DNA of 64,000 nucleotides from Gammaproteobacteria bacterium. Its GTDB lineage: Bacteria; Pseudomonadota; Gammaproteobacteria; Enterobacterales; Psychrobiaceae. The position numbers and the translations under genes are program-made. Shown here one piece after another: positions 1 through 64,000 of this stretch. Numbering within the stretch: position 1 is the stretch's first letter; each line of letters begins with the position of its first letter. The notes under the pieces were generated by a model. It was not told the DNA's origin, ran no database searches, and saw only the letters and a list, made by a program, of their open reading frames with translations. Location of the stretch: assembly GCA_013214965.1 (NCBI GenBank), contig JABSRU010000014.1:1-64000 (forward strand). Reading direction: 5' to 3'.

Positions 1-1259
1 CCGCCGAACAAGAACATCAGAGTTATGCTGTTTTTGGCCAATTTGATTATCAATTAACTGATAATTTGATCGTCACCGCTGGCTTGCGCTATACCAACGA
101 AACCAAGGATTTGTCGACTATATTTTATGAAAACATGCCTAATGGTACGGAATTTCCGACTTATTTTTCAGCGATTGGTGATCCCAACACGCCTGACACT
201 ATTGTGCCGGGCACGTTACTTTATGGCGCCGGTGTTGCTGGTGCCGTCTTAGCTGGTATATCGGCCGGTCAAATTGATATCGCGACTGCCGAAGGGCAAG
301 CTGCACTGCAAGCATTAATTCCTTTTCAAACCCCAGGTTGGGGCTTTAACCCACTTGGTGCATCCACGGCTGCTCGACCTGACATCATTGAAACGCTTAA
401 GGATGATCAAATCACTGGCACCCTAAAATTAAGTTACCAATTTAACTCAGATACGATGATGTATGCCTCCTTTGGTACTGGTTATAAATCAGGTGGCACT
501 AACACCGATAGGATTAACGCAAGTTTTAACCCAATATTTGATGCTGAAACATCAGAATCTTTTGAGTTGGGGATTAAAAAGGACTTTGTTGAACATAATG
601 TTCGTCTGAACGCCGCGATGCATTACACCAACGTAGATGATTTTCAGGCCAATACATTTAATGGCACTGGGTTTAATTTACAAAATGCCGGTGATTATGA
701 AGTATCAGGCTTAGAGATCGAAGCCACTTGGTTACCGACCGAAACGATAGAAGTTAACGTTAGCTATGCCCGAGTGGATGCTGAGTATAAAACGTTTGAA
801 CGTGGTAATTGTTGGAATGCTTACACTTGGCATACTGGTATCGTCGATCCCGGTCAAGAAAGTACCGATCCTATCAAGCCAAATCCCTATTGTAATCGCT
901 CCGGTGATCGGCCATCTGGCGAGCCAAAAAACAGCGGTACAGTTAGTATCAAAAAAGCCTTTAATTTAACGGACAATATATATGCCTATGTCCAGAGTAG
1001 CTATAGCTATAGCGGTAATATGATTTCAGATGGTAGTAACGACCCATACTCTAAGCAAGATGGCTTTGGTTTAGTTAATATGCGCTTTTACATTAATGTG
1101 ATGGACTATGATACTGATATCATTTTCTGGGGCCGCAATATCCTTAATCAAGAGTACATTAACCGCACTAATTTCAATACCACCATTCAAAACGGTAAGT
1201 TAAATGCTTATGTTTCTGAGCCAGCCACATTTGGTATAACGGTTAAAAAGCGTTTTTAA
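1..1259 (+). CDS. TonB-dependent outer-membrane receptor, C-terminal part
   Basis: The reading frame is open from the left edge (first full codon at base 3), so the gene starts outside the window. About 418 residues of a beta-barrel are visible, with repeated strands such as GQFDYQLTDNLIVTAGLRY, MMYASFGTGYKSGG and FELGIKKDF. It ends in the terminal aromatic KKRF expected for an outer-membrane barrel assembled by BAM. TonB receptors import large or scarce ligands using TonB-ExbBD energy. The plug and TonB box are outside the window, so the ligand cannot be read. Its place beside lipid-oxidising genes suggests a hydrophobic substrate, but that is inference. The family call is secure. Confidence 0.9.
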   Translation, partial: AEQEHQSYAVFGQFDYQLTDNLIVTAGLRYTNETKDLSTIFYENMPNGTEFPTYFSAIGDPNTPDTIVPGTLLYGAGVAGAVLAGISAGQIDIATAEGQAALQALIPFQTPGWGFNPLGASTAARPDIIETLKDDQITGTLKLSYQFNSDTMMYASFGTGYKSGGTNTDRINASFNPIFDAETSESFELGIKKDFVEHNVRLNAAMHYTNVDDFQANTFNGTGFNLQNAGDYEVSGLEIEATWLPTETIEVNVSYARVDAEYKTFERGNCWNAYTWHTGIVDPGQESTDPIKPNPYCNRSGDRPSGEPKNSGTVSIKKAFNLTDNIYAYVQSSYSYSGNMISDGSNDPYSKQDGFGLVNMRFYINVMDYDTDIIFWGRNILNQEYINRTNFNTTIQNGKLNAYVSEPATFGITVKKRF

Positions 1260-1297
1260 CCGTTACACCAATCTAGGCTTTGAATTTTCAGACGAAT

Positions 1298-1323
1298 GAT
1301 GCCCCAGCATATGCTGGGGCATC
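1298..1323. terminator. Perfect 26-bp palindrome after the TonB receptor gene
   Basis: A perfect inverted repeat with 13-base arms (GATGCCCCAGCAT and its complement) lies 39 bases after the receptor stop and 52 bases before the next start. There is no T-run on either side, so it is a stable hairpin with a possible terminator or RNA-stabilising role rather than a textbook intrinsic terminator. Confidence 0.5.
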
Positions 1324-1374
1324 ACCGTAAAATATCATATCAATTGTAGAACCAGTCACTAAAAGGATTATTGG

Positions 1375-2700
1375 ATGAAACACTTTAAATTAGTTATCAC
1401 CGCCGTGCTGCTGTTCGTAGCGCAAGCGAGCTTCGCCACTGTTGATCAAGCTGAACTCCGAAGCACACTCGATGCTTTATATGTCCAGGATAAGGTCGCC
1501 TCGATTAATGATGGTGACTTATTTATCCGTCAAGATCTTGGTGAAAGCTGGCTTCATGGCAGCAAAGAAGCCGAGCTAGCAGTGGTAAGAGATATCATTA
1601 ATCAGCTAGGTAAGCTCCAGTTAGGTAAGTTTGTCGTCGATGACAGCCCATCGCTAGTGACTAATATTCGCGATGAAGTCCTTAGCGGACGTCAGGATTA
1701 TTACATTTTGCGCGATGCCCATCCTAAGGCGCATCAGTGTGTCAATGCGTCCTTCACCGTTGAAAATAACGACTTTTTTCCGATCGGTTCTTTCTTAGGT
1801 GACAGTAATATACAACATGACGCGATCGTCCGTTTCTCAAGTTCTAACCCAGATCCAAGCAGTGATACCGTTCATACCGTACGAGGTGCTGCGATTAAGG
1901 TGCTGATGGGTGATCAGACTCACGACTTCGTGATGCAGAGCGCTGCCAACTTTCCGACCGATGATCTTGAACAATTTTCCAATCTGATTAAGGTCGGGCG
2001 TACACGTAACTGCTTGAGCATCATTGCTGATCCGGGCCACGATTCTATTCTAGGCCCTGCACTTGATTTTATTTATCAGCTGCAACAAGCCACTCAATGC
2101 CTGATCGAATCAGACTTTAACCTGCTTGACCTACCTGAAACAGTCAGAGCCATCATGCGCTTTCGACAAGGGTTTGAGGACAGTGAGATTAAGTCGGTCT
2201 TTGACTTCGATTACTTCAGTGTGACTCCTTATGCCTATGAGAATATCGTGTTTAAATATGAAATATCACCAGCAACTTGTCCCGAGCCTAACAGCGAAAA
2301 CCGCTCATTCACCGCCGAAGAAGCGGCTGACAGTGAAGGGCTTGAAAATAACATTCAACGGGTACTCAGTGGGGGGGCGGCCTGTTATGACTTAAATGTT
2401 GTGGCTCGTCCTACGGATATTTCTGATGAGCAAGCCATTGAATTTTTAATTGAAACCTGGGATCAAAAATCTTCACAAGTTCTTGAACGGATCAAAGTAG
2501 CCTCTGTTGTTATTCCGATGCTAACGCTAGGGGCTGATATTACTTCTTTAACCTGTGATGAAATGAGCTATAACAATGGTCGTAACGCCGATGGTTTTAA
2601 ACCGCTAGGGTCTATTAATCGAGGCCGTATTCCAATATACGATCGCTTATCAGCCTTTCGGCTGGAAGCGAACGAACACCTTCGTCATATGAATCAGTAA
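1375..2700 (+). CDS. Catalase-fold (catalase-related) secreted protein
   Basis: This 441-residue protein has an N-terminal signal peptide (MKHFKLVITAVLLFVAQASFA). A central catalase core is recognisable from KAHQCVNASFTVEN, which aligns with the distal-His segment of catalases, and from RFSSSNPDPSSDTVHTVRG, which matches the RFS...RDPRG block. An Asn in SAANFPTDD takes the place of the distal Asn. The usual proximal heme motif (RLFxYxDTxxHR) is not visible, so activity as a true catalase is doubtful. Catalase-related heme proteins of this sort include allene oxide synthases acting on fatty acid hydroperoxides, which fits the lipoxygenase-like gene 14 kb away. ATG at 1375 follows an AAGGAT ribosome site. 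It converges with the di-heme gene at 2717. Confidence 0.75.
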   Translation: MKHFKLVITAVLLFVAQASFATVDQAELRSTLDALYVQDKVASINDGDLFIRQDLGESWLHGSKEAELAVVRDIINQLGKLQLGKFVVDDSPSLVTNIRDEVLSGRQDYYILRDAHPKAHQCVNASFTVENNDFFPIGSFLGDSNIQHDAIVRFSSSNPDPSSDTVHTVRGAAIKVLMGDQTHDFVMQSAANFPTDDLEQFSNLIKVGRTRNCLSIIADPGHDSILGPALDFIYQLQQATQCLIESDFNLLDLPETVRAIMRFRQGFEDSEIKSVFDFDYFSVTPYAYENIVFKYEISPATCPEPNSENRSFTAEEAADSEGLENNIQRVLSGGAACYDLNVVARPTDISDEQAIEFLIETWDQKSSQVLERIKVASVVIPMLTLGADITSLTCDEMSYNNGRNADGFKPLGSINRGRIPIYDRLSAFRLEANEHLRHMNQ

Positions 2701-2716
2701 ATAACTTGGACTCAAG

Positions 2717-4594
2717 CTACATCGATTTCATGTATTCAAGTAGGGCTAATTTGTCACTGGCAGATAATTGGGTACCATAGGTGTGGCCTTCTTTACCGTT
2801 ACCACGAATAGTTGTATCGAGTAAGAAGCTACCAGCGTTGACATAACCTGCACCGCCGACATCGTACTCAGTGGAACCGATGAGGAAACTGGTAGGGCGG
2901 TTTTGAGGGGCTTTTAGTAAATCCTTAAGGGTTCTCACGGATCCGTTGTGAAGGAAGGGGCCGGTGAAGGCAATACCGTTCAGTGGCTTGGCGCGATAAT
3001 CAGTTGCTACAAATGCTGGGCGATCGGTGTGACCCGCAATATTATCCAGATGCAGCGCAGCCTTGGCATCGTCTACTGATAAATTAGGATAAGTCTGCGT
3101 CGCCTGATCTCTAAAATCCAGTGTGCGTTCATGATTATTGATAACAATATTGGTCGCAACGCCAAGTAACGCCAAGCCACTGAAGCTCTCCGGGATCACT
3201 TCATTAAAACTAAGGCCCGTCGCCGGATCAATGGTATCTCCTGCACGCTGTTTGATGACTGCACCTAGGATACCGGTTTTATCTTGGCGCATGCCATAAT
3301 CAACCGCGAAGGCTTCGTCGGTGCCCACTACGTCGTAAGGTACACGTATCACCTTGGTGAAACGCCGGCCAATTGAGTTCGGTTCAGTGAGCTCAAATTG
3401 GTCAACGCCATCGCTGGTGTCCATGTGACAGCTGGCGCAGTTGGTGGAGTATAGCGTCTTGCCCTGAGCTATCAGTGCGGTATCTAGGGCAGGGAAGGTG
3501 GCAGGCCATTTGGGGGAGTTAGCCCGGTTAATGGCAACTTCAAGTTCGACCAGATTTCTGACCTTAGGAGTCGCCTCAAACAGGAAACTTAACCCTAATT
3601 GCTGAGTAACAAGTTCCAATATATCAGGGATATTTTCATCTTGATCAAGATTAATATAGCCAAAGACCCCTAGTACTTCACCCGAATTACGCGTTAATGG
3701 GTCAAAGCCAACACAGTTAGTTTGAATGCACTCAAGGCTGGTTGCATCCCAGATATAAGGATAGGTCACCGGAGCCGTTAATAGTGGTGCTTGGCTAATA
3801 TCCTGACCGGTATGGCCGTAATGCAGCTTATTTAAGATAGCACCGATGGCATCTAGACGAGTTGGACCGTTGACAATACTGCTATGAGTGGTTGCTACGT
3901 AGTCAGATACATATTTGATTGATTGATCGAGGTGTTTTTGTGCCGCCAATAAGCTCACCGGTGCGGTGACATCGAAGTTTAACGAGACGTACTGCGCAAA
4001 ACGGGTTTTAAAGCGGGCAAATTTTTCGGGATTATTTTTAGTGGCTAGCAGTGCCGCCTTTAGTTGTTGTAAAAACTTAAACATGTCAACATTGGCTTGA
4101 CCGCCTTCAACATAGTAGGTATTGGCGCCATAGGTCACTTTTCCAGTGTGGCAACCCGCACAAGTCAGGCCCATGTAGCTGCGATAAAACAGCTGTCCCT
4201 TATCTTTCCTCTGATCTTTTACCATGCCAATCGGTAATTGGTGATTGCTAACATATTGCTCAACACGCTCGCCAGCCGAGCCATCATACACAGCTGTTGC
4301 TTCATAATAATTATCGGCTTCCGGATATAAAAATCCGTATTGAGATAAAGAATAACGAGCAGAAAAAAGTTGTTCAGAATCTTCGCTTTCAAGGGTCTTG
4401 AAAACTTCCCATCGTATTAAATGAGATCCCTGCGCCAGGGTGTACCAGTTCTCGCGGCAGGTGTTCGTGTTATTCTCATAACAAGCTGGATCCCAGCTAT
4501 TCATCCAGTAGATGCCGTCGCTTGCCTTAACAGGCATCGACAGAGAGATTACACATAATAAGAGAGTCATACGGATCTTTGTTGGTATTTTCAT
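2717..4594 (-). CDS. Di-heme c-type cytochrome, RoxA / fatty-acid dioxygenase-like
   Basis: This is a 625-residue exported protein with signal peptide MKIPTKIRMTLLLCVISLSM. Two CxxCH heme sites are present, CAGCH near residue 145 and CASCH near residue 386, with the long spacing and RNSGEVLGVFG segment typical of the RoxA-type di-heme peroxidase/oxygenase family. Characterised relatives cleave polyisoprene (RoxA), and related Pseudomonas di-heme proteins convert oleate to 10-hydroperoxide and diol. It should act in the periplasm. I chose ATG at 4594 because GGGGAAC lies 6 bases upstream; the ATG at 4606 overlaps that ribosome site. Substrate is not determinable. The promoter region is shared with the SLC10-type gene and carries a LysR-type dyad. 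Confidence 0.8.
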   Translation of the reverse strand: MKIPTKIRMTLLLCVISLSMPVKASDGIYWMNSWDPACYENNTNTCRENWYTLAQGSHLIRWEVFKTLESEDSEQLFSARYSLSQYGFLYPEADNYYEATAVYDGSAGERVEQYVSNHQLPIGMVKDQRKDKGQLFYRSYMGLTCAGCHTGKVTYGANTYYVEGGQANVDMFKFLQQLKAALLATKNNPEKFARFKTRFAQYVSLNFDVTAPVSLLAAQKHLDQSIKYVSDYVATTHSSIVNGPTRLDAIGAILNKLHYGHTGQDISQAPLLTAPVTYPYIWDATSLECIQTNCVGFDPLTRNSGEVLGVFGYINLDQDENIPDILELVTQQLGLSFLFEATPKVRNLVELEVAINRANSPKWPATFPALDTALIAQGKTLYSTNCASCHMDTSDGVDQFELTEPNSIGRRFTKVIRVPYDVVGTDEAFAVDYGMRQDKTGILGAVIKQRAGDTIDPATGLSFNEVIPESFSGLALLGVATNIVINNHERTLDFRDQATQTYPNLSVDDAKAALHLDNIAGHTDRPAFVATDYRAKPLNGIAFTGPFLHNGSVRTLKDLLKAPQNRPTSFLIGSTEYDVGGAGYVNAGSFLLDTTIRGNGKEGHTYGTQLSASDKLALLEYMKSM

Positions 4595-4682
4595 GGTGTT
4601 CCCCATCAGTTTTTTATTTTATCAAGCTACAATCGGGTTTTTTAACCAATCTGATGCTAACGAGTCGCTATAAAAAAAACCA

Positions 4683-4711
4683 ATGAATAATATTTATCCG
4701 ATGCTATTCAT
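4683..4711. promoter_or_regulatory. Candidate LysR operator dyad, transporter side
   Basis: ATGAATA and TATTCAT form a 29-bp dyad with 15 bases between the arms. It lies in the 262-bp divergent gap between the di-heme gene and the SLC10-type gene. The same arms at the same outer spacing recur at 6763-6791. A further half-site, TATTCATTTGTTTAAT, is at 4788-4803 close to the transporter start and is copied exactly at 6785-6800. Confidence 0.55.
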
Positions 4712-4856
4712 ATTTGATATATGGCAGGGTTTATCTAACATATTTTTGTGCAAACTATATGAATTTAGAATAGATGGTTAGTTTAATTATTCATTTGTTT
4801 AATGAGTTGGTTGGTATTAGGCTATATTGATAACCGAATAAATAGCTGAGATTAAC

Positions 4857-5798
4857 ATGCAAGACACTGAATTAATTACTTTTACTAACACGCAAATCAT
4901 CCCGGTTGGTATTTTTATCATTATGATGGGAATGGGATTATCGCTAGTTACTGATGATTTTAAGCGGGTGGTTAAATATCCTAAAGCGGTAACGGTCGGG
5001 CTAGTTAATCAATTATTGTTGTTACCTATCATAGGCTTTTTACTGGCAAATATTATGCCATTAGAGCCAGAATATGCGGTTGGAGTGATGTTGTTAGTCC
5101 TTTGCCCAGGAGGAACGACATCGAACATGTTCACCCACCTAGCTAAGGGCGACGTTGCTCTCTCAGTGACCATGACCGCTGTAGCCAGTATTGTTACTGT
5201 GTTTAGCATCCCCCTAGTATTGAGTATTTCTTTGACTCATTTCATGGGCCAAGGCGATGAATTTCAATTACCGATAGTGAAAACGATGTTTAGTTTAATG
5301 GGGCTGACTTTAATACCGATCGGGATAGGCATGCTTATTAAGGCGTTTGCTCCTAAAGTCGCCACCGCTATTCAAGTACATGTCTCCAGATTTGGCATCC
5401 TATTTCTGACGTTATTACTGATATTTTTAACTTATATTCAGCAAGATATTTTACTGCCAGCCTTGATTGCCACCGGTCCAGTTTCTTTGCTACTAAATGT
5501 ATCAACCATGACATTGGGTTATTATTCAAGTAAATGGTTTAGATTAAACGCCGCTCAAACAAGCTCAATCACCATTGAAGTCGGCTTGCAAAATAGTACC
5601 CTATCAATGTTTATGGCCTTAACGCTGCTCGATAATTATAAAATGTCATTTACTCCTGCTATTTATACTCTGATCATGTTCTTTAGTGCCGGTATTTTAG
5701 TCAAATTTCTGCGGGAAAAATTTAACACACCGCTCCTGAAAAGCGATCGGGACAATACTAGCGACGCAGCGTTGGCACACAAAATCAATAGATCTTAG
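4857..5798 (+). CDS. Bile acid:sodium symporter (SLC10/BASS) family transporter
   Basis: A 313-residue integral membrane protein with about nine hydrophobic segments. The segment LVLCPGGTTSNMFTHLAKGDVALSVTMTAVAS is a hallmark of the BASS family (split here: LVLCPGG, TSNMFTHLAKGD, ALSVTMTA). Family members use sodium to import bile acids, steroid conjugates, pantothenate or other organic acids. An amphipathic carboxylate fits the catabolic neighbours, but the ligand is inferred. ATG at 4857 follows GAGA. The stop overlaps the convergent LysR stop by four bases. Likely control is by the adjacent LysR through the shared dyad. Confidence 0.85.
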   Translation: MQDTELITFTNTQIIPVGIFIIMMGMGLSLVTDDFKRVVKYPKAVTVGLVNQLLLLPIIGFLLANIMPLEPEYAVGVMLLVLCPGGTTSNMFTHLAKGDVALSVTMTAVASIVTVFSIPLVLSISLTHFMGQGDEFQLPIVKTMFSLMGLTLIPIGIGMLIKAFAPKVATAIQVHVSRFGILFLTLLLIFLTYIQQDILLPALIATGPVSLLLNVSTMTLGYYSSKWFRLNAAQTSSITIEVGLQNSTLSMFMALTLLDNYKMSFTPAIYTLIMFFSAGILVKFLREKFNTPLLKSDRDNTSDAALAHKINRS

Positions 5799-6700
5799 GC
5801 TTGTTTGCTAGCGGCGGTCATCATCATTTGGTTTCTTAACCATTTGTTTGCTGGATCTAAATCGACATTGACATGCCAATATAAATGAACATCTATTTTT
5901 GGTAACTTCACTGGCAGTGGCGAAATAATCAGGCCTAGAAGATTGCTATACATCTGAGCTGCTGTTTTTGGTAAGGTTAATAACATATCACTGCCTGCGA
6001 TTACCTGACATGCTGCGAATAGATGTTGACACCTTAGCCCTATTTCTCGATGGACTCCTAGCCGAGCTAATTCAAAGTCTTCAATGCCTGGTCCGGTTGA
6101 GCGAGAAGAAACCAGTACATGATCTTGCCCAAGGTATTTATCTAAACTAAGTGGCGTTATCAATGCCGGGTGTCCTTGACGCGCAACGACCACCAGTTGA
6201 TCTTCTTCTAGTTGGGTATGCATAATATTTTCACTAACGGGTAATAACGTATCGATGGCTAAATCTATATCACCACTGGCGAGTTTTATTTCTAATTCAT
6301 TACGGTGGACCCGTTTTAGACTTTTTAACTTAGTATAGGGGGATTCTTTATGCAGACGTGTCATGAGTAAGGGTAAATATGATGCTTCTACTGAACCGTG
6401 CAATGACAGGGTAAAATGTTTACGTGATGTTAGTGGTTCAAACTGTCGTGACTGTACTAAACAGACTTGAAGTTGATGTAAAGCCTCTCGAACATCGGCA
6501 ATCACATTATTTGCGACAGCTGTCGGGCGCATTTGATTTCCTTGGCGCACAAACAAAGGATCATCAAAATAATTTCGTAATTTCCCCAGTGAGTGACTCA
6601 CCGCCGGTTGTGATAGGTTGAGGGCTAACGCCGCTTTTGTAATATTACCTTCACAATAAATAGCATCGAACACAATAAACAAATTTAAATCAATTTTCAT
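5795..6700 (-). CDS. LysR family transcriptional regulator
   Basis: The 301-residue protein starts MKIDLNLFIVFDAIYCEGNI and has the LysR winged-helix (AALALNLSQPAVSHSLGKLR, residues about 23-42), followed by PLFVRQGNQMRPT. The rest is a periplasmic-binding-protein-like co-inducer domain. It lies between the transporter gene and the seven-gene catabolic operon and is divergent from the latter. A matching dyad in both flanking promoters suggests that it controls the di-heme protein, the transporter and the operon. The inducer is unknown. Confidence 0.9.
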   Translation of the reverse strand: MKIDLNLFIVFDAIYCEGNITKAALALNLSQPAVSHSLGKLRNYFDDPLFVRQGNQMRPTAVANNVIADVREALHQLQVCLVQSRQFEPLTSRKHFTLSLHGSVEASYLPLLMTRLHKESPYTKLKSLKRVHRNELEIKLASGDIDLAIDTLLPVSENIMHTQLEEDQLVVVARQGHPALITPLSLDKYLGQDHVLVSSRSTGPGIEDFELARLGVHREIGLRCQHLFAACQVIAGSDMLLTLPKTAAQMYSNLLGLIISPLPVKLPKIDVHLYWHVNVDLDPANKWLRNQMMMTAASKQA

Positions 6701-6762
6701 TAATTTCTTTCCTTATTTTGACCAAGAGTACTGTAACTACAATATATCAATTTATAAATAAT

Positions 6763-6800
6763 ATGAATAGTAGGGCATTAGAACTATTCATTTGTTTAAT
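6763..6800. promoter_or_regulatory. Candidate LysR operator dyad, operon side
   Basis: ATGAATAGT (6763-6771) and ACTATTCAT (6783-6791) form a perfect 9-bp inverted repeat spanning 29 bp. The right arm runs on into TATTCATTTGTTTAAT (6785-6800), identical over 16 bases to 4788-4803. The rest of this 319-bp gap between the LysR gene and the kinase gene is AT-rich, and I see no gene or hairpin in it. Confidence 0.6.
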
Positions 6801-7019
6801 TTATGACATAGCATTAGCATAGTCAATGTCTTAATAAGTTGATTAGAAAGTAAACGAGGTGAAGGGCTAATTCAAGCCAATAGAAGCTCAATAGCTAGTA
6901 AGGCTATTATTAAAGTGCTTAAATAATGTAAAAAAAGCAATTAACAAATTATTAAACAATACTTATTGAAACATTTTTGACCCTGTAGCGAATTTGATTA
7001 ATTTAAGAGTATTTATATT

Positions 7020-8108
7020 ATGTCGCCATTTACACCGTCTGAGTTTATAACGTTAACTAAATATCTCGAACAGCACGTGCAAGATTTTGAAGGTCCAATG
7101 ACCATGGATAAATTTCCTGGTGGACAGTCAAATCCTACTTTTAAAGTCACCGCTAAGTCTGGTGTTTATGTGTTACGTCGCCAGCCTGTGGGCCAGCTAT
7201 TAAAGTCAGCCCATGCGGTGGACCGTGAGTATCAAGTATTATCTGCGCTTAGAGACTGTGATGTTCCGGTTGTTAAGGTGTTTCATCTGTGCCAAGACAC
7301 TTCAATAATAGGCTCATATTTTTACTTAATGGAATATTGTCAAGGTCGGGTTTATTGGAATGCTAAACTACAAGAAATTGATAGCAAGCAAACAAGAGCG
7401 GCGATGTACGATGCGATGAATAAAACCCTCGTGGCATTACATAATGTCAATATTGAGGCTTGTGGTCTGGCTGAGTTTGGTCCTCAAGGCGATTATTTTA
7501 AACGCCAGCTCAAACGTTGGACCGCCCAATACCGCAAGACCCAATTGCAAACCATCACAGCAATGGATCAGTTAATCGTTTGGCTCCAAGATCATCTACC
7601 AGCAAACGATGGTCGTTTATCGCTGGTCCATGGTGATTACCGCTTAGATAATTTGGTATTTGACCTGAAAAAACCTCAAATAATTTCGGTGCTTGACTGG
7701 GAATTATCAACCCTAGGACATCCATTTTCCGATTTAGCTTACCAATGTATGCAACTTCGAATACCGCAAGATTTAGGGAGTGTCGATGGCTTAAAAGGGA
7801 TTGATCGCGCCAGCCTCGGTATTCCAACTGAAGAAGAATACGTTGCGACATATTGTCAACGCATGGGCATAGAGAAGATTGAAAACTGGGCATTTTATTT
7901 GGCGTTTAGTTTTTTCCGCTTCGCCGCTATTGTGCAAGGGATTGCTAAACGTGCAGAGCAAGGTAATGCGTCCAATGAAAATGCTAATAAAGTCGGTAAA
8001 TTTGTCGAACCCTTAGCAAAAATGGCGTTAGATATTATTGCCCAACAACGATTATCTTTAGGCTCTAGCAGAGACCGCAGTGCGGTCAAAGAAAAAATTC
8101 CACCCTAA
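7020..8108 (+). CDS. APH-type phosphotransferase (ACAD10/11 and LvaA-like kinase)
   Basis: The 362-residue protein has the aminoglycoside-phosphotransferase fold. The catalytic loop is LVHGDYRLDNLVFD (about residues 203-216), and the metal-binding DWE is in VLDWELSTLGHPFSDLAY. Proteins of this subgroup are not antibiotic-resistance enzymes. The best understood, LvaA and the N-terminal domain of ACAD10/11, phosphorylate 4-hydroxyacyl-CoA so that the hydroxyl can be eliminated. It is the first gene of an operon that also encodes an acyl-CoA dehydrogenase, which matches that role; substrate is inferred. The ribosome site is weak. Confidence 0.8.
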   Translation: MSPFTPSEFITLTKYLEQHVQDFEGPMTMDKFPGGQSNPTFKVTAKSGVYVLRRQPVGQLLKSAHAVDREYQVLSALRDCDVPVVKVFHLCQDTSIIGSYFYLMEYCQGRVYWNAKLQEIDSKQTRAAMYDAMNKTLVALHNVNIEACGLAEFGPQGDYFKRQLKRWTAQYRKTQLQTITAMDQLIVWLQDHLPANDGRLSLVHGDYRLDNLVFDLKKPQIISVLDWELSTLGHPFSDLAYQCMQLRIPQDLGSVDGLKGIDRASLGIPTEEEYVATYCQRMGIEKIENWAFYLAFSFFRFAAIVQGIAKRAEQGNASNENANKVGKFVEPLAKMALDIIAQQRLSLGSSRDRSAVKEKIPP

Positions 8109-8175
8109 ATGTCATAGTTTTTATATTTAATTCCAACACAATCAAAAAATACAATCCTTCACAGGAGGTTTAGTC

Positions 8176-8937
8176 ATGGATTCATTATTAGATTTTAGCT
8201 CAAAAGTAGTGGTTATTACTGGTGCGGCTCAAGGATTTGGACAATTATTAGCCGAATCATTGGCCCAGCGAGGTGCAAAATTAGTACTGGGAGACATTAA
8301 TGAAACAAAGGTTCAACAAGTGGCCCACTCGTTATCAGACCAAGGGTTTGATGTCATTGGATTAAAATGTGATGTATCAAAAAATGCCGACTGTAAGGCC
8401 TTGGTTGACATGGCGGTCGAGCAATTTGGGTCGGTTGATATTGCGGTGAATAATGCCGGTATTAGTCAGCCTTTTTTACCGTTACATGAAATTGATGAGT
8501 CACTGTTAGATCAGCAGTTTGCCGTTAACATTAAAGGTGTGCAGTTTGGAATGCGTCATCAGATCACGCAAATGTTAAAGCAAGGTCAAGGCAGCATACT
8601 TAATGTCAGTTCAAGAGCGGGGATTGGGGCCGCAGCCTCATTAGCTGCTTATGGCGCGGCTAAACATGCGGTTATTGGATTAACAAAAACCGGTGCTGTT
8701 GAGTATGCCCGCCATAATATTAGGATCAATGCTATCTGTCCCTCATTCGCCTTAACACCAATGGTGACTAAGGTGGCCGATGATGCACTCCAAAGTCAGA
8801 TGAGCAAAGTTGTGCCAATGAAACGTCTCGGCGAACCAGCAGAAATTGTAGTGATGATGGTCATGATGTTATCACCACAAAATACCTATTTAACCGGGCA
8901 ATGTATTTCGGTCGATGGCGGTGTTTCAGCGGCGTAA
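8176..8937 (+). CDS. Short-chain dehydrogenase/reductase
   Basis: A 253-residue classical SDR. It has a cofactor loop TGAAQGFG (about residues 15-22), NNAG at about 93, a catalytic Ser in NVSSRAG, and YGAAK. The C-terminus reads YLTGQCISVDGG. These enzymes oxidise or reduce a hydroxyl/keto group with NAD(P). In this operon it probably handles a hydroxyacyl intermediate. ATG at 8176 has a strong AGGAGG ribosome site. It lies 67 bases after the kinase and 46 bases before the acyl-CoA dehydrogenase. Confidence 0.88.
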   Translation: MDSLLDFSSKVVVITGAAQGFGQLLAESLAQRGAKLVLGDINETKVQQVAHSLSDQGFDVIGLKCDVSKNADCKALVDMAVEQFGSVDIAVNNAGISQPFLPLHEIDESLLDQQFAVNIKGVQFGMRHQITQMLKQGQGSILNVSSRAGIGAAASLAAYGAAKHAVIGLTKTGAVEYARHNIRINAICPSFALTPMVTKVADDALQSQMSKVVPMKRLGEPAEIVVMMVMMLSPQNTYLTGQCISVDGGVSAA

Positions 8938-8983
8938 AACTGATATTGCTAATGAGCTGTAATCACTAATAAAAGAGAAGACT

Positions 8984-10789
8984 ATGACCGCACCTATGAT
9001 GAATGAACGTGATCTTGAGTTTATGCTTTATGAATTGTTTGACAGTGAATCGCTGCTCGAGCGAGCACGATATCAAGATCATGATCGCCTGACGTTTAAT
9101 CAGGCGATCAACACCGCTAAAACCTTAGCAGAGAAATATTTTTTACCGATTAGACAAAAACTTGATACCCAACAGCCACACTTTGATGGTAAAAAAGTTC
9201 ATTTAATCCCAGAGTTGAAAGTCGCTATTGATGCTGTGATTGAGTCCGGTTTTTCGTCAGCAACCGCTGATTATGAATTGATGGGAATGCAATTACCACC
9301 CATTGTCGCAAGTGCTGCAAACGCTTATCTTTTTGCCGCTGGTGGCACTGGTATGGGGTATACGGCGTTAACATCAGCCAATGCAAACTTGTTACAAACT
9401 TATGGCAGTGAATCACTCATTAATCAATGGGTCAAGCCAATGCGTAGCGGCCGTTTTGCTGGCACGATGGCGATGACCGAACCGGGTAGTGGCTCAGGTT
9501 TAGCGGATCTCACGACCAGTGCAGTAAAGTCTCAAGACGGTAATTATAAAATTAGCGGCAATAAAATTTTTATCTCTGGTGGCGATCATGATCTCACTGA
9601 AAATATCGTTCATCTGGTGCTAGCACGGGTTAAAGGTGCGCCTCAGGGGATTAAGGGTATTTCGTTATTTGTAGTACCTAAATATTTGGTTAATGATGAT
9701 GGCTCAATTGGTGCTGAGAATGAAGTGGCTTTAGCGGGCTTATTTCACAAAATGGGCGGGCGGGCTCAAACGTCAACCGCATTAAATTTTGGTGAAAAAA
9801 ATGGGGCGGTAGGTTATTTAGTCGGCCAAGAAAATCACGGCCTAAAATATATGTTTCATATGATGAATGAAGCGAGAATTATGATTGGCACCTCTGCCGC
9901 TATTACGGCGCTAGTGGGTTATCACTATTCAGTTGATTATGCCAAAGAGCGTCCACAGGGGCGTTTACCATCATGTAAAGATCCGCATTCGCCAATGATC
10001 AATATTATTGAACATGCTGATGTTAAGCGGATGCTATTAGCGCAAAAATCCTATGCAGAAGGCGCTTTTGCCTTGGTGTTATATGGTACCCAACTCTCCG
10101 ACGATGAAAAAACCGCTGACACGGAGCAAGCACGAAAACAGGCTCATTTGTTACTGGATTTTTTAACCCCTATCATTAAAACATGGCCCTCAGAGTATGG
10201 CCCCAAAGCGAATGATTTAGCGATTCAGGTGCTGGCTGGCCATGGTTATATTAATGAGCATCCAGTAGAAATGTTCTACCGTGACAATCGTTTAAATCCT
10301 ATTCATGAAGGCACTACCTGTATTCAATCGCTCGATTTATTAGCCCGAAAATTGCCAATGAATAATCAAGCCGGCTATTTGGCGACCTTAGCTGAAATAG
10401 ACAAAACCGTACAGGTAGCGACCGAGTATGCAAACTTAAGATGCTATAGCGAAGCGCTTGAATCGGCAGTAACTAGCTTAAAACAAACCACTAATATGCT
10501 ATTACATGCGATGTCAACTCAAAACATCGATTTGGTGTTGTCCAACTCGGTTAAATACATTGAGTTATTTGGTCATATCATGATCGCCTGGCTATGGCTT
10601 AAACAAGGTATTGTTGCGACCAAAGCCTTGGCAGAACAGCCACCGCTAAGTGATAAAAACTTCTACCAAGGCAAGCTTCAGGCGTTGCAGTATTTTTATC
10701 GCTTTGAACTCCCTCTTATTTATCACTGGTCAATTATCTTAAGTGAAATGGATAACACCTGTTACGAGATGAAAACTGATTGGTTTTAA
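8984..10789 (+). CDS. Acyl-CoA dehydrogenase, about 600-residue type with C-terminal domain
   Basis: The 601-residue protein has the N-terminal, beta-barrel (MAMTEPGSGSGLADLTT, GNKIFISGGDHDLTENIVH) and C-terminal helical domains of acyl-CoA dehydrogenases. The catalytic Glu is in NPIHEGTTCIQSLDLLARKL. An extra C-terminal helical domain places it in the long subgroup with FadE5 and DmdC-type enzymes rather than the 380-residue class. It would insert an alpha,beta double bond into an acyl-CoA with FAD. Its operon partner is an APH-type kinase; in eukaryotic ACAD10/11 these two activities are fused. Confidence 0.88.
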   Translation: MTAPMMNERDLEFMLYELFDSESLLERARYQDHDRLTFNQAINTAKTLAEKYFLPIRQKLDTQQPHFDGKKVHLIPELKVAIDAVIESGFSSATADYELMGMQLPPIVASAANAYLFAAGGTGMGYTALTSANANLLQTYGSESLINQWVKPMRSGRFAGTMAMTEPGSGSGLADLTTSAVKSQDGNYKISGNKIFISGGDHDLTENIVHLVLARVKGAPQGIKGISLFVVPKYLVNDDGSIGAENEVALAGLFHKMGGRAQTSTALNFGEKNGAVGYLVGQENHGLKYMFHMMNEARIMIGTSAAITALVGYHYSVDYAKERPQGRLPSCKDPHSPMINIIEHADVKRMLLAQKSYAEGAFALVLYGTQLSDDEKTADTEQARKQAHLLLDFLTPIIKTWPSEYGPKANDLAIQVLAGHGYINEHPVEMFYRDNRLNPIHEGTTCIQSLDLLARKLPMNNQAGYLATLAEIDKTVQVATEYANLRCYSEALESAVTSLKQTTNMLLHAMSTQNIDLVLSNSVKYIELFGHIMIAWLWLKQGIVATKALAEQPPLSDKNFYQGKLQALQYFYRFELPLIYHWSIILSEMDNTCYEMKTDWF

Positions 10790-10835
10790 CCGTTTATCAA
10801 ACATAAAAAATGGCTCACGAAAGAGGATAAAGACC

Positions 10836-11297
10836 ATGCTTAAGACGATTAACAAAGATGAGATAGCTCAATATATCGATTATCAAGCTCAGCCGACTTC
10901 ATGGCATACCGTCACTCAAGAGCAAATCAATCTATTTGCCGATTGTACGCTCGATCAACAGTTTATTCATACGGATCCCGAGGCGGCTAAAGCGACGCCT
11001 TTTGGTTCTACCATTGCTCATGGTTTTTTGTCTTTATCGATGTTGTCGCATTTTTCGCAAAGTTACAGCCTGCTCATTGAGGGTTTTTACATGGGGCTTA
11101 ACGCCGGCTTTGACAAAGTCAGGTTTTTACAACCAGTGAAAGTCGACAGTCAAATCAGGGCACATGCCAAAATTTTATCGATTGAAGAAAAAAAAACCGG
11201 TCAATTTCGGATTAAGACTGAAGTGACCATCGAAATAGAAAATTGTGATACCCCGGCACTTGTTGCTCAGTGGATATCGGTCCAAATGGTTAAGTAA
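10836..11297 (+). CDS. MaoC-like enoyl-CoA hydratase
   Basis: A 153-residue single hotdog-fold protein. The hydratase motif is visible as QFIHTDPEAAKATPFGSTIAHGF, split as the D/H pair (TDPEAA and TIAHGF) used in R-specific enoyl-CoA hydration. Its length suits the short NodN/MaoC-type dehydratases. It follows the dehydrogenase by 46 bases and has an AAGAGGA ribosome site. The R-hydroxyacyl product would be the expected substrate for the MFE2-like SDR encoded next. Confidence 0.85.
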   Translation: MLKTINKDEIAQYIDYQAQPTSWHTVTQEQINLFADCTLDQQFIHTDPEAAKATPFGSTIAHGFLSLSMLSHFSQSYSLLIEGFYMGLNAGFDKVRFLQPVKVDSQIRAHAKILSIEEKKTGQFRIKTEVTIEIENCDTPALVAQWISVQMVK

Positions 11298-11328
11298 ACC
11301 TATTGATACTAATTCTAAGGAACTCATA

Positions 11329-12249
11329 ATGAAAATAAGTTTTGCAGGTAAAGTCGCTATCGTTACTGGCGCGGGTAATGGGTTAGGTCGATCCCATGCC
11401 TTAGCACTTGCCGCGCGTGGTGCCAAGGTGGTGGTTAACGATTTAGGGGGTGCTAGAGATGGTAATGGCATGTCATCAGCGGCGTCGCAAGAAGTCGTTC
11501 GTCTCATTAAAGACAATGGCGGTGAAGCAATCAGTCATAACGCTAATGTCGCTAATTTTGAGCAAGTGCAAGACATGGTCAAGCAAACCATGGATAAGTG
11601 GGGCCGAGTCGATATTTTAATCAATAATGCCGGGATCTTACGCGATAAATCCTTTAGTAAAATGAGTTTAGATGACTTTAAGCTAGTGATGGATGTGCAT
11701 GTGATGGGCTCTGTTAATTGCACCAAGGCGGTGTGGGATATTATGCGAGCGCAAAATTATGGTCGCATTGTTATGACCACTTCTTCCAGTGGGATGTATG
11801 GTAATTTTGGTCAGTCTAATTATGGTACAGCAAAGATGGCTCTTTTGGGTTTAATGAATACCTTAGTAATTGAAGGTGCTAAAAATAACATCCGTATTAA
11901 TGCTCTTGCTCCTACCGCCGGCACTCGGATGACCGAGGACTTGATCCCGGCAGAAATCGCCACCCTGTTATCACCGGAATCGGTTACCGTAGGGATGTTA
12001 ACTCTGTGTGATGATGATGCCCCTAATCGTTTTATCTTAAGCGCCGGAGCCGGTGGTTTTGCCAGTGCTAATATTTATGAAACCGATGGTTGTTTTATCC
12101 CCCAAGCAAATCAAACACCTGAAAAATTACGAGAGAAATGGCAACAACTTATCGCGATTGACCAACATACCGTGCTGCAATCTGGGATCCAACAATCAGA
12201 GAAATTCGTCGGCAAAGCCATGGCTTACCTAAAATCACAGCAGCAATGA
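11329..12249 (+). CDS. SDR, MFE2-type (R)-3-hydroxyacyl-CoA dehydrogenase
   Basis: A 306-residue SDR with TGAGNGLGRSHALALA, the insertion VVVNDLGGARDGNG typical of the dehydrogenase part of peroxisomal multifunctional enzyme type 2 (HSD17B4), NNAGILRDKSF, the catalytic Ser in TTSSSGMYGN, and YGTAK. The open frame extends upstream to 11245 inside the MaoC gene. I chose ATG at 11329 because AAGGAACTC precedes it and family N-termini begin near FAGKVAIVTG. Coupling with a MaoC hydratase reproduces the two activities fused in MFE2. Confidence 0.85.
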   Translation: MKISFAGKVAIVTGAGNGLGRSHALALAARGAKVVVNDLGGARDGNGMSSAASQEVVRLIKDNGGEAISHNANVANFEQVQDMVKQTMDKWGRVDILINNAGILRDKSFSKMSLDDFKLVMDVHVMGSVNCTKAVWDIMRAQNYGRIVMTTSSSGMYGNFGQSNYGTAKMALLGLMNTLVIEGAKNNIRINALAPTAGTRMTEDLIPAEIATLLSPESVTVGMLTLCDDDAPNRFILSAGAGGFASANIYETDGCFIPQANQTPEKLREKWQQLIAIDQHTVLQSGIQQSEKFVGKAMAYLKSQQQ

Positions 12250-12269
12250 AATAACTTGAAGGAATCATC

Positions 12270-12814
12270 ATGAGAGAAGCCGTTATTGTATCAGCAGCAC
12301 GGACCCCAATTGGTAAAGCATATCGAGGCGCATTTAATCATTTAACGGCACCTACTTTAGCATCTTTCGCCGTCAAAGCTGCCGTTGAACGGGCTGGCGT
12401 AGATCCGGCAGAAATCGAAGATTGTATTTTTGGTGCTGCCTTGCAACAAGGTTCACAAGGGATGAATTTTGGACGTCAGGTTGCGAACCTGATGAGATGG
12501 GCATTGGACCAATCTTCGCTATTCCTAAATTATTAGCACGTAATGGCTTGAGCATGGATGATATTGGTTTATGGGAGATCAATGAAGCGTTTGGGGTACA
12601 AGTACTTTATTGCGCTGAACAATTAGGTATCCCTGACGATCGGTTAAACGTCAATGGTGGTGCAATTTCAATTGGTCATCCTTATGGCATGAGCGGGGCG
12701 CGTATGGTGATGCATGCGTTAATTGAAGGTAAGCGCCGCGGTGTTAAATATGTGGTCATTAGCATGTGTATTGGTGGTGGCCAAGGTGCGGCCGGATTAT
12801 TTGAAGTACTTTAA
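12270..12814 (+). pseudogene. Acetyl-CoA acyltransferase (thiolase) with a large internal deletion
   Basis: The first about 71 codons are a normal thiolase N-terminus (MREAVIVSAARTPIGKAYRG ... GMNFGRQVA). The sequence then jumps, with a frame change near 12480-12486, to a C-terminal half starting at [17 protein letters not shown] and running through [15 protein letters not shown] and [10 protein letters not shown]. Thiolases are about 390 residues (1.17 kb); only 545 bp remain, so roughly 0.6 kb is gone. The lost part includes the nucleophilic Cys region. The upstream frame stops at 12536. The His and second Cys motifs survive, so the loss looks recent. Thiolysis in this operon must come from a paralogue. 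Confidence 0.88.
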
Positions 12815-12836
12815 AATAATAAATAGGGGAAGTATC

Positions 12837-14522
12837 GTGGGAAAAATATGGCTTGAAAAGAGTTACCCGCCAGGGGTCGATTTTGAAATTAACCCTGATA
12901 AATACAAATCACTGGTCGATCTATTTCTTAAATATACTACATTATATCGAGACAATACAGCATTTATTAATATGAATGCCACTTTGAGTTATCAGGAGTT
13001 AGCGCAACAAGCCACTGATTTCGCCGCTTATTTACAACAAGATTTAGGGTTGGTGAAAGGTGATAAATTTGCCATTATGATCCCAAATACTTTGCAATAT
13101 CCTATCGCATTATTTGGTGCCTTAATGGCCGGGTTAACGGTGGTTAATGTTAATCCGCTTTATACTGCTAGAGAATTAGAGCACCAATTAAAAGATTCGG
13201 GTACTAAAGCGGTGCTGGTGGTAGAGAATTCGGCTCATGTGCTTGCTGCGGTTATTGATAAGACATCGGTGGCACATGTTATTACCACGGGAATAGGAGA
13301 TCGGCTTAACCTAGTTAAAGGGACATTGATCAACTTTTATCTCAAGCATATAAAAAAGCTGGTGCCAGCCTATAAATTGAGTAATAAAATAGGGTTTAAT
13401 ACCGCGTTAGCTATCGGAAAAAAATTAACCTTTACTCCTGTTAGAATCACCGGGCAAGATCTGGCTTTTTTGCAATATACCGGTGGTACCACCGGCCCAG
13501 CAAAGGGAGCAATGCTAACCCACCGCAATATGGTTGCCAATATTGAACAGTCAAATGCAGTGACCAAGAACGTTTACGAAGTCGGTCGAGAATTTTTAAT
13601 CACGGCATTACCGCTTTATCATGTCTATGCCCTAACGTCGAATTGCCTGTGTTTCATTCCTTATGGCGGCACTAACCTGTTAATTACTAATCCCAGAGAT
13701 ATGATTGGTTTTGTCAAAGAACTCGCTAAGTATCCATTTACTGCGATCACTGGAGTTAATACCTTATTTAATGCCTTATTGCATACTCCAGGCTTTGAGC
13801 AACTGGATTTTAGCGCTTTAAAGCTTAGTAATGGTGGAGGGATGGCTCTCCAACGGCCGGTGGCTGAACGGTGGCAAAAGGTGACCGGTGTTCGTTTATT
13901 AGAAGGGTACGGTTTAACAGAATGTGCGCCTTTGGTCACCGTAAATCCATATGATCTGCAAGGCTATAATGGTTCGATTGGTGTCCCGGTTTCTTCTACC
14001 GATATCCGCTTGCTCGATGATGACGGAGAACTCGTCGGGTTAGGTCAACCGGGGGAAATGTGGGTAAAAGGTCCGCAAGTGATGCGTGGTTATTACAATT
14101 GCCAAGCCGCAACGGATGAAGTGCTAAAAGATGGTTGGTTAGCGACGGGGGATATTGCCACCATGGATGAAAATGGCTTTTTTACCATAGTTGATCGTAA
14201 AAAAGACATGATTATAGTGTCTGGTTTTAATGTTTATCCCAATGAAATTGAAGAAATTCTGGTTATGCATCAAGGAGTCATTGAAGCGGCGGCTATTGGG
14301 GTCGCAAATGATCTGACCGGTGAAACAGTCAAGGTTTTTATTGTCCGTAAAGATCCTAATTTGGCGGAACAAGAGATCATTGAATATTGCCAGGCTAGGC
14401 TGACCAATTATAAGCGTCCGAAATTAGTTGAGTTTATGGATGAATTGCCCAAAAGCAATGTTGGTAAAGTGCTAAGAAAAGAGCTACGCCAATATAATCT
14501 CGATAAGTGTTCAAATCAATAA
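12837..14522 (+). CDS. fadD: Long-chain fatty-acid--CoA ligase
   Basis: A 561-residue adenylate-forming enzyme that activates fatty acids as acyl-CoA at the inner membrane. The N-terminus ([20 protein letters not shown]) resembles E. coli FadD. The AMP-binding loop is [18 protein letters not shown], followed by GYGLTECAP, and the hinge/C-terminal lysine region includes [20 protein letters not shown] and [15 protein letters not shown] chose GTG at 12837 after AGGGGAAG; the open frame reaches back into the thiolase remnant. It is 22 bases after that gene. A second ligase at 22996 shares the same layout. Confidence 0.92.
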
Positions 14523-14647
14523 AAAATTTTCACAATAACGGTCGTCATTGACCGAATAAAAACATCCGCCAATGATTCGCTGAGTGCTTTCACTAAGCCA
14601 AAATGGCATACATTGGTAAATTCATGGCACAACAAGAGAGAATCATT

Positions 14648-15646
14648 ATGACAACTTATACCGCAATTAATTTAATCGCCCGCCCACAAGGTGGCCCTAT
14701 TGGGCCGGCACTGTTTGATGTGGTGCAAAAGAAGTTACCAATCGTGGGGCAAGGAGAGTTCCTAGTTAAACAATCCCATATGTCACTTGATCCTGCGATG
14801 TTTGGCTGGATGAGCCCAGATCCAGACAGTTACATTCCACCCGTTGAGCTAGGTACGGTGATGCGTAGCTCAGGTATTGGTGAAGTGGTAGAGAGTAATC
14901 ATCCTGATTTTTACGTTGGTGACCGAGTGATGGGCATGATGGGTTGGCAACAATATATACTAAGTAATGGTGCTGGATTAAATAAAGTGACAGTGCCACT
15001 AACAGATGAGACCATTTTATCAATATTTGCTCTACCAGGCTTGACCGCGACGCAAGGACTTTTCAACGTCGGAAAACCGAAAAAGGGTGAAACGCTGGTG
15101 GTTTCTGGTGCGGCTGGTTCGGTGGGATCGATTGTCGGACAACTCGCTAAGGCGGAAGGCCTGAGGGTGATTGGTATCGTAGGAACAGCTGACAAAGCCG
15201 ATTGGATAGTCAATGAGTTAGGCTTTGATGGTGCCATTAATTATAAATCGGAAAACCTAGCCGAACAGTTAGCACAATTAACTCCTGAAGGTATTGATAT
15301 TTACTTTGAAAATACCGGGGGCTCAATCCAGCATCATGTCGTTAACAGAATGAATGCCCATGGTCGTATTGTCGTTTGCGGGATGATTGCTGATTATCCG
15401 AAAGCACAACCAGATTTGGCGCCAAGCTGGATCCCTATCATCAAAAAACGATTGACCATACAAGGTTTTACTATGCCAGATCACTTTGGTGACATACCAC
15501 AACTTTTAGAGAAACTTACTCCTTATGTGATGCAAGGAAAAATTAAGCATCGTAGCCATACGTTAGAAGGCTTAGAGTCAGCGATTACGGGCTTGAATTT
15601 TTTCTTTACCGGTCAAAATAAAGGTAAGTTAATTGTTAAGCTTTAG
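14648..15646 (+). CDS. NADP-dependent MDR reductase, CurA / prostaglandin-reductase family
   Basis: A 332-residue zinc-free medium-chain dehydrogenase/reductase. The cofactor loop is SGAAGSVGSIVGQLAK, and the family pattern AINYKSENL, YFENTGG and VVCGMIADY is clear. Relatives (CurA/YncB, leukotriene B4 12-hydroxydehydrogenase, 15-oxoprostaglandin 13-reductase) reduce the C=C bond of enones. I chose ATG at 14648 (AGAGAGAAT upstream) over two in-frame ATGs at 14603 and 14624. It is probably the last gene of the operon, 125 bases after fadD. An enone reductase suits metabolism of oxidised fatty acids, which is inference. Confidence 0.85.
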   Translation: MTTYTAINLIARPQGGPIGPALFDVVQKKLPIVGQGEFLVKQSHMSLDPAMFGWMSPDPDSYIPPVELGTVMRSSGIGEVVESNHPDFYVGDRVMGMMGWQQYILSNGAGLNKVTVPLTDETILSIFALPGLTATQGLFNVGKPKKGETLVVSGAAGSVGSIVGQLAKAEGLRVIGIVGTADKADWIVNELGFDGAINYKSENLAEQLAQLTPEGIDIYFENTGGSIQHHVVNRMNAHGRIVVCGMIADYPKAQPDLAPSWIPIIKKRLTIQGFTMPDHFGDIPQLLEKLTPYVMQGKIKHRSHTLEGLESAITGLNFFFTGQNKGKLIVKL

Positions 15647-15706
15647 TCTATCTGCCCTGAACAAGGCCGCTATTGTTTACTTCAATCCTCCCGATCCAGA
15701 GCGTAA

Positions 15707-15735
15707 GTGTTCCCCGTAACCACGGGGATGAGCCG
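15707..15735. repeat. Solitary 29-bp repeat resembling a type I-E CRISPR repeat
   Basis: The unit reads GTGTT, CCCCGT, AACC, ACGGGG, ATGAGCCG: 29 bases with a 6-bp stem, the same size and layout as the I-E repeats of Enterobacterales, differing mainly in the loop and in GAG for the usual GAA/AAA. Only one copy is present, so there is no array, and no cas genes are in the window. A 7-bp outer inverted repeat, CCTCCCG (15687-15693) and CGGGAGG (15734-15740), frames it. It lies between convergent genes, so a terminator hairpin is an alternative. Confidence 0.55.
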
Positions 15736-15751
15736 GGAGGTGAATCCATCA

Positions 15752-16120
15752 CTAAGTTAATTGGCCAATATTATTCATAAAGCAGCGCATCACTTCATGT
15801 TCACCAACAATTAACGGAAAGGTTCCTTTGTAATCAAAATCGGCACCTAATACACCAACAAATTCCTTAGTGAAATGTTCGATGGTGGGCGGGGTGATAA
15901 CGGCAATACGCTTGGTGTGGCGCTCAACAATATCGTAAATATATTGCTCGTTAGGACTTAGATTTTGTTTAATGGTTTTTATCTGTTTTTTCGCCGCCGC
16001 TTGTTCTTTAGAGGGGGTCATCGCAGATACCATTTTGGTTTGAGCGGCGAGAGTGCTAACCGCCGCAATAGCAGCAGTACCTTTGATGATAGTGCGACGA
16101 TCAATTTTTTTATTTAACAT
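15752..16120 (-). CDS. Small Tat-signal protein of unknown function
   Basis: A 122-residue protein beginning MLNKKIDRRTIIKGTAAIAA, a clear twin-arginine signal (RRTIIKG plus a hydrophobic stretch). The mature part has a helical region (KQIKTIKQNLSPNEQYIYDI) and ends FMNNIGQLT. I do not recognise the family. It begins 16 bases after the lipoxygenase-like gene, so the two are almost certainly co-transcribed and may form a complex. Tat export implies a folded or cofactor-bearing partner or a periplasmic location. Confidence 0.75.
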   Translation of the reverse strand: MLNKKIDRRTIIKGTAAIAAVSTLAAQTKMVSAMTPSKEQAAAKKQIKTIKQNLSPNEQYIYDIVERHTKRIAVITPPTIEHFTKEFVGVLGADFDYKGTFPLIVGEHEVMRCFMNNIGQLT

Positions 16121-16136
16121 GATGTATATCCTTCAA

Positions 16137-18260
16137 TTAGTTCCAAGGGCTGACGGTAATGGTTGATGGCATTCTTAAATCGAATCCCCAACGGCGTGCC
16201 TCATTTTTGGTTTTTATCTCGTCATCTAATGCTTTTAACTCGTCTTGAAATTTGGTTAAATGGCTGTAAATGCGTTGATCTTGCATAAACTGTCCCTGAG
16301 GATATTTTCCTAATGAGCGATGCCAATCGGTTGGTAAATCAACGAAAATACGAGAGAAAACAAATAAGGCTAAACCAGCATTAATGGTCGGACAAATATT
16401 TAACCAATCATTTTTATTATGTACTTCACCAGGGCCTGGAACACGACTACTGTAGTAACCTAGACTGCCTATTGTTGAAAATGATGGGAAGCGATCTAAT
16501 GCATGGTTGGTACTCATCCAGAAAATAATCCGGCTCGTGATATCGACCAGTTCATCAATTGATGTTGCATTATCAGGGAAGCCATTGACTTGCCCAAGAT
16601 TGGTGGTTTCGCTCAAAAATCCTTGGAGTTCATAATCGTTAATAACGTCGGTGTCATTACTGTAATATAAACTGAGGTAATTACCGACCCAACGTTTGAT
16701 AATCGGCAGGATCTGATTATCATCATGGAGGGCATAATCTTGAATTTTAGCGTAATCATCATCTTGTGAACGATCAAGTGGCGTACTGTCTTCGATAAAA
16801 TGATATTCTTGGGCACGTGCAACCGTGGCATTGACAAAACTTTCGCTGGAAAAACCAGACAGATTTGAAATTGCACCGGTTAATAATCCATGATAACCAT
16901 CACCAAAATCTACACTGCTAAAATTGGTACCAACATCTTTAAATATCCCCGTAAAATTATTTCCCACCAAGGACATTAAATGCGTATCGAGTAGAGCCGC
17001 TAGTGGATGGTGACTTGGGATATTACGATAAAATGCAATAGGGATCGGCCCCAAATAAAGGTGGGTGGATAAATGGTCAACCACACCTGACATTGAACTC
17101 ATGGTAGTGACGGTATTTTTAGCCATTTGCCATGTCCAATAATCATCTGCAGGGGTTAGAATTCGCGACCATGGATTGTTGTTATCGTTGACACCGAAGG
17201 TACGATTTAACCACCATAAGAAGTTTGACGGTTGATTATTTTGAGTAGGTTGAATCGCAATGATTTTTAAGCTACCGCCGTTTTTAGGGATTGCAAATAA
17301 TGCGAGGGCGGCATTGAGTGTTGCGCCATAGGCTTGGTTGGTTTTTTCGGCGGTTGTTTGTGGGTGAAAATTATTATAATTAGCAATAAAGACCCGTTTA
17401 TCAAGCATGGCTTGTTCGAGGTCGTCTTGTCTAAAGTGCGACACTTGTTTAAACATCTCGTTAGTAACGGGGAAGTTGGTTAAATGTTCAGTGTAAAGTG
17501 ACAGGTGTTTATAGAGTGGTGCCATCGGTGCCACTTGTAACCAACCCATTAAGTCATCATCCCGATAATCATGATAATAAGTTGGTTTGGGATAACGCTG
17601 ATCATCGTCGGGGAAAAAATTCAATTCTTCCTCATTAAGGGCCTTGCGCGCAGGTAAACCAATGAGTACGGGGTCAATTATTTCAAATTTTAGCTGGCTA
17701 AAATCACCATTAAAGATATTTTCAAAAATCAGGGCCAGCATCCGTAATAATGCGGAAATAATGTTTGGCGCTTCGATAAAGGCCAAAAAATTCTTAGCCA
17801 CATATTGCGGAACTGCTTCGTAGATATCAATCGCATTTTCACCGGGATGAGCATCATCGACGCCAAAATCATCTTCATGGGCATGTTGTGCACGTTCTTC
17901 ATCGGTGCCTTTGAGCATCCATTTGGTGTTATCTAGTAGATCTTGTGCTTCCATATTGCCATGAACAACGGCGCCATCGAGTTTGTCATAGGCAAACCAA
18001 TTGACATTTTGGGCTTCGACAATTTCATCTTGGCGAGCCGTTAAAGCACTATTATCGGAGTGTTGAGGCAGTGATGATGATGGGAATTTTGGCAGTTCTC
18101 CTGTCGCACCACCGATAGTGCCTTCATTACTACCGGAATCGCTAGCTCGTGTCATTACCCGTTCACTTGCGGCTCGTGCTTTTGCTTGATCGTAAGCTTG
18201 CAATGCTTGCATCAGCTCTTGATATTCGGCTGATTGTTTAATCTGTTCTATATTACTCAT
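16137..18260 (-). CDS. Lipoxygenase-fold protein with altered metal site
   Basis: A 707-residue protein. The lipoxygenase core is visible in TPADDYWTWQMAK, HLSTHLYLGPIPIAFYR, HPLAALLDTHL, IIFWMSTNHALDRF and the C-terminal RMPSTITV. Canonical ligands are His-x4-His, His-x3-Asn and a terminal Ile carboxylate. Here, with MSNIEQ as start, the first position is Asp395 (His396 beside it), His400 is kept, His586 is kept, the Asn position is Arg590, and the chain ends ...TVSPWN, four residues past where Ile should be last. I chose ATG at 18260 (AGAAGGG upstream); the frame is open to 18365. It follows DUF1329 and precedes the Tat protein. Dioxygenase activity is uncertain. Confidence 0.75.
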   Translation of the reverse strand: MSNIEQIKQSAEYQELMQALQAYDQAKARAASERVMTRASDSGSNEGTIGGATGELPKFPSSSLPQHSDNSALTARQDEIVEAQNVNWFAYDKLDGAVVHGNMEAQDLLDNTKWMLKGTDEERAQHAHEDDFGVDDAHPGENAIDIYEAVPQYVAKNFLAFIEAPNIISALLRMLALIFENIFNGDFSQLKFEIIDPVLIGLPARKALNEEELNFFPDDDQRYPKPTYYHDYRDDDLMGWLQVAPMAPLYKHLSLYTEHLTNFPVTNEMFKQVSHFRQDDLEQAMLDKRVFIANYNNFHPQTTAEKTNQAYGATLNAALALFAIPKNGGSLKIIAIQPTQNNQPSNFLWWLNRTFGVNDNNNPWSRILTPADDYWTWQMAKNTVTTMSSMSGVVDHLSTHLYLGPIPIAFYRNIPSHHPLAALLDTHLMSLVGNNFTGIFKDVGTNFSSVDFGDGYHGLLTGAISNLSGFSSESFVNATVARAQEYHFIEDSTPLDRSQDDDYAKIQDYALHDDNQILPIIKRWVGNYLSLYYSNDTDVINDYELQGFLSETTNLGQVNGFPDNATSIDELVDITSRIIFWMSTNHALDRFPSFSTIGSLGYYSSRVPGPGEVHNKNDWLNICPTINAGLALFVFSRIFVDLPTDWHRSLGKYPQGQFMQDQRIYSHLTKFQDELKALDDEIKTKNEARRWGFDLRMPSTITVSPWN

Positions 18261-18371
18261 ACTACTAACCCTTCTACTGCTTGAATATAAGGCAACATTC
18301 CAAGTTGTTTGTGTATCGGTGTGTCGCCCGCGCGGAAACCGAATATCCTGCGATGTTCGGTTCATTGTTGT

Positions 18372-19739
18372 TTACCTACCCATGCGTCGTAATGCCGCCG
18401 ATGAGAATGACCGTCGTGACACTTGTTCGCCCCACACCATAAATTTAGGCTCTTCATTACTTAATCCAGTCACTAAATAACGACCTGAGTTTAAATCAAA
18501 TAAAGTTTCAGCAACCATCCAAGGGGTTTCAACATCATAGAATTGGATATTATGAGCTTCCGATAGCTTCCACAGTTCGCCTCGACCATCGTAATGATCA
18601 ATCACCGATGCGCCCCATGTATCTTCATCAATATATAAAGTTCGTTGTGCATAAATGTGACGAGAACCTTCTTTTAGCGTTGCGGTCACTTCCCACACCC
18701 GATGTAATTCATAACGGACATGCTGTGGGTTGAGGAATCCTGTACCAATGATGTCTTGATATTTAAGATCCGTGTCGAGTAATTGATAGGAATTATAAGG
18801 AATGTAAATCTCTTTTTTTCCATTGAACTTCCAGTCATAACGATCGGGAGAACCGTTGTACATGTCATAATTATCGGTGGTTCTTAAGCCATCGGTGCCT
18901 GCTCCTGGACCGTCGTATGCTACATTCGGAGCGCGGCGAACTCGACGTTGCCCTGAGTTGTAAACCCAGGCTCGGCGTGCTTCTTTAACTTGGTCAATGG
19001 TTTCATGCACCAGTAATGCGGTGCCCGTTAATCGAGCGGGCGCGGTAATACGTTGTAAGTAATAAAATAGTACATTGTTATCTTTTTTTGCATCGCGGCC
19101 ACCGCTTAAAAATTCGGGCCACACTAATCGATCGGTAATTTTAACGGGTGCGAATGAGCCGTCAGCTTGCACCGGAATTGTGGTACCGACACGTCTAGCC
19201 GAACCACCGCGATAACGGGTGATATGATTCCAAACCACTTCAAGGGCTGCTTGTGGCACAGGAAAAGGGATAGTGGTATCAAAGTCACCAAGGCCATTAC
19301 CGCCAGATACTAATTGTGACCGAGTTGCATTTTTCTTAATGACAGCATAAATAGACTCTGGATAAGCTGCGCTACGGCGGCTTGGATAAATTGGCATCTT
19401 ATAATTAGGGTGTTTTGCAAACATCGCGATTTGGCCTGCGGTTAGGTTAGCCTGATATTGCGCTAGGTTTAGATTAGTTATTTCAAACAAAGGTTGGTCG
19501 TTAGAAAAAGGATTAGTTGGCCGCCCGGTGTCTTTATTGGCTGTTGAGTTTTTTCGAGTGAGACCGCCATGCCATGCGGGAATGCTACCGGATTTGTTAC
19601 CTGCTTGCTCAGCGCCGACAGGCGTCAGTGACAGACCTAGTTCAGCGGCTTGTTCCGGTGATACTTTTGCGATGACCGAGCCTGCAAGCAGGGTTAAACT
19701 AGTCAGTATTACGCCATGAAATAATGTTGAATTTTTCAT
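18372..19739 (-). CDS. DUF1329 outer-membrane/periplasmic protein
   Basis: A 455-residue exported protein with a signal peptide (MKNSTLFHGVILTSLTLLAG). The family is recognised from AELGLSLTPVGAEQAGNKSGSIPAWHGGL (split: LTPVGAEQAGN, GSIPAWHGG) and RRVRRAPNVAYDGPGAGTDGLRTTDNYDMYNGSPDRYDW. DUF1329 proteins have a LolA/LppX-like lipid-carrying fold and occur with DUF1302 beside genes for hydrophobic substrates. It is 28 bases downstream of the DUF1302 gene. The RND permease that often accompanies the pair is not adjacent. Role is inferred as lipid handling at the outer membrane. Confidence 0.88.
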   Translation of the reverse strand: MKNSTLFHGVILTSLTLLAGSVIAKVSPEQAAELGLSLTPVGAEQAGNKSGSIPAWHGGLTRKNSTANKDTGRPTNPFSNDQPLFEITNLNLAQYQANLTAGQIAMFAKHPNYKMPIYPSRRSAAYPESIYAVIKKNATRSQLVSGGNGLGDFDTTIPFPVPQAALEVVWNHITRYRGGSARRVGTTIPVQADGSFAPVKITDRLVWPEFLSGGRDAKKDNNVLFYYLQRITAPARLTGTALLVHETIDQVKEARRAWVYNSGQRRVRRAPNVAYDGPGAGTDGLRTTDNYDMYNGSPDRYDWKFNGKKEIYIPYNSYQLLDTDLKYQDIIGTGFLNPQHVRYELHRVWEVTATLKEGSRHIYAQRTLYIDEDTWGASVIDHYDGRGELWKLSEAHNIQFYDVETPWMVAETLFDLNSGRYLVTGLSNEEPKFMVWGEQVSRRSFSSAALRRMGR

Positions 19740-19767
19740 AATTTATTCGCTCTTTTAGTAACGGGAA

Positions 19768-21627
19768 TTAGTAAGAAATCTCAAAACTTAGTGAAACAAA
19801 ATCTTTATCGGCCATGACATTATGGCTACCGCCACTGTAGGAGTTGAAAGCGATAGTGGCTGAATATTTTTGTTGATATATTGTTTGGACAGATAAGCCT
19901 AACGTTTTACTGTTCTGATGAAACTGTTGGCCTGGTGCCGGGGAATAGCCATTAACATCATGCTTCCAACTCAATACCGGTTTGAGAGACACCCCAGCAA
20001 AAACATCATCATATTCCCAAATGGCGCGCATCACATAGCCCCAAGCAGAATTAGTGACAAAACCGTCACTGCGGCAATCACTGCCCACGGCTTTAGCGGC
20101 AACGAGGTTGGTGCAGTTGATGCCGTTACCGAGATTAAAATCAGCAATACCAAAGACGGAGTTACGACCGTAACGTTGGTTCGATTCTCTAATATAATCG
20201 GTTAAAATTACCGCGGCTTCACCAATCAACGTTAAACGTGAAGCACCCATCACTCGCTCAAAAAATTGCACGGCGGTAATTTGAATTTGGGTAATATCAA
20301 ATTCATCATAACCCTTGGCTACTTGGCCATATCCAACGGCTTTTAATCGAGGGGTAAACCTAAATATCGCGTTTTCAGATAACACCCCGTTTAGCAGTTC
20401 AGCGCCATTTATTTGTACTGGTGTATCGGGTTTATAGGACACTTCACCAGATAGTGCTAAACCGCCGATATTGGTGGCAAAACTCAAACCGTAATATTTT
20501 AGATCTTCAGGAAACTCGATTTGATAAGCGGGATTTAGCGTCGACATCGCTTGCCCCGGGCTGCTATCCAATGAACGAGGGACAAAAATAGGTGCTGTTA
20601 TTCCAAATTTACCAGGAATACCGGTCCGTACAGCATTAATCATTGGTACTCTTGAGTGAATATTTAGATAATAAAGCCCAAACTCGGTGTCATTTAATGC
20701 GGGCGCATAATAACGTAGTGCAATACCATATTGGCCCCCGTCATCAGGTTCGACATCAGCACGACGAAAAGCGGCGAGTCCAGCAGGTAAGGCCTTTTGA
20801 TCGGGTATTTTTACGGTGACGGCGTTACAACCATCGGCGGCGAAGTCAGCCCCTGAAAAATAAGTACCACAACCATCTATTTGGGTCTTTTCCCATTGAT
20901 ATTGGTAGAAGGTTTCAAGACTCAAATTCTCGGTTAATCCGAGATTGAGATAAAGCATCCCGACGGGAAGCAAGCCTTCTTTCAACTCGGCTCCTGGGCG
21001 TCTAAAAGCGCTGACATCAAATGGATTAACTGAACTGATACCGCCTTGAATAAAGGTGCTTTCTCCCCAACTGATCACCTGTCGACCGAGCCGTAAATCT
21101 ATTGGCATTGGCCCGATATCAAACTGGGCATAAAGATAAGCATCAAGTAACTGGATCCCTTTAAACTTTGAAAAATCAGCAAAGTCTTGGTCATTTAATT
21201 TGGTATTGACGATATAACCATTACTTGAATGGCCATGATAGCGTTTCTCATCATCGAGCTCTTTATCATACCAATACTTAATGCGCATGAAAGCGCCAAA
21301 GGTATCGTTTGATAATTGAAAACTATGATTTCCTTTGATTATTTTTGAAAAAGTATCGTGTTTTTTAAAATTCAAATTACCATCATCGGTGGTGCCTGTC
21401 GCCCCTGAACCGCCGTTAACTGCCGCAATGAATCGTGGATCCGGATCTCCTAGTCGCCAACTGGATCCGATAGATAGCTGGGAATTTATTTGTAAAATGA
21501 TGTCGTCATTTTCACCAAAATAGAGCTCAGCTGCTAATATTGACGGGCTAATTAATACACTAGCGACGATAGTTGAAATAACCCAAAGGTTAAAAAATGA
21601 CCGTTTATTACTGTTTTTTTCAGACAT
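19768..21627 (-). CDS. DUF1302 outer-membrane barrel protein
   Basis: A 619-residue protein with a signal peptide ending near ILAAELYFG. Many amphipathic strands and a terminal aromatic (VSLSFEISY) indicate an outer-membrane barrel. Diagnostic DUF1302 segments are RLGRQVISWGESTFIQGGIS and NPFDVSAFRRPGAELKEGLLPV. The start could be GTG at 21639 or ATG at 21627; I chose the ATG, with GTGAG seven bases upstream. It heads a minus-strand group with DUF1329, the lipoxygenase-like gene and the Tat protein, and is divergent from an AraC regulator. A lipid or sterol porin role is plausible. Confidence 0.88.
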   Translation of the reverse strand: MSEKNSNKRSFFNLWVISTIVASVLISPSILAAELYFGENDDIILQINSQLSIGSSWRLGDPDPRFIAAVNGGSGATGTTDDGNLNFKKHDTFSKIIKGNHSFQLSNDTFGAFMRIKYWYDKELDDEKRYHGHSSNGYIVNTKLNDQDFADFSKFKGIQLLDAYLYAQFDIGPMPIDLRLGRQVISWGESTFIQGGISSVNPFDVSAFRRPGAELKEGLLPVGMLYLNLGLTENLSLETFYQYQWEKTQIDGCGTYFSGADFAADGCNAVTVKIPDQKALPAGLAAFRRADVEPDDGGQYGIALRYYAPALNDTEFGLYYLNIHSRVPMINAVRTGIPGKFGITAPIFVPRSLDSSPGQAMSTLNPAYQIEFPEDLKYYGLSFATNIGGLALSGEVSYKPDTPVQINGAELLNGVLSENAIFRFTPRLKAVGYGQVAKGYDEFDITQIQITAVQFFERVMGASRLTLIGEAAVILTDYIRESNQRYGRNSVFGIADFNLGNGINCTNLVAAKAVGSDCRSDGFVTNSAWGYVMRAIWEYDDVFAGVSLKPVLSWKHDVNGYSPAPGQQFHQNSKTLGLSVQTIYQQKYSATIAFNSYSGGSHNVMADKDFVSLSFEISY

Positions 21628-21826
21628 TTTGTTACTCACTTTTAATGGTTTTTGAGTATTAACTGTATGTGGATGAGTGAACTAAGTTGTCGCAATATGT
21701 GCCAAATTTTTGTCTTTCTTTACTGGTTGACTTTAAGTTGTTAATAAATATGGGTTATTTCGTTGTTGTATAGATGTTTTTTTATCTTCTATAATTAAAG
21801 GAGTTAATTAACTGGATAAATAGATT

Positions 21827-22861
21827 ATGGCGATTGGTTATTACTCGACAATAAGCGGTTGGATTATTCCTTTTTCTAGGGCGATGGAAATCTTTAATAT
21901 TGATACAAATAAAGCATTTAAAAAATTCGATATTGATCCCAATTTAATTAAAGATCCTGAATCAAGAGTTGATGTTGATAAATTTGCGGGGTTATTGCTT
22001 TATTGTAATGAACAAAGCGGTCGTTATGACTTTTCGATTCAAGTGGCCAAAAAGTTTCACCCGGGTATGTTTCATGCGCTCGGATATGCGATGATGTCTT
22101 CAAGCTGCTTACAAGATGCATTAGCAAGAATTGTTCAATATAAACGGGTCGTGTCTAACTCTTGCAAACTCAGTTTACTGGAGCAGGGTGGGCAAGTGAT
22201 TTTTGAAATGATCATGATGAAACATCAGAGTACTGGTCGTGCAGTGATGTCTTTACAGTCGAGCGAAACATTTTTGGCAACCGTGCTATACATCCTCCGA
22301 GAGTTGGTTGCTTTTGAGCTCAACCCAATAAAAATGACGATATCCTTTCCAAAGCCAAGCTATAACACCGATTATTTAAATGAGTTTTTTAAATGTGCTA
22401 TTGAATTTGATGCAGAGAAAACACTCGTATTCTTCGATTTAAAACAGTTAAATACTCAGTTGCTCGGTTCAAATACTTTAATAACCCAAGTCCATGAACA
22501 AATGCTCGATGAGTTTTTATCTCGCATCGATAAACACGATCTAACCTATGTGATTAAGAATAAAATACACCAGTCTTTAGCGCTCGGGGCACCATCACAG
22601 GCGGAGATTGCGCAGCAGTTAGGGATGAGTTTACGAAATTTACAGCGTAAATTACATGTTCAGGGCACTTGTTATAAAGATATTTTAGAGCAAACACGCC
22701 ACAAATTAACCTTAGATTATATTGTTCAATCTCATCTTAGCTTAAGTGAGATTGGCTATCTGGTTGGTTTTTCCAGTGTTGGTAATTTCAATCGTGCTTT
22801 TAAACGCTGGACCAATACGACGCCTGGGGAGTACCGTCATAATCATCTGCATCCTAAATAG
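21827..22861 (+). CDS. AraC family regulator with arabinose-binding-type sensor domain
   Basis: The 344-residue protein has an N-terminal ligand domain of the large AraC subgroup (FHPGMFHALGYAMMSSSCLQDAL) and a C-terminal double helix-turn-helix: AEIAQQLGMSLRNLQRKL and LSEIGYLVGFSSVGNFNRAFKRWTNTTPGEYR (split at FNRAF). Members of this subgroup respond to fatty acids, sterols or amino-acid derivatives. It is divergent from the DUF1302 operon across 199 bp and precedes the second acyl-CoA ligase. Control of both is likely but not shown. Confidence 0.9.
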   Translation: MAIGYYSTISGWIIPFSRAMEIFNIDTNKAFKKFDIDPNLIKDPESRVDVDKFAGLLLYCNEQSGRYDFSIQVAKKFHPGMFHALGYAMMSSSCLQDALARIVQYKRVVSNSCKLSLLEQGGQVIFEMIMMKHQSTGRAVMSLQSSETFLATVLYILRELVAFELNPIKMTISFPKPSYNTDYLNEFFKCAIEFDAEKTLVFFDLKQLNTQLLGSNTLITQVHEQMLDEFLSRIDKHDLTYVIKNKIHQSLALGAPSQAEIAQQLGMSLRNLQRKLHVQGTCYKDILEQTRHKLTLDYIVQSHLSLSEIGYLVGFSSVGNFNRAFKRWTNTTPGEYRHNHLHPK

Positions 22862-22995
22862 TACGCATTGGTGCTAAAGATAAAAAATTGGCGCGAATTA
22901 CCCATTCAATGATGAAATTATCAATAATACTTAAATTATATACCTGATAGCAGACAGGAGTGCTGATGTCATGAAAATTTATATAAGGTTTTTAG

Positions 22996-24570
22996 ATGAG
23001 TAATTTATTGATACACAAGAACATTAAAAATATGGGTGATTTTATCGAGTATAGTTTAGCTAAGTACCCAGATAATCCCGCCTTTCACTGCTTTTATCAA
23101 ACCATGACGTTTAAGGAAATTGACCAGAAATCTTATCAGTTAGCCTGTTGGTTACAACAGCAATCGGGTTTAGTGCAGGGTGATCGGATCATTATTCAAT
23201 TACCCAATATTATCCAATATCCGATCGCTGCATACGCGGCGTTACGGGCAGGGTTGGTGTTAGTGAATTCAAACCCCCAATATACGCCACGAGAGATGCA
23301 ACATCAATTTAAGGATTCAGGCGCTAAGGCATTAATAACCTTAGATAGTTTGTTAGACAATTATGTGTTAATTGCTGAACAAACCGATATCATTACCGTT
23401 ATTTCTACTCAGCCAATGGATTTAGCTCAGCCGAATATCTATCAACCAAAAGTCGGTACATCTTTGCTTGATGCGATTAATGCGGGAGAGTCTTTGTCAT
23501 TACAACCGCGTACAAGTCAATTGAGCGATATTTGTATTTTACAATATACCGGAGGTACCACAGGGGTCGCAAAAGGAGCCTGCTTAACTCATCGTGGAGT
23601 GTTAAGTAATAGTGCTCAAACGTATCACCGGATTGAGCAGCGGTGTGTCGATAGTGAAGAAATATTCATTTGCCCCTTACCGCTTTATCATATTTATGCT
23701 TTTGTGGTGAATATGGTGATGTTATTCAGTCACGGTAATCTTAATGTCTTAATTCCTAATCCACGTGATATCGATACATTTGTTGATACGATGAAATCTT
23801 TTAAATTCACGGGCTTGTCAGGGCTAAATACTTTATTTATTGCCTTAAGCCAGAATGAAGAGTTTCACAACATTGATTTTTCAGCTTTAAAATTAACGAT
23901 TTCCGGGGGGAGTGCTTTATCTTTACCGGTTGAAAAGACATGGCAAAAAATCACGGGCTGTTCAGTCACTGAAGGCTATGGTTTATCTGAAACATCACCG
24001 GTTGTTTGTTTTAATCAACCGGGCAATGAGCAAATAGGCTCTATTGGTAAACCATTAATTAGCACGGAAGTGGAAATATGGGATGAACATGATCATTCTC
24101 TACCCGATGGCGAAGAGGGACAAATTGTGGTGCGAGGTCCGCAAGTGATGGCCGGTTATTGGAACATGCCACAGGAAACTGCGCTAGTGATGAGTGATGA
24201 TGGTTTTTTTAAAACTGGCGATATTGGGATCAAACGGCAGAATGGCTGTATTAAGATTGTCGATCGACTTAAAGACATGATTATTGTTTCTGGTTTTAAT
24301 GTTTATCCAAACGAAATTGAAGAAGTGTTAATGGAGCACCCTGACGTGGTGGAATCAGCGGTGATTGGTCGTGAAGACTCACGTACTGGTGAAAAAGTTT
24401 GCGCCTATATTACGGTTAATGCTGATGTTGATATCGAAGAACTTTTTAGCTGGGCCAGGTCATTGTTAACACCCTATAAGGTGCCTAAAATGATAACCGT
24501 TGTTGATATGTTACCTAAATCAACGGTTGGAAAAATTCTAAGACGAGAATTACGGCAGGTAGAATCATAA
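22996..24570 (+). CDS. Acyl-CoA ligase, FadD-like (second copy)
   Basis: A 524-residue AMP-forming ligase. The P-loop is YTGGTTGVAKGACLTHRG, followed by EGYGLSETSPV, and the hinge [20 protein letters not shown] and catalytic-lysine region PKSTVGKILRRELR are present. It resembles the product of the gene at 12837 over its whole length but lacks the short FadD-specific N-terminus, suggesting an old paralogue with a different chain preference. It follows the AraC gene by 134 bp on the same strand. It probably activates the acid imported or made by the lipoxygenase-linked genes. Confidence 0.9.
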   Translation: MSNLLIHKNIKNMGDFIEYSLAKYPDNPAFHCFYQTMTFKEIDQKSYQLACWLQQQSGLVQGDRIIIQLPNIIQYPIAAYAALRAGLVLVNSNPQYTPREMQHQFKDSGAKALITLDSLLDNYVLIAEQTDIITVISTQPMDLAQPNIYQPKVGTSLLDAINAGESLSLQPRTSQLSDICILQYTGGTTGVAKGACLTHRGVLSNSAQTYHRIEQRCVDSEEIFICPLPLYHIYAFVVNMVMLFSHGNLNVLIPNPRDIDTFVDTMKSFKFTGLSGLNTLFIALSQNEEFHNIDFSALKLTISGGSALSLPVEKTWQKITGCSVTEGYGLSETSPVVCFNQPGNEQIGSIGKPLISTEVEIWDEHDHSLPDGEEGQIVVRGPQVMAGYWNMPQETALVMSDDGFFKTGDIGIKRQNGCIKIVDRLKDMIIVSGFNVYPNEIEEVLMEHPDVVESAVIGREDSRTGEKVCAYITVNADVDIEELFSWARSLLTPYKVPKMITVVDMLPKSTVGKILRRELRQVES

Positions 24571-24639
24571 AATGTATTCTCATTAATTCCCCTCACTATG
24601 GAAGTTACTGATTGATGAGTAATATTTTTTAGTTTCTAC

Positions 24640-26499
24640 TTGATTGAATTGATGGTAAATGCTTATAATAAAATTAGTTGTGGACTCTTTGGTAATGGAT
24701 TTACGAAGAGATATTTAAAAGGATTTTTATGTTTACTTACACCTGCACTTACCTTATTTTTCGTTTTGTTTCCTCCTCCCGAGAATACTGCTGTCATGAT
24801 CATTAAAATGATGGGGCTATTTTCATCAAAATACTTCAAATCTGACTTTACCATTGCGCGTCAGTTGCTCATTTTCGTGATGTTAGCGAGTTCTCTTTTT
24901 ACCTTTGCCTTTACCGTTGTTCAATTAAAATTATTCTATGACGATGGCTTATCTGAAATGGATATACGGTTAGTTCAAATTGAAAAAAGTTATTCTGCTT
25001 CATTGAGTAAGAGTATTTGGGATGTCAATATTGAGCAAATTGAGAGTGTCATCATTGGGCTGCTCAACCAACAAGATGTTGCATTTGTTGTTGTTTATGA
25101 CAGTTATGTGAGCCCAAAAGACCATCGTGTTATCCATAATACCTTAGTAAAATCAGGTCAAGCACTAACAACCGACTTTATAGAGCATCGTTTTCCAATT
25201 TATAAATTGATTGATGGTCAAAATAATAAAATCGGCGAAGTATTCATTCAACTTGATTTAAGTCGTTTATATAGCGATGTTTATGATCAGGCGATAATCA
25301 TTTTAATTTATCAAGGGATTAAAACAACGCTAATGTCGTTGTTCATTTTATTTATCTGTTATTACTTGGTGACTCGACATTTAGTGACTATGGCAAATTT
25401 TTCGAGAAATATTAGTTTTGATAATCTTGACCAATCTTTGGCTTTAGAGCGGCGTATCGGCCATGACAACGATGAGATAGGCTCGATGGTCTCAGCGCTG
25501 AATCAGACTAAAACTAATTTAAAACAAATGATTCATGCTAAAGAGTTTTCATTATCACTCAGTGCTGAGGTTGAACAAAGCCAAATTAAAATTGAATTAG
25601 AACAAAATTTCCGCCAAGAAATTGAAGATAAAAATACCAGTTTGGTCTTAGTTAATCAAAAAATGGCACAAACGGTAAAGGATTTGCAAAGCACACAACA
25701 ACAGTTGGTAAAATCTGAGCGAATGGCCGCGATTGGTAATATGGTGCAAGGGGTCGCTCATGAGTTAAATACCCCAGTTGGACTGGCTTATACTGCAGTG
25801 ACTCATATTCAAGCTGGTAGTGAAAAATTACAGCTAAAGATAGAGAACGGTGCTCTCACCAAATCGGCACTGGTGAACTATTTACAGTCTTCGGTCAGCT
25901 TAACAAGTTCAATTGCAACCAGTTTAGATAAAGCGGCTCAACTGATTAAGTCGTTTAAATTAGTCTCAGTTAATGAACATCAGGAGCATTTACAGCAGTT
26001 TAATTTGAGTCAGCACTTGGATAATTTACTGACGAGCATGCGCCGCTCCATTGATAAAAAATACAACATTATTAATTTAATGCCAAAGTCTATTGAAATA
26101 GAAAGCTATCCTGGGGTTTTTTATCAAATTTACACTAATTTAATTAATAATTCAGTGTTACATGGTTTTGAGCAATTAGATCACGGAACCATTACGATTT
26201 CAGCTAAAGTCGATAACGATGACATCATCATTGAGTACAGTGATGATGGGCTTGGCATGTCTAAAGATACTTTGAGTAAATTGTATGAACCCTTTTTTAC
26301 AACGAAACGTGCAAGGGGCGGTACAGGGCTGGGCATGAATATTGTTCACACGCTTGTTGGAGAAAAGCTTGAAGGGACAATAAATATTAAATCAAAATTA
26401 GGCGAAGGAACGCGATATTCCATTGTGTTGCCATTGATTAATCTTGAGAAAACGAATAATAGTTCTAATGGAATAGAGAATGTTGAATTAATGGAATAG
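24640..26499 (+). CDS. Sensor histidine kinase
   Basis: A membrane kinase with two transmembrane segments flanking an extracytoplasmic region (QLLIFVMLASSLFTFAF and IKTTLMSLFILFICYYL), a HAMP-like linker, a coiled coil, the phosphoacceptor box VAHELNTPVGLAYTA, and ATPase boxes NNSVLHGF, DDGLGM and TGLGMNIV. The start is uncertain. The frame opens at TTG 24640; ATGs at 24652, 24796 and 24808 are possible, none with a good ribosome site, and the last two remove an extra hydrophobic stretch. The C-terminus was shortened by a 23-bp tandem duplication. It pairs with the HD-GYP response regulator 27 bases downstream. Confidence 0.85.
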   Translation: MIELMVNAYNKISCGLFGNGFTKRYLKGFLCLLTPALTLFFVLFPPPENTAVMIIKMMGLFSSKYFKSDFTIARQLLIFVMLASSLFTFAFTVVQLKLFYDDGLSEMDIRLVQIEKSYSASLSKSIWDVNIEQIESVIIGLLNQQDVAFVVVYDSYVSPKDHRVIHNTLVKSGQALTTDFIEHRFPIYKLIDGQNNKIGEVFIQLDLSRLYSDVYDQAIIILIYQGIKTTLMSLFILFICYYLVTRHLVTMANFSRNISFDNLDQSLALERRIGHDNDEIGSMVSALNQTKTNLKQMIHAKEFSLSLSAEVEQSQIKIELEQNFRQEIEDKNTSLVLVNQKMAQTVKDLQSTQQQLVKSERMAAIGNMVQGVAHELNTPVGLAYTAVTHIQAGSEKLQLKIENGALTKSALVNYLQSSVSLTSSIATSLDKAAQLIKSFKLVSVNEHQEHLQQFNLSQHLDNLLTSMRRSIDKKYNIINLMPKSIEIESYPGVFYQIYTNLINNSVLHGFEQLDHGTITISAKVDNDDIIIEYSDDGLGMSKDTLSKLYEPFFTTKRARGGTGLGMNIVHTLVGEKLEGTINIKSKLGEGTRYSIVLPLINLEKTNNSSNGIENVELME

Positions 26500-26513
26500 A
26501 GAATGTTGAATTA
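26468..26513. repeat. 23-bp tandem duplication at the end of the histidine kinase gene
   Basis: Two exact adjacent copies of a 23-base unit beginning ATGGAATAGAGAATG lie at 26468-26490 and 26491-26513. Because 23 is not a multiple of three, the second copy is read in another frame and gives TAG at 26497. With one copy the frame would run on to a TGA overlapping the response regulator start. Confidence 0.9.
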
Positions 26514-26526
26514 ATGGAGTCGCTAA

Positions 26527-28047
26527 ATGGATGATTTATTATTTGCAGATGAACTAGAATTCATCGAAGAAGATCAGGAAAATGTGTCATTAAGTTGGAA
26601 AGTGATGATCGTAGATGATGAACCTTTAGTTCATGAAGTCACCAAGTCGGTATTGAAAGATTTTATTATAGATGAACGAAAACTTGATTTTATTAGTGCA
26701 TACAGTGGTGCTGAAGCGGTTGAATTATTAAAAATACACAGTGATGTGGCCGTCATTTTCTTAGATGTTGTGATGGAAACTGATGATGCTGGTCTTAAAG
26801 CGTGTCAGGTAATTCGCGAAGAACTTAAAAATGAACTGGTTCGAATTGTGTTACGCACGGGGCAACCAGGTTCTTATCCTGAAAATGAAGTGATTTTAAA
26901 ATATCGAATTAATGATTACAAAGAGAAAACAGAACTAACAGCGCAAAAACTTTTTACTTGCTTGGTTAGTGGCATCCGTTCATATCAAGATTTGATTAAA
27001 ATTGAACAAAATAAAATAGGCCTTGATAAGGTTATTGTGGCGACTCAAAACTTATCAAAACAGACCTCTATCCCATTATTTATGGAAGGAGTGTTAGGGC
27101 AATTAGCCACCGTTGTTGATAGTTGTCAGCGTTCATTTGCGATAGAAGTGACCAGAGATAGTAGTCAATTAGATAGGCAGCCAGATATTCGGTTATTAAC
27201 CGTATTTGGCACCGACGAAGTTAAAGACATTTCTGACCTTTCTAATTATGTGAAAAATAACATCATGAATGCAGTTAACGGTGTCATTGATGTTAATGAT
27301 AAAGAGTTTATTTGCCAATTTAATTTTGGTTCGGAATATCAATATATTCTTTACTTTGAAGCGTTTAGAACCTTAAGTGTTTTAGATCTGGATTTGTTAG
27401 AAATATTTTCTGGCAATATTCGAGTCGCACTGGACAATTTATTTTTACATCAAGATATTATTGATACCCAAAAAGAGTTGATAGAGCAATTAGGAGAGGT
27501 GGTAGAGCGTCGCTCAAGTGAAGCCTCCAAGCATGTACATCGTGTTGCTGAGTTGTCCCATCAAATTGCGCTAGACTATGGCTTAAGCCCCATTGAAGCT
27601 AAGCTAATTAAAGCAGCATCTCCGATGCACGACATTGGGAAAATTGCGATTCCCGATTCTATTTTATTGAAGCCCGGCAAATTAACTGAAGAAGAATTGG
27701 AAGTGATGAGAACCCACTCTCAAATTGGTCATGATATTTTCCGTCGCTCGAAACGGAAACTACTGCAGGTTGCGGCGCTGATCGCGAAAGAGCACCATGA
27801 AAAATTTAATGGTAAAGGGTACCCACTGGGGATTGTCGGTGACAATATTTCGATTGAAGGGCGAATAACGGCAGTCGCTGACGTGTTTGATGCGTTATAT
27901 CACGCTCGGTGTTATAAGCCAGCTTGGCCAATTGAAAAAATTGTCAGTTTATTTAAAGAGGAACGTGGGGAGCATTTTGACCCTGAATTGGTTGATATTT
28001 TACTGAATGATTTAGATAAATATGAAGCGATCGCGAGTGAAACTTAA
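26527..28047 (+). CDS. Response regulator with DUF3369 and HD-GYP domain
   Basis: A 506-residue protein. The receiver domain (residues about 25-150) has acidic pair D30/D31 and phosphoacceptor Asp80 in VIFLDVVM. A DUF3369-type middle region spans about 180-310. The C-terminal HD-GYP domain has HDIGK (368-372) and HHEKFNGKGYP (423-433), the metal and GYP motifs of c-di-GMP phosphodiesterases, so it should lower c-di-GMP when its partner kinase signals. It follows the kinase gene directly and ends at an intrinsic terminator. Confidence 0.93.
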   Translation: MDDLLFADELEFIEEDQENVSLSWKVMIVDDEPLVHEVTKSVLKDFIIDERKLDFISAYSGAEAVELLKIHSDVAVIFLDVVMETDDAGLKACQVIREELKNELVRIVLRTGQPGSYPENEVILKYRINDYKEKTELTAQKLFTCLVSGIRSYQDLIKIEQNKIGLDKVIVATQNLSKQTSIPLFMEGVLGQLATVVDSCQRSFAIEVTRDSSQLDRQPDIRLLTVFGTDEVKDISDLSNYVKNNIMNAVNGVIDVNDKEFICQFNFGSEYQYILYFEAFRTLSVLDLDLLEIFSGNIRVALDNLFLHQDIIDTQKELIEQLGEVVERRSSEASKHVHRVAELSHQIALDYGLSPIEAKLIKAASPMHDIGKIAIPDSILLKPGKLTEEELEVMRTHSQIGHDIFRRSKRKLLQVAALIAKEHHEKFNGKGYPLGIVGDNISIEGRITAVADVFDALYHARCYKPAWPIEKIVSLFKEERGEHFDPELVDILLNDLDKYEAIASET

Positions 28048-28064
28048 CAAAAATCAATTAATCA

Positions 28065-28090
28065 ACTGGGCAATATAGCCCAGTTTTTTT
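28065..28090 (+). terminator. Intrinsic terminator after the two-component genes
   Basis: ACTGGGC and GCCCAGT form a 7-bp stem with an AATATA loop, followed by a run of T. It begins 18 bases after the HD-GYP stop codon. Confidence 0.85.
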
Positions 28091-28100
28091 GAGCTATATT

Positions 28101-31100
28101 TTATGGTGATACCGACTCTTTAGATTGTCTTAAATGCTGTAGGTCATCTAGCATTACATACAAACATGGAATTAAAATCAGTGTGATCACTGTTGCAAAC
28201 GCAACACCAAATGCTAATGATATCGCCATTGGAATGACAATTTTTGCCTGCATACTGCTTTCGAAAATAATCGGCATTAGGCCAATAAACGTCGTTAAAG
28301 AGGTTAAAGTGATGGCCCTAAAGCGACGACCGCCAGCCTCGATAACCGCATCTTTTACCTGGGTTCCAACCAATCGGGCTTTATTGACATAATCAACCAT
28401 CACCAAGGAGTCATTGACCACCACACCTGCCGCCGCAATAATCCCAAATACCGACATACTACTAAGATCTAACCCAAAAATTAGATGGCCAAGTACTGCG
28501 CCGATAACACCAAAGGGAATCGCAGACATAATGATTAATGGTTGAGCATAGGAATGTAATGGTACTGCTAGTAATGCATAAATGACCAATAATGAGAGAA
28601 TTGCATTGCGCATTTGCGTGTTGTTACTGTCCATTTCCTGCTGAATTTTACCCCCTAAATTAATTGCAATTGTTGGATGTTTTTTCAATAATTGAGGGAC
28701 TAAATTCGTGTTAATACTATCAGCAACGGTTGATGACTCAATTTGGGTGTTATCGACACTTGCCCAGACATTGATGGTACGTTTGTTATTTTCACGGCGG
28801 ATCCGGTTAACACCATCGGTTAATGAGATGATCGCAATCTCGGACAAAGGCACTTGGTGTCCTGCCTGAGTCTGTATTAATGATTGCTCAATGTGACCAA
28901 TGGAATCTCGCTGATTTTTTGGATAGCGTAGCATCACTTTTATTTCGTCGCCTTGGCGTAAAATTCGCTGGGCTTCGATACCATAAAAACTAAAGTTAAT
29001 TTGAGAGGCGACATCTTTTAGGGTTAAACCAAGACTGTATGCTAATGGTTTTAATGTGAATTGAACCTCTTGAGTTGCTGTTTGGCGACTGTCATTGATA
29101 TCTGACACCCCTTTAAAACTACCGAGTTTTAATTTTATCGCCGCAGCTGCCGCTAAGAGTTCTTGGTCATTGTTACCGGTTAACCGAAAAGCAATATCGC
29201 CGTCATCTCTGTCATTACCGAATAAATTATCGCTAATGCTTAAGGACTTTAAACCTGCCATTGGTGGCATGGCATCACGCCAGCGCTGTGCTATCTCAAA
29301 AGTGTCGATGGTCCGTAACTCCGGATCCTTGAGTTTTATCATCACTTCGGCTTTAGTACGTGATTTTAAACTGGTAAAAATATCAGAAATAACACCTGTA
29401 CCATACTCGTCCTTTAGATCTTTATCGATATTCCTTACCACTTGTTCAACGGTTTTTATGGCGGTGAGTGTTGCCTGTTCTGAACTGGCTTGTTTCATTT
29501 CGATGGTAATTCGTGGGTAGTCATGGGGAATTTTTGGCATGCCGACAAAGCGAACAAAACCACCACTAAACAACCCGACACTTAACAATAAAATGCCAAT
29601 GAAAAACATCAAGACGGTATAACGATAATGAATTGCTGTGCGAAGAAACGGCAGATATCGTTGGCTAATAAAAGATTTTAATCCATTATCGATGGTGGTG
29701 CGTATTTTATGCATTAGACTGTTCGGGTTCGGCGGAGAATAGTGCATTCGGGCCAAGTGAGCCGGCAGAATTAACTTTGACTCAACCAATGAGAATAACA
29801 AACAAAAAATCACCACAAAACCAATAGAGTGTGACATTGCTGCTTCTGGACCTTGGGCAAAGACCATCGGTAGAAAAGCTGCAACGGTGGTTAATACACC
29901 AAAGGTTGCTGGCATGGCGACACGTTTAACGCCTCTAATGACATTTTCAATGCTATGACCATGACGCTCAATCTCTTCACTGGCACTTTCGCCAACGACA
30001 ATCGCGTCGTCCACAACGACCCCTAGTACCAAAATGAAGGCGAACAGACTGGTGACATTAATAGTGACATTAACCCACTCCATTGGCATTAAAAATAAGG
30101 CACCGAGAAAGCTAATCGGTAATCCCATCATGACCCAAAAAGCTAATCTAAACCGGAGAAACAGCGCTAACATAATAAACACTAATAAACCGCCAGACAT
30201 CATATTGTCTAGCATCATATCTAGACGTCCATTCAAATAAAAAGTCATATCAACCCAACTGGTTAGGTTTGCACCTTCTGGCAGTTGATGTTGCTTTTGT
30301 GCTAAATACTCTTTTACCGCATCAGCGACATAGCTAATACTTTGCTCTGAAGATGCCCCAATATAGAGAGTGACAGCATTTTTCCCATTAAACTTTGAAT
30401 ATTGTAACCCTTCAACGAAACCATCGTGTACGGTGGCCACATCCCCTAATAATATTTGAGTACCGTCTGGTTTATTAATTAATGGCAGCTGTTCAAATTG
30501 AAATTTATTATAGGCTTGGTTTTGAACTCGCATCGAAATAAACCCATTTTCAGCCCGGATTTGTCCCGCAGATACATTGGCCGAAGAGTTTTTGATCGCG
30601 TTGGCTATTTGTTGAAAGCTCAGTTGGTACTCGCGAAGCTTCATCGGACTGACTTCAATTGCTATCTCATAATCTAAGCCATCAAAGATGCTTGAAACAT
30701 TGACTTGAGGTAATGATTTTATTTCGTCATGAATACCTTTACCGAGGTCTTTTAATTGTTTGAGGCTTAAATCACCATAGAGACTGATATACATCACTTC
30801 TTGACGAAATTTTTCACGTTTTACCGTGGGTCGTTCCATGCCATCTGGAAAACTAGATATCGCATCGATTTGTAATTTAACTTCGTCGAGTACTTCCTGG
30901 GTTTCAAAATTAGTATCAACTTCTAGATAGGCGATTGCGGAATTGCGATTTGAATAAGTAATAACGCGCTTTAAGCCTTCAACACCTTCTAACGCTTCCT
31001 CAATTTTGATGGTGATCCCTTCTTCCACTTCTTGAGGCGCAGCACCAGGATAGGGCACCGAGATATGAATCCAGTTGATTTCGACTAAGGGAAACATCTG

Positions 31101-31226
31101 CTTGCGGATGGTTAAAGAAGCGAGCAATCCACCGACAATAATAAAGAGCATTAATAAATTAGCCGCGACGCTGTTATAAGCAAACCAAGCAATAATTCCC
31201 GTTTCTTTTTGTTGAGTATTGTTCAT
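28101..31226 (-). CDS. RND efflux permease (AcrB/HAE1-like)
   Basis: A 1041-residue inner-membrane transporter with an N-terminal TM1 (IIAWFAYNSVAANLLMLF), large periplasmic loops, and the TM4 charged motif VLGVVVDDAIVVGE. The second half has GVVVNDSLVMVDYVN, consistent with a proton-driven tripartite pump. It resembles the MdtB/hydrophobe-exporter branch. It overlaps the fusion-protein gene by four bases, so the two are co-translated. No outer-membrane channel gene is adjacent. Substrate unknown. Confidence 0.92.
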   Translation of the reverse strand: MNNTQQKETGIIAWFAYNSVAANLLMLFIIVGGLLASLTIRKQMFPLVEINWIHISVPYPGAAPQEVEEGITIKIEEALEGVEGLKRVITYSNRNSAIAYLEVDTNFETQEVLDEVKLQIDAISSFPDGMERPTVKREKFRQEVMYISLYGDLSLKQLKDLGKGIHDEIKSLPQVNVSSIFDGLDYEIAIEVSPMKLREYQLSFQQIANAIKNSSANVSAGQIRAENGFISMRVQNQAYNKFQFEQLPLINKPDGTQILLGDVATVHDGFVEGLQYSKFNGKNAVTLYIGASSEQSISYVADAVKEYLAQKQHQLPEGANLTSWVDMTFYLNGRLDMMLDNMMSGGLLVFIMLALFLRFRLAFWVMMGLPISFLGALFLMPMEWVNVTINVTSLFAFILVLGVVVDDAIVVGESASEEIERHGHSIENVIRGVKRVAMPATFGVLTTVAAFLPMVFAQGPEAAMSHSIGFVVIFCLLFSLVESKLILPAHLARMHYSPPNPNSLMHKIRTTIDNGLKSFISQRYLPFLRTAIHYRYTVLMFFIGILLLSVGLFSGGFVRFVGMPKIPHDYPRITIEMKQASSEQATLTAIKTVEQVVRNIDKDLKDEYGTGVISDIFTSLKSRTKAEVMIKLKDPELRTIDTFEIAQRWRDAMPPMAGLKSLSISDNLFGNDRDDGDIAFRLTGNNDQELLAAAAAIKLKLGSFKGVSDINDSRQTATQEVQFTLKPLAYSLGLTLKDVASQINFSFYGIEAQRILRQGDEIKVMLRYPKNQRDSIGHIEQSLIQTQAGHQVPLSEIAIISLTDGVNRIRRENNKRTINVWASVDNTQIESSTVADSINTNLVPQLLKKHPTIAINLGGKIQQEMDSNNTQMRNAILSLLVIYALLAVPLHSYAQPLIIMSAIPFGVIGAVLGHLIFGLDLSSMSVFGIIAAAGVVVNDSLVMVDYVNKARLVGTQVKDAVIEAGGRRFRAITLTSLTTFIGLMPIIFESSMQAKIVIPMAISLAFGVAFATVITLILIPCLYVMLDDLQHLRQSKESVSP

Positions 31227-32359
31227 GGCGCGGCACTCATGTTATCACTTTCTATGAGCAGTAATTCCATCCCCTGTACTGGATAATCGAGTGCACTGGT
31301 GATGTATTGGTCATCGTCAGATAATCCAGAAATAACCACCATATCACCCTGTTGTCTGATGAGATTAATTGATTGGACGGCTAAGGTATTATCGGACGTT
31401 AGCAGCTTTATTTTATTGTCAATGATTAGGTGTCTTGGTACTAATATCGCTTGGGTTAAATCAATACCGTGAATCTTAACACTGACATAACTGCCAAACT
31501 GTAAGGGTGTTTTAAAGTCATAGGGAGTGGTGATTTGTGCAACCAAGTAATTCATTCTTGATGATTGGTCGATAATCCCTTCTTGGCGGGCAATGGTACC
31601 AAACCATGAGGTTGGTTTCCCTTCGAAGTCGCTCGTTATTTCTACTTTTGCACCAACACCACGATTTTTTAAATACGCTAGATCATGATTAGCAATGGGT
31701 AAACGAATTTGAGCAACACTGGTGGCGAGTAATTGACCCAGTGTGCTACCAGAATTAACAACACTACCCAGACTAACTTTTCTGCTGGCCACAATGGCAT
31801 CATAAGGCGCTTTGATAAAGGTGCGCTCTAAGTTGCGCTTAGCTTTTTGTAGTGCGGCCTCTTTAGCACGAACTCGCGCTATTTCTTTGGCTAATTGTGG
31901 TTTACGCAGTCCTAATTCTGAAGGCTTTGAACCGATAATTTTTTGCCATTCTTTTTCTGCGACTTTACCTTTTGCTTTTTCTTGTTGTAAAGATGCTCTG
32001 GCGCTGGCTAAATTAGCTTGGGCTTCAATTAAGTTCGCTTGATAGTCACTCGGATCTATTTGCGCGAGTAAATCGCCTTGTTTAACTAGACCGCCTCGAA
32101 TGAAATCAACGGCAATATTGACAATTTGGCCACTAATTTGCGCCGTTAAATCAGTTTTCTCTTGAGACTCAACTAAGCCCTGAGAGTGTATCATTAACGT
32201 CATATTGCTTAGCGTAACGGGTTTGACAGTAACGCGGGGAATGACTTTTTCTAGGCGTTTCTCTTCCGGTGGATTTTTCATGGCCATTAAGCCAAACATT
32301 GCAACAATTGCCACACTAATTACTACCAAAGGCAAAAACAGTTGCTTCTTGGTTACCAT
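31223..32359 (-). CDS. RND efflux membrane fusion protein
   Basis: A 378-residue periplasmic adaptor with an N-terminal membrane anchor (QLFLPLVVISVAIVAMFGL), a split lipoyl-like domain (VESQEKTDLTAQISGQIV, then FIKAPYDAIVASRKVSLGS), an alpha-helical hairpin rich in Ala/Lys/Glu, and a beta-barrel. It bridges the permease to an outer-membrane channel. It is the first gene of the pair and precedes the permease with a 4-bp overlap. Confidence 0.9.
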   Translation of the reverse strand: MVTKKQLFLPLVVISVAIVAMFGLMAMKNPPEEKRLEKVIPRVTVKPVTLSNMTLMIHSQGLVESQEKTDLTAQISGQIVNIAVDFIRGGLVKQGDLLAQIDPSDYQANLIEAQANLASARASLQQEKAKGKVAEKEWQKIIGSKPSELGLRKPQLAKEIARVRAKEAALQKAKRNLERTFIKAPYDAIVASRKVSLGSVVNSGSTLGQLLATSVAQIRLPIANHDLAYLKNRGVGAKVEITSDFEGKPTSWFGTIARQEGIIDQSSRMNYLVAQITTPYDFKTPLQFGSYVSVKIHGIDLTQAILVPRHLIIDNKIKLLTSDNTLAVQSINLIRQQGDMVVISGLSDDDQYITSALDYPVQGMELLLIESDNMSAAP

Positions 32360-32382
32360 GAAAATCTCCTTGTAAAAATCGA

Positions 32383-32416
32383 ATAAAAAAGTCAGTCACT
32401 TTTCAGTGACTGACTT
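32383..32416 (-). terminator. Intrinsic terminator after the phosphate transporter gene
   Basis: AAGTCAGTCACT and AGTGACTGACTT form a 12-bp stem with a TTTC loop. On the minus strand it is followed by a T-run. It separates the pit gene from the fusion-protein gene. Confidence 0.85.
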
Positions 32417-32469
32417 TAATACAGTTTACGTTAAATTGTTAGTCTCGTTGATAAAAGCTTTTTAACTTT

Positions 32470-33738
32470 TTAGGCAGAGAAAATACCTTTTAACATATAG
32501 AAAATACAGATTGAGAGCAGGGCGCCTGCGGGTAGAGTCACAACCCATGAAATCACAATGTTTCTAATAACGCCCAGGTTTAATGCCGCAATACCACGAG
32601 CCATGCCCACACCTAACACGGCGCCGACTAAGGTTTGCGTAGTTGAGATTGGTAAGCCCGTTGATGAAGCTAATACCACTGTCGTTGCTGCTGCAAGTTC
32701 TGCGGCAAAACCACGGCTTGGAGTTAGGTGGGTAATACCTTCACCAATAGTGGCCATGACTCGACGACCAAAGATCGCTAACCCTAATACAATACCAACA
32801 CCGCCAAGGGGTAATATCCACCAAACAAGTGAGGCTTGCTTGCTGATTTCACCGCCATTTTCAACAATCGAAACAACTGCAGCTAAAGGACCAATAGCGT
32901 TAGCAACGTCATTTGAACCATGGGCAAACGCCATACAACAAGCCGTGACAATCATGAGAATAGCAAACACTTTCTCAACACTGGCATAGTGCATTTTCTT
33001 ATCTGCTTTTGGATCATCCTTTAATTGTTTAATCAAAATAACGCCAATTAAACCAACCAATACTGCAATGCTGCCCGCTAACATCAACGCTTCATTGGTC
33101 GTGAAGTGAATACCAATGTGTTTTAGACCTTTTTTAATCGTTACTAAAGACAGCATAAAGCCAGACATCGCCATATAAAATGGTACATAACGCTTAGCGT
33201 TACCTAATGGATCTGGTGTATTAAAGATCAGTTTTTGCGCACTCATGAAAATTAAGTAAGCAAAGATACCGGAGATAAGCGGAGTAACGACCCAACTACC
33301 AACGATGCCACCAACTTTAATCCAACTAACTGCATCAGCATTAACACCGACTGCTGCAAAGCCAACAATAGCACCAACAATTGAGTGAGTGGTTGATACT
33401 GGCCAACCCAAGTACGATGCTACTAATAACCAAATACCAGCGGCCAACAAAGAAGCAATCATCCCATAGACTAGTAATTCAGGGGATTCGACGAAATAAG
33501 ACGAGTCGATAATACCCTTTCTAATGGTTGATGTGACTTCACCACCGGCTAAATATGCGCCAGCAAATTCAAACACCATCGCGATAATTATCGCTTGTTT
33601 TATTGTTAATGCCTTCGAACCGACTGAGGTGCCCATCGCGTTAGCGACGTCATTAGCGCCAATACCCCAAGCCATAAAAAAACCAAAAATGCCTGCAAGT
33701 GCAATCAGCTCAAAGCCATACGTTGCAATGATATCCAT
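32470..33738 (-). CDS. pitA: Inorganic phosphate transporter, Pit family
   Basis: A 422-residue membrane protein. The PiT signature GANDVANAMGTSVGS occurs near the N-terminus and its repeat GSNDVANAIGPLAAVV in the second half, with about ten transmembrane segments. It is a low-affinity phosphate (metal-phosphate) importer. The DUF47 gene 19 bases upstream is the usual partner of such transporters, so the two form an operon. I saw no clear Pho box. Confidence 0.93.
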   Translation of the reverse strand: MDIIATYGFELIALAGIFGFFMAWGIGANDVANAMGTSVGSKALTIKQAIIIAMVFEFAGAYLAGGEVTSTIRKGIIDSSYFVESPELLVYGMIASLLAAGIWLLVASYLGWPVSTTHSIVGAIVGFAAVGVNADAVSWIKVGGIVGSWVVTPLISGIFAYLIFMSAQKLIFNTPDPLGNAKRYVPFYMAMSGFMLSLVTIKKGLKHIGIHFTTNEALMLAGSIAVLVGLIGVILIKQLKDDPKADKKMHYASVEKVFAILMIVTACCMAFAHGSNDVANAIGPLAAVVSIVENGGEISKQASLVWWILPLGGVGIVLGLAIFGRRVMATIGEGITHLTPSRGFAAELAAATTVVLASSTGLPISTTQTLVGAVLGVGMARGIAALNLGVIRNIVISWVVTLPAGALLSICIFYMLKGIFSA

Positions 33739-33757
33739 TGTAAAACCTTCTAAACTA

Positions 33758-34438
33758 TTATGAACGAGCTAACATTAGCTCTAATTTGTCACCAACGCGT
33801 TCGGCTAGGTCGGCTAAATCACCAACCCAGTCAATCACATTATATAAAAAAACCACGTCCACTGGGTTTAGATCATGCTCAATTCCATGCAAAGAGTGAC
33901 GTAATGAAATTTGCATTACATCGGTACTGTCTTCTATCGTGTCTAATTCATTAATCAAATTATCGATGATCTGTAATTCGCGGCCTTGAAAACCTGTTTC
34001 TAATAGTTCATCAAGTTCATCAATGGCTTTAGCTGCATAACCCGAGGTCTCAATACAACGTTTTAAATATTCTAAAAATTCCTGTTGTATCGGAACTGGG
34101 ATAAGTAACTTACGCCCTAAAATCCGCCCAGAAATATCTTTGGCCGTGTTGGCTATTTTGTCCTGTTCCGTCACTAGACTTAACATGTCAGTACGATCCA
34201 CTGGCATGAATAAACCTTTAGGCAAACTGGTTCGCAGTTCACGTTTTAACTTGTCAGCCGTTCTTTCCATTTGAGAAAGTTCGGCACGAATACCCGCTGC
34301 TTTGTTCCAATCATCAGCGAAAGCAGCTTCAAAAAATGGCACTAAATGCTCAGCACACTCATGAACTTTACGGATGTGCTCCTGTAATGGTTTTATAGGT
34401 GATTTTGCAAATACTCCAAGTATCGAATTTATCGACAT
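33758..34438 (-). CDS. DUF47 / TIGR00153 PhoU-like protein
   Basis: A 226-residue helical cytoplasmic protein starting MSINSILGVFAKSPIKPLQEHI. The TIGR00153 pattern is clear from DDWNKAAGIRAELSQMERTADKLKRELR (split at the Met) and LPKGLFMPVDRTDMLSLV. Such proteins have a PhoU-like helical bundle and occur upstream of Pit transporters, where they are thought to modulate phosphate uptake. First gene of the pit operon. Confidence 0.92.
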   Translation of the reverse strand: MSINSILGVFAKSPIKPLQEHIRKVHECAEHLVPFFEAAFADDWNKAAGIRAELSQMERTADKLKRELRTSLPKGLFMPVDRTDMLSLVTEQDKIANTAKDISGRILGRKLLIPVPIQQEFLEYLKRCIETSGYAAKAIDELDELLETGFQGRELQIIDNLINELDTIEDSTDVMQISLRHSLHGIEHDLNPVDVVFLYNVIDWVGDLADLAERVGDKLELMLARS

Positions 34439-34679
34439 ATCCTGACCTTTTTTATTGTGTATACTAAATAGTTCGTATCAAATTAAAAATCGCGCGCATG
34501 TTAACTCAGTTTTAACGATAATAAAACTACTGTTCTAAATCAGTATTGGATAAAATCGTTTTGAGCTAGAGCTAATTTTCTATTTAAAGGTTAATATAGC
34601 ATCTCTTTAAATTGGTGAATGTAATTATATTAAAGTTATGTGACTTTTTTATGACAGTTTGGATTTTATTAGGTTAAAT

Positions 34680-36200
34680 ATGGAAAACGAAATTGAGATC
34701 AAGCTGATTGTCTCAAAAAATATTGAAGCGAATTTAGAAAAATTCTCTAAAAATCAAAACGTAAAAATAGTTTCTCAACATCATGAGTTAGCTAATATTT
34801 ATTTTGATACCGAGCAGAAACAACTGAGAGAATGGGACATCGGATTACGAATTCGAGTCAATGGTTCACATATTGAACAAACCATCAAAACCAGTGGTGA
34901 AATTATCGGCGGTCTTCACCAGCGACCTGAGTATAACATTGATATTGTAGGTAAAAGCCCTCTATTGAATTTATTTCCTCAGCATATCTGGCCAAAGAAC
35001 TGTAAATTATCTCAGCTCCAAGAACAGATTAAGCCATTGTTTTCTACTGACTTTAATCGTAATAGCATGATGATGATTTTTACCGATGGCAGCGTCGTTG
35101 ATATGGTCTTTGACCAAGGTTTTATTAGTGCCAATGATAAAAAAATTGAAATATGTGAAGTAGAACTTGAATTGGTTAAAGGTAAACCACAATTACTGTT
35201 TAATCTTGCTGAACAATTATCAAGCATCAGTCCGGTTCGATTTGGTACGGTGAGTAAAGCGGCTCGCGGTTACCAACTAGCGAACAATAGTACCAATGAT
35301 TTAATTCACTTATCAGCGGTTGATATTTATGCCCATGACTCACTTGAACATGCCTATCGTGAAACCATTAGTCATGCGTTAAATCATTGGCAATATAATG
35401 TTGAACTATTTATCGAAACCCATGACTACTTAGCATTAAAGGAGATTAAACAGGGATTGCAAATGATGATTAAAGCCAATGAGCTTTATCAGGATTATTT
35501 GCAACAAACGGATGTTAAGAGCCTAACCAAACAACTGTTTTGGCTGATGGAACAATTATCTTTTGTTGATAATTATGTCTGGATAACTAAGTTATTGGCG
35601 AACAAAGGCCACAAAATAAAAAAACTGGCCGATTATAAAAAAATTATTAAACATCTCGAAACTCAACAGCAAGCGCTGCCCTCGATAGAAAAAATCACTG
35701 AGCTTTTTAATTCTTCTCAGCACACTAAATTAGTATCAAGCATGATGCAGTGGCTATATTTTCAACCTTGGCGTCACCAAATGCAGGCTGCAATCGCTGA
35801 AAAATTTCAAAATACGCAATTACGTAGTGCTGCAAAACAATTCTTGAATCAAGACTGGGAAGCCGTGGCTCAAAGCTTACCCTATGAAAGTAGTCTCGGT
35901 TATCAAGACTACTTAGCGCAACGACAAAACTTACAGCATCATATGCAGGTGGGTTTGTGTGTCGGTCATTGTTTTAACCAAAGCACACAACATAACTTTA
36001 GAGCCTCTTGGGTCGATATCAGTGTTGGCATTGATCAATTACTGCAATTTGAACCGATTCGTCAATTATTACGGGATCAAACCGTTAATGATAACGAGGG
36101 GGTGATTAAAGCGTGGCTAACGCGTAAAGAGCAATCGTTGATTAGCGCTATGGAGTTATCGCGCAAGCAAGCGTTAAAGATGGTGCCATACTGGTTATAA
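34680..36200 (+). CDS. CYTH-CHAD domain protein (YgiF-like triphosphatase)
   Basis: A 506-residue protein. The N-terminal CYTH tunnel domain carries the ExExK signature in MENEIEIKL, with later charged strands such as IGLRIRVNG and EICEVELELVKG. The C-terminal CHAD-like helical domain is His-rich. E. coli YgiF is an inorganic triphosphatase of this layout, and CHAD domains bind polyphosphate, which fits the neighbouring phosphate-transport genes. The frame opens at TTG 34659, but ATG 34680 gives the standard N-terminus. It converges with the hydrolase gene, overlapping by six bases. Confidence 0.88.
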   Translation: MENEIEIKLIVSKNIEANLEKFSKNQNVKIVSQHHELANIYFDTEQKQLREWDIGLRIRVNGSHIEQTIKTSGEIIGGLHQRPEYNIDIVGKSPLLNLFPQHIWPKNCKLSQLQEQIKPLFSTDFNRNSMMMIFTDGSVVDMVFDQGFISANDKKIEICEVELELVKGKPQLLFNLAEQLSSISPVRFGTVSKAARGYQLANNSTNDLIHLSAVDIYAHDSLEHAYRETISHALNHWQYNVELFIETHDYLALKEIKQGLQMMIKANELYQDYLQQTDVKSLTKQLFWLMEQLSFVDNYVWITKLLANKGHKIKKLADYKKIIKHLETQQQALPSIEKITELFNSSQHTKLVSSMMQWLYFQPWRHQMQAAIAEKFQNTQLRSAAKQFLNQDWEAVAQSLPYESSLGYQDYLAQRQNLQHHMQVGLCVGHCFNQSTQHNFRASWVDISVGIDQLLQFEPIRQLLRDQTVNDNEGVIKAWLTRKEQSLISAMELSRKQALKMVPYWL

Positions 36201-36881
36201 AAAAAATTGCTCGATTTGTTTCGCTAATGCTTGTGGTGCTTCAAGTGGATTGAAGTGACCACAGTGTTCGAATTGATGACTGGTAATGTGCGGGCTATCG
36301 AGCGATTGCATTTTACTTGCCTTAACTAAGCAGTCTTGATCGCCATAGGTGAAATGGATTGGAATGTTGAGTTCGATTAACTGAGGTAGCAGATTTTTTC
36401 GCGCTGAAGTGGCTTTTAATTGAGACAATAATTTTGATTGACCGCCAGCGCGATCCATCACTTGAATCAAAGTGATAATAGCTTGATCGTGATGATGAGA
36501 TTTAGCCAAGGTTGAATGAATTTTTGACAAAGGAACCCCTGAATAACCAAACTTTTCAACGGCCACAATGGCCAAAGTTCGCTGCAGCATTTCAATCAGA
36601 GGTAATTTACTCGGGTAATTCGCAGTGATCAGTAATTGATTGACTTTTTCTGGATATTTTATGGCAAATAAGGCGGCAAGATAGCCTCCAAGTGAAAAAC
36701 CCACTAAATTGACAGCATTAAGGGGCAGCTTGTTACTTAGAGAGCTAATGATTTTTTCAAAATCGCTCTCTAACGGTAAATCTATATAATGAGGCGTGAT
36801 ATGCGCAGGTAAAAGATTAAATACCTGCTGCCACACTCGTTGATCACACATCGTGCCAGGGAGAAAATAAATATCAATCAT
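36195..36881 (-). CDS. Alpha/beta hydrolase
   Basis: A 228-residue protein with the alpha/beta-hydrolase layout. The nucleophile elbow is VGFSLGGYLAALFA (G-x-S-x-G, Ser near residue 63), an oxyanion-type start is FLPGTMCDQRVWQQVF, an acid is in THYGDQDCLVK-like HFTYGDQDCLVK, and the catalytic His is in FEHCGHFNPLEAPQ. Substrate is unknown; it resembles small esterases such as BioH/MenH-like proteins. The gene lies 10 bases after msrA on the same strand, so they are probably co-transcribed. Confidence 0.85.
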   Translation of the reverse strand: MIDIYFLPGTMCDQRVWQQVFNLLPAHITPHYIDLPLESDFEKIISSLSNKLPLNAVNLVGFSLGGYLAALFAIKYPEKVNQLLITANYPSKLPLIEMLQRTLAIVAVEKFGYSGVPLSKIHSTLAKSHHHDQAIITLIQVMDRAGGQSKLLSQLKATSARKNLLPQLIELNIPIHFTYGDQDCLVKASKMQSLDSPHITSHQFEHCGHFNPLEAPQALAKQIEQFFL

Positions 36882-36891
36882 CTTGTTGCCC

Positions 36892-37365
36892 TTAAATATG
36901 ACAGCTGCCTAAGCCATTCTTAGTGAGATAATTTTGATGATATTCTTCAGCACGATAAAACGTCGTCGCTGGGGTCACCTGTGTCACAATTTTTTTACCA
37001 CCGAACAGATTTTTTTCATTTAATGCATTGATGTATTCGGAGGCCAGTTGTTGCTGAGATTGGTCATGGTAAAAAACCGCACTGCGGTACTGCGTACCCA
37101 CATCAACTCCCTGTTGATTTAATTGCGTTGGATTGTGATTACTAAAAAATACCGCTAGTAATTGTTGATAGTTAATCAACTGTGGATCAAAAACAACCTC
37201 TACGACTTCGGCATGCCCAGTGGTACCTGTACAAATCTGTTGATAGGTTGGGTTATCTTGCTGGCCGCCTTCGTAGCCAGATGTTGCATTAATTACGCCG
37301 GGTAATTGTCTAAATAGTGCTTCGACTCCCCAAAAGCAGCCGCCACCAAAAGTTGCAGTGTTCAT
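36892..37365 (-). CDS. msrA: Peptide methionine-S-sulfoxide reductase MsrA
   Basis: A 157-residue enzyme that reduces Met-S-sulfoxide in proteins. The active-site GGGCFWGVEALF motif is near the N-terminus, followed by GYEGG, TGHAEVVEV, and the YHQNYL segment near the end. A C-terminal Cys in GLGSCHI could act as resolving residue. Of the two in-frame ATGs I chose 37365, with AGAGG six bases upstream; the other is 37371. Confidence 0.95.
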   Translation of the reverse strand: MNTATFGGGCFWGVEALFRQLPGVINATSGYEGGQQDNPTYQQICTGTTGHAEVVEVVFDPQLINYQQLLAVFFSNHNPTQLNQQGVDVGTQYRSAVFYHDQSQQQLASEYINALNEKNLFGGKKIVTQVTPATTFYRAEEYHQNYLTKNGLGSCHI

Positions 37366-37521
37366 GATCATCCTCTGTTTGTTTAGATGTCTAGAAGTCT
37401 ACAGTTAATTTTTGTTCAAAGCTACCGATATCTTTTCACTGTGTAACGATTATCTTAATCGAAATTTTGTTATTTTCACTCATTAATAGTTATTCTCGTC
37501 AAATCAAGCCGGACAGATGTA

Positions 37522-37539
37522 CATTACATATATGTAATG
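37522..37539. promoter_or_regulatory. Perfect 18-bp palindrome upstream of the PspB-like gene
   Basis: CATTACATA and TATGTAATG abut with no spacer. It lies 77 bases before the ATG of the small membrane protein, in a 251-bp divergent gap with msrA. It has the form of a dimeric-repressor site; no regulator is identified. Confidence 0.4.
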
Positions 37540-37616
37540 CACTGTTTTAAATCGGTAATTGTTTTGGCTTGATTTTTGCTTGAATTTGATAGAATTTAAA
37601 TTTACAGGAGTTAATA

Positions 37617-37847
37617 ATGGATATTGAACAAATTATCATCATCGCACTAACATTTGCTTTTCCTTGGTTAAGTTATGATTATTTTAAATATAAAACCAAA
37701 ATGAAGGAGTTAGAGGTTAAGTTAGACAAGAGTAATAAAATTAAAATGAATGATGAGATTGGCAGTATGAAACATCGATTGGTCGTATTAGAAAAAATAA
37801 TAACAGACAAAGGTTATGAAATAGATAACGAAATAAATAAGCTTTAA
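37617..37847 (+). CDS. Small membrane protein, PspB-like
   Basis: A 76-residue protein with one N-terminal hydrophobic segment (IIIIALTFAFPWLSY) followed by a charged coiled coil ending HRLVVLEKIITDKGYEIDNEINKL (split: RLVVLEKII, DKGYEID). The tail resembles the C-terminal part of PspB-type envelope stress proteins. There is no pspA or pspC nearby, so it stands alone. GTTTACAGGAG-type ribosome site (AGGAG) lies just upstream. Confidence 0.7.
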   Translation: MDIEQIIIIALTFAFPWLSYDYFKYKTKMKELEVKLDKSNKIKMNDEIGSMKHRLVVLEKIITDKGYEIDNEINKL

Positions 37848-37878
37848 AAGAAATGTTGATGAAGTTAGCACTAAGATA

Positions 37879-38259
37879 TTATCGACTATCAACCATGATA
37901 ATATCGAGTTTTCTTTGTGCTTTTGTTAGGTCAAGCAGATCAGAGGCTTCGATCATTTCACATTGGTCGTTGATCATTTCTCGCACATTAGAAGGGTAGT
38001 ATTTGCAATCGTCAGGGCGGTCATAATAAATGTCACAGGTGTATTGAACGACTGATTTTGTATTAGTCGTTTTACGTAAAAATGGACAAAGCTCTAATAA
38101 CTTGCCACTACTAGGATCTGCCCAGATTTCGCCATTCTTAACATATTCGGCTATATTAGGATTAAATACTTCCCATAGCTCAATTTCTGTTTCGGATGCA
38201 GACAATGCACCGTTACTGTATTTTATGCAGCATTTACCACAAGAATTACATGTCTTCAT
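37879..38259 (-). CDS. YkgJ family cysteine-cluster protein
   Basis: A 126-residue protein with the N-terminal CNSCGKCC motif, a later Cys in LCPFLR, and CDIYYDRPDDCKYYPSNV. These cysteines form the proposed zinc- or iron-chelating cluster of the YkgJ (UPF0153) family, whose function is undefined. It is monocistronic. A 30-bp dyad sits directly upstream of the start codon. Confidence 0.85.
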   Translation of the reverse strand: MKTCNSCGKCCIKYSNGALSASETEIELWEVFNPNIAEYVKNGEIWADPSSGKLLELCPFLRKTTNTKSVVQYTCDIYYDRPDDCKYYPSNVREMINDQCEMIEASDLLDLTKAQRKLDIIMVDSR

Positions 38260-38270
38260 TAACTGACCTC

Positions 38271-38300
38271 TATAAACTAGTATTCGAGTACTAGTTTATA
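38271..38300. promoter_or_regulatory. Perfect 12-bp inverted repeat before the YkgJ gene
   Basis: TATAAACTAGTA and TACTAGTTTATA flank TTCGAG. The repeat ends 12 bases from the YkgJ start codon on the minus strand, so it may be an operator or a hairpin in the leader. The CTAG half-sites are 14 bases apart, unlike the TrpR operator (8). Confidence 0.45.
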
Positions 38301-38385
38301 TCAATCAACAGCAGCGATATATCACGTTTCACATATTTTAATTTTACGGGTACAATATTCTTTTCGGTTATTATCAGGAGCTCGT

Positions 38386-39408
38386 GTGGCTGCCCATTTT
38401 CAAGATCAAGATTTTCTCGCGTTTAGTCGTCGTCATCAATGGAGTATCGATCAACCTCTAGCATTCACTATAGATAACGGTACCGCCGTTGAAGTGTGGG
38501 ATACTGGGGTTATCGCATTTACACCTTCGACTGATACTACCTTTGATATTATTTTATCCAGTGGTGTTCATGGTAATGAAACGGCACCGATTGAAATCTG
38601 TAGTGAGTTGATAAATAAGATTATTGCGGGTGAACTGACCTTAACCACTCGTGTATTGTTTTTGTTTGGTAATCCGGCATCAATGAATATTGGTGAACGT
38701 TTTATTGAAGAAAATATGAACCGTTTATTTAGCGGTGCTCATTCAAAAGAACCTGGTTTAATTAATCGTGAGCGGATCCGTGCTAAAAAATTAGAACAAT
38801 ACGTTTCACGTTTTTATGGCGCAAACGATCAAGGGCGTGAGCGGATCCATTATGATTTGCATACCGCTATTCGTGGTTCTAAAAATGAAAAATTTGCCGT
38901 TTATCCTTTTCTTCATGGTGAAAAACATAATAAGCGTCAACTGCAAATTATGGCTGCTTGTGGTGTATCGACCATTTTATTGTCTGATAGTCCAACCACG
39001 ACCTTTAGCTATTTTTCATCTCGTCACTTTAACGCCCATGCTTTTACGGTCGAGTTGGGTAAAGTAAGACCGTTTGGTGAAAATGACATGACGCGTTTTA
39101 TCGAGGTTAAAGAAACATTAAAAGCGATGATCACTGGTCAAGACATGCAGTTGAGCGAGTTTGACGAGTCTGATTTTAACTTGTTTAAAGTGTGTCGGGT
39201 AATAGACAAGCACACCGATGACTTTACTTTTTACTTTGCAGACGATGTTGTTAATTTTACCAGCTTCCCCGTTGGCTTTAAATTAGCAACGGATGGTGAC
39301 ATCGATTATAAAATTAAAGATCAGGGTGAAGCCGTGGTGTTTCCTAATGCATTAGTCGCTAATGGTAATCGTGCTGTCTTGATGGTTATTCCGACTACAC
39401 TGCCTTAA
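38386..39408 (+). CDS. astE: Succinylglutamate desuccinylase
   Basis: A 340-residue zinc hydrolase that releases succinate from N-succinylglutamate, the last step of the AST arginine catabolic pathway. Visible motifs are SGVHGNETAPIE (zinc His and Glu), FLFGNPASM, NMNRLF, and HYDLHTAIRGS (zinc His). GTG at 38386 follows CAGGAG at a short but usable distance. The other ast genes are not in the window. It ends before a 12-bp-stem hairpin at 39432-39463. Confidence 0.93.
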   Translation: MAAHFQDQDFLAFSRRHQWSIDQPLAFTIDNGTAVEVWDTGVIAFTPSTDTTFDIILSSGVHGNETAPIEICSELINKIIAGELTLTTRVLFLFGNPASMNIGERFIEENMNRLFSGAHSKEPGLINRERIRAKKLEQYVSRFYGANDQGRERIHYDLHTAIRGSKNEKFAVYPFLHGEKHNKRQLQIMAACGVSTILLSDSPTTTFSYFSSRHFNAHAFTVELGKVRPFGENDMTRFIEVKETLKAMITGQDMQLSEFDESDFNLFKVCRVIDKHTDDFTFYFADDVVNFTSFPVGFKLATDGDIDYKIKDQGEAVVFPNALVANGNRAVLMVIPTTLP

Positions 39409-39431
39409 TCGCCCATATTTCCAGCAAAAAA

Positions 39432-39463
39432 AGCTAACTGTAAATATTATATTACAGTTAGCT
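39432..39463. terminator. Hairpin between astE and the keto acid dehydrogenase operon
   Basis: AGCTAACTGTAA and TTACAGTTAGCT form a 12-bp stem with an 8-base loop, 23 bases after the astE stop. An A-run precedes it but there is only a weak T-rich tail after it. Confidence 0.6.
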
Positions 39464-39624
39464 GCCTTTCTCGTGTTAAAACTTCTCTGATTTCTTGCTA
39501 AAATAATTGTCTCGAACTTTACGTAAAGGTAAAGTGTTGTGATGCTTAATAATAAATAAATTGTTGCGTTCACCACGGTTTCGTTTTTAACTGGTGGTAG
39601 GGTAATAAGACAATAAGGGTAATC

Positions 39625-40806
39625 ATGAATCAGCCACAGCAAAATATTGATGTTGTTTTTGAACCACAGTTCGTTAATAAAGACACATTGCGTATTCCCA
39701 CTCTTAAAGTATTACAGCAGGATGGTACGTTGTACCCTAATGCCATGATGCCAAATATCGATAAATCGCTCGCACTAAAAATATATGACACCATGGTGTT
39801 TATTCGCGTGCTCGATGAACGAATGGTTGCTTCGCAGCGCCAAGGGCGGATTAGCTTTTACATGACTTGTAAAGGTGAAGAAGCGTCGATTATTGGTAGT
39901 GCCGCTGGGTTAAGCGATGATGATATGATTATGGCGCAATATCGAGAGCAAGGGGCATTAGCTTTTCGTGGTTTTAGTTTAGAAAATTTTATGAATCAAA
40001 TGTTTTCTAACGCCAAGGACCTAGGGAAAGGGCGTCAAATGCCAATCCATTATGGGTCTAGCGAGCTTAACTATATGACGATATCTTCGCCATTAGCGAC
40101 TCAAATCCCACAAGCAACGGGATTCGCTTATGGTCAACGCTTACAAGGTCTCGATGCACTTACCCTGTGTTACTTTGGTGAGGGTGCTGCATCGGAAGGT
40201 GATTTTCATGCGGGTTTAAATATGGCAGCGGTGTTAAATTCCCCGACTATTTTTTATTGCCGTAATAATGGTTATGCGATATCAACTTCTATTGAAGACC
40301 AATATGCCGGTGATGGCATCGCACCACGTGGTGTTGGTTATGGCATTGAAACTATTCGAGTCGATGGTAATGACTGTTTAGCGGTCTTATTAGCGACCCA
40401 AAAAGCGCGTGCTTTCGCCCTTGAAAATAACAAGCCGGTATTAATTGAAGCCATGAGTTATCGCTTGGGCGCACATTCAACCTCTGATGATCCTAGTGGT
40501 TATCGTTCTAAAGAAGAGGAAGATTTATGGGCAGAGCTTGATGGGGTGATGCGATTTAGAAATTGGTTAGAGTTACAAGGCTGGTGGGATCAAGCGCAAG
40601 AAACAGCACTCTACGATAAATATCGTCAAGAGGTGTTAGCGCAGTTAAAAGTGTCAGAAAAAGTACCAACTCCGTTATTAGTTGAGTTGGTTTCTGATGT
40701 TTATAGTGATATTCCTACTCATTTGCAGCAACAGCTCGGTGATTTACGTCAACATCTTGCAAAATATCCTCAAGACTATCCTAAAACTTCGGGTGAGAAA
40801 CACTAA
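39625..40806 (+). CDS. bkdA1: 2-oxoisovalerate dehydrogenase E1 alpha subunit
   Basis: A 393-residue thiamine-diphosphate subunit. The ThDP motif region is [40 protein letters not shown] (GDF...NN pattern, split at AAVLN). The conserved phosphorylation-loop-like [17 protein letters not shown] is present. With E1 beta it decarboxylates branched-chain 2-keto acids from Val, Leu and Ile. Its stop overlaps the E1-beta start by one base, so the two are translationally coupled. First gene of the operon. Confidence 0.93.
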
Positions 40807-41783
40807 TGGCACAAATGAATCTATTACATGCAATCAATAATGCACTTGATTTAGCAATGGCAGTAAATGACCGGGTGCTATGTTTTGGTGAAGATGTTGG
40901 TCATTTTGGCGGGGTGTTCCGTTCGACCAGTGGCTTACAAGATAAATATGGTAAGAATCGTTGTTTTAATACCCCGCTAACCGAACAGGGGATTATTGGT
41001 TTTGCTAATGGTTTGGCTGCACAAGGTGCCGTGCCAATTGCCGAAATTCAGTTTGCCGATTATATCTTCCCAGCCTTTGATCAGATAGTGAACGAAACCG
41101 CAAAATTCCGTTACCGTAGTGGTAATGAATTTAATGTTGGCTCGTTAGTGATTAGAACACCCTACGGCGGAGGTATTGCGGGTGGTTTATACCACTCTCA
41201 GTCACCCGAAGCTTATTTTACCGGTACCCCGGGGTTAAAAGTGGTGGTGCCTCGTAATCCTTATCAAGCGAAAGGGTTATTACTGGCGGCGATAAAAGAT
41301 GATAATCCGGTGATTTTCTTTGAACCTAAACGTTTATATCGCGCATCAATTGGTGAAGTCCCTGAAGAAGCTTATGAAATTGAGCTAGGTAAAGCAGAAG
41401 TGGTTACCATCGGTAGTGACATCACTTTACTAGGCTGGGGCGCGCAAATGGAAGTGATTGAAAAAGCAATGGAGCTTGCGAAAGCTGATGGAATTTCATG
41501 TGAGCTAATTGATCTAAGAACCTTATTACCGTGGGATGTTGAAACGGTTGCCACCTCGGTTACTAAAACAGGTCGTTTATTGATTAGTCACGAAGCGCCA
41601 TTAACAGGTGGCTTTGCCGGTGAAATTGCCGCAACAATTCAACAACAATGTTTTTTGCACCTTGAAGCACCAATTAATAGAATTTGTGGTCTAGATACGC
41701 CATACCCGTTAATTCAAGAGAAAGAATATGTTGCAGATCACTTGAAAATTTACGAAGGCATCAAAGCGACGATGAATTTTTAA
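40806..41783 (+). CDS. bkdA2: 2-oxoisovalerate dehydrogenase E1 beta subunit
   Basis: A 325-residue subunit with [13 protein letters not shown], the beta-type ThDP Glu in [17 protein letters not shown], the [15 protein letters not shown] motif, and the C-terminal [16 protein letters not shown] domain. It forms the alpha2beta2 E1 heterotetramer with the upstream product. The next gene, E2, follows after 222 bp, most of it a MITE-like element. Confidence 0.93.
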
Positions 41784-41793
41784 TCTCATTCTA

Positions 41794-41952
41794 ATACCAA
41801 TTTGATTAGGTTTGTGATCTTGTTGTGCACAGGAAAAATAAATGAATGCAAGGCGATTGATTGAGCAATAGCTCGCTATTTGGATTGAAAACAACGCAGT
41901 ATTCGTTAATTTTAACCCGCACAAGTGGGCAATAACTTTGTCAGATTGGTAT
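41794..41952. mobile_element. 159-bp MITE-like element inside the bkd operon
   Basis: The ends are 12-bp imperfect terminal inverted repeats, ATACCAATTTGA at 41794-41805 and TCAGATTGGTAT at 41941-41952 (11 of 12 matching). It contains no open frame of its own, and the flanking TA suggests a TA-type target duplication. It fills most of the 222 bp between E1-beta and E2 and has no other copy in the window that I can see. Confidence 0.6.
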
Positions 41953-42005
41953 AACAAATAATAATGAGCGGCATGATTGCTCAAGCGTGTTAAGGAATAA
42001 GTGTA

Positions 42006-43565
42006 ATGGCACAAGATTTTTTATTACCGGATATTGGTGAAGGCATTATTGAATGCGAATTGGTTGAATGGTTAGTGGTCGAAGGCGAAAGGGTGGTAGA
42101 AGATCAGCCAGTAGCCGATGTGATGACCGATAAAGCATTAGTTCAAATTCCATCAATGCATAATGGTGTCGTGACCCGTTTGTATTATAAAAAAGGTGAA
42201 ATAGCTAAAGTACATGCGCCTCTATTCTCGATTGAAGCCGATGACATTGCCGCTGTTGAAGCGAGCTCTAGTGATACCGTGCTCGATGGTGCAATAGCCT
42301 GTAGTGGTTTAATTAAAGAATTTAACCTGCCAGATATTGGTGAGGGAATTGTTGAGTGTGAAGTGGTTGATTGGTTCGTACAAGTGGGTGATGTGATAGA
42401 AGAAGATCAACCAATAGCTGATGTCATGACCGATAAAGCGTTGGTGCAAATTCCAGCAATGGAAGCCGGTGTTATTACCGAATTATTTTGTAAAAAAGGC
42501 GGCGTAGCCAAAGTGCATGCACCGTTGTTTAGCTATCGGGTTAGCGGCAGTGAAGGTGACGACAGTGTTGCAGTTCAAGCTGACACTCAGATAAGCTCTG
42601 TGGCATCACAACGCGACCGCACGGTTAATAATCAAAAAGCACTGGCCAGTCCGGCTGTTCGCCGTGTTGCCCGTGAATTAAATATCGATTTGAGCCAAGT
42701 AACAGGTTCAGGAAAGAACGGCCGAGTCTATAAAGAAGATGTCATGGCATTTAATGACAGTACTAATACCAGTAGTAATATCGGTGCTAGTGTGAGTAGT
42801 GAGCACACGACTGTTGAGCAGCCGAGCAAGCAGACGAATGTCAACTCAACCGTTGAACAGACATCATATGTTGAGCCATTAAAAGGGATTAAAGCGGCGA
42901 TGGCACGGCAAATGGTGGCATCAGTTTCAACGATTCCTCACTTTACCTATTGTGAAGAAATTGACATGACTGAATTAGTCGCGCTGCGTGCTAAATTAAA
43001 GCCTAAATACCAAGAGCAGGGCATCAAATTGACGATGATGCCATTTTTTGTCAAAGCGATGTCATTAGCGATCAAAGAATTTCCAATTCTCAATAGTCAA
43101 TTAAATGATAATGCGGATGAGATTCGATATTTTAGCAATCATAATATTGGGATGGCGGTTGATAGTAAGATTGGTCTGTTAGTGCCTAATGTTAAGGCGG
43201 TGCAAAATCTATCGATTATTGATGTTGCTAATGAAGTCACGCGGTTAACTGATTCTGCTCGACAGGGGCGGCTAAGCCAAACAGATCTTAGCGGTGGTAC
43301 TATTACCATCTCTAACATTGGCGCATTAGGTGGCACAGTGGCGACGCCTATTATCAATAAACCCGAAGTGGCGATTGTCGCGTTAGGTAAGTTACAAACC
43401 CTGCCACGTTTTGCTGCAGATGGTTCAGTTGAAGCGCGTAAAATTATGCAAGTGAGTTGGTCTGGCGATCATCGTGTGATTGATGGTGCTACCATTGCTC
43501 GATTCTGTAATTTGTGGAAATCGTACTTAGAAGACCCTGCATCGATGTTAATGGCAATGTCTTAA
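42006..43565 (+). CDS. bkdB: Lipoamide acyltransferase E2 of branched-chain keto acid dehydrogenase
   Basis: A 519-residue core subunit. Two lipoyl domains lie at about 1-75 and 105-180, with lipoyl Lys43 and Lys144, each in MTDKALVQIP. A peripheral-subunit-binding domain (ASPAVRRVARELNIDLSQVTG) is at about 214-235, and the catalytic domain carries DHRVIDGATIARF near the end. It transfers the acyl group from lipoamide to CoA. Most bacterial branched-chain E2 chains have one lipoyl domain; two is the less common arrangement. E3 is not in the operon. ATG at 42006 follows TAAGGAAT. Confidence 0.93.
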   Translation: MAQDFLLPDIGEGIIECELVEWLVVEGERVVEDQPVADVMTDKALVQIPSMHNGVVTRLYYKKGEIAKVHAPLFSIEADDIAAVEASSSDTVLDGAIACSGLIKEFNLPDIGEGIVECEVVDWFVQVGDVIEEDQPIADVMTDKALVQIPAMEAGVITELFCKKGGVAKVHAPLFSYRVSGSEGDDSVAVQADTQISSVASQRDRTVNNQKALASPAVRRVARELNIDLSQVTGSGKNGRVYKEDVMAFNDSTNTSSNIGASVSSEHTTVEQPSKQTNVNSTVEQTSYVEPLKGIKAAMARQMVASVSTIPHFTYCEEIDMTELVALRAKLKPKYQEQGIKLTMMPFFVKAMSLAIKEFPILNSQLNDNADEIRYFSNHNIGMAVDSKIGLLVPNVKAVQNLSIIDVANEVTRLTDSARQGRLSQTDLSGGTITISNIGALGGTVATPIINKPEVAIVALGKLQTLPRFAADGSVEARKIMQVSWSGDHRVIDGATIARFCNLWKSYLEDPASMLMAMS

Positions 43566-43574
43566 TACTGTATC

Positions 43575-43607
43575 GAATAAAGGAATAGTAGAAATGTTCC
43601 TTTATTC
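43575..43607. terminator. Hairpin after the E2 gene, shared with the converging small gene
   Basis: GAATAAAGGAA and TTCCTTTATTC form an 11-bp stem with an 11-base loop. It begins ten bases after the E2 stop and overlaps the stop codon of the converging gene at 43602. Confidence 0.6.
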
Positions 43608-43817
43608 AATATTGATTGCGCCAATGTATTCGTATTCAATCTGTTGACTAATCAATTCTGGTGGCAATGAGATTTCTAATACTGGCCGCTCTAAATAGAG
43701 CTTAATGACTCGTTGATTGGTCTTGGATAATCCAATACTAATACCAACGACACCGGGAGTTGATAGGGCAATCGTTTCAATCATTAATAATTTTTGCTCT
43801 AAAAAATCATTCATCAT
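43602..43817 (-). CDS. Small protein resembling the protease N-terminal domain
   Basis: A predicted 71-residue protein (MMNDFLEQKLLMIETIALST...), no signal peptide. Its segment GVVGISIGLSKTN ... YEYIGAINIE aligns with NAIGIGYKETN ... VEDIGVINAE in residues 31-89 of the protease encoded at 44763. It therefore looks like a free-standing copy of that domain, perhaps a modulator or inhibitor. The frame is open to 43859, but that start has no ribosome site and precedes a terminator-like hairpin; ATG 43817 or 43814 is preferred. Function unknown. Confidence 0.55.
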   Translation of the reverse strand: MMNDFLEQKLLMIETIALSTPGVVGISIGLSKTNQRVIKLYLERPVLEISLPPELISQQIEYEYIGAINIE

Positions 43818-43836
43818 ATGCTCGATTTTAAATAAA

Positions 43837-43860
43837 GATGGGCAGCTCTCGCTCCCCATC
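43837..43860 (-). terminator. Terminator-like hairpin after the 294-residue gene
   Basis: GATGGG and CCCATC, with inner AGC/GCT pairing, make a stem-loop whose minus-strand 3' side continues TTTATTT. It starts nine bases after the stop codon at 43869 and would separate the small downstream gene from its operon, or attenuate it. Confidence 0.55.
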
Positions 43861-43868
43861 TAGGTTAG

Positions 43869-44753
43869 TTAAGACACAATAATATGCGGAACACAGACCT
43901 TATTAGCGCCGGTGGAAAAATCTACTTTAGCAGCGGAACCTCCTCCTTGTGCTCTTACATACAGCTTGACCGAACACACCACAGCGACCCAATCATTTTT
44001 ACCCAGTAAAGCTGAATAGTTAGTGTATCGTGTATCATCCAAGCGTCGATTAAGGTTAACATTATCCTTATTAATATTGACCATATTAACCGATCTTAAT
44101 CCTTTCCAGTTATACTGGAAAACATTGGTTTGAGCCGATATTTTCACTTGAGAATTCTTACAGTTGTACCATTTATCATTGGCTTTAGCGATATAATAAC
44201 CTCTAAACACAAATCTTGGTTTAATGGCATAAAAGCGGCTTTGCGAAGGTCTAAACCAAAAGACCCAAGTTGCTTTACGCCAACGTGTCGCTCGGCCTCC
44301 GGTACAGCCCCAGCCCGAGCCAGTAGCATGAGTTCTAAGGTTTTTACAGGTACCGCCGCCAATAACAGCTTGCGCGTTTAGGTCGTTGTCTTGAGCTATC
44401 TCACCTGACCAAGACGGCGTAATTAATTGGGTGTCTTCGGGTAAAAAACCACTGTCTAAATCGAGTTCACTGGCGTCAAGTAACTCATGTGATTGTTCAG
44501 TCATCAATTGATCTAATGCATCAAATGCTTGCTCATCATCTGCGCAGGTTTGTTGCTCCATCGCAGATAATTTGTCGATATCTAATCCTAGAGCGCTCAA
44601 TGATGATTCATTGCAGGAGGTCTGACAGCTTGCATCATTGCTATCATCTTGTATGTCGACCATCGATTGCGCCATTTCTGCATCATTTTCAATTTGGAGC
44701 TCAGCAATCAATTGTTGATGTAAATCTTGTATTTCGGTTGGGATATTCATCAT
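43869..44753 (-). CDS. Bipartite acidic/basic protein, unknown function
   Basis: A 294-residue protein not recognised as any family. Residues 1-130 are strongly acidic, with only one Lys/Arg (Lys61), and contain Cys43, Cys47 and Cys70. Residues 131-294 begin IGGGTCKN and carry about 25 Lys/Arg against about six acidic residues, many Trp/Tyr/Phe (KATWVFWFRPSQSRFY), and Cys136, 150, 198, 260 and 287. No signal peptide is visible. The plan looks like an acidic propiece shielding a cationic domain. It follows the protease gene by nine bases. ATG 44753 or 44750 are both possible after AAGGAAATT. Confidence 0.6.
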   Translation of the reverse strand: MMNIPTEIQDLHQQLIAELQIENDAEMAQSMVDIQDDSNDASCQTSCNESSLSALGLDIDKLSAMEQQTCADDEQAFDALDQLMTEQSHELLDASELDLDSGFLPEDTQLITPSWSGEIAQDNDLNAQAVIGGGTCKNLRTHATGSGWGCTGGRATRWRKATWVFWFRPSQSRFYAIKPRFVFRGYYIAKANDKWYNCKNSQVKISAQTNVFQYNWKGLRSVNMVNINKDNVNLNRRLDDTRYTNYSALLGKNDWVAVVCSVKLYVRAQGGGSAAKVDFSTGANKVCVPHIIVS

Positions 44754-44762
44754 AATTTCCTT

Positions 44763-45695
44763 TTATTGGGTCAGTAAATCAACTTTTAATGCCATCATTA
44801 CGTTATGGATGTTATTAAAAATAGTGACTTGGCTTGAGCCTGCAAACAACAGGCCGACAGCGTTACGATTAGCACGATTTAAGAGCAATGAACCGGAATC
44901 TCCACCATTGGACATGTCTCTGGTCATAAATTGATTTTTGAAGTAAGCAATGCGTCCGGCGCCATAATTAACGGCCACCGTGCTGTCAATCGCGATGACT
45001 TTGTTGGCCGTTGTGCCCGTGGTACGGCCTGTTTTAATGACATCCATATTTAACGTTGCTTCTTGGCTGCCTTTTGGGATCCCTAAACGATGAATAGACC
45101 CCATGATCAGCCGTTGATCGAGTGGCTTGGCAATCGCGGCATCAACTAAGTTGTAGTTGGCTACACTGCCAAATTTTATCGGCACAAACTTGCTCAATTT
45201 AGCAATGCGGTCGCGCGGGCTTACGCCACCATCAACTCGGCCGGGTTGAATGATCGCATCACCAATCTTGGCGTTATTGCTATTGGCTAAAACATGATTA
45301 TTACTTAAGATGTAAAAGCGTCCGGGGTAACAGTTATCACGGACAATACCACCGAAGGTGCCAGCTGTTATTTTATAGTGACCAATACTGAATCCAGGTT
45401 TGGCTGGGCGCGTTTTTGCCGTATTAGGCTCGGCATTAATAACTCCGATATCTTCAACATCGGTTTTTATGCCATTAATCGTGTGAGGAACAACTTGGGT
45501 TTTAGCAAGAGCTTTCGTTGGTAGCTTCTGTTGCACAAACACCTTAATACAGAGTTCGTCGGTGACTTTATTGTTGGTTTCTTTGTAACCAATACCGATC
45601 GCATTAACATTCTCTAAACTAAATAGACTTATTTCGTTATCGTCTTTAACGTCCTGTATTTCATTAATTCGATCTTGGTCATCTTGTGAGTTCAT
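44763..45695 (-). CDS. Trypsin-fold serine protease (NAL1-like), no signal peptide
   Basis: A 310-residue protein with the chymotrypsin triad: His134 in ILSNNHVLAN, Asp185 in NLVDAAIAKP, and Ser267 in GGDSGSLLL. An N-terminal domain (about residues 25-90; VNAIGIGYKETN) precedes it; similar domains occur in plant NAL1-like and bacterial trypsin-fold proteins. I see no signal peptide or membrane segment, so it may act in the cytoplasm or leave by another route. ATG 45695 follows TGGAGA; the open frame extends to 45824. The putative propeptide domain is duplicated in the small gene at 43602. A sigma-54-like promoter lies about 100 bp upstream. Confidence 0.75.
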   Translation of the reverse strand: MNSQDDQDRINEIQDVKDDNEISLFSLENVNAIGIGYKETNNKVTDELCIKVFVQQKLPTKALAKTQVVPHTINGIKTDVEDIGVINAEPNTAKTRPAKPGFSIGHYKITAGTFGGIVRDNCYPGRFYILSNNHVLANSNNAKIGDAIIQPGRVDGGVSPRDRIAKLSKFVPIKFGSVANYNLVDAAIAKPLDQRLIMGSIHRLGIPKGSQEATLNMDVIKTGRTTGTTANKVIAIDSTVAVNYGAGRIAYFKNQFMTRDMSNGGDSGSLLLNRANRNAVGLLFAGSSQVTIFNNIHNVMMALKVDLLTQ

Positions 45696-45790
45696 TACAA
45701 TTCTCCATCTGTTATAAACAATGCGCAACCAAAGCCTGACACTTTTATTGCGGTTTTCCGCAGCGACTTTAAGCAGCGGGTATAACAGTA

Positions 45791-45808
45791 TTGAAAAATA
45801 CGTGCCAA
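45791..45808 (-). promoter_or_regulatory. Sigma-54-like promoter for the protease group
   Basis: On the minus strand, TTGGCACG then TATTTTTCAA. The -24 element TGGCAC is perfect and the spacing fits, but the -12 element is TTTC where TTGC is expected (one mismatch). The predicted start gives a leader of about 85 bases. The adjacent divergent gene encodes a sigma-54 activator. Confidence 0.5.
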
Positions 45809-45869
45809 AATTATTATTTAGCAATAACAGTAGGTTATTTTTTTGCGGTCGAAACAGCTATGTTATTGA

Positions 45870-45884
45870 CATGTTAATAACATG
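45870..45884. promoter_or_regulatory. 15-bp palindrome in the divergent promoter
   Basis: CATGTTAATAACATG is a perfect palindrome about one central A. It overlaps a TTGACA (45866-45871) that could be a -35 box for the activator gene. It is a candidate site for the activator's own regulation or an enhancer-like upstream site for the minus-strand promoter. Confidence 0.4.
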
Positions 45885-46031
45885 GCTAAAAATAAGTGAT
45901 CAAACACTGTGTGATCGTTCGAAATTTGTACTATCATGCTGTTATATGCAGATGATTATGTTTTAGTACTTAATTCAGGCTGAGCTTAACCGAGTACGAC
46001 TAAATCATCTCATTTGAATTAGGAGCATGAT

Positions 46032-47600
46032 ATGGAAAGTCAAACTTTACAGCATTCACCCGTTAACATTTCTTTGTTTAAAAATAGGCAGTTATTAACT
46101 TTAACCATTATTTTTCATCCAGATATTGATCGGATTGGTGAACAAGCAAAAACGACCGATAACAGCTTAGAGATCTCTCGACTGGGGCCGTTATTTTTTC
46201 AAAGTATTAATCAACGAAGACCCTTAGGGGATGTTTATGTCAGCCGTCAACCAATATTTATGACTAAGGTTGGCCAAGATTGGCAATTGGATGCAACGTC
46301 CAGTACAACCATTTTATCGAATGCTAAATCCCCGGATATTTCAACGTTGTTAATTACAAAAAAAATGATTCAAGAGCGATTTCTGATGACGTTATCGGGG
46401 CGTATTGTATTAATGTTTCACTTTACCCAAGGGGCTGGTTTCACTAGCGGTGCTAATCATGCCTTGTTAGGCGTTAGTGATAATATTCAATATGTCCGTT
46501 CGTTGATTTCAAATGTATCTCAATTAAAAGCCCCGGTGCTTATTCGGGGGGAAACAGGCACCGGCAAGGAGTTAATAGCAGAGGCCGTTCATCAGAATAG
46601 TTCCCGTCGTCAGCAAAAAATGATCAGTGTTAATATGGCCTCATTACCCCGTGAAATAGCCACTAGCGAGTTGTTTGGCAGTGTCAAGGGAGCCTTTACC
46701 GGGGCAACTAACCGCGCCGGGTTTTTTGGTCAAGCGGACAAAAGTAGTTTATTTTTAGATGAGATAGGGGAGGCATCATTGGAAGTGCAAGTGGCCTTAT
46801 TACGTAGTTTGGAATCCGGTGTCATTACTCCAGTAGGCAGTGAAAAGGAAGTGAGCTTAGATGTTAGGTTTATTGCGGCTACCGACTGTAATTTGGAACA
46901 ATCAATTGCTCAAGACAGTTTTAAAATGCCATTATTTCAGCGTTTGTCAGGACTAATCATTGAGGTTAAGCCACTGCGTGAGCGCCCAGAAGATATTGCG
47001 ATTATTTTAGTGAAATTTTTAATTGAAGAGTTAGGGAGCACTGGTCAACTAGATAAGTTAATCAACGATCAGAATAATTGCTACTATTGGGCATGGTTTT
47101 TTGCCCAATGTTGCAACTGCTCTTGGCCGGGTAATGTTCGCCAATTAAAGAACGTGTCTTTACAATTGAGTATGTTGTTGATGAATGTTCAAAATTTGAA
47201 TTTATTCGATTGGAATAAATTCATCGATAACCAATTACCCAAAAGTGTCAGTATGTCATGTGCATCGACGCAGCAACCTCAATCAGATGATGTGTGCAAA
47301 CAACCGAATCGTAAGCCTAAGGACATTTCCGATGACGAAATTTTTTCAGTGCTAGAATCACATCATTGGCAAATTAAGTTGGCCGCTGACTTTTTGCATA
47401 TATCTCGTGCTTCCTTGTATTTAAGAATGGACGCAAACCCTAATATCCGCCGGGTTGGTCATATTACCTCAAACGAATTAAGCTGTTCATTTGAAAAATT
47501 TGCGGGAAACATTGATCAAATGGTATCGGCGTTACGGGTATCAAAACCGGCCTTAAGAAGGCGACTTAATGAGATCGGACTATCAGCTGAACATGTCTAA
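46032..47600 (+). CDS. FHA-domain sigma-54 transcriptional activator
   Basis: A 522-residue enhancer-binding protein. Residues about 25-133 are FHA-like (EISRLGP, GDVYVSRQ), a phosphothreonine-binding module, in place of a receiver domain. The AAA+ core has Walker A GETGTGKE (173-180), the sigma-54 loop GAFTGA (220-225), Walker B LFLDEIGE (240-247) and WPGNVRQLK. Two Fis-type helix-turn-helix segments may end the protein (AADFLHISRASLYLRM and VSALRVSKPALRRRLNEIG). It would remodel sigma-54 RNA polymerase when the FHA domain recognises a phosphorylated partner, plausibly the downstream kinase. The kinase start overlaps its stop. Confidence 0.85.
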   Translation: MESQTLQHSPVNISLFKNRQLLTLTIIFHPDIDRIGEQAKTTDNSLEISRLGPLFFQSINQRRPLGDVYVSRQPIFMTKVGQDWQLDATSSTTILSNAKSPDISTLLITKKMIQERFLMTLSGRIVLMFHFTQGAGFTSGANHALLGVSDNIQYVRSLISNVSQLKAPVLIRGETGTGKELIAEAVHQNSSRRQQKMISVNMASLPREIATSELFGSVKGAFTGATNRAGFFGQADKSSLFLDEIGEASLEVQVALLRSLESGVITPVGSEKEVSLDVRFIAATDCNLEQSIAQDSFKMPLFQRLSGLIIEVKPLRERPEDIAIILVKFLIEELGSTGQLDKLINDQNNCYYWAWFFAQCCNCSWPGNVRQLKNVSLQLSMLLMNVQNLNLFDWNKFIDNQLPKSVSMSCASTQQPQSDDVCKQPNRKPKDISDDEIFSVLESHHWQIKLAADFLHISRASLYLRMDANPNIRRVGHITSNELSCSFEKFAGNIDQMVSALRVSKPALRRRLNEIGLSAEHV

Positions 47601-50091
47601 CTTACCAAAATATATTGGTCATTACCGTGTCGATTCAGTGATTGCGGCGGGCAGTTGTGGCAAGGTGTTAAAAGCTTACGACAATCGGCTTAATCGTTGG
47701 GTTGCTATTAAATGTTTATATGCTTTTAAAGAGCAAAATATTGAGAATGAGGCCAGAATACTGGCTGGCTTAAATCACCCCAATATTGTTAGCGTTTATG
47801 AACTCCTGATTGACGAACCGAATCAGTATGGTGCATTGGTGATGGAGTATTTACCCGCTGATAATTTGAGTAAACGTTTGTTGGATAAGCAACCGTTGCC
47901 ATTGATTGTTGCTTTAAAGTATTGTCTGGAAATTGCACAGGGGCTCGATGCTGCCCACCAAGTCGGTATTATTCATCGTGATTTAAAACCGGACAACATT
48001 TTTATTGATTGTCATGACCATTTAAAGATCGGTGATTTTGGGATTGCTAAGTCGGGAGAGAAAGTCGATGATAAAAAGATGTTTGGCAGTGTCTCTTGTT
48101 GCAGTCCTGAGCAAGCATTAGGTAAGGAGCTAACGATACAAAGTGACTTGTTCTCTTTAGGATTGTTATTATACCAGATGTTAACGGGCCATCACCCGTT
48201 TGAACGGGGTGATGGCGATCAGCAAACGCTTAAGCGATTGGTTGAGCAACCTTTTCCCCCGATAGCGCTCAATAATGATCTAGTGAATCAATTATTAACG
48301 AGATTACTCGCTAAAACACCGACTAAGCGTTACCAATCTTCAGGGGGAGTGATCGCAAAAATAGAACAAATATTAGGGGTTGAATACAGTAAATATAGTG
48401 CTCCAACAATTACCCATGATAATCCGATGTTGCTCAATTTTAGACAAGCTCAGCAGTTAAGAAACAAAAATATCGGCCTCCTTATTGTTTTCAGTATTAT
48501 AATGGTTTCTGTATTAGTGACGATAAATTTATGGCCAAAACCTCAAAAATATATCGCAATACTCAAGCCGATTGTTGTTAATCAATCTACTAATTATGAT
48601 ATTCCTTTAATTAAATCAGCAATTTATGATGCAGCAACGGTGGCATTAAATCAAATGGATCATCACCGGTTAGTGGCTGCTGACGAAGTGAAATCCTTAA
48701 CCCATTCTTCCGATAATATCGCTAAAATATTAAAAATCACTGCGGCAGATGAAGTACTGATGATGGAATTAGGTTGTAAAGATACAGTCTGTGCCATTAC
48801 TTTCAGTCGTTGGCATGGCAGCCCTACAACGCTGATTACTCAACAAACGATTAAAATACCAACCGATCAATTGCTGTTTGTTTCTGATTATGTCAAAAAT
48901 TATTTATTAACATTTTATCAAGAAAATAAACGCCTAAATAGCCCTGTTGAATTAATCAGTGCCATTAATTATCGAACACTGTTAACGATAAAAAATGATT
49001 TTGAATTACGCAGAATAACCACAGAGCAAATGATAGCCCAATTGATTGAGCTTAATGATCTTAAATGTCGTTACACGATGATCTGTAAACTATTGTTGGA
49101 TGCCTATTTGCGTAAGCACAATATAGATCGCGATCCCAAATGGCTAGTACTTGCTAACCAACTTATTATGCGGGCAAAATCGCGTAGTTCGAGGATGTTT
49201 TTTCAGTCCGCTGCGGTTGAAATTGCATTAGTGCAGCGAGAATACGAAAAAGCCGGTCATCTGCTGGATCAGCTCGAACACAATAATTACGCCGATGATA
49301 CCGTGATGTCATTAAGAGCACGCTGGTATTTTGCTCAGGGTTTCGATGCGAAAGGCCGTTCATCTATGGCGACTCTTATCTTGCAGCGACCTGCTGCCCA
49401 TCATAAATTTAATTATGCGTTGATGTTATATTTTTCAGGTCAATATCAGCAGTCATTAGGGTTGTTGGAGCAAATTTTATCAGACATTGATGATTTTATT
49501 CCAGCCATTGAACTCAAAGCTGATTTATTGCTCTTAAGTGGCCAATGGCAACAGGTGATTGTTATTTATAATCATTTGATTGCATTAGATGTTGGCAGTA
49601 ATCCTGGTACTCAGAGCAACATTGGTTTGGCGTATTTAATGGTTAAGCTACCCTTAAAAGCGTTAAAGCATTTTGAATTAGCGGCGCAAATGGCTAAAAA
49701 CAATCCTAGCGTCATCATCAATTTAGCGGATGGTCAGTTGCTGACTGGAAGAAACATCTTGGCCAGAAGAAATTATCAGCGAGTGGTCGAGTTAGTCAAA
49801 TTAGTCGAAGACAAATCCAACGATGATTATCTTGCTTTGGCCATTGCTTATGCTCAATTAGGACGGCCGACGATGGCGACTAATGAATTATTGAATGTAC
49901 TGAAGTCGAACATTAACGATCCTTTTGTGCTTTACTCCATTGGCTTAGTTTATTTGCGCAGTAATGATATTGATACGGCGATTGATTATTTAAATCAATC
50001 TTTGGCAGCTGGCTTGTCGATTAATTGGTTTCAGCTGCCTTGGTTTGATGTTTTATTAGATAACAAGAAGTTTAATCCTCTCAAAGTCTAA
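47593..50091 (+). CDS. Membrane Ser/Thr protein kinase with TPR-like C-terminal region
   Basis: A 832-residue kinase of the Hanks type. It has a glycine loop AAGSCGKVLKA, VAIK Lys40, HRDLKPDN (128-135), DFG (148-150), and the SPEQ motif in the activation segment. One transmembrane helix (about 294-314, IGLLIVFSIIMVSVLVTINL) separates it from a large region with TPR-like repeats (PGTQSNIGLAYLMVKLPLKALKHF and NDPFVLYSIGLVYLRSNDIDTAIDYL, split) at about 650-820, probably extracytoplasmic. I chose ATG 47593, overlapping the activator stop by eight bases; ATG 47569 is also open. It probably signals through the FHA activator. Confidence 0.88.
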   Translation: MSNLPKYIGHYRVDSVIAAGSCGKVLKAYDNRLNRWVAIKCLYAFKEQNIENEARILAGLNHPNIVSVYELLIDEPNQYGALVMEYLPADNLSKRLLDKQPLPLIVALKYCLEIAQGLDAAHQVGIIHRDLKPDNIFIDCHDHLKIGDFGIAKSGEKVDDKKMFGSVSCCSPEQALGKELTIQSDLFSLGLLLYQMLTGHHPFERGDGDQQTLKRLVEQPFPPIALNNDLVNQLLTRLLAKTPTKRYQSSGGVIAKIEQILGVEYSKYSAPTITHDNPMLLNFRQAQQLRNKNIGLLIVFSIIMVSVLVTINLWPKPQKYIAILKPIVVNQSTNYDIPLIKSAIYDAATVALNQMDHHRLVAADEVKSLTHSSDNIAKILKITAADEVLMMELGCKDTVCAITFSRWHGSPTTLITQQTIKIPTDQLLFVSDYVKNYLLTFYQENKRLNSPVELISAINYRTLLTIKNDFELRRITTEQMIAQLIELNDLKCRYTMICKLLLDAYLRKHNIDRDPKWLVLANQLIMRAKSRSSRMFFQSAAVEIALVQREYEKAGHLLDQLEHNNYADDTVMSLRARWYFAQGFDAKGRSSMATLILQRPAAHHKFNYALMLYFSGQYQQSLGLLEQILSDIDDFIPAIELKADLLLLSGQWQQVIVIYNHLIALDVGSNPGTQSNIGLAYLMVKLPLKALKHFELAAQMAKNNPSVIINLADGQLLTGRNILARRNYQRVVELVKLVEDKSNDDYLALAIAYAQLGRPTMATNELLNVLKSNINDPFVLYSIGLVYLRSNDIDTAIDYLNQSLAAGLSINWFQLPWFDVLLDNKKFNPLKV

Positions 50092-50614
50092 TCCAATCTC
50101 GAGCTATAATGAACGGGTCATTGGAGTAATAGTTATTACCGCTACTATCGGTAATAACAAAACGGAATCCCACTTGGTTACCATCATTTTTTAGATAAAT
50201 TCCTTGGGGTTTGTGGGCCCAAAAATCAGACGAACTAATGGCTAAAAATAAATCACCATTGTTTAATATTTCACTGGTGACAGCCGCCATATTTTTAATG
50301 GTATTGTTGGCCGTGACAAATAATATGCCAGCAAAGTGTTGTCGCTTATTTACTTGGCTTGGTCTTGCGAAATACAGGGGTTCCAATGTGCTGACAATCG
50401 TTATATTGAGTCTGGCTTGGGAGTCTGGGTTTTCCCGTTCTAAAATGGCCATAATACCATCAATTTTGTTTTGGTCGTAACTCATTGTCCAGGTGTCGGG
50501 GTCATGTTTATCGATAATAGTTAAGGTAATATAAGAAGGCTGAACGTCATTGGTATCTCTGGTATCAATGGTTAATTGGTTGATTAATTTAGTCTCGATA
50601 TGTGTACTCATCAT
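50081..50614 (-). CDS. 177-residue protein of unknown function
   Basis: A beta-rich sequence (YITLTIIDKHDPDTWTMSYD, RLNITIVSTLEPLYFARPSQ, GFRFVITDSSGNNYYSNDPF) with no signal peptide, membrane segment or recognised motif. It converges with the kinase gene, overlapping by 11 bases. It has its own TGGCAC box 57-74 bases upstream, like the protease group, so it is likely part of the same regulon. ATG 50611 would give a better-spaced AGGA site than 50614. Confidence 0.6.
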   Translation of the reverse strand: MMSTHIETKLINQLTIDTRDTNDVQPSYITLTIIDKHDPDTWTMSYDQNKIDGIMAILERENPDSQARLNITIVSTLEPLYFARPSQVNKRQHFAGILFVTANNTIKNMAAVTSEILNNGDLFLAISSSDFWAHKPQGIYLKNDGNQVGFRFVITDSSGNNYYSNDPFIIARDWIRL

Positions 50615-50670
50615 TTTGTCCTTTTGTTATTTCAATAAGATGAAGTTAGTTGTACAAACTTTACTAAGCT

Positions 50671-50688
50671 ATTCAATGATAGTGCCAA
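50671..50688 (-). promoter_or_regulatory. Sigma-54-like promoter for the 177-residue gene
   Basis: On the minus strand, TTGGCACT then ATCATTGAAT. TGGCAC is perfect and the spacing to the -12 region is right, but TTGA replaces TTGC (one mismatch). Flanking TTTTGGCAC matches the box upstream of the protease gene. Confidence 0.5.
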
Positions 50689-50842
50689 AAATTAAAAGTA
50701 AGATTATCAATGTATTATAATTCTATCCTTGGTGTATAATTTAGGAATCGTGTCAGTGACATGTAAATTATTAACATTGACACATTACTATGTTAAGGAT
50801 AGGTTACTATTTTTCACTCAGAGATGGTTTAATAAATTAATT

Positions 50843-51580
50843 ATGTTTTTTTCGCCTGCATTTGATAATCGCCGTGTTTTGCCGCCTGCAACTTGGGATG
50901 AATTAGCACAAGGCCCGTGGCTGTTTGAGCAAATAAACCAAGGACTAACGACTTGGTGGCCAAGGATTTTTGGTTATCATTTACTTAAGGTTGGCTCATT
51001 AAGTAGCCATATTGACGCTAGCCTTTGTTCGATTAAGCATCAAATGAGTATTTCACCTCTTTTAGGCACAGATTTAGTGGGAGATGTTTCGCGATTACCC
51101 TTTAAAGAATCGTCGGTAGACGTTTGTTTGTTGAGTTTGACCTTAAACTTTCATCATAACCCCCATCAAGTACTGCGCGAAGTCAATCGAGTCACTGTTG
51201 CTGGTGGCCATGTTATTATTGTTGGACTTAATCCCATCAGTCCGCTAGGTCTCGTGCACCTAAACCCCCAACTGAGTCATAAATATCCATATAATGGTCG
51301 GTTCTTCACCCAATCTCGAGTCACTGATTGGCTCGGTGTTCTTGGTTATAAAGTGGTGGCGGAAAAAAAATTAGTCTATTCGACTTTATTATGTAATCCA
51401 CAACGAACTCATTATCTTCAGCAATTGATGGCGCATAACTTGCCAGGCTTAGGATCTATTTATATGATCATGGCGAAGAAATTAGTGAGGCCGTTAACGC
51501 CAGTCAAACCGCGCTGGCAGTTAAGCGCAAAACCGACCTTATCTCCTATCGCGACAATGCAAAATGAAGTTGATAGTTAA
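50843..51580 (+). CDS. SAM-dependent methyltransferase, YafS-like
   Basis: A 245-residue class I methyltransferase-like protein. Conserved parts are GPWLFEQINQGLTTWWPRIFGYHLLKVG, LVGDVSRLPFKESSVDVCLLSLTLNFHHNPHQVLREV (split at DVCLL) and VTVAGGHVIIVGLNP. The frame opens at 50729, but a core-family start fits ATG 50843. In E. coli the yafS gene lies next to rnhA and dnaQ; here dnaQ follows directly and rnhA is absent. Methyl acceptor unknown. Confidence 0.82.
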   Translation: MFFSPAFDNRRVLPPATWDELAQGPWLFEQINQGLTTWWPRIFGYHLLKVGSLSSHIDASLCSIKHQMSISPLLGTDLVGDVSRLPFKESSVDVCLLSLTLNFHHNPHQVLREVNRVTVAGGHVIIVGLNPISPLGLVHLNPQLSHKYPYNGRFFTQSRVTDWLGVLGYKVVAEKKLVYSTLLCNPQRTHYLQQLMAHNLPGLGSIYMIMAKKLVRPLTPVKPRWQLSAKPTLSPIATMQNEVDS

Positions 51581-51633
51581 ATTTAACTTGCTACCATAGC
51601 TAACAATCGATATTTATTTTTAGAAGAGTTCTC

Positions 51634-52359
51634 ATGGCACAACAAACCTATCATCGCCAAGTCGTACTGGATACCGAAACAACCGGGATGAACCAAGCGG
51701 GTGGTGCAATCTACCTTGACCATAAAATTATTGAAATTGGCTGTGTTGAAGTCATTAATCGTCGTTTAACCGGGCGGCATTTTCATGTTTATATTAATCC
51801 TGGTCGATTGGTCGATGAAGAAGCATTTAAAGTGCATGGCATCAGTGATGACTATCTACGTGATAAACCGAGTTTTAAAGACGTAGCACAAGATTTTATT
51901 GAGTTTATCGCTGGCGCTGAACTCATTATCCATAATGCACCATTCGATGTTGGTTTTATGGACTATGAATTTGGTTTACTTAATCAAGGTATCGCTAAAA
52001 CGGCCGATATGAGTGGTATCCTTGATACGTTAGTGATGGCTAAACAAATGCATCCGGGCCAACGTAATAGCTTAGATGCATTATGTAAGCGCTATGAAAT
52101 AGATAACTCATCACGTGATCTTCACGGCGCTTTGCTCGATGCTGAAATTTTATGTGATGTTTATTTAGCAATGACAGGTGGCCAAACCAAGTTAAATCTG
52201 TCTTTGGCCTCTGATCACGAACTTGGTGGTGCTGGAATGTCTGCAATAGACTCTGGGGTTAATTTACCAGTGATTAAAGCAACGATAGCAGAGATGGATG
52301 CGCATCAGGAGCGACTAGATATTGTTAAAGATAAAGGTGGTAGTTGTTTGTGGCATTAA
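51634..52359 (+). CDS. dnaQ: DNA polymerase III epsilon subunit
   Basis: A 241-residue proofreading exonuclease. The DEDDh motifs are visible: VLDTETTGM (ExoI, residues about 11-19), HNAPFDVGFMDYEF (ExoII), and HGALLDAEILCDVYLAMTGGQ (ExoIII with His and Asp). A C-terminal tail follows, consistent with alpha-subunit binding. It is a core replication gene, monocistronic here or co-transcribed with the methyltransferase 53 bases upstream. Confidence 0.95.
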   Translation: MAQQTYHRQVVLDTETTGMNQAGGAIYLDHKIIEIGCVEVINRRLTGRHFHVYINPGRLVDEEAFKVHGISDDYLRDKPSFKDVAQDFIEFIAGAELIIHNAPFDVGFMDYEFGLLNQGIAKTADMSGILDTLVMAKQMHPGQRNSLDALCKRYEIDNSSRDLHGALLDAEILCDVYLAMTGGQTKLNLSLASDHELGGAGMSAIDSGVNLPVIKATIAEMDAHQERLDIVKDKGGSCLWH

Positions 52360-52398
52360 ATCGCCTCTAGTTTACTCGATAATTTACGGAGAAAAATT

Positions 52399-53724
52399 TT
52401 GAATAGAAAGTTCTGGATGTTTAGTTTAATTGCTAGCATGCTGCTGACCCCGTTGGTATTGGCGGCTGAAGCAACAGAAAATAGTGAACAAAAAATTCAG
52501 TTGCTATCAAATCGCTTTCGAGTCGATCAGGCGGTTGAAAAAATCGTCTTTATCATTGATAGAATACCGCAGTCGGCCCCGGTTATTTTAATTCAGCCGG
52601 ACGGTAGCAAACTCTATTCAAATAAACGCCAAAAGAATGTCAAATGGATGGATGGTAACGCAGGTGACATGATTGAGATTGTCAATCCTCAAATTGGGCC
52701 CTGGCAAATTATTGGCAACATTTTACCCAGTAGTGAAATTCGCTTAGCGACCTCCTTGCAATTGCAAGTTGAGCCTATTCCCCCATCGCTATTTATTGGC
52801 GAAGAAATAAAGCTAACATCGAGCTTAGTTTTTAATAATAGGTTACTTAAAATTGGCCAAGTGGATGATCTCATCAAACATGAGGTTTATTTACGCAGTC
52901 GGAATGAGGAAGGCCAAGATAACTTTGGTGCGGGTACGTTTATTATCGGTGATTTTGTTGATGATGGTTACGGTCTTGATGAAAAATCGGGTGATGGCGT
53001 TTTTACCGGCCGTTTAGACCTTAACAAACCCATGGGTAATTATGACTTATTAGTCCGAGTTTCCAATAAAGTATTCGAACGGGAATATAAGCAAGTCTTA
53101 CTTTTAAGGGCACTACCGATTGCGGTTGATTTATTGAGTGCCGCGATTGGCGATCAATATACTTTGCGTTTTATTATTAACGATAAGATTGTCGATCCAA
53201 ATAGCATGATGCTACAAATTAAAGTGACGGATCCCAACAGCACGATTAAGCATCATAGTATTAATGGCATGGCAGCGATTCATTTATTTCGATTACCAGA
53301 AATTGAAGAAATGGGTCGTTATAAAATTAATATCGATGTTTTTGGAAAAACCGTTGCTGGTCGAGATTTTAAATTCTCATTAAAACAAATCAAAGTTAGG
53401 CTCAGTGTGTTACCAAAAGCCGTCGCTAAGAAAGCCCTAGCGAAGTTTGATAGTGAACGTGAAACTGCCTTTGAGAAAAAATTAAAGCGTAAAGCCTTAG
53501 CTGAGAAAAGACAGCATAAAAAAGAGAATAGAACCTTAGTCTTTATTGCCATCATGGTTAATGTCATCATCTTGCTGGTTGGTGCATTATTGTTGTGGCT
53601 ATTCTTTAGAACAAAAAAACCAAAATTGAGTAAAGAAGAGAAAGCTAAGCTTAAAGAAGAGCAGGTAAAAGCCAAAGCGGATAAAGCTCAGGCTAAAAAA
53701 GATAAGAAAGCTGATAAGAAATAA
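52399..53724 (+). CDS. TIGR03503 family envelope protein
   Basis: A 441-residue protein of the TIGR03503 family found in marine gammaproteobacteria, function undefined. It has a signal peptide (MNRKFWMFSLIASMLLTPL), a beta-rich periplasmic part, one C-terminal transmembrane helix (FIAIMVNVIILLVGALLLWLF) and a lysine-rich cytoplasmic tail of about 40 residues. TTG at 52399 is the start, after GGAGAAAAATT. It follows dnaQ by 39 bases. Confidence 0.85.
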   Translation: MNRKFWMFSLIASMLLTPLVLAAEATENSEQKIQLLSNRFRVDQAVEKIVFIIDRIPQSAPVILIQPDGSKLYSNKRQKNVKWMDGNAGDMIEIVNPQIGPWQIIGNILPSSEIRLATSLQLQVEPIPPSLFIGEEIKLTSSLVFNNRLLKIGQVDDLIKHEVYLRSRNEEGQDNFGAGTFIIGDFVDDGYGLDEKSGDGVFTGRLDLNKPMGNYDLLVRVSNKVFEREYKQVLLLRALPIAVDLLSAAIGDQYTLRFIINDKIVDPNSMMLQIKVTDPNSTIKHHSINGMAAIHLFRLPEIEEMGRYKINIDVFGKTVAGRDFKFSLKQIKVRLSVLPKAVAKKALAKFDSERETAFEKKLKRKALAEKRQHKKENRTLVFIAIMVNVIILLVGALLLWLFFRTKKPKLSKEEKAKLKEEQVKAKADKAQAKKDKKADKK

Positions 53725-53823
53725 GTTTAGGGTGTTTTTTCATCGACTTGATCGTGCTTTTTGTTCGATTTGCTGTAAAAGTGCGCTGTCAGCTAAAAAA
53801 ACACATTAACGAGCAAAAACATG

Positions 53824-53852
53824 TTGACGAAATACAGGGGGGTACGTATTAT
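53824..53852 (+). promoter_or_regulatory. Sigma-70 promoter for tRNA-Asp
   Basis: TTGACG (53824-53829) and TATTAT (53847-53852) are separated by 17 bases, close to consensus. The tRNA begins 85 bases downstream, so a leader of about 80 bases, containing a GTGAAG/CTTCAC hairpin near 53901-53922, is expected. Confidence 0.7.
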
Positions 53853-53937
53853 CCACTCCGCAAACAACGAGACGGGTTGAAAAACAAGTCTAGTTGCTAA
53901 GTGAAGTCTTTAACAGCTTCACTGACATAAACCAAGT

Positions 53938-54014
53938 GGAGCGGTAGTTCAGTTGGTTAGAATACCGGCCTGTCACGCCGGGGGTCGCGAGTTCGAGTCT
54001 CGTCCGTTCCGCCA
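53938..54014 (+). tRNA. tRNA-Asp (GTC)
   Basis: A 77-base cloverleaf including an encoded CCA end. The acceptor arm GGAGCGG pairs with CCGTTCC (one G-T). The anticodon arm is CCGGC, loop CTGTCAC with anticodon GTC, GCCGG. The T-arm loop reads TTCGAGT. A terminator follows 26 bases later. Confidence 0.97.
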
Positions 54015-54039
54015 ACACTGTGCATAATGTAAAAAATAC

Positions 54040-54060
54040 CCAGCCTAGCGCTGGTTTTTT
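54040..54060 (+). terminator. Terminator after tRNA-Asp
   Basis: CCAGC and GCTGG with a CTAGC loop, followed by TTTTTT. Confidence 0.8.
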
Positions 54061-54226
54061 TATGTCTAAAATTCAAGATGTTACTCATTATAAAACATCA
54101 TACTCGTCACTAATTCCAATTTTTTGTTCCAAATTTTTATCTTAAACTATAATCAAAATAGGGTATGATAATGCCTGCGATATCACGTTGAAAAAATACA
54201 CAATAGTGTATAACAAGGAGTAAGTG

Positions 54227-54517
54227 ATGAATATTCGCCTAACTATTTTTTTGATAGTAAATATTACGTCTTTTCAAGTGCTTGCTATTAAAGTTAATTG
54301 TCAGTCAGCTGTATTAAATAGCACTAATATCATGAAAAATCAGCTTAATGATCAGACTCATAAACTGCATAAAAAATTAAATGATCCTAAGTTATTCGCT
54401 CGCGGAGTTGCTCGTTGTCAACAGGCTATTCAATCGGCGAAAGGGATTAAGGCGTGGACCTGTCAACAAACCGCTTTAAATATGTCTGAATTACAGGCAT
54501 GCCAAAAGCAAACATAA
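54227..54517 (+). CDS. Small exported Cys-containing protein, unknown
   Basis: A 96-residue protein with an N-terminal signal peptide (MNIRLTIFLIVNITSFQVLA) and a helical mature part with four cysteines (NCQSA, ARCQQ, WTCQQ, LQACQKQ), which suggests two disulfides in the periplasm. No family recognised. ATG 54227 with AAGGAG upstream is preferred over GTG 54224. It is followed by the DUF2789 gene after 15 bases, so they may be co-transcribed. Confidence 0.7.
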   Translation: MNIRLTIFLIVNITSFQVLAIKVNCQSAVLNSTNIMKNQLNDQTHKLHKKLNDPKLFARGVARCQQAIQSAKGIKAWTCQQTALNMSELQACQKQT

Positions 54518-54532
54518 TGAAAGGGAGAAAAA

Positions 54533-54766
54533 ATGGATACGAGTAATCATAACCAAATGGCCACTTTATTTGCGCAACTGGGCTTAGCAAGCGATAGTGC
54601 TGACATTACAAAATTTTTACAACAACATCGCTTAACCGATAATCAACGGATTGAACAAGCTGATTATTGGACCCCAGCCCAAGCGGCATTTTTACAAGAG
54701 GCGATTGCGCAAGATTCTGATTGGGCTGAGTTGGTTGATCATTTAGATGCTATGTTAAGGCATTAG
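54533..54766 (+). CDS. DUF2789 family small protein
   Basis: A 77-residue cytoplasmic protein with the DUF2789 pattern: MATLFAQLGLASDSADITKF, then HRLTDNQRIEQADYWTPAQAAFLQEAI (split), and DSDWAELVDHLDAMLRH at the end. Function is not established. Start follows GAAAGGGAG. Confidence 0.88.
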   Translation: MDTSNHNQMATLFAQLGLASDSADITKFLQQHRLTDNQRIEQADYWTPAQAAFLQEAIAQDSDWAELVDHLDAMLRH

Positions 54767-54826
54767 TGATCTGGTCCTAAAATAGAGGTATGATTTAGCA
54801 TTATTTTTACCAATGTTGGAATATTA

Positions 54827-55486
54827 ATGACTGCTAAATTTATACCCGTACTTTGCCTGCTATTTTTACTTAGCGCTTGCTCAAAACCAGTGCCAGATGT
54901 TGCCATTAGTGAACTCGATGCTTTCATTAGTGAGCAAAAAATTGATAAGAGTGATCCTGATTGGAAAACAAAATTAGTTAAGCCACCCAAAGTTGCGTTT
55001 AAACCTCTGGTGCAATACTTTTGGGATCTGGTCACGAATAAAGGCACCATGTCGATTAAACTGTTGAGTCTTGATGCACCAATGCACGTTTCAAGTACTA
55101 TTTATTTAACCCGTTTGGGTTTTTATGATGACATTATCTTTCATCGGGTGATCCCAGGCTTTATGGCGCAAGGCGGCGATCCTAAAGGGACTGGTGCTGG
55201 CGGTCCTGGTTATAAATATGCGGGTGAATACGAAGGTGTCGGATCACATACCAAAGCGGGTATCTTAAGTATGGCAAATGCCGGCCGTAATACCGACGGT
55301 AGTCAGTTTTTTCTGACTTTTAAAGCCACCCCTTTCCTTGATGGCCGTCATACGGTGTTTGGTGAGGTGGTCAGTGGTATGGAGACGTTACAAATACTTG
55401 AGCAGTTAGGATCACGTTCAGGTAAGACCCAAGAAGAGTTAAAGATTATTACGGCGTCAATTCGTGTTGAACAAATAGAGGAGTAG
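54827..55486 (+). CDS. Cyclophilin-type peptidyl-prolyl isomerase, lipoprotein
   Basis: A 219-residue protein with a lipoprotein signal (FLLSAC lipobox near residue 18), so probably membrane-anchored in the periplasm. The cyclophilin domain has FYDDIIFHRVIPGFMAQGGDPKGTG (split: FHRVIPGFMAQGGD), LSMANAGRNTDGSQFFLTF and FLDGRHTVFGEV, including the catalytic Arg (FHR) and QFF. It assists proline isomerisation in envelope proteins. IscX follows after four bases. Confidence 0.92.
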   Translation: MTAKFIPVLCLLFLLSACSKPVPDVAISELDAFISEQKIDKSDPDWKTKLVKPPKVAFKPLVQYFWDLVTNKGTMSIKLLSLDAPMHVSSTIYLTRLGFYDDIIFHRVIPGFMAQGGDPKGTGAGGPGYKYAGEYEGVGSHTKAGILSMANAGRNTDGSQFFLTFKATPFLDGRHTVFGEVVSGMETLQILEQLGSRSGKTQEELKIITASIRVEQIEE

Positions 55487-55489
55487 CCC

Positions 55490-55690
55490 ATGGGATTACG
55501 TTGGACCGATTCATTGGATATTGCTTTGGATTTAATGGAGTTACATCCTGAAGCAGATCCTAAGGCATTACATTTCACTGAGCTAATGCAGTGGATATTG
55601 GCATTAGAGAACTTTGATGATGACCCCAAACATTGTGGTGAGCGGGTTTTAGAGGCGGTGCAATTAGCCTGGATATCTGAAATGGACTAA
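55490..55690 (+). CDS. iscX: Fe-S cluster assembly protein IscX
   Basis: A 66-residue acidic protein matching IscX over its length (MGLRWTDSLDIALDLMELHP, then LHFTELMQWILALENFDDDP). It binds IscS and iron and adjusts cysteine desulfurase activity. The isc operon is not in the window; here the gene follows a cyclophilin by four bases, an atypical location. Confidence 0.92.
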   Translation: MGLRWTDSLDIALDLMELHPEADPKALHFTELMQWILALENFDDDPKHCGERVLEAVQLAWISEMD

Positions 55691-55712
55691 GTTGGCTACA
55701 GGTTTAAAGATA

Positions 55713-55750
55713 AAAAAAGTGGATGCTAATTAATTAGCATCCACTTTTTT
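55713..55750. terminator. Bidirectional intrinsic terminator
   Basis: GTGGATGCTAAT and its complement form a 12-bp-plus stem flanked by A-run and T-run, so it works for iscX (plus) and fadE (minus). Confidence 0.9.
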
Positions 55751-55767
55751 GCCCCTAGAGAACTGGG

Positions 55768-58194
55768 CTACTTTGCTGTTAACTCCTCCGGAGCAAAGTC
55801 ATCGACATTTATCGACGCTAAGCGCCCAATTTCAGTCTTACGAAGGTGTTGTGCTTCTTCCTCACTAATACAGCCTGCTGATAACGCTTTATCGGCCAAC
55901 TTATCCAAGAAGATTAACTGCTCTTTTTGTCCGGTGTGCTGTGATATCTTAGCAATAATTGTCTCAGCTTCTAATACATCCAATAACGTTTGTTCTTGAA
56001 CACCAATTGGATTATTTTCCGCGTTAGTAAAGTATTGACCATATCCTAAGCGATCACGGGTTAAACTTGGGGTTTGAATGATCCGAGCCACTTCTTGATC
56101 TAATTCATCGTAAGGCGCAACTAATGTAATACCGGTTGGGTATAACACCCAACGTAGTAGTTTACCGACGATTTTAATCGGGAAATTACGTAGTAATTCA
56201 TCAAGTGCGGTTTGCGCTTTAAATAATGAATCACGCAAGGCCCAATGCACTAATGGTAAGTCACTTTGCTGACGACCTTCATCGTTAAAGCGTTTTAGTG
56301 TCGCAGAACACAGATAAAGCTGGCTTAAAATATCACCTAAGCGAGCTGAAATACGCTCTTTACGCTTTAGCTCGCCGCCGAGACACGCCATGGCAATATC
56401 TGATAAAAACGCCAAGTTAGCTGAAAAACGGTTCATGTGTTGATAATAACGTTTGGTTTCATCATCAAATGGCGCCGATGAAAAACGACTATTGGTAATG
56501 CCAAGCCAAAAGCTACGACAGAAATTGCTAATCGCAAAGCCAATATGACCAAATACCGCTTTGTCGAATTGCTCTAAGGCTTCTTTTTCATCGGATAGTT
56601 GCGCCGCGTCTAACTCTGCTAACACGTAAGGATGACAACGAATCGCGCCTTGACCATAAATAATTAATGAACGGGTTAAAATATTCGCGCCTTCAACGGT
56701 AATCGCAATGGGTGCACCTTGATAAGCACGGCCGACGTAGTTGTTAGGACCCAAACAAATACCTTTACCACCGTGGATATCCATCGCGTCAATCACACAG
56801 GTTTGCATCCGTTGGGTTAAGTGGTACTTTACCATTGCAGTGACAACTGATGGTTTCTCACCTAAATCAATGGCGCCGGTAGTCATGGTGGTTACGGCTT
56901 CCATTAAGTAAGCATTACCCGCAAGACGTGCCAATGGTTCTTCAACACCTTCCATTTTACCAATGGGCAATTTAAATTGACGGCGAATGCGACTGTAAGC
57001 ACCTGTTGCTAGCGCTAACGTTTTGACGCCACCGGTTGAGTTCGATGGCAGGGTAATACCACGGCCAACCGATAAACATTCAACCAGCATTTGCCAACCG
57101 CGTCCAGCCATTGCTGGACCACCAATGATAAAATCAATTGGGAAGAAGATGTCATCGCCTTTAGTCGGACCATTTTGGAAAGGAACATTAAGCGGGAAAT
57201 GACGACGGCCAATTTCGACCCCTTCAATATCAGTTGGAATAAGCGCACAGGTAATACCTAACTCTTTTTTATCACCGAGCAATCCTTCCGGATCTTGTAA
57301 TTTAAAGGCTAGCCCTAACACAGTCGCAATAGGTGCCAGCGTGATATAACGCTTGTTCCAAGTAATCCGCATCCCCAGTACTTCTTCGCCTTGCCATTGC
57401 CCTTTACACACGATACCGTAATCGGGAATAGCACCAGCATCTGAGCCAGCTTCTGGGCTAGTTAATGCAAAACAAGGGATTTCTTGGCCTTTAGCTAAGC
57501 GTGGTAAATAATAGTCTTGCTGTTCTTTTGTGCCGTAGTGCTGAAGTAATTCGCCAGGTCCCAATGAATTAGGTACACCAACGGTTGATGATAACACCGC
57601 ACTAACACTGGAAAGCTTTTGCAGTACCCGTGATTGTGCGTAGGCAGAAAACTCTAGACCACCGTATTTTTTCTTGATGATCATCGCGAAAAAACCATTG
57701 TCCTTAAGGTATTGCCATAGCTGGGGGGACAAATCGGCATTCACATGACAGATTTCATGGTCATTAGCCATTGAACAAGCGACTTCAACGGGACCATCCA
57801 AGAACTCTTGTTCACTCGGCGTTAGGCGAGGCGCTGGGTAATTGTGCATCTTTAGCCAGTCTGGTGCGCCTTTAAATAAATCGGCTTCCCACCACGTGGT
57901 ACCTGCATCGATTGCTTCTTTTTCGGTTTCGCTCATTTCTGGCATAATCGAGCGATATAATTTTAGTAAATGGGTACTAATATATTGTTGGCGTAATGAG
58001 GCGACATTTATTGGCACCGCAATAATAATAAAAATGATCCAGACAAAATTTGAGACATCACCTATTATCGACAAAAAGACTAGCGCCGCGACCGCTGCGA
58101 TAGTAAAAGTTGATAAAGATGCACGTTTATAAGCAAGGAATCCGGTTCCTGCTAGTAGTAGCATTACAAACAAAAGGGTAGTCACGTTATTCAC
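55768..58194 (-). CDS. fadE: Acyl-CoA dehydrogenase FadE
   Basis: An 808-residue enzyme, the long gammaproteobacterial FadE. It has two N-terminal hydrophobic helices ([48 protein letters not shown], split), the acyl-CoA dehydrogenase core ([42 protein letters not shown]) and a C-terminal DUF1974-type domain. It performs the first step of beta-oxidation. It is the core paralogue, unlike the 600-residue enzyme encoded at 8984. Confidence 0.95.
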
Positions 58195-58273
58195 CTTAGT
58201 TAAATGGAAAGTTAAACTCTATTGTTATACGAGTTATTAAGAAAGTCACTGTTTAATCGTTAATGGTTAATGG

Positions 58274-59260
58274 TTAATCGCTTTCATGATAGGCCTTATT
58301 CGCTAAAATAACTGCTCTTTTAGGCGCTGGGTGTCCTTCAATGGTTTTGGTTGGATCGTTAGGATCTAAAAAATCACTCAATGATTCAAACTCCATCCAT
58401 TTAGTTGACCGTTGTTCATCTATGGTGGTGACACTGCAATCAACTATTCGGACGTTTTCAAAACCGGCTTTTTCAAGCCACAGGATTAACGCCGCAACAC
58501 TGGGTAAAAACCACACGTTATTCATTTTTCCATAACGACCGCTTGGCACCAATACTTGATTCTCGTCACCATCGATAACTAATGTTTCAAGCACTAATTC
58601 ACCACCATCGCGTAATTGATCTTTTAGTGCCATGATATGGTCAATTGGCGAGCGACGGTGATATAAAACCCCCATCGAAAATACCGTATCGAAAGCTTTT
58701 AACGGGGGCAGTGCCTCAATACCTAACGGCAAGAAGTGCGCGCGTTGATCGTTATTGGCTAAATGACGTACTAGTTCGAATTGGAACAAGAATAAGGTCG
58801 AAGGGTCGATCCCGACCGCTAATTTTGCGCCATCGCCAACCATTCGCCATAAATGATAACCACTGCCACAGCCGACATCTAGAATGGTGCGATTGGCCAT
58901 TGGGCTGATATGTTGACGCAGACGCTCCCATTTCCAATCACTGCGCCATTCCGTATCGATCTCAATACCATGAAGATTAAAAGGACCTTTACGCCACGGC
59001 GCGAATATCGTTAATAGTGATTGTAATTTTTTGATTTCCCCGTTGGCTAGACCGGCACTGGTGTTAATTGAGACCTCGTCACTAAAATTAATTTGATCCG
59101 CATCGACCGTTGGCAGTTTATTTAACACTTTAAGCCATTTCTCATATTGGCCGTGTTGCTTTTCCTTATGCCAAGCGGCTAATTGTAAAGGTAATATCTC
59201 AAGCCAGTGGCTTAATTGGTTTTTGGCGATTATTTGATAAAAATTACTAAAGTCGATCAT
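58274..59260 (-). CDS. cmoB: tRNA U34 carboxymethyltransferase
   Basis: A 328-residue enzyme that uses carboxy-SAM to convert 5-hydroxyuridine at tRNA position 34 into 5-oxyacetyluridine. Visible are [37 protein letters not shown] (split: [16 protein letters not shown]), [20 protein letters not shown] and [20 protein letters not shown]. It follows cmoA by five bases in an operon. Confidence 0.95.
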
Positions 59261-59265
59261 CGATA

Positions 59266-60012
<747 letters not shown>

Positions 60013-60193
60013 TTATGGTAAAAGAGCGCTATTTTACGCTAGCATTAACCGTTAGTCTCTCGCTTTGGTCGATTATTTAACGTCAATTGCTGGTTTGGTG
60101 ATATTTATCTACTTCCTAATTTGGCATTTTTCTTTATAATGTTCGCCATTAAAGACAATCGTCCCGTTTGGGCTAACATCAGGAAATAGTTAA

Positions 60194-61981
60194 ATGCGCA
60201 GTCATTATTGCGGTGAATTAAATCAATCACTAATTGGTCAACAGGTAGAGCTTGTTGGTTGGGTCAAACGTAGTCGCGATTTAGGCGGTGTTATATTTCT
60301 TGATCTTCGTGATCGTGAAGGTATTATTCAAGTCGTTTATGATCCCGATCTTGAAGAAGCATTTGCATTAGCGACGACCTTACGCGCTGAGTTTTGTGTG
60401 TCGATTAAAGGGCTAGTTCGCGCTCGTCCTGAAGGACAAATTAATAAAGACATGAAAACGGGTGAAGTTGAAGTGTTAGGTCAAGAATTGGTGATTATTA
60501 ACCGTTCTGAGCCACTACCATTGACTCTTGACAACCACCAGAACAATTCAGAAGAGCAACGTTTAAAGTATCGTTACTTAGATTTACGTCGCCCTGAAAT
60601 GACTGAACGTTTAATTTTCCGTTCAAAAGTGACTGGTTTTGTTCGTCGTTTCTTAGAAGATAACGGTTTTTTAGATATTGAAACACCAATTTTAACGAAA
60701 GCAACGCCTGAAGGCGCTCGTGATTATTTAGTCCCGAGTCGTACTCACAAAGGTAAATTTTTTGCCTTGCCACAATCACCACAGTTGTTTAAGCAATTGT
60801 TGATGATGTCGGGCATGGATCGTTATTACCAAATCGTTCGTTGTTTCCGTGATGAAGATTTACGTGCTGATCGTCAGCCTGAATTTACTCAAATCGATAT
60901 TGAAACGTCATTCATGACCTCAACTCAAGTGATGGCTAAAACAGAAGAATTAGTGCGTAATTTGTTTAAAGACATGTTGAATGTGGATTTAGGCGATTTT
61001 CCAACCATGACTTACGCTGATGCAATGCGTCGTTTTGGTTCTGATAAGCCTGATTTACGTAACCCATTAGAATTAACTGACGTTGCTGATTTATTAAAAG
61101 ACGTTGAGTTTAAAGTGTTCTCCGCCCCAGCTAACGATCCTAAAGGTCGTGTTGCGGTGTTATGTGTGCCGGGCGGCGCTAAATTAAGTCGTAAAAACAT
61201 TGATGACTACGGTAAGTATGTTGGTATTTACGGTGCTAAAGGCCTAGCATGGATGAAAGTTAATGACATCGATGCTGGCATGGACGGTTTACAATCGCCA
61301 ATCTTAAAGTTTTTAAACGAAACTGTTGTCACTGAATTACTAGCACGTTGTAACGCTAAATCAGGTGATATCATCTTATTTGGTGCTGATACTAATTCAG
61401 TAGTGACCGATGCGATGGGCGCATTACGCCTTAAAATTGGTGAAGATCTTGGCTTAACCACTAAAGGCTGGAAGCCGTTATGGGTGGTTGATTTCCCAAT
61501 GTTTGAAGAAGTGGAAGGTGGCTTACACGCTATTCACCACCCATTCACTGCACCAGTTAACTTAACGCCTGAAGAGCTAGAAGCTAATCCGGTTGCTGCT
61601 ATTTCAGATGCTTATGATATGGTATTAAACGGTTGTGAGCTTGGTGGCGGTTCGGTTCGTATTCATAACGCACCAATGCAAGCCTCAGTATTCCGTATTC
61701 TTGGGATTAGCGATGAAGAAGCGCAAGAGAAATTTGGTTTCTTACTGGAAGCATTAAAGTTTGGTACGCCTCCACACGCTGGTTTAGCCTTTGGTTTAGA
61801 TCGCTTAATCATGTTAATGACGGGCGCAAGCTCAATTCGTGACGTGATGGCATTCCCTAAAACTACCACTGCTGCATGTCCGTTAACGAATGCCCCAGGT
61901 TTTGCTAATACCGCACAATTAACTGAGCTAAATATTGCATCGTTAATCGTTGACGAAAAAGAGCAAGAACAGCAAGATTAA
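60194..61981 (+). CDS. aspS: Aspartyl-tRNA synthetase
   Basis: A 595-residue class II synthetase. It has an N-terminal OB-fold ([26 protein letters not shown]), motif 2 ([22 protein letters not shown]), the bacterial GAD insertion domain, and motif 3 ([13 protein letters not shown]). The flanking gap contains a TATAAT at 60135-60140 that could be its -10 box. It precedes a strong terminator. Confidence 0.96.
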
Positions 61982-61998
61982 GTAATAGTTATCATGAT

Positions 61999-62026
61999 AA
62001 AAAAGCGGGCTAATGCCCGCTTTTTT
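61999..62026 (+). terminator. Intrinsic terminator between aspS and ruvC
   Basis: AAAAAAGCGGGC and GCCCGCTTTTTT form a 12-bp stem with a TAAT loop and T-tail. It is partly symmetric and ends 21 bases before ruvC, so the ruv promoter must overlap it or some read-through occurs. Confidence 0.9.
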
Positions 62027-62046
62027 AGTTTCAAATAGGAGTGAAT

Positions 62047-62580
62047 TTGAGTATTATTTTAGCAATCGACCCCGGATCTCGGGTGACCGGTTACGGTGTT
62101 ATCAAAAAAACGGGTAATAAACTCAGTTATATTGGTAGTGGTTGCATTCGCATGAGTGGCACTGAATTACCCGGTAAACTAAAACAAATTTTCGATGGTG
62201 TTAGTCAGTTGATTGGCCAATATCATCCCGATGAATTTGCGATTGAACAAGTATTTATGGGAAAAAATGCCGACTCAGCCCTAAAACTGGGCCAAGCACG
62301 TGGTGCCGCTATTGTGGCGGCTTGTCACCATGACTTACCCGTTAGTGATTACGCAGCAAGGTTAGTTAAACAGGCCGTAGTTGGTATTGGCAGTGCAACC
62401 AAAGATCAGGTTGGTCATATGGTAACCCAAATCCTTAAACTTCCCGCCAGACCACAAGAAGATGCCGCTGATGCCTTAGCGATTGCTATTTGTCATGCTC
62501 ATACCAACCAAAGCCTGATAGCGATGGCGGGGCGTAGCAAATCACGTTCATCGAAAGTGATCCGTGGTCGCTTTCAGTAA
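62047..62580 (+). CDS. ruvC: Holliday junction endonuclease RuvC
   Basis: A 177-residue resolvase with [16 protein letters not shown] (catalytic Asp), [23 protein letters not shown] (split; catalytic Glu), and [16 protein letters not shown] (two catalytic Asp residues). TTG at 62047, after AGGAGTGAAT, gives the standard [12 protein letters not shown]-terminus; GTG 62041 overlaps the ribosome site. YebC, which often lies between aspS and ruvC, is absent. Confidence 0.95.
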
Positions 62581-62601
62581 TAAATAGAAAAGGAATATAT
62601 T

Positions 62602-63225
62602 TTGATCGGACGATTACGCGGCAATGTCGCAGAAAAACAACCGCCATTTTTATTACTCGACGTTAATGGCGTCGGTTATGAAGTCCAACTGCCGATGACC
62701 AGTTTTTATAAATTGCCTGAAGTTGGCGAAGATGCCACTATTTTTATTCATTTTGTGGTCCGTGAAGACGCGCAGTTATTGTATGGTTTTGCTAGTAAAA
62801 TAGAACGTCAGCTCTTTAGAGAAGTGATTAAAGCCAATGGTGTTGGCCCTAAACTGGGTTTGGCTATTTTATCAGGTATGTCTGCCGTACAATTTGTGCA
62901 GTGCGTGATCAATAGCGATACCACTTCACTGATTAAATTACCAGGTATCGGTTTGAAAACCGCCGAGCGTTTAATTATTGAATTAAAAGATCGACTTAAA
63001 AACTTTACCTTGGCGAGCGATACTCCAGCCACCGATGCGATGGCATTCGATAATAGTGTTGAAAATACCTTTGTTGAAACCATTGATCATCGCGATGATG
63101 CTATTTCTGCGTTACTTGCGTTAGGCTATAAATCAGCGCAAGCGACCAAAAGTGTTAATAAGATCTTTTTACCAGAGATGAACAGCGAAGCATTGATTAA
63201 AGCGGCCCTTAAATCGATGTTATAG
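62602..63225 (+). CDS. ruvA: Holliday junction branch migration protein RuvA
   Basis: A 207-residue protein with the N-terminal OB-fold ([30 protein letters not shown]), two helix-hairpin-helix motifs ([34 protein letters not shown]) and the C-terminal domain that contacts RuvB. It starts with TTG after AAAAGGAA. Middle gene of the ruvC-A-B operon. Confidence 0.95.
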
Positions 63226-63246
63226 AACGAGATAAGAGAGAATTAA

Positions 63247-64000
63247 ATGATTGAAGCGGATCGATTAATCCAAGCCGAAGAGATTGATGTTGAAGAAAAA
63301 CATGTCGATCGGGCAATGCGACCACAGATGCTTAAGGATTACACTGGGCAAACTGAGGCCAAAGCGCAACTTGAGATCTTTATTGCCGCGGCACTAGCCC
63401 GTGATGAAGCTCTGGATCATATGTTGGTATACGGCCCTCCTGGTTTGGGTAAAACAACCCTTGCTAACATCGTGGCCAATGAAATGGGGGTTAATGTTAA
63501 GTCGACTTCTGGACCTGTGTTGGAAAAAGCCGGTGATCTTGCCGCCTTGCTAACTAATTTAGAAGAAGGCGATGTTTTATTTATTGATGAAATACATCGT
63601 TTAAGCCCGGTAGTCGAAGAGATTCTTTATCCAGCGATGGAAGATTATCAGCTCGATATTATGATCGGAGAGGGGCCTGCTGCTCGCTCGATTAAACTGG
63701 ATTTACCGGCATTTACCTTAATTGGCGCGACAACTCGTGCTGGCTCCTTAACCTCGCCATTGCGGGCGCGTTTTGGTATTCCACTGCGGCTTGAGTTTTA
63801 TACCGTTGATGAACTGACTGAGATTGTAATCCGAAGTGCTGGTCATCTCGAGGTTGAAATTGATCAGCTTGGTGCGGTTGAACTGGCGCGGCGCTCCCGT
63901 GGTACGCCGCGAATAGCTAATCGTTTATTACGACGAGTCCGTGATTTTGCACAAGTTAAATATGACGGTGTTATTACTGAAATAGTGGCAGCCAAAGCAC
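63247..64000 (+). CDS. ruvB: Holliday junction ATPase RuvB, N-terminal part
   Basis: The frame starts ATG 63247 ([17 protein letters not shown]) and runs past the window end, so about 251 residues are visible. It has [11 protein letters not shown], the Walker A motif [11 protein letters not shown], Walker B in LFIDEIHRL, sensor-1 segment [16 protein letters not shown] and the arginine finger region RFGI. It drives branch migration with RuvA. AGATAAGAGAG precedes the start. Confidence 0.96.

What the first reader, a model, noticed from the sequence alone, without database searches (positions are those of the whole stretch)
43602..50688. Candidate self-contained kinase, FHA/sigma-54, protease system
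A membrane Ser/Thr kinase overlaps a sigma-54 activator whose sensor is an FHA-like phosphothreonine reader. Divergently lie a trypsin-fold protease with full triad, a charge-split proprotein-like gene, and a free copy of the protease's N-terminal domain; a 177-residue unknown gene is on the other flank. Both minus-strand units have matching TGGCAC boxes. My model: an envelope signal activates the kinase, FHA binding switches the activator, and sigma-54 transcription yields a protease with its substrate and inhibitor. Kinase/FHA/EBP pairs are known in other bacteria; the linked protease and charge-split protein are not ones I recognise.
Basis: partly seen in the sequence, partly recalled or inferred. 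Interest (0 to 1): 0.75.

Follow-up and report, generated by a model that had tools for sequence, protein, structure and literature searches.

The report
Kinase-controlled island making linked protease
A seven-kilobase gene island, absent from the bacterium's close relatives but found whole in two other marine genera, pairs a membrane protein kinase and its gene activator with a protease, a new paired protein and two small partners, and carries matching DNA switches in front of each set of output genes.

Summary
Six genes (43602-50614) form one insertion between bkdC and a methyltransferase gene: seven genus-mates have those two genes adjacent or nearly so, and no genus-mate searched has the protease or p294. 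The same six genes occur, rearranged, in Bowmanella denitrificans and Shewanella marina. Both minus-strand units, and every output unit in those two genomes, carry an ACATGTCA-core dyad 55-78 bp (about one-turn steps) upstream of a TGGCAC/T box. A fourth genome with a relative of the activator has the same dyad and a near-consensus sigma-54 promoter before RebB-like genes. So a kinase-EBP pair driving linked outputs through sigma-54 is well supported by comparison, and the output set is exchangeable. Corrections: the -12 elements here are non-consensus (TTTC, TTGA); the activator's FHA domain fits by pattern only; the protease+p294 pair also occurs without the kinase, beside other regulators, so it is a separable module. 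p85 is related to the protease's N-domain (hhalign E 5e-8). p294 has a conserved acidic helical half and a mostly basic jelly-roll half; that the protease cuts it, and that p85 restrains the protease, are inferences.

The parts
43602..43859 (-). p85 (71 aa from the ATG at 43817): stand-alone copy of the protease's N-terminal NAL1_N-like domain
   Evidence: hhalign of 10 such proteins against 8 protease N-domains E 4.7e-8, prob 94.9; counterparts after p294 in L094, L095, L096, L098, L099, L101
43869..44753 (-). p294: acidic helical N-half (4-88), conserved linker LLPxDxxxLTPSW, jelly-roll C-half (140-293); no known family
   Evidence: 11 loci found in 84,980 genomes
44763..45695 (-). NAL1-type trypsin-fold serine protease, 310 aa, no signal peptide apparent; triad H134 D185 S267
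   Evidence: 26 of 369 class genomes have a relative
45792..45807 (-). -24 promoter box TGGCACGTATTTTTCA of the protease unit
   Evidence: counterpart in Bowmanella TGGCACGTTTCCTTCA and S. marina TGGCACGATTTATTCA
45861..45874 (-). candidate activator site ACATGTCAATAACA, 67 bp (start to start) upstream of the -24 box
46032..47600 (+). sigma-54 activator (EBP), 522 aa: FHA-like N-domain (unproven), AAA+ with GAFTGA, Fis-type HTH plus a possible second C-terminal HTH
47569..50091 (+). Ser/Thr protein kinase, 840 aa: cytoplasmic kinase, one TM, C-terminal TPR region
   Evidence: orthologues 35 and 39% identical
50081..50614 (-). p177, DP-EP-like small protein convergent with the kinase; C-terminal YYSNDPFII motif
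50672..50687 (-). -24 promoter box TGGCACTATCATTGAA of p177
   Evidence: S. marina counterpart TGGCATGGCGTTTGAA

Best explanation
The segment is an inserted, self-regulated island. A membrane Ser/Thr kinase (cytoplasmic kinase, TM, extracytoplasmic TPR region) senses a signal and switches the partner EBP, probably through the EBP's FHA-like N-domain. The EBP binds ACATGTCA-n-TGACA dyads and drives RNA polymerase-sigma-54 from TGGCAC-type promoters of the output units: the protease-p294-p85 operon and p177. The protease then acts with or on p294, most simply by trimming its acidic helical half from its basic jelly-roll half, and p85, a free copy of the protease's own N-domain, modulates the protease. 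Shown by comparison: gene content, insertion, co-inheritance, dyad and box at output units, separability of output and regulator. Inferred: kinase-to-EBP signalling, FHA recognition, direction of the signal, that the EBP is what binds the dyads, proteolysis of p294, role of p85 and p177.
For: Same six genes in Bowmanella denitrificans (L094) and Shewanella marina (L095) in different orders. Empty or near-empty bkdC-methyltransferase site in seven genus-mates; no protease or p294 in nine genus-mates. Dyad core and TGGCAC/T box upstream of all six output units of three genomes; ACATGTCA-to-box distances 55, 67, 67, 67, 77 (and 78) bp, i.e. about 11-bp steps. The composite is rare genome-wide: 2 of 3 hits in the home genome, 2 of 3 in S. 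marina, 1 of 3 in Bowmanella and the single hit in G734 are such promoters. G734 has an EBP 39% identical, a kinase 27%, and two dyads (79 and 100 bp) before TGGCACGTAAGATGCA of a RebB-like operon. RpoN present. Protease-p294 adjacent in every untruncated locus but one; charge split conserved; p85 homologous to protease N-domain.
Against: -12 elements of the island promoters lack GC (TTTC, CTTC, ATTC, TTGA). FHA not detected statistically. Protease-p294 lives without this kinase/EBP in seven other loci, so nothing requires the kinase for its function. In L047, L048, L049 and L051 the p85-like partner begins with a signal-peptide-like stretch although the protease mostly does not, which argues against a simple inhibitor there. 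No expression or biochemical data.
Confidence: 0.6

Rival explanations
1. The protease-p294-p85 set is an independent module, and its place beside the kinase/EBP is only one of several alternative regulators captured by it; the regulators carry no mechanistic information about the protease.
For: Protease-p294 beside a MalT-like LuxR regulator (L096, L098), a SARP-NACHT protein (L100), a GAF-type EBP (L099), or no obvious regulator (L103); NAL1-type proteases are common without p294.
Against: In all three genomes with this EBP and a protease-p294 pair, the same dyad lies before the protease unit at the same 67-bp distance, so the link is at DNA-site level here.
Confidence: 0.25
2. The TGGCAC boxes are not sigma-54 promoters; the activator or another factor recognises them and transcription uses another sigma factor.
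For: -12 GC missing in all six island promoters.
Against: Activator has an intact GAFTGA loop (sequence); TGGCACG at fixed helical phase to the dyad; near-consensus -12 in G734 (TGGCACGTAAGATGCA) with the same dyad, and TGGCACAATATTCGCT before the protease beside the GAF-EBP of L099.
Confidence: 0.12
3. p294 is not a protease substrate but an adhesin- or lectin-like jelly-roll fibre (helical stalk plus head), and the protease acts on foreign or other proteins.
For: Model: helical hairpin plus jelly roll; top VIA matches are carbohydrate-binding modules and lectins, Z up to 9.1; Foldseek best hit 8okh, a predation-linked secreted protein; phage and collagen-like fibre proteins in BFVD.
Against: Z near the level unrelated models reach; no signal peptide apparent; head similarity shows no function; close adjacency to the protease.
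Confidence: 0.3

Closest known systems
FHA-domain sigma-54 activators and Ser/Thr kinases of Myxococcus xanthus (Jelsbak, Givskov and Kaiser 2005, as cited in PMC12288465; content recalled, not read)
   Same: Sigma-54 AAA+ activator proposed to be read-out of Ser/Thr kinase signalling
   Different: FHA here only pattern-level; here kinase, activator and output genes form one small inserted island with matching sites
NAL1-type serine proteases (Pfam NAL1_N + trypsin fold; rice and maize NAL1 are the named members)
   Same: N-domain plus trypsin fold with complete triad; bacterial relatives not rare
   Different: Paired with p294 and a free N-domain copy; under sigma-54-type control
FHA-protein plus TPR-kinase pairs of other members of the same order (L080-L083)
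   Same: Kinase 25-27% identical over most of its length; a small gene with a DPxI end beside the kinase in L081-L083
   Different: Their partner is a 330-350 aa protein with a clear FHA (1e-14 to 1e-15 in the two scanned) and no AAA+ domain
reb (R-body) gene clusters
   Same: In G734 the related kinase/EBP pair encloses RebB-like genes behind the same dyad and promoter
   Different: RebB match is below the curated cut-off; the P. aeruginosa reb cluster is controlled by other regulators, RcgA and FecI2 (PMC8322103)

Membership tests
Sigma-54 activators (bacterial EBPs) | AAA+ sigma-54 interaction domain with GAFTGA, Walker A and B | tested here: met
   Sigma54_activat 2.3e-54; motifs read in the sequence
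Sigma-54 activators (bacterial EBPs) | Fis-type DNA-binding HTH | tested here: met
   HTH_8 5.6e-7, above cut-off
FHA-domain EBPs | FHA domain in the N-terminal sensor region | tested here: inconclusive
   No Pfam hit in 3 orthologues; hhalign against an FHA set not significant but in register at the SR motif; R50, S71, R72 invariant in 4 homologues, histidine of SRxH replaced by proline
Hanks-type membrane Ser/Thr kinases | Kinase fold with catalytic Lys, HRD and DFG; transmembrane segment | tested here: met
   Pkinase 1.1e-46; VAIK, HRDLKPDN, DFG in sequence; TM peak 2.59 at 302
Sigma-54 promoters | -24 GG element TGGCAC | tested here: met
   Exact in both window promoters
Sigma-54 promoters | -12 GC element (TTGC) at the fixed distance | tested here: not met
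   TTTC and TTGA in the window; GC present in G734 and L099 counterparts
NAL1-type proteases | NAL1_N domain followed by trypsin fold | tested here: inconclusive
   NAL1_N 6.5e-6 at 26.2 bits (cut-off 27), Trypsin_2 0.0026 at 19 bits (cut-off 27.6): both significant, both under the curated cut-off
NAL1-type proteases | Complete H-D-S triad | tested here: met
   H134, D185, S267 invariant in 13 homologues
DP-EP family (PF08985) | Score above the family cut-off | tested here: not met
   19.8 bits against 25; shared YYSxDPxI end with other kinase-side genes, hhalign E 8e-4 over 26 columns
R-body (Reb) systems | RebB-family genes in the window's genome | tested here: inconclusive
   No hit, but the search rang nowhere, including G734

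The most novel reading that the evidence does not exclude
A previously undescribed class of mobile phospho-signalling island: a kinase plus FHA-like sigma-54 activator with a fixed operator (ACATGTCA-n-TGACA at helical steps before TGGCAC) that is fitted with exchangeable effector cassettes (protease/p294/p85 in three genera, RebB-like genes in another), in which p294 is a new family of protease-activated effector and p85 a diffusible copy of the protease's own regulatory domain.
Probability: 0.35. Interest if true: 0.75.

Novelty: new variant of a known kind. Interest (0 to 1): 0.58.

Why it matters
If right, one seven-kilobase segment holds sensor, switch, operator and output, so the logic of Ser/Thr-kinase control of sigma-54 transcription can be tested in a laboratory strain by moving one fragment. 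It also names a rare, unnamed protein family (p294) tied to NAL1-type proteases, whose bacterial roles are unknown to me, and shows the same protease-p294 pair beside at least four different kinds of regulator.

Tried and rejected
FHA by Pfam, by profile search of the PDB and by profile-profile comparison: no significant result. p177 and EBP N-domain against PDB sequences: nothing. Relatives of the EBP N-domain: none beyond G734 in 395 order genomes; four weak class hits are partial matches, several in broken frames, judged chance. Plasmid search with the protease: 13 diverged hits, neighbourhoods not read; with the EBP: generic EBPs; of three regions opened, two carry no annotation and one pairs the EBP with a histidine kinase. 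First p294 model with 4 sequences was poor; the 12-sequence model is better but fold matches stay at the level of a common jelly roll; gasdermin-like pore formers did not appear in the list, which proves nothing. No tRNA, convincing terminal repeats or recombinase gene at the island ends. RebB family search in whole genomes was uninformative. Papers on DP-EP: none held. A search for papers on FHA-EBP with kinase and sigma-54 gave nothing on this arrangement.

Full report
What is there. Six ORFs lie at 43602-50614: minus strand p85, p294 and protease; plus strand EBP and kinase (32-bp overlap); minus strand p177, whose end overlaps the kinase end. Families: the EBP is a complete sigma-54 activator, the kinase a Hanks-type membrane kinase with TPRs, the protease a NAL1-type trypsin fold; p294 has no family; p177 has a weak DP-EP match.

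It is an insertion. In seven members of the same genus bkdC (E2) is followed by the methyltransferase gene directly or after one or two unrelated genes, and in five of these dnaQ follows next in the stretch read; none has the six genes there. No protease relative was found in nine genus-mates and no p294 in any of 248 relatives other than the home genome. No recombinase, tRNA or convincing terminal repeats mark the ends.

It is conserved as a set. A scan of 84,980 genomes with the p294 profile gave only eleven loci. Bowmanella denitrificans JL63 and Shewanella marina JCM 15074 hold the whole set: protease 61 and 66%, p294 52 and 55%, EBP 48 and 46%, kinase 35 and 39%, p177 35 and 37% identity, plus p85. 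Order differs: in Bowmanella protease-p294-p85-p177 runs toward kinase and EBP; in S. marina p177 faces the kinase, and EBP diverges from an extra unit (ORF 7258), with protease-p294-p85 beyond. Rearrangement with retention of all six genes in three genera argues for a functional set.

The switch sites. Every output unit of the three genomes (protease unit three times, p177 twice, ORF 7258; Bowmanella p177 lies inside the protease unit) has the core ACATGTCA or its complement upstream of a TGGCAC/T box. Start-to-start distances of ACATGTCA are 67 (window, Bowmanella, S. marina protease units; Bowmanella has a second copy at 78), 77 (window p177) and 55 (ORF 7258): steps of about one helical turn. 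Around the core most sites read as a dyad, TGTCA-n-TGACA or close to it. S. marina p177 has the core as two inverted partial copies further apart. The composite ACATGTCA-N45..72-TGGCAY occurs three times in the home genome, two of them these promoters; the reversed control gives none in three of four genomes and three in the fourth. The third home-genome hit lies before a secreted 235-aa protein with box TGGCACAGTCTCTGCT and may be a further target.

An independent test. In G734, another member of the order, the only other relative of the EBP's N-domain found in 395 genomes belongs to an EBP 39% identical with a kinase 27% identical downstream. No protease or p294 lies in the stretch read. Between the two genes lies a run of RebB-like small proteins (RebB 0.0024, below cut-off), and before it two copies of GGTGACATGTCA at 100 and 79 bp from TGGCACGTAAGATGCA, whose -12 element has the GC. 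So the operator goes with the activator, the promoter is of sigma-54 type, and the output is exchangeable. RpoN is encoded in the home genome. The window's own -12 elements (TTTC and TTGA) are a real departure from consensus and are left unexplained.

The protease module is separable. In L096, L098, L099, L100, L101, L102 and L103 protease and p294 are adjacent (p85-like gene behind in L096, L098, L099 and L101) without this kinase and EBP; upstream are a MalT-like regulator (L096, L098), a SARP-NACHT protein (L100) or a GAF-type EBP with its own TGGCACAATATTCGCT box (L099); L101 and L102 begin too close to the contig end to tell, and L103 shows no obvious one (the MalT, SARP and GAF readings are from sequence and knowledge of the families, NACHT from Pfam). 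NAL1-type proteases with a free N-domain gene behind them but no p294 also occur (L036, L047, L048, L051).

The parts' roles. p85 is homologous to the protease N-domain (hhalign prob 94.9, E 4.7e-8). p294 keeps an acidic first 112 residues (net -9 to -26) and, in 11 of 12 members, a basic remainder (+5 to +17), a conserved linker, and in the 12-sequence model (pLDDT 73.9) a helical hairpin followed by a jelly roll. The jelly roll resembles carbohydrate-binding modules, lectins and Bdellovibrio Bd1399 (8okh) at levels that do not show function. I favour processing of p294 by the protease (about 0.4) over a pure adhesin role (about 0.3). p177 shares its YYSxDPxI end with small genes beside related kinases, so it probably belongs to the kinase rather than to the protease.

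FHA. The EBP N-domain keeps R50, S71 and R72 and the LxDxxxSR pattern in four homologues, which is what an FHA phosphopeptide site would need (established knowledge of FHA domains), and related kinases sit beside bona fide FHA proteins. But no search reaches significance, and SRxH reads SRxP. Verdict: likely, unproven.

Verdict. Observation confirmed, interpretation partly supported. A new variant of a known kind (kinase/EBP control of sigma-54 promoters) with an unusual, rare output and strong comparative evidence for the operator.

Noticed in passing
L126:13642-16008 (G734): Run of RebB-like small proteins between a related EBP and kinase, behind the same operator and a near-consensus sigma-54 promoter; possible new regulator type for R-body-like genes.
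   Followed up: partly
L104:8820-10891 (Kocuria coralli): A diverged p294 (31%) directly follows a patatin-like phospholipase instead of a protease; its C-half is not basic.
   Followed up: partly
L165 (G000:C64:59545-59615, minus): Third genome-wide copy of the dyad core plus TGGCAC composite, before a secreted 235-aa protein with box TGGCACAGTCTCTGCT; possible extra regulon member outside the island.
   Followed up: partly
L095:7258-8667: Two S. marina genes (326 aa without a Pfam match, and 110 aa not scanned) behind the same operator and box as the protease unit: extra island output.
   Followed up: partly
L047:5416-5709, L048:10331-10618, L049:8524-8856, L051:8995-9285: Free NAL1_N-like domain with a signal-peptide-like start encoded right behind a NAL1-type protease (in L049 a short way downstream); widespread unexplained pair.
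   Followed up: partly
L081-L084, L090, L091, L129, window 50081-50614: Small genes beside kinases or TPR proteins end in a DP-containing motif (mostly DPxI) although otherwise dissimilar; two of them (L084, L091) have a C-terminal hydrophobic tail.
   Followed up: partly
L036:10659-13194: A caspase-like protein and an upstream small gene lie near a NAL1-type protease and its free N-domain; looks like a conflict-system neighbourhood (from memory of such families).
   Followed up: no
L081:5713-6288: Phage tail-collar-like protein (by eye) in a run of genes beside an FHA/kinase pair.
   Followed up: no
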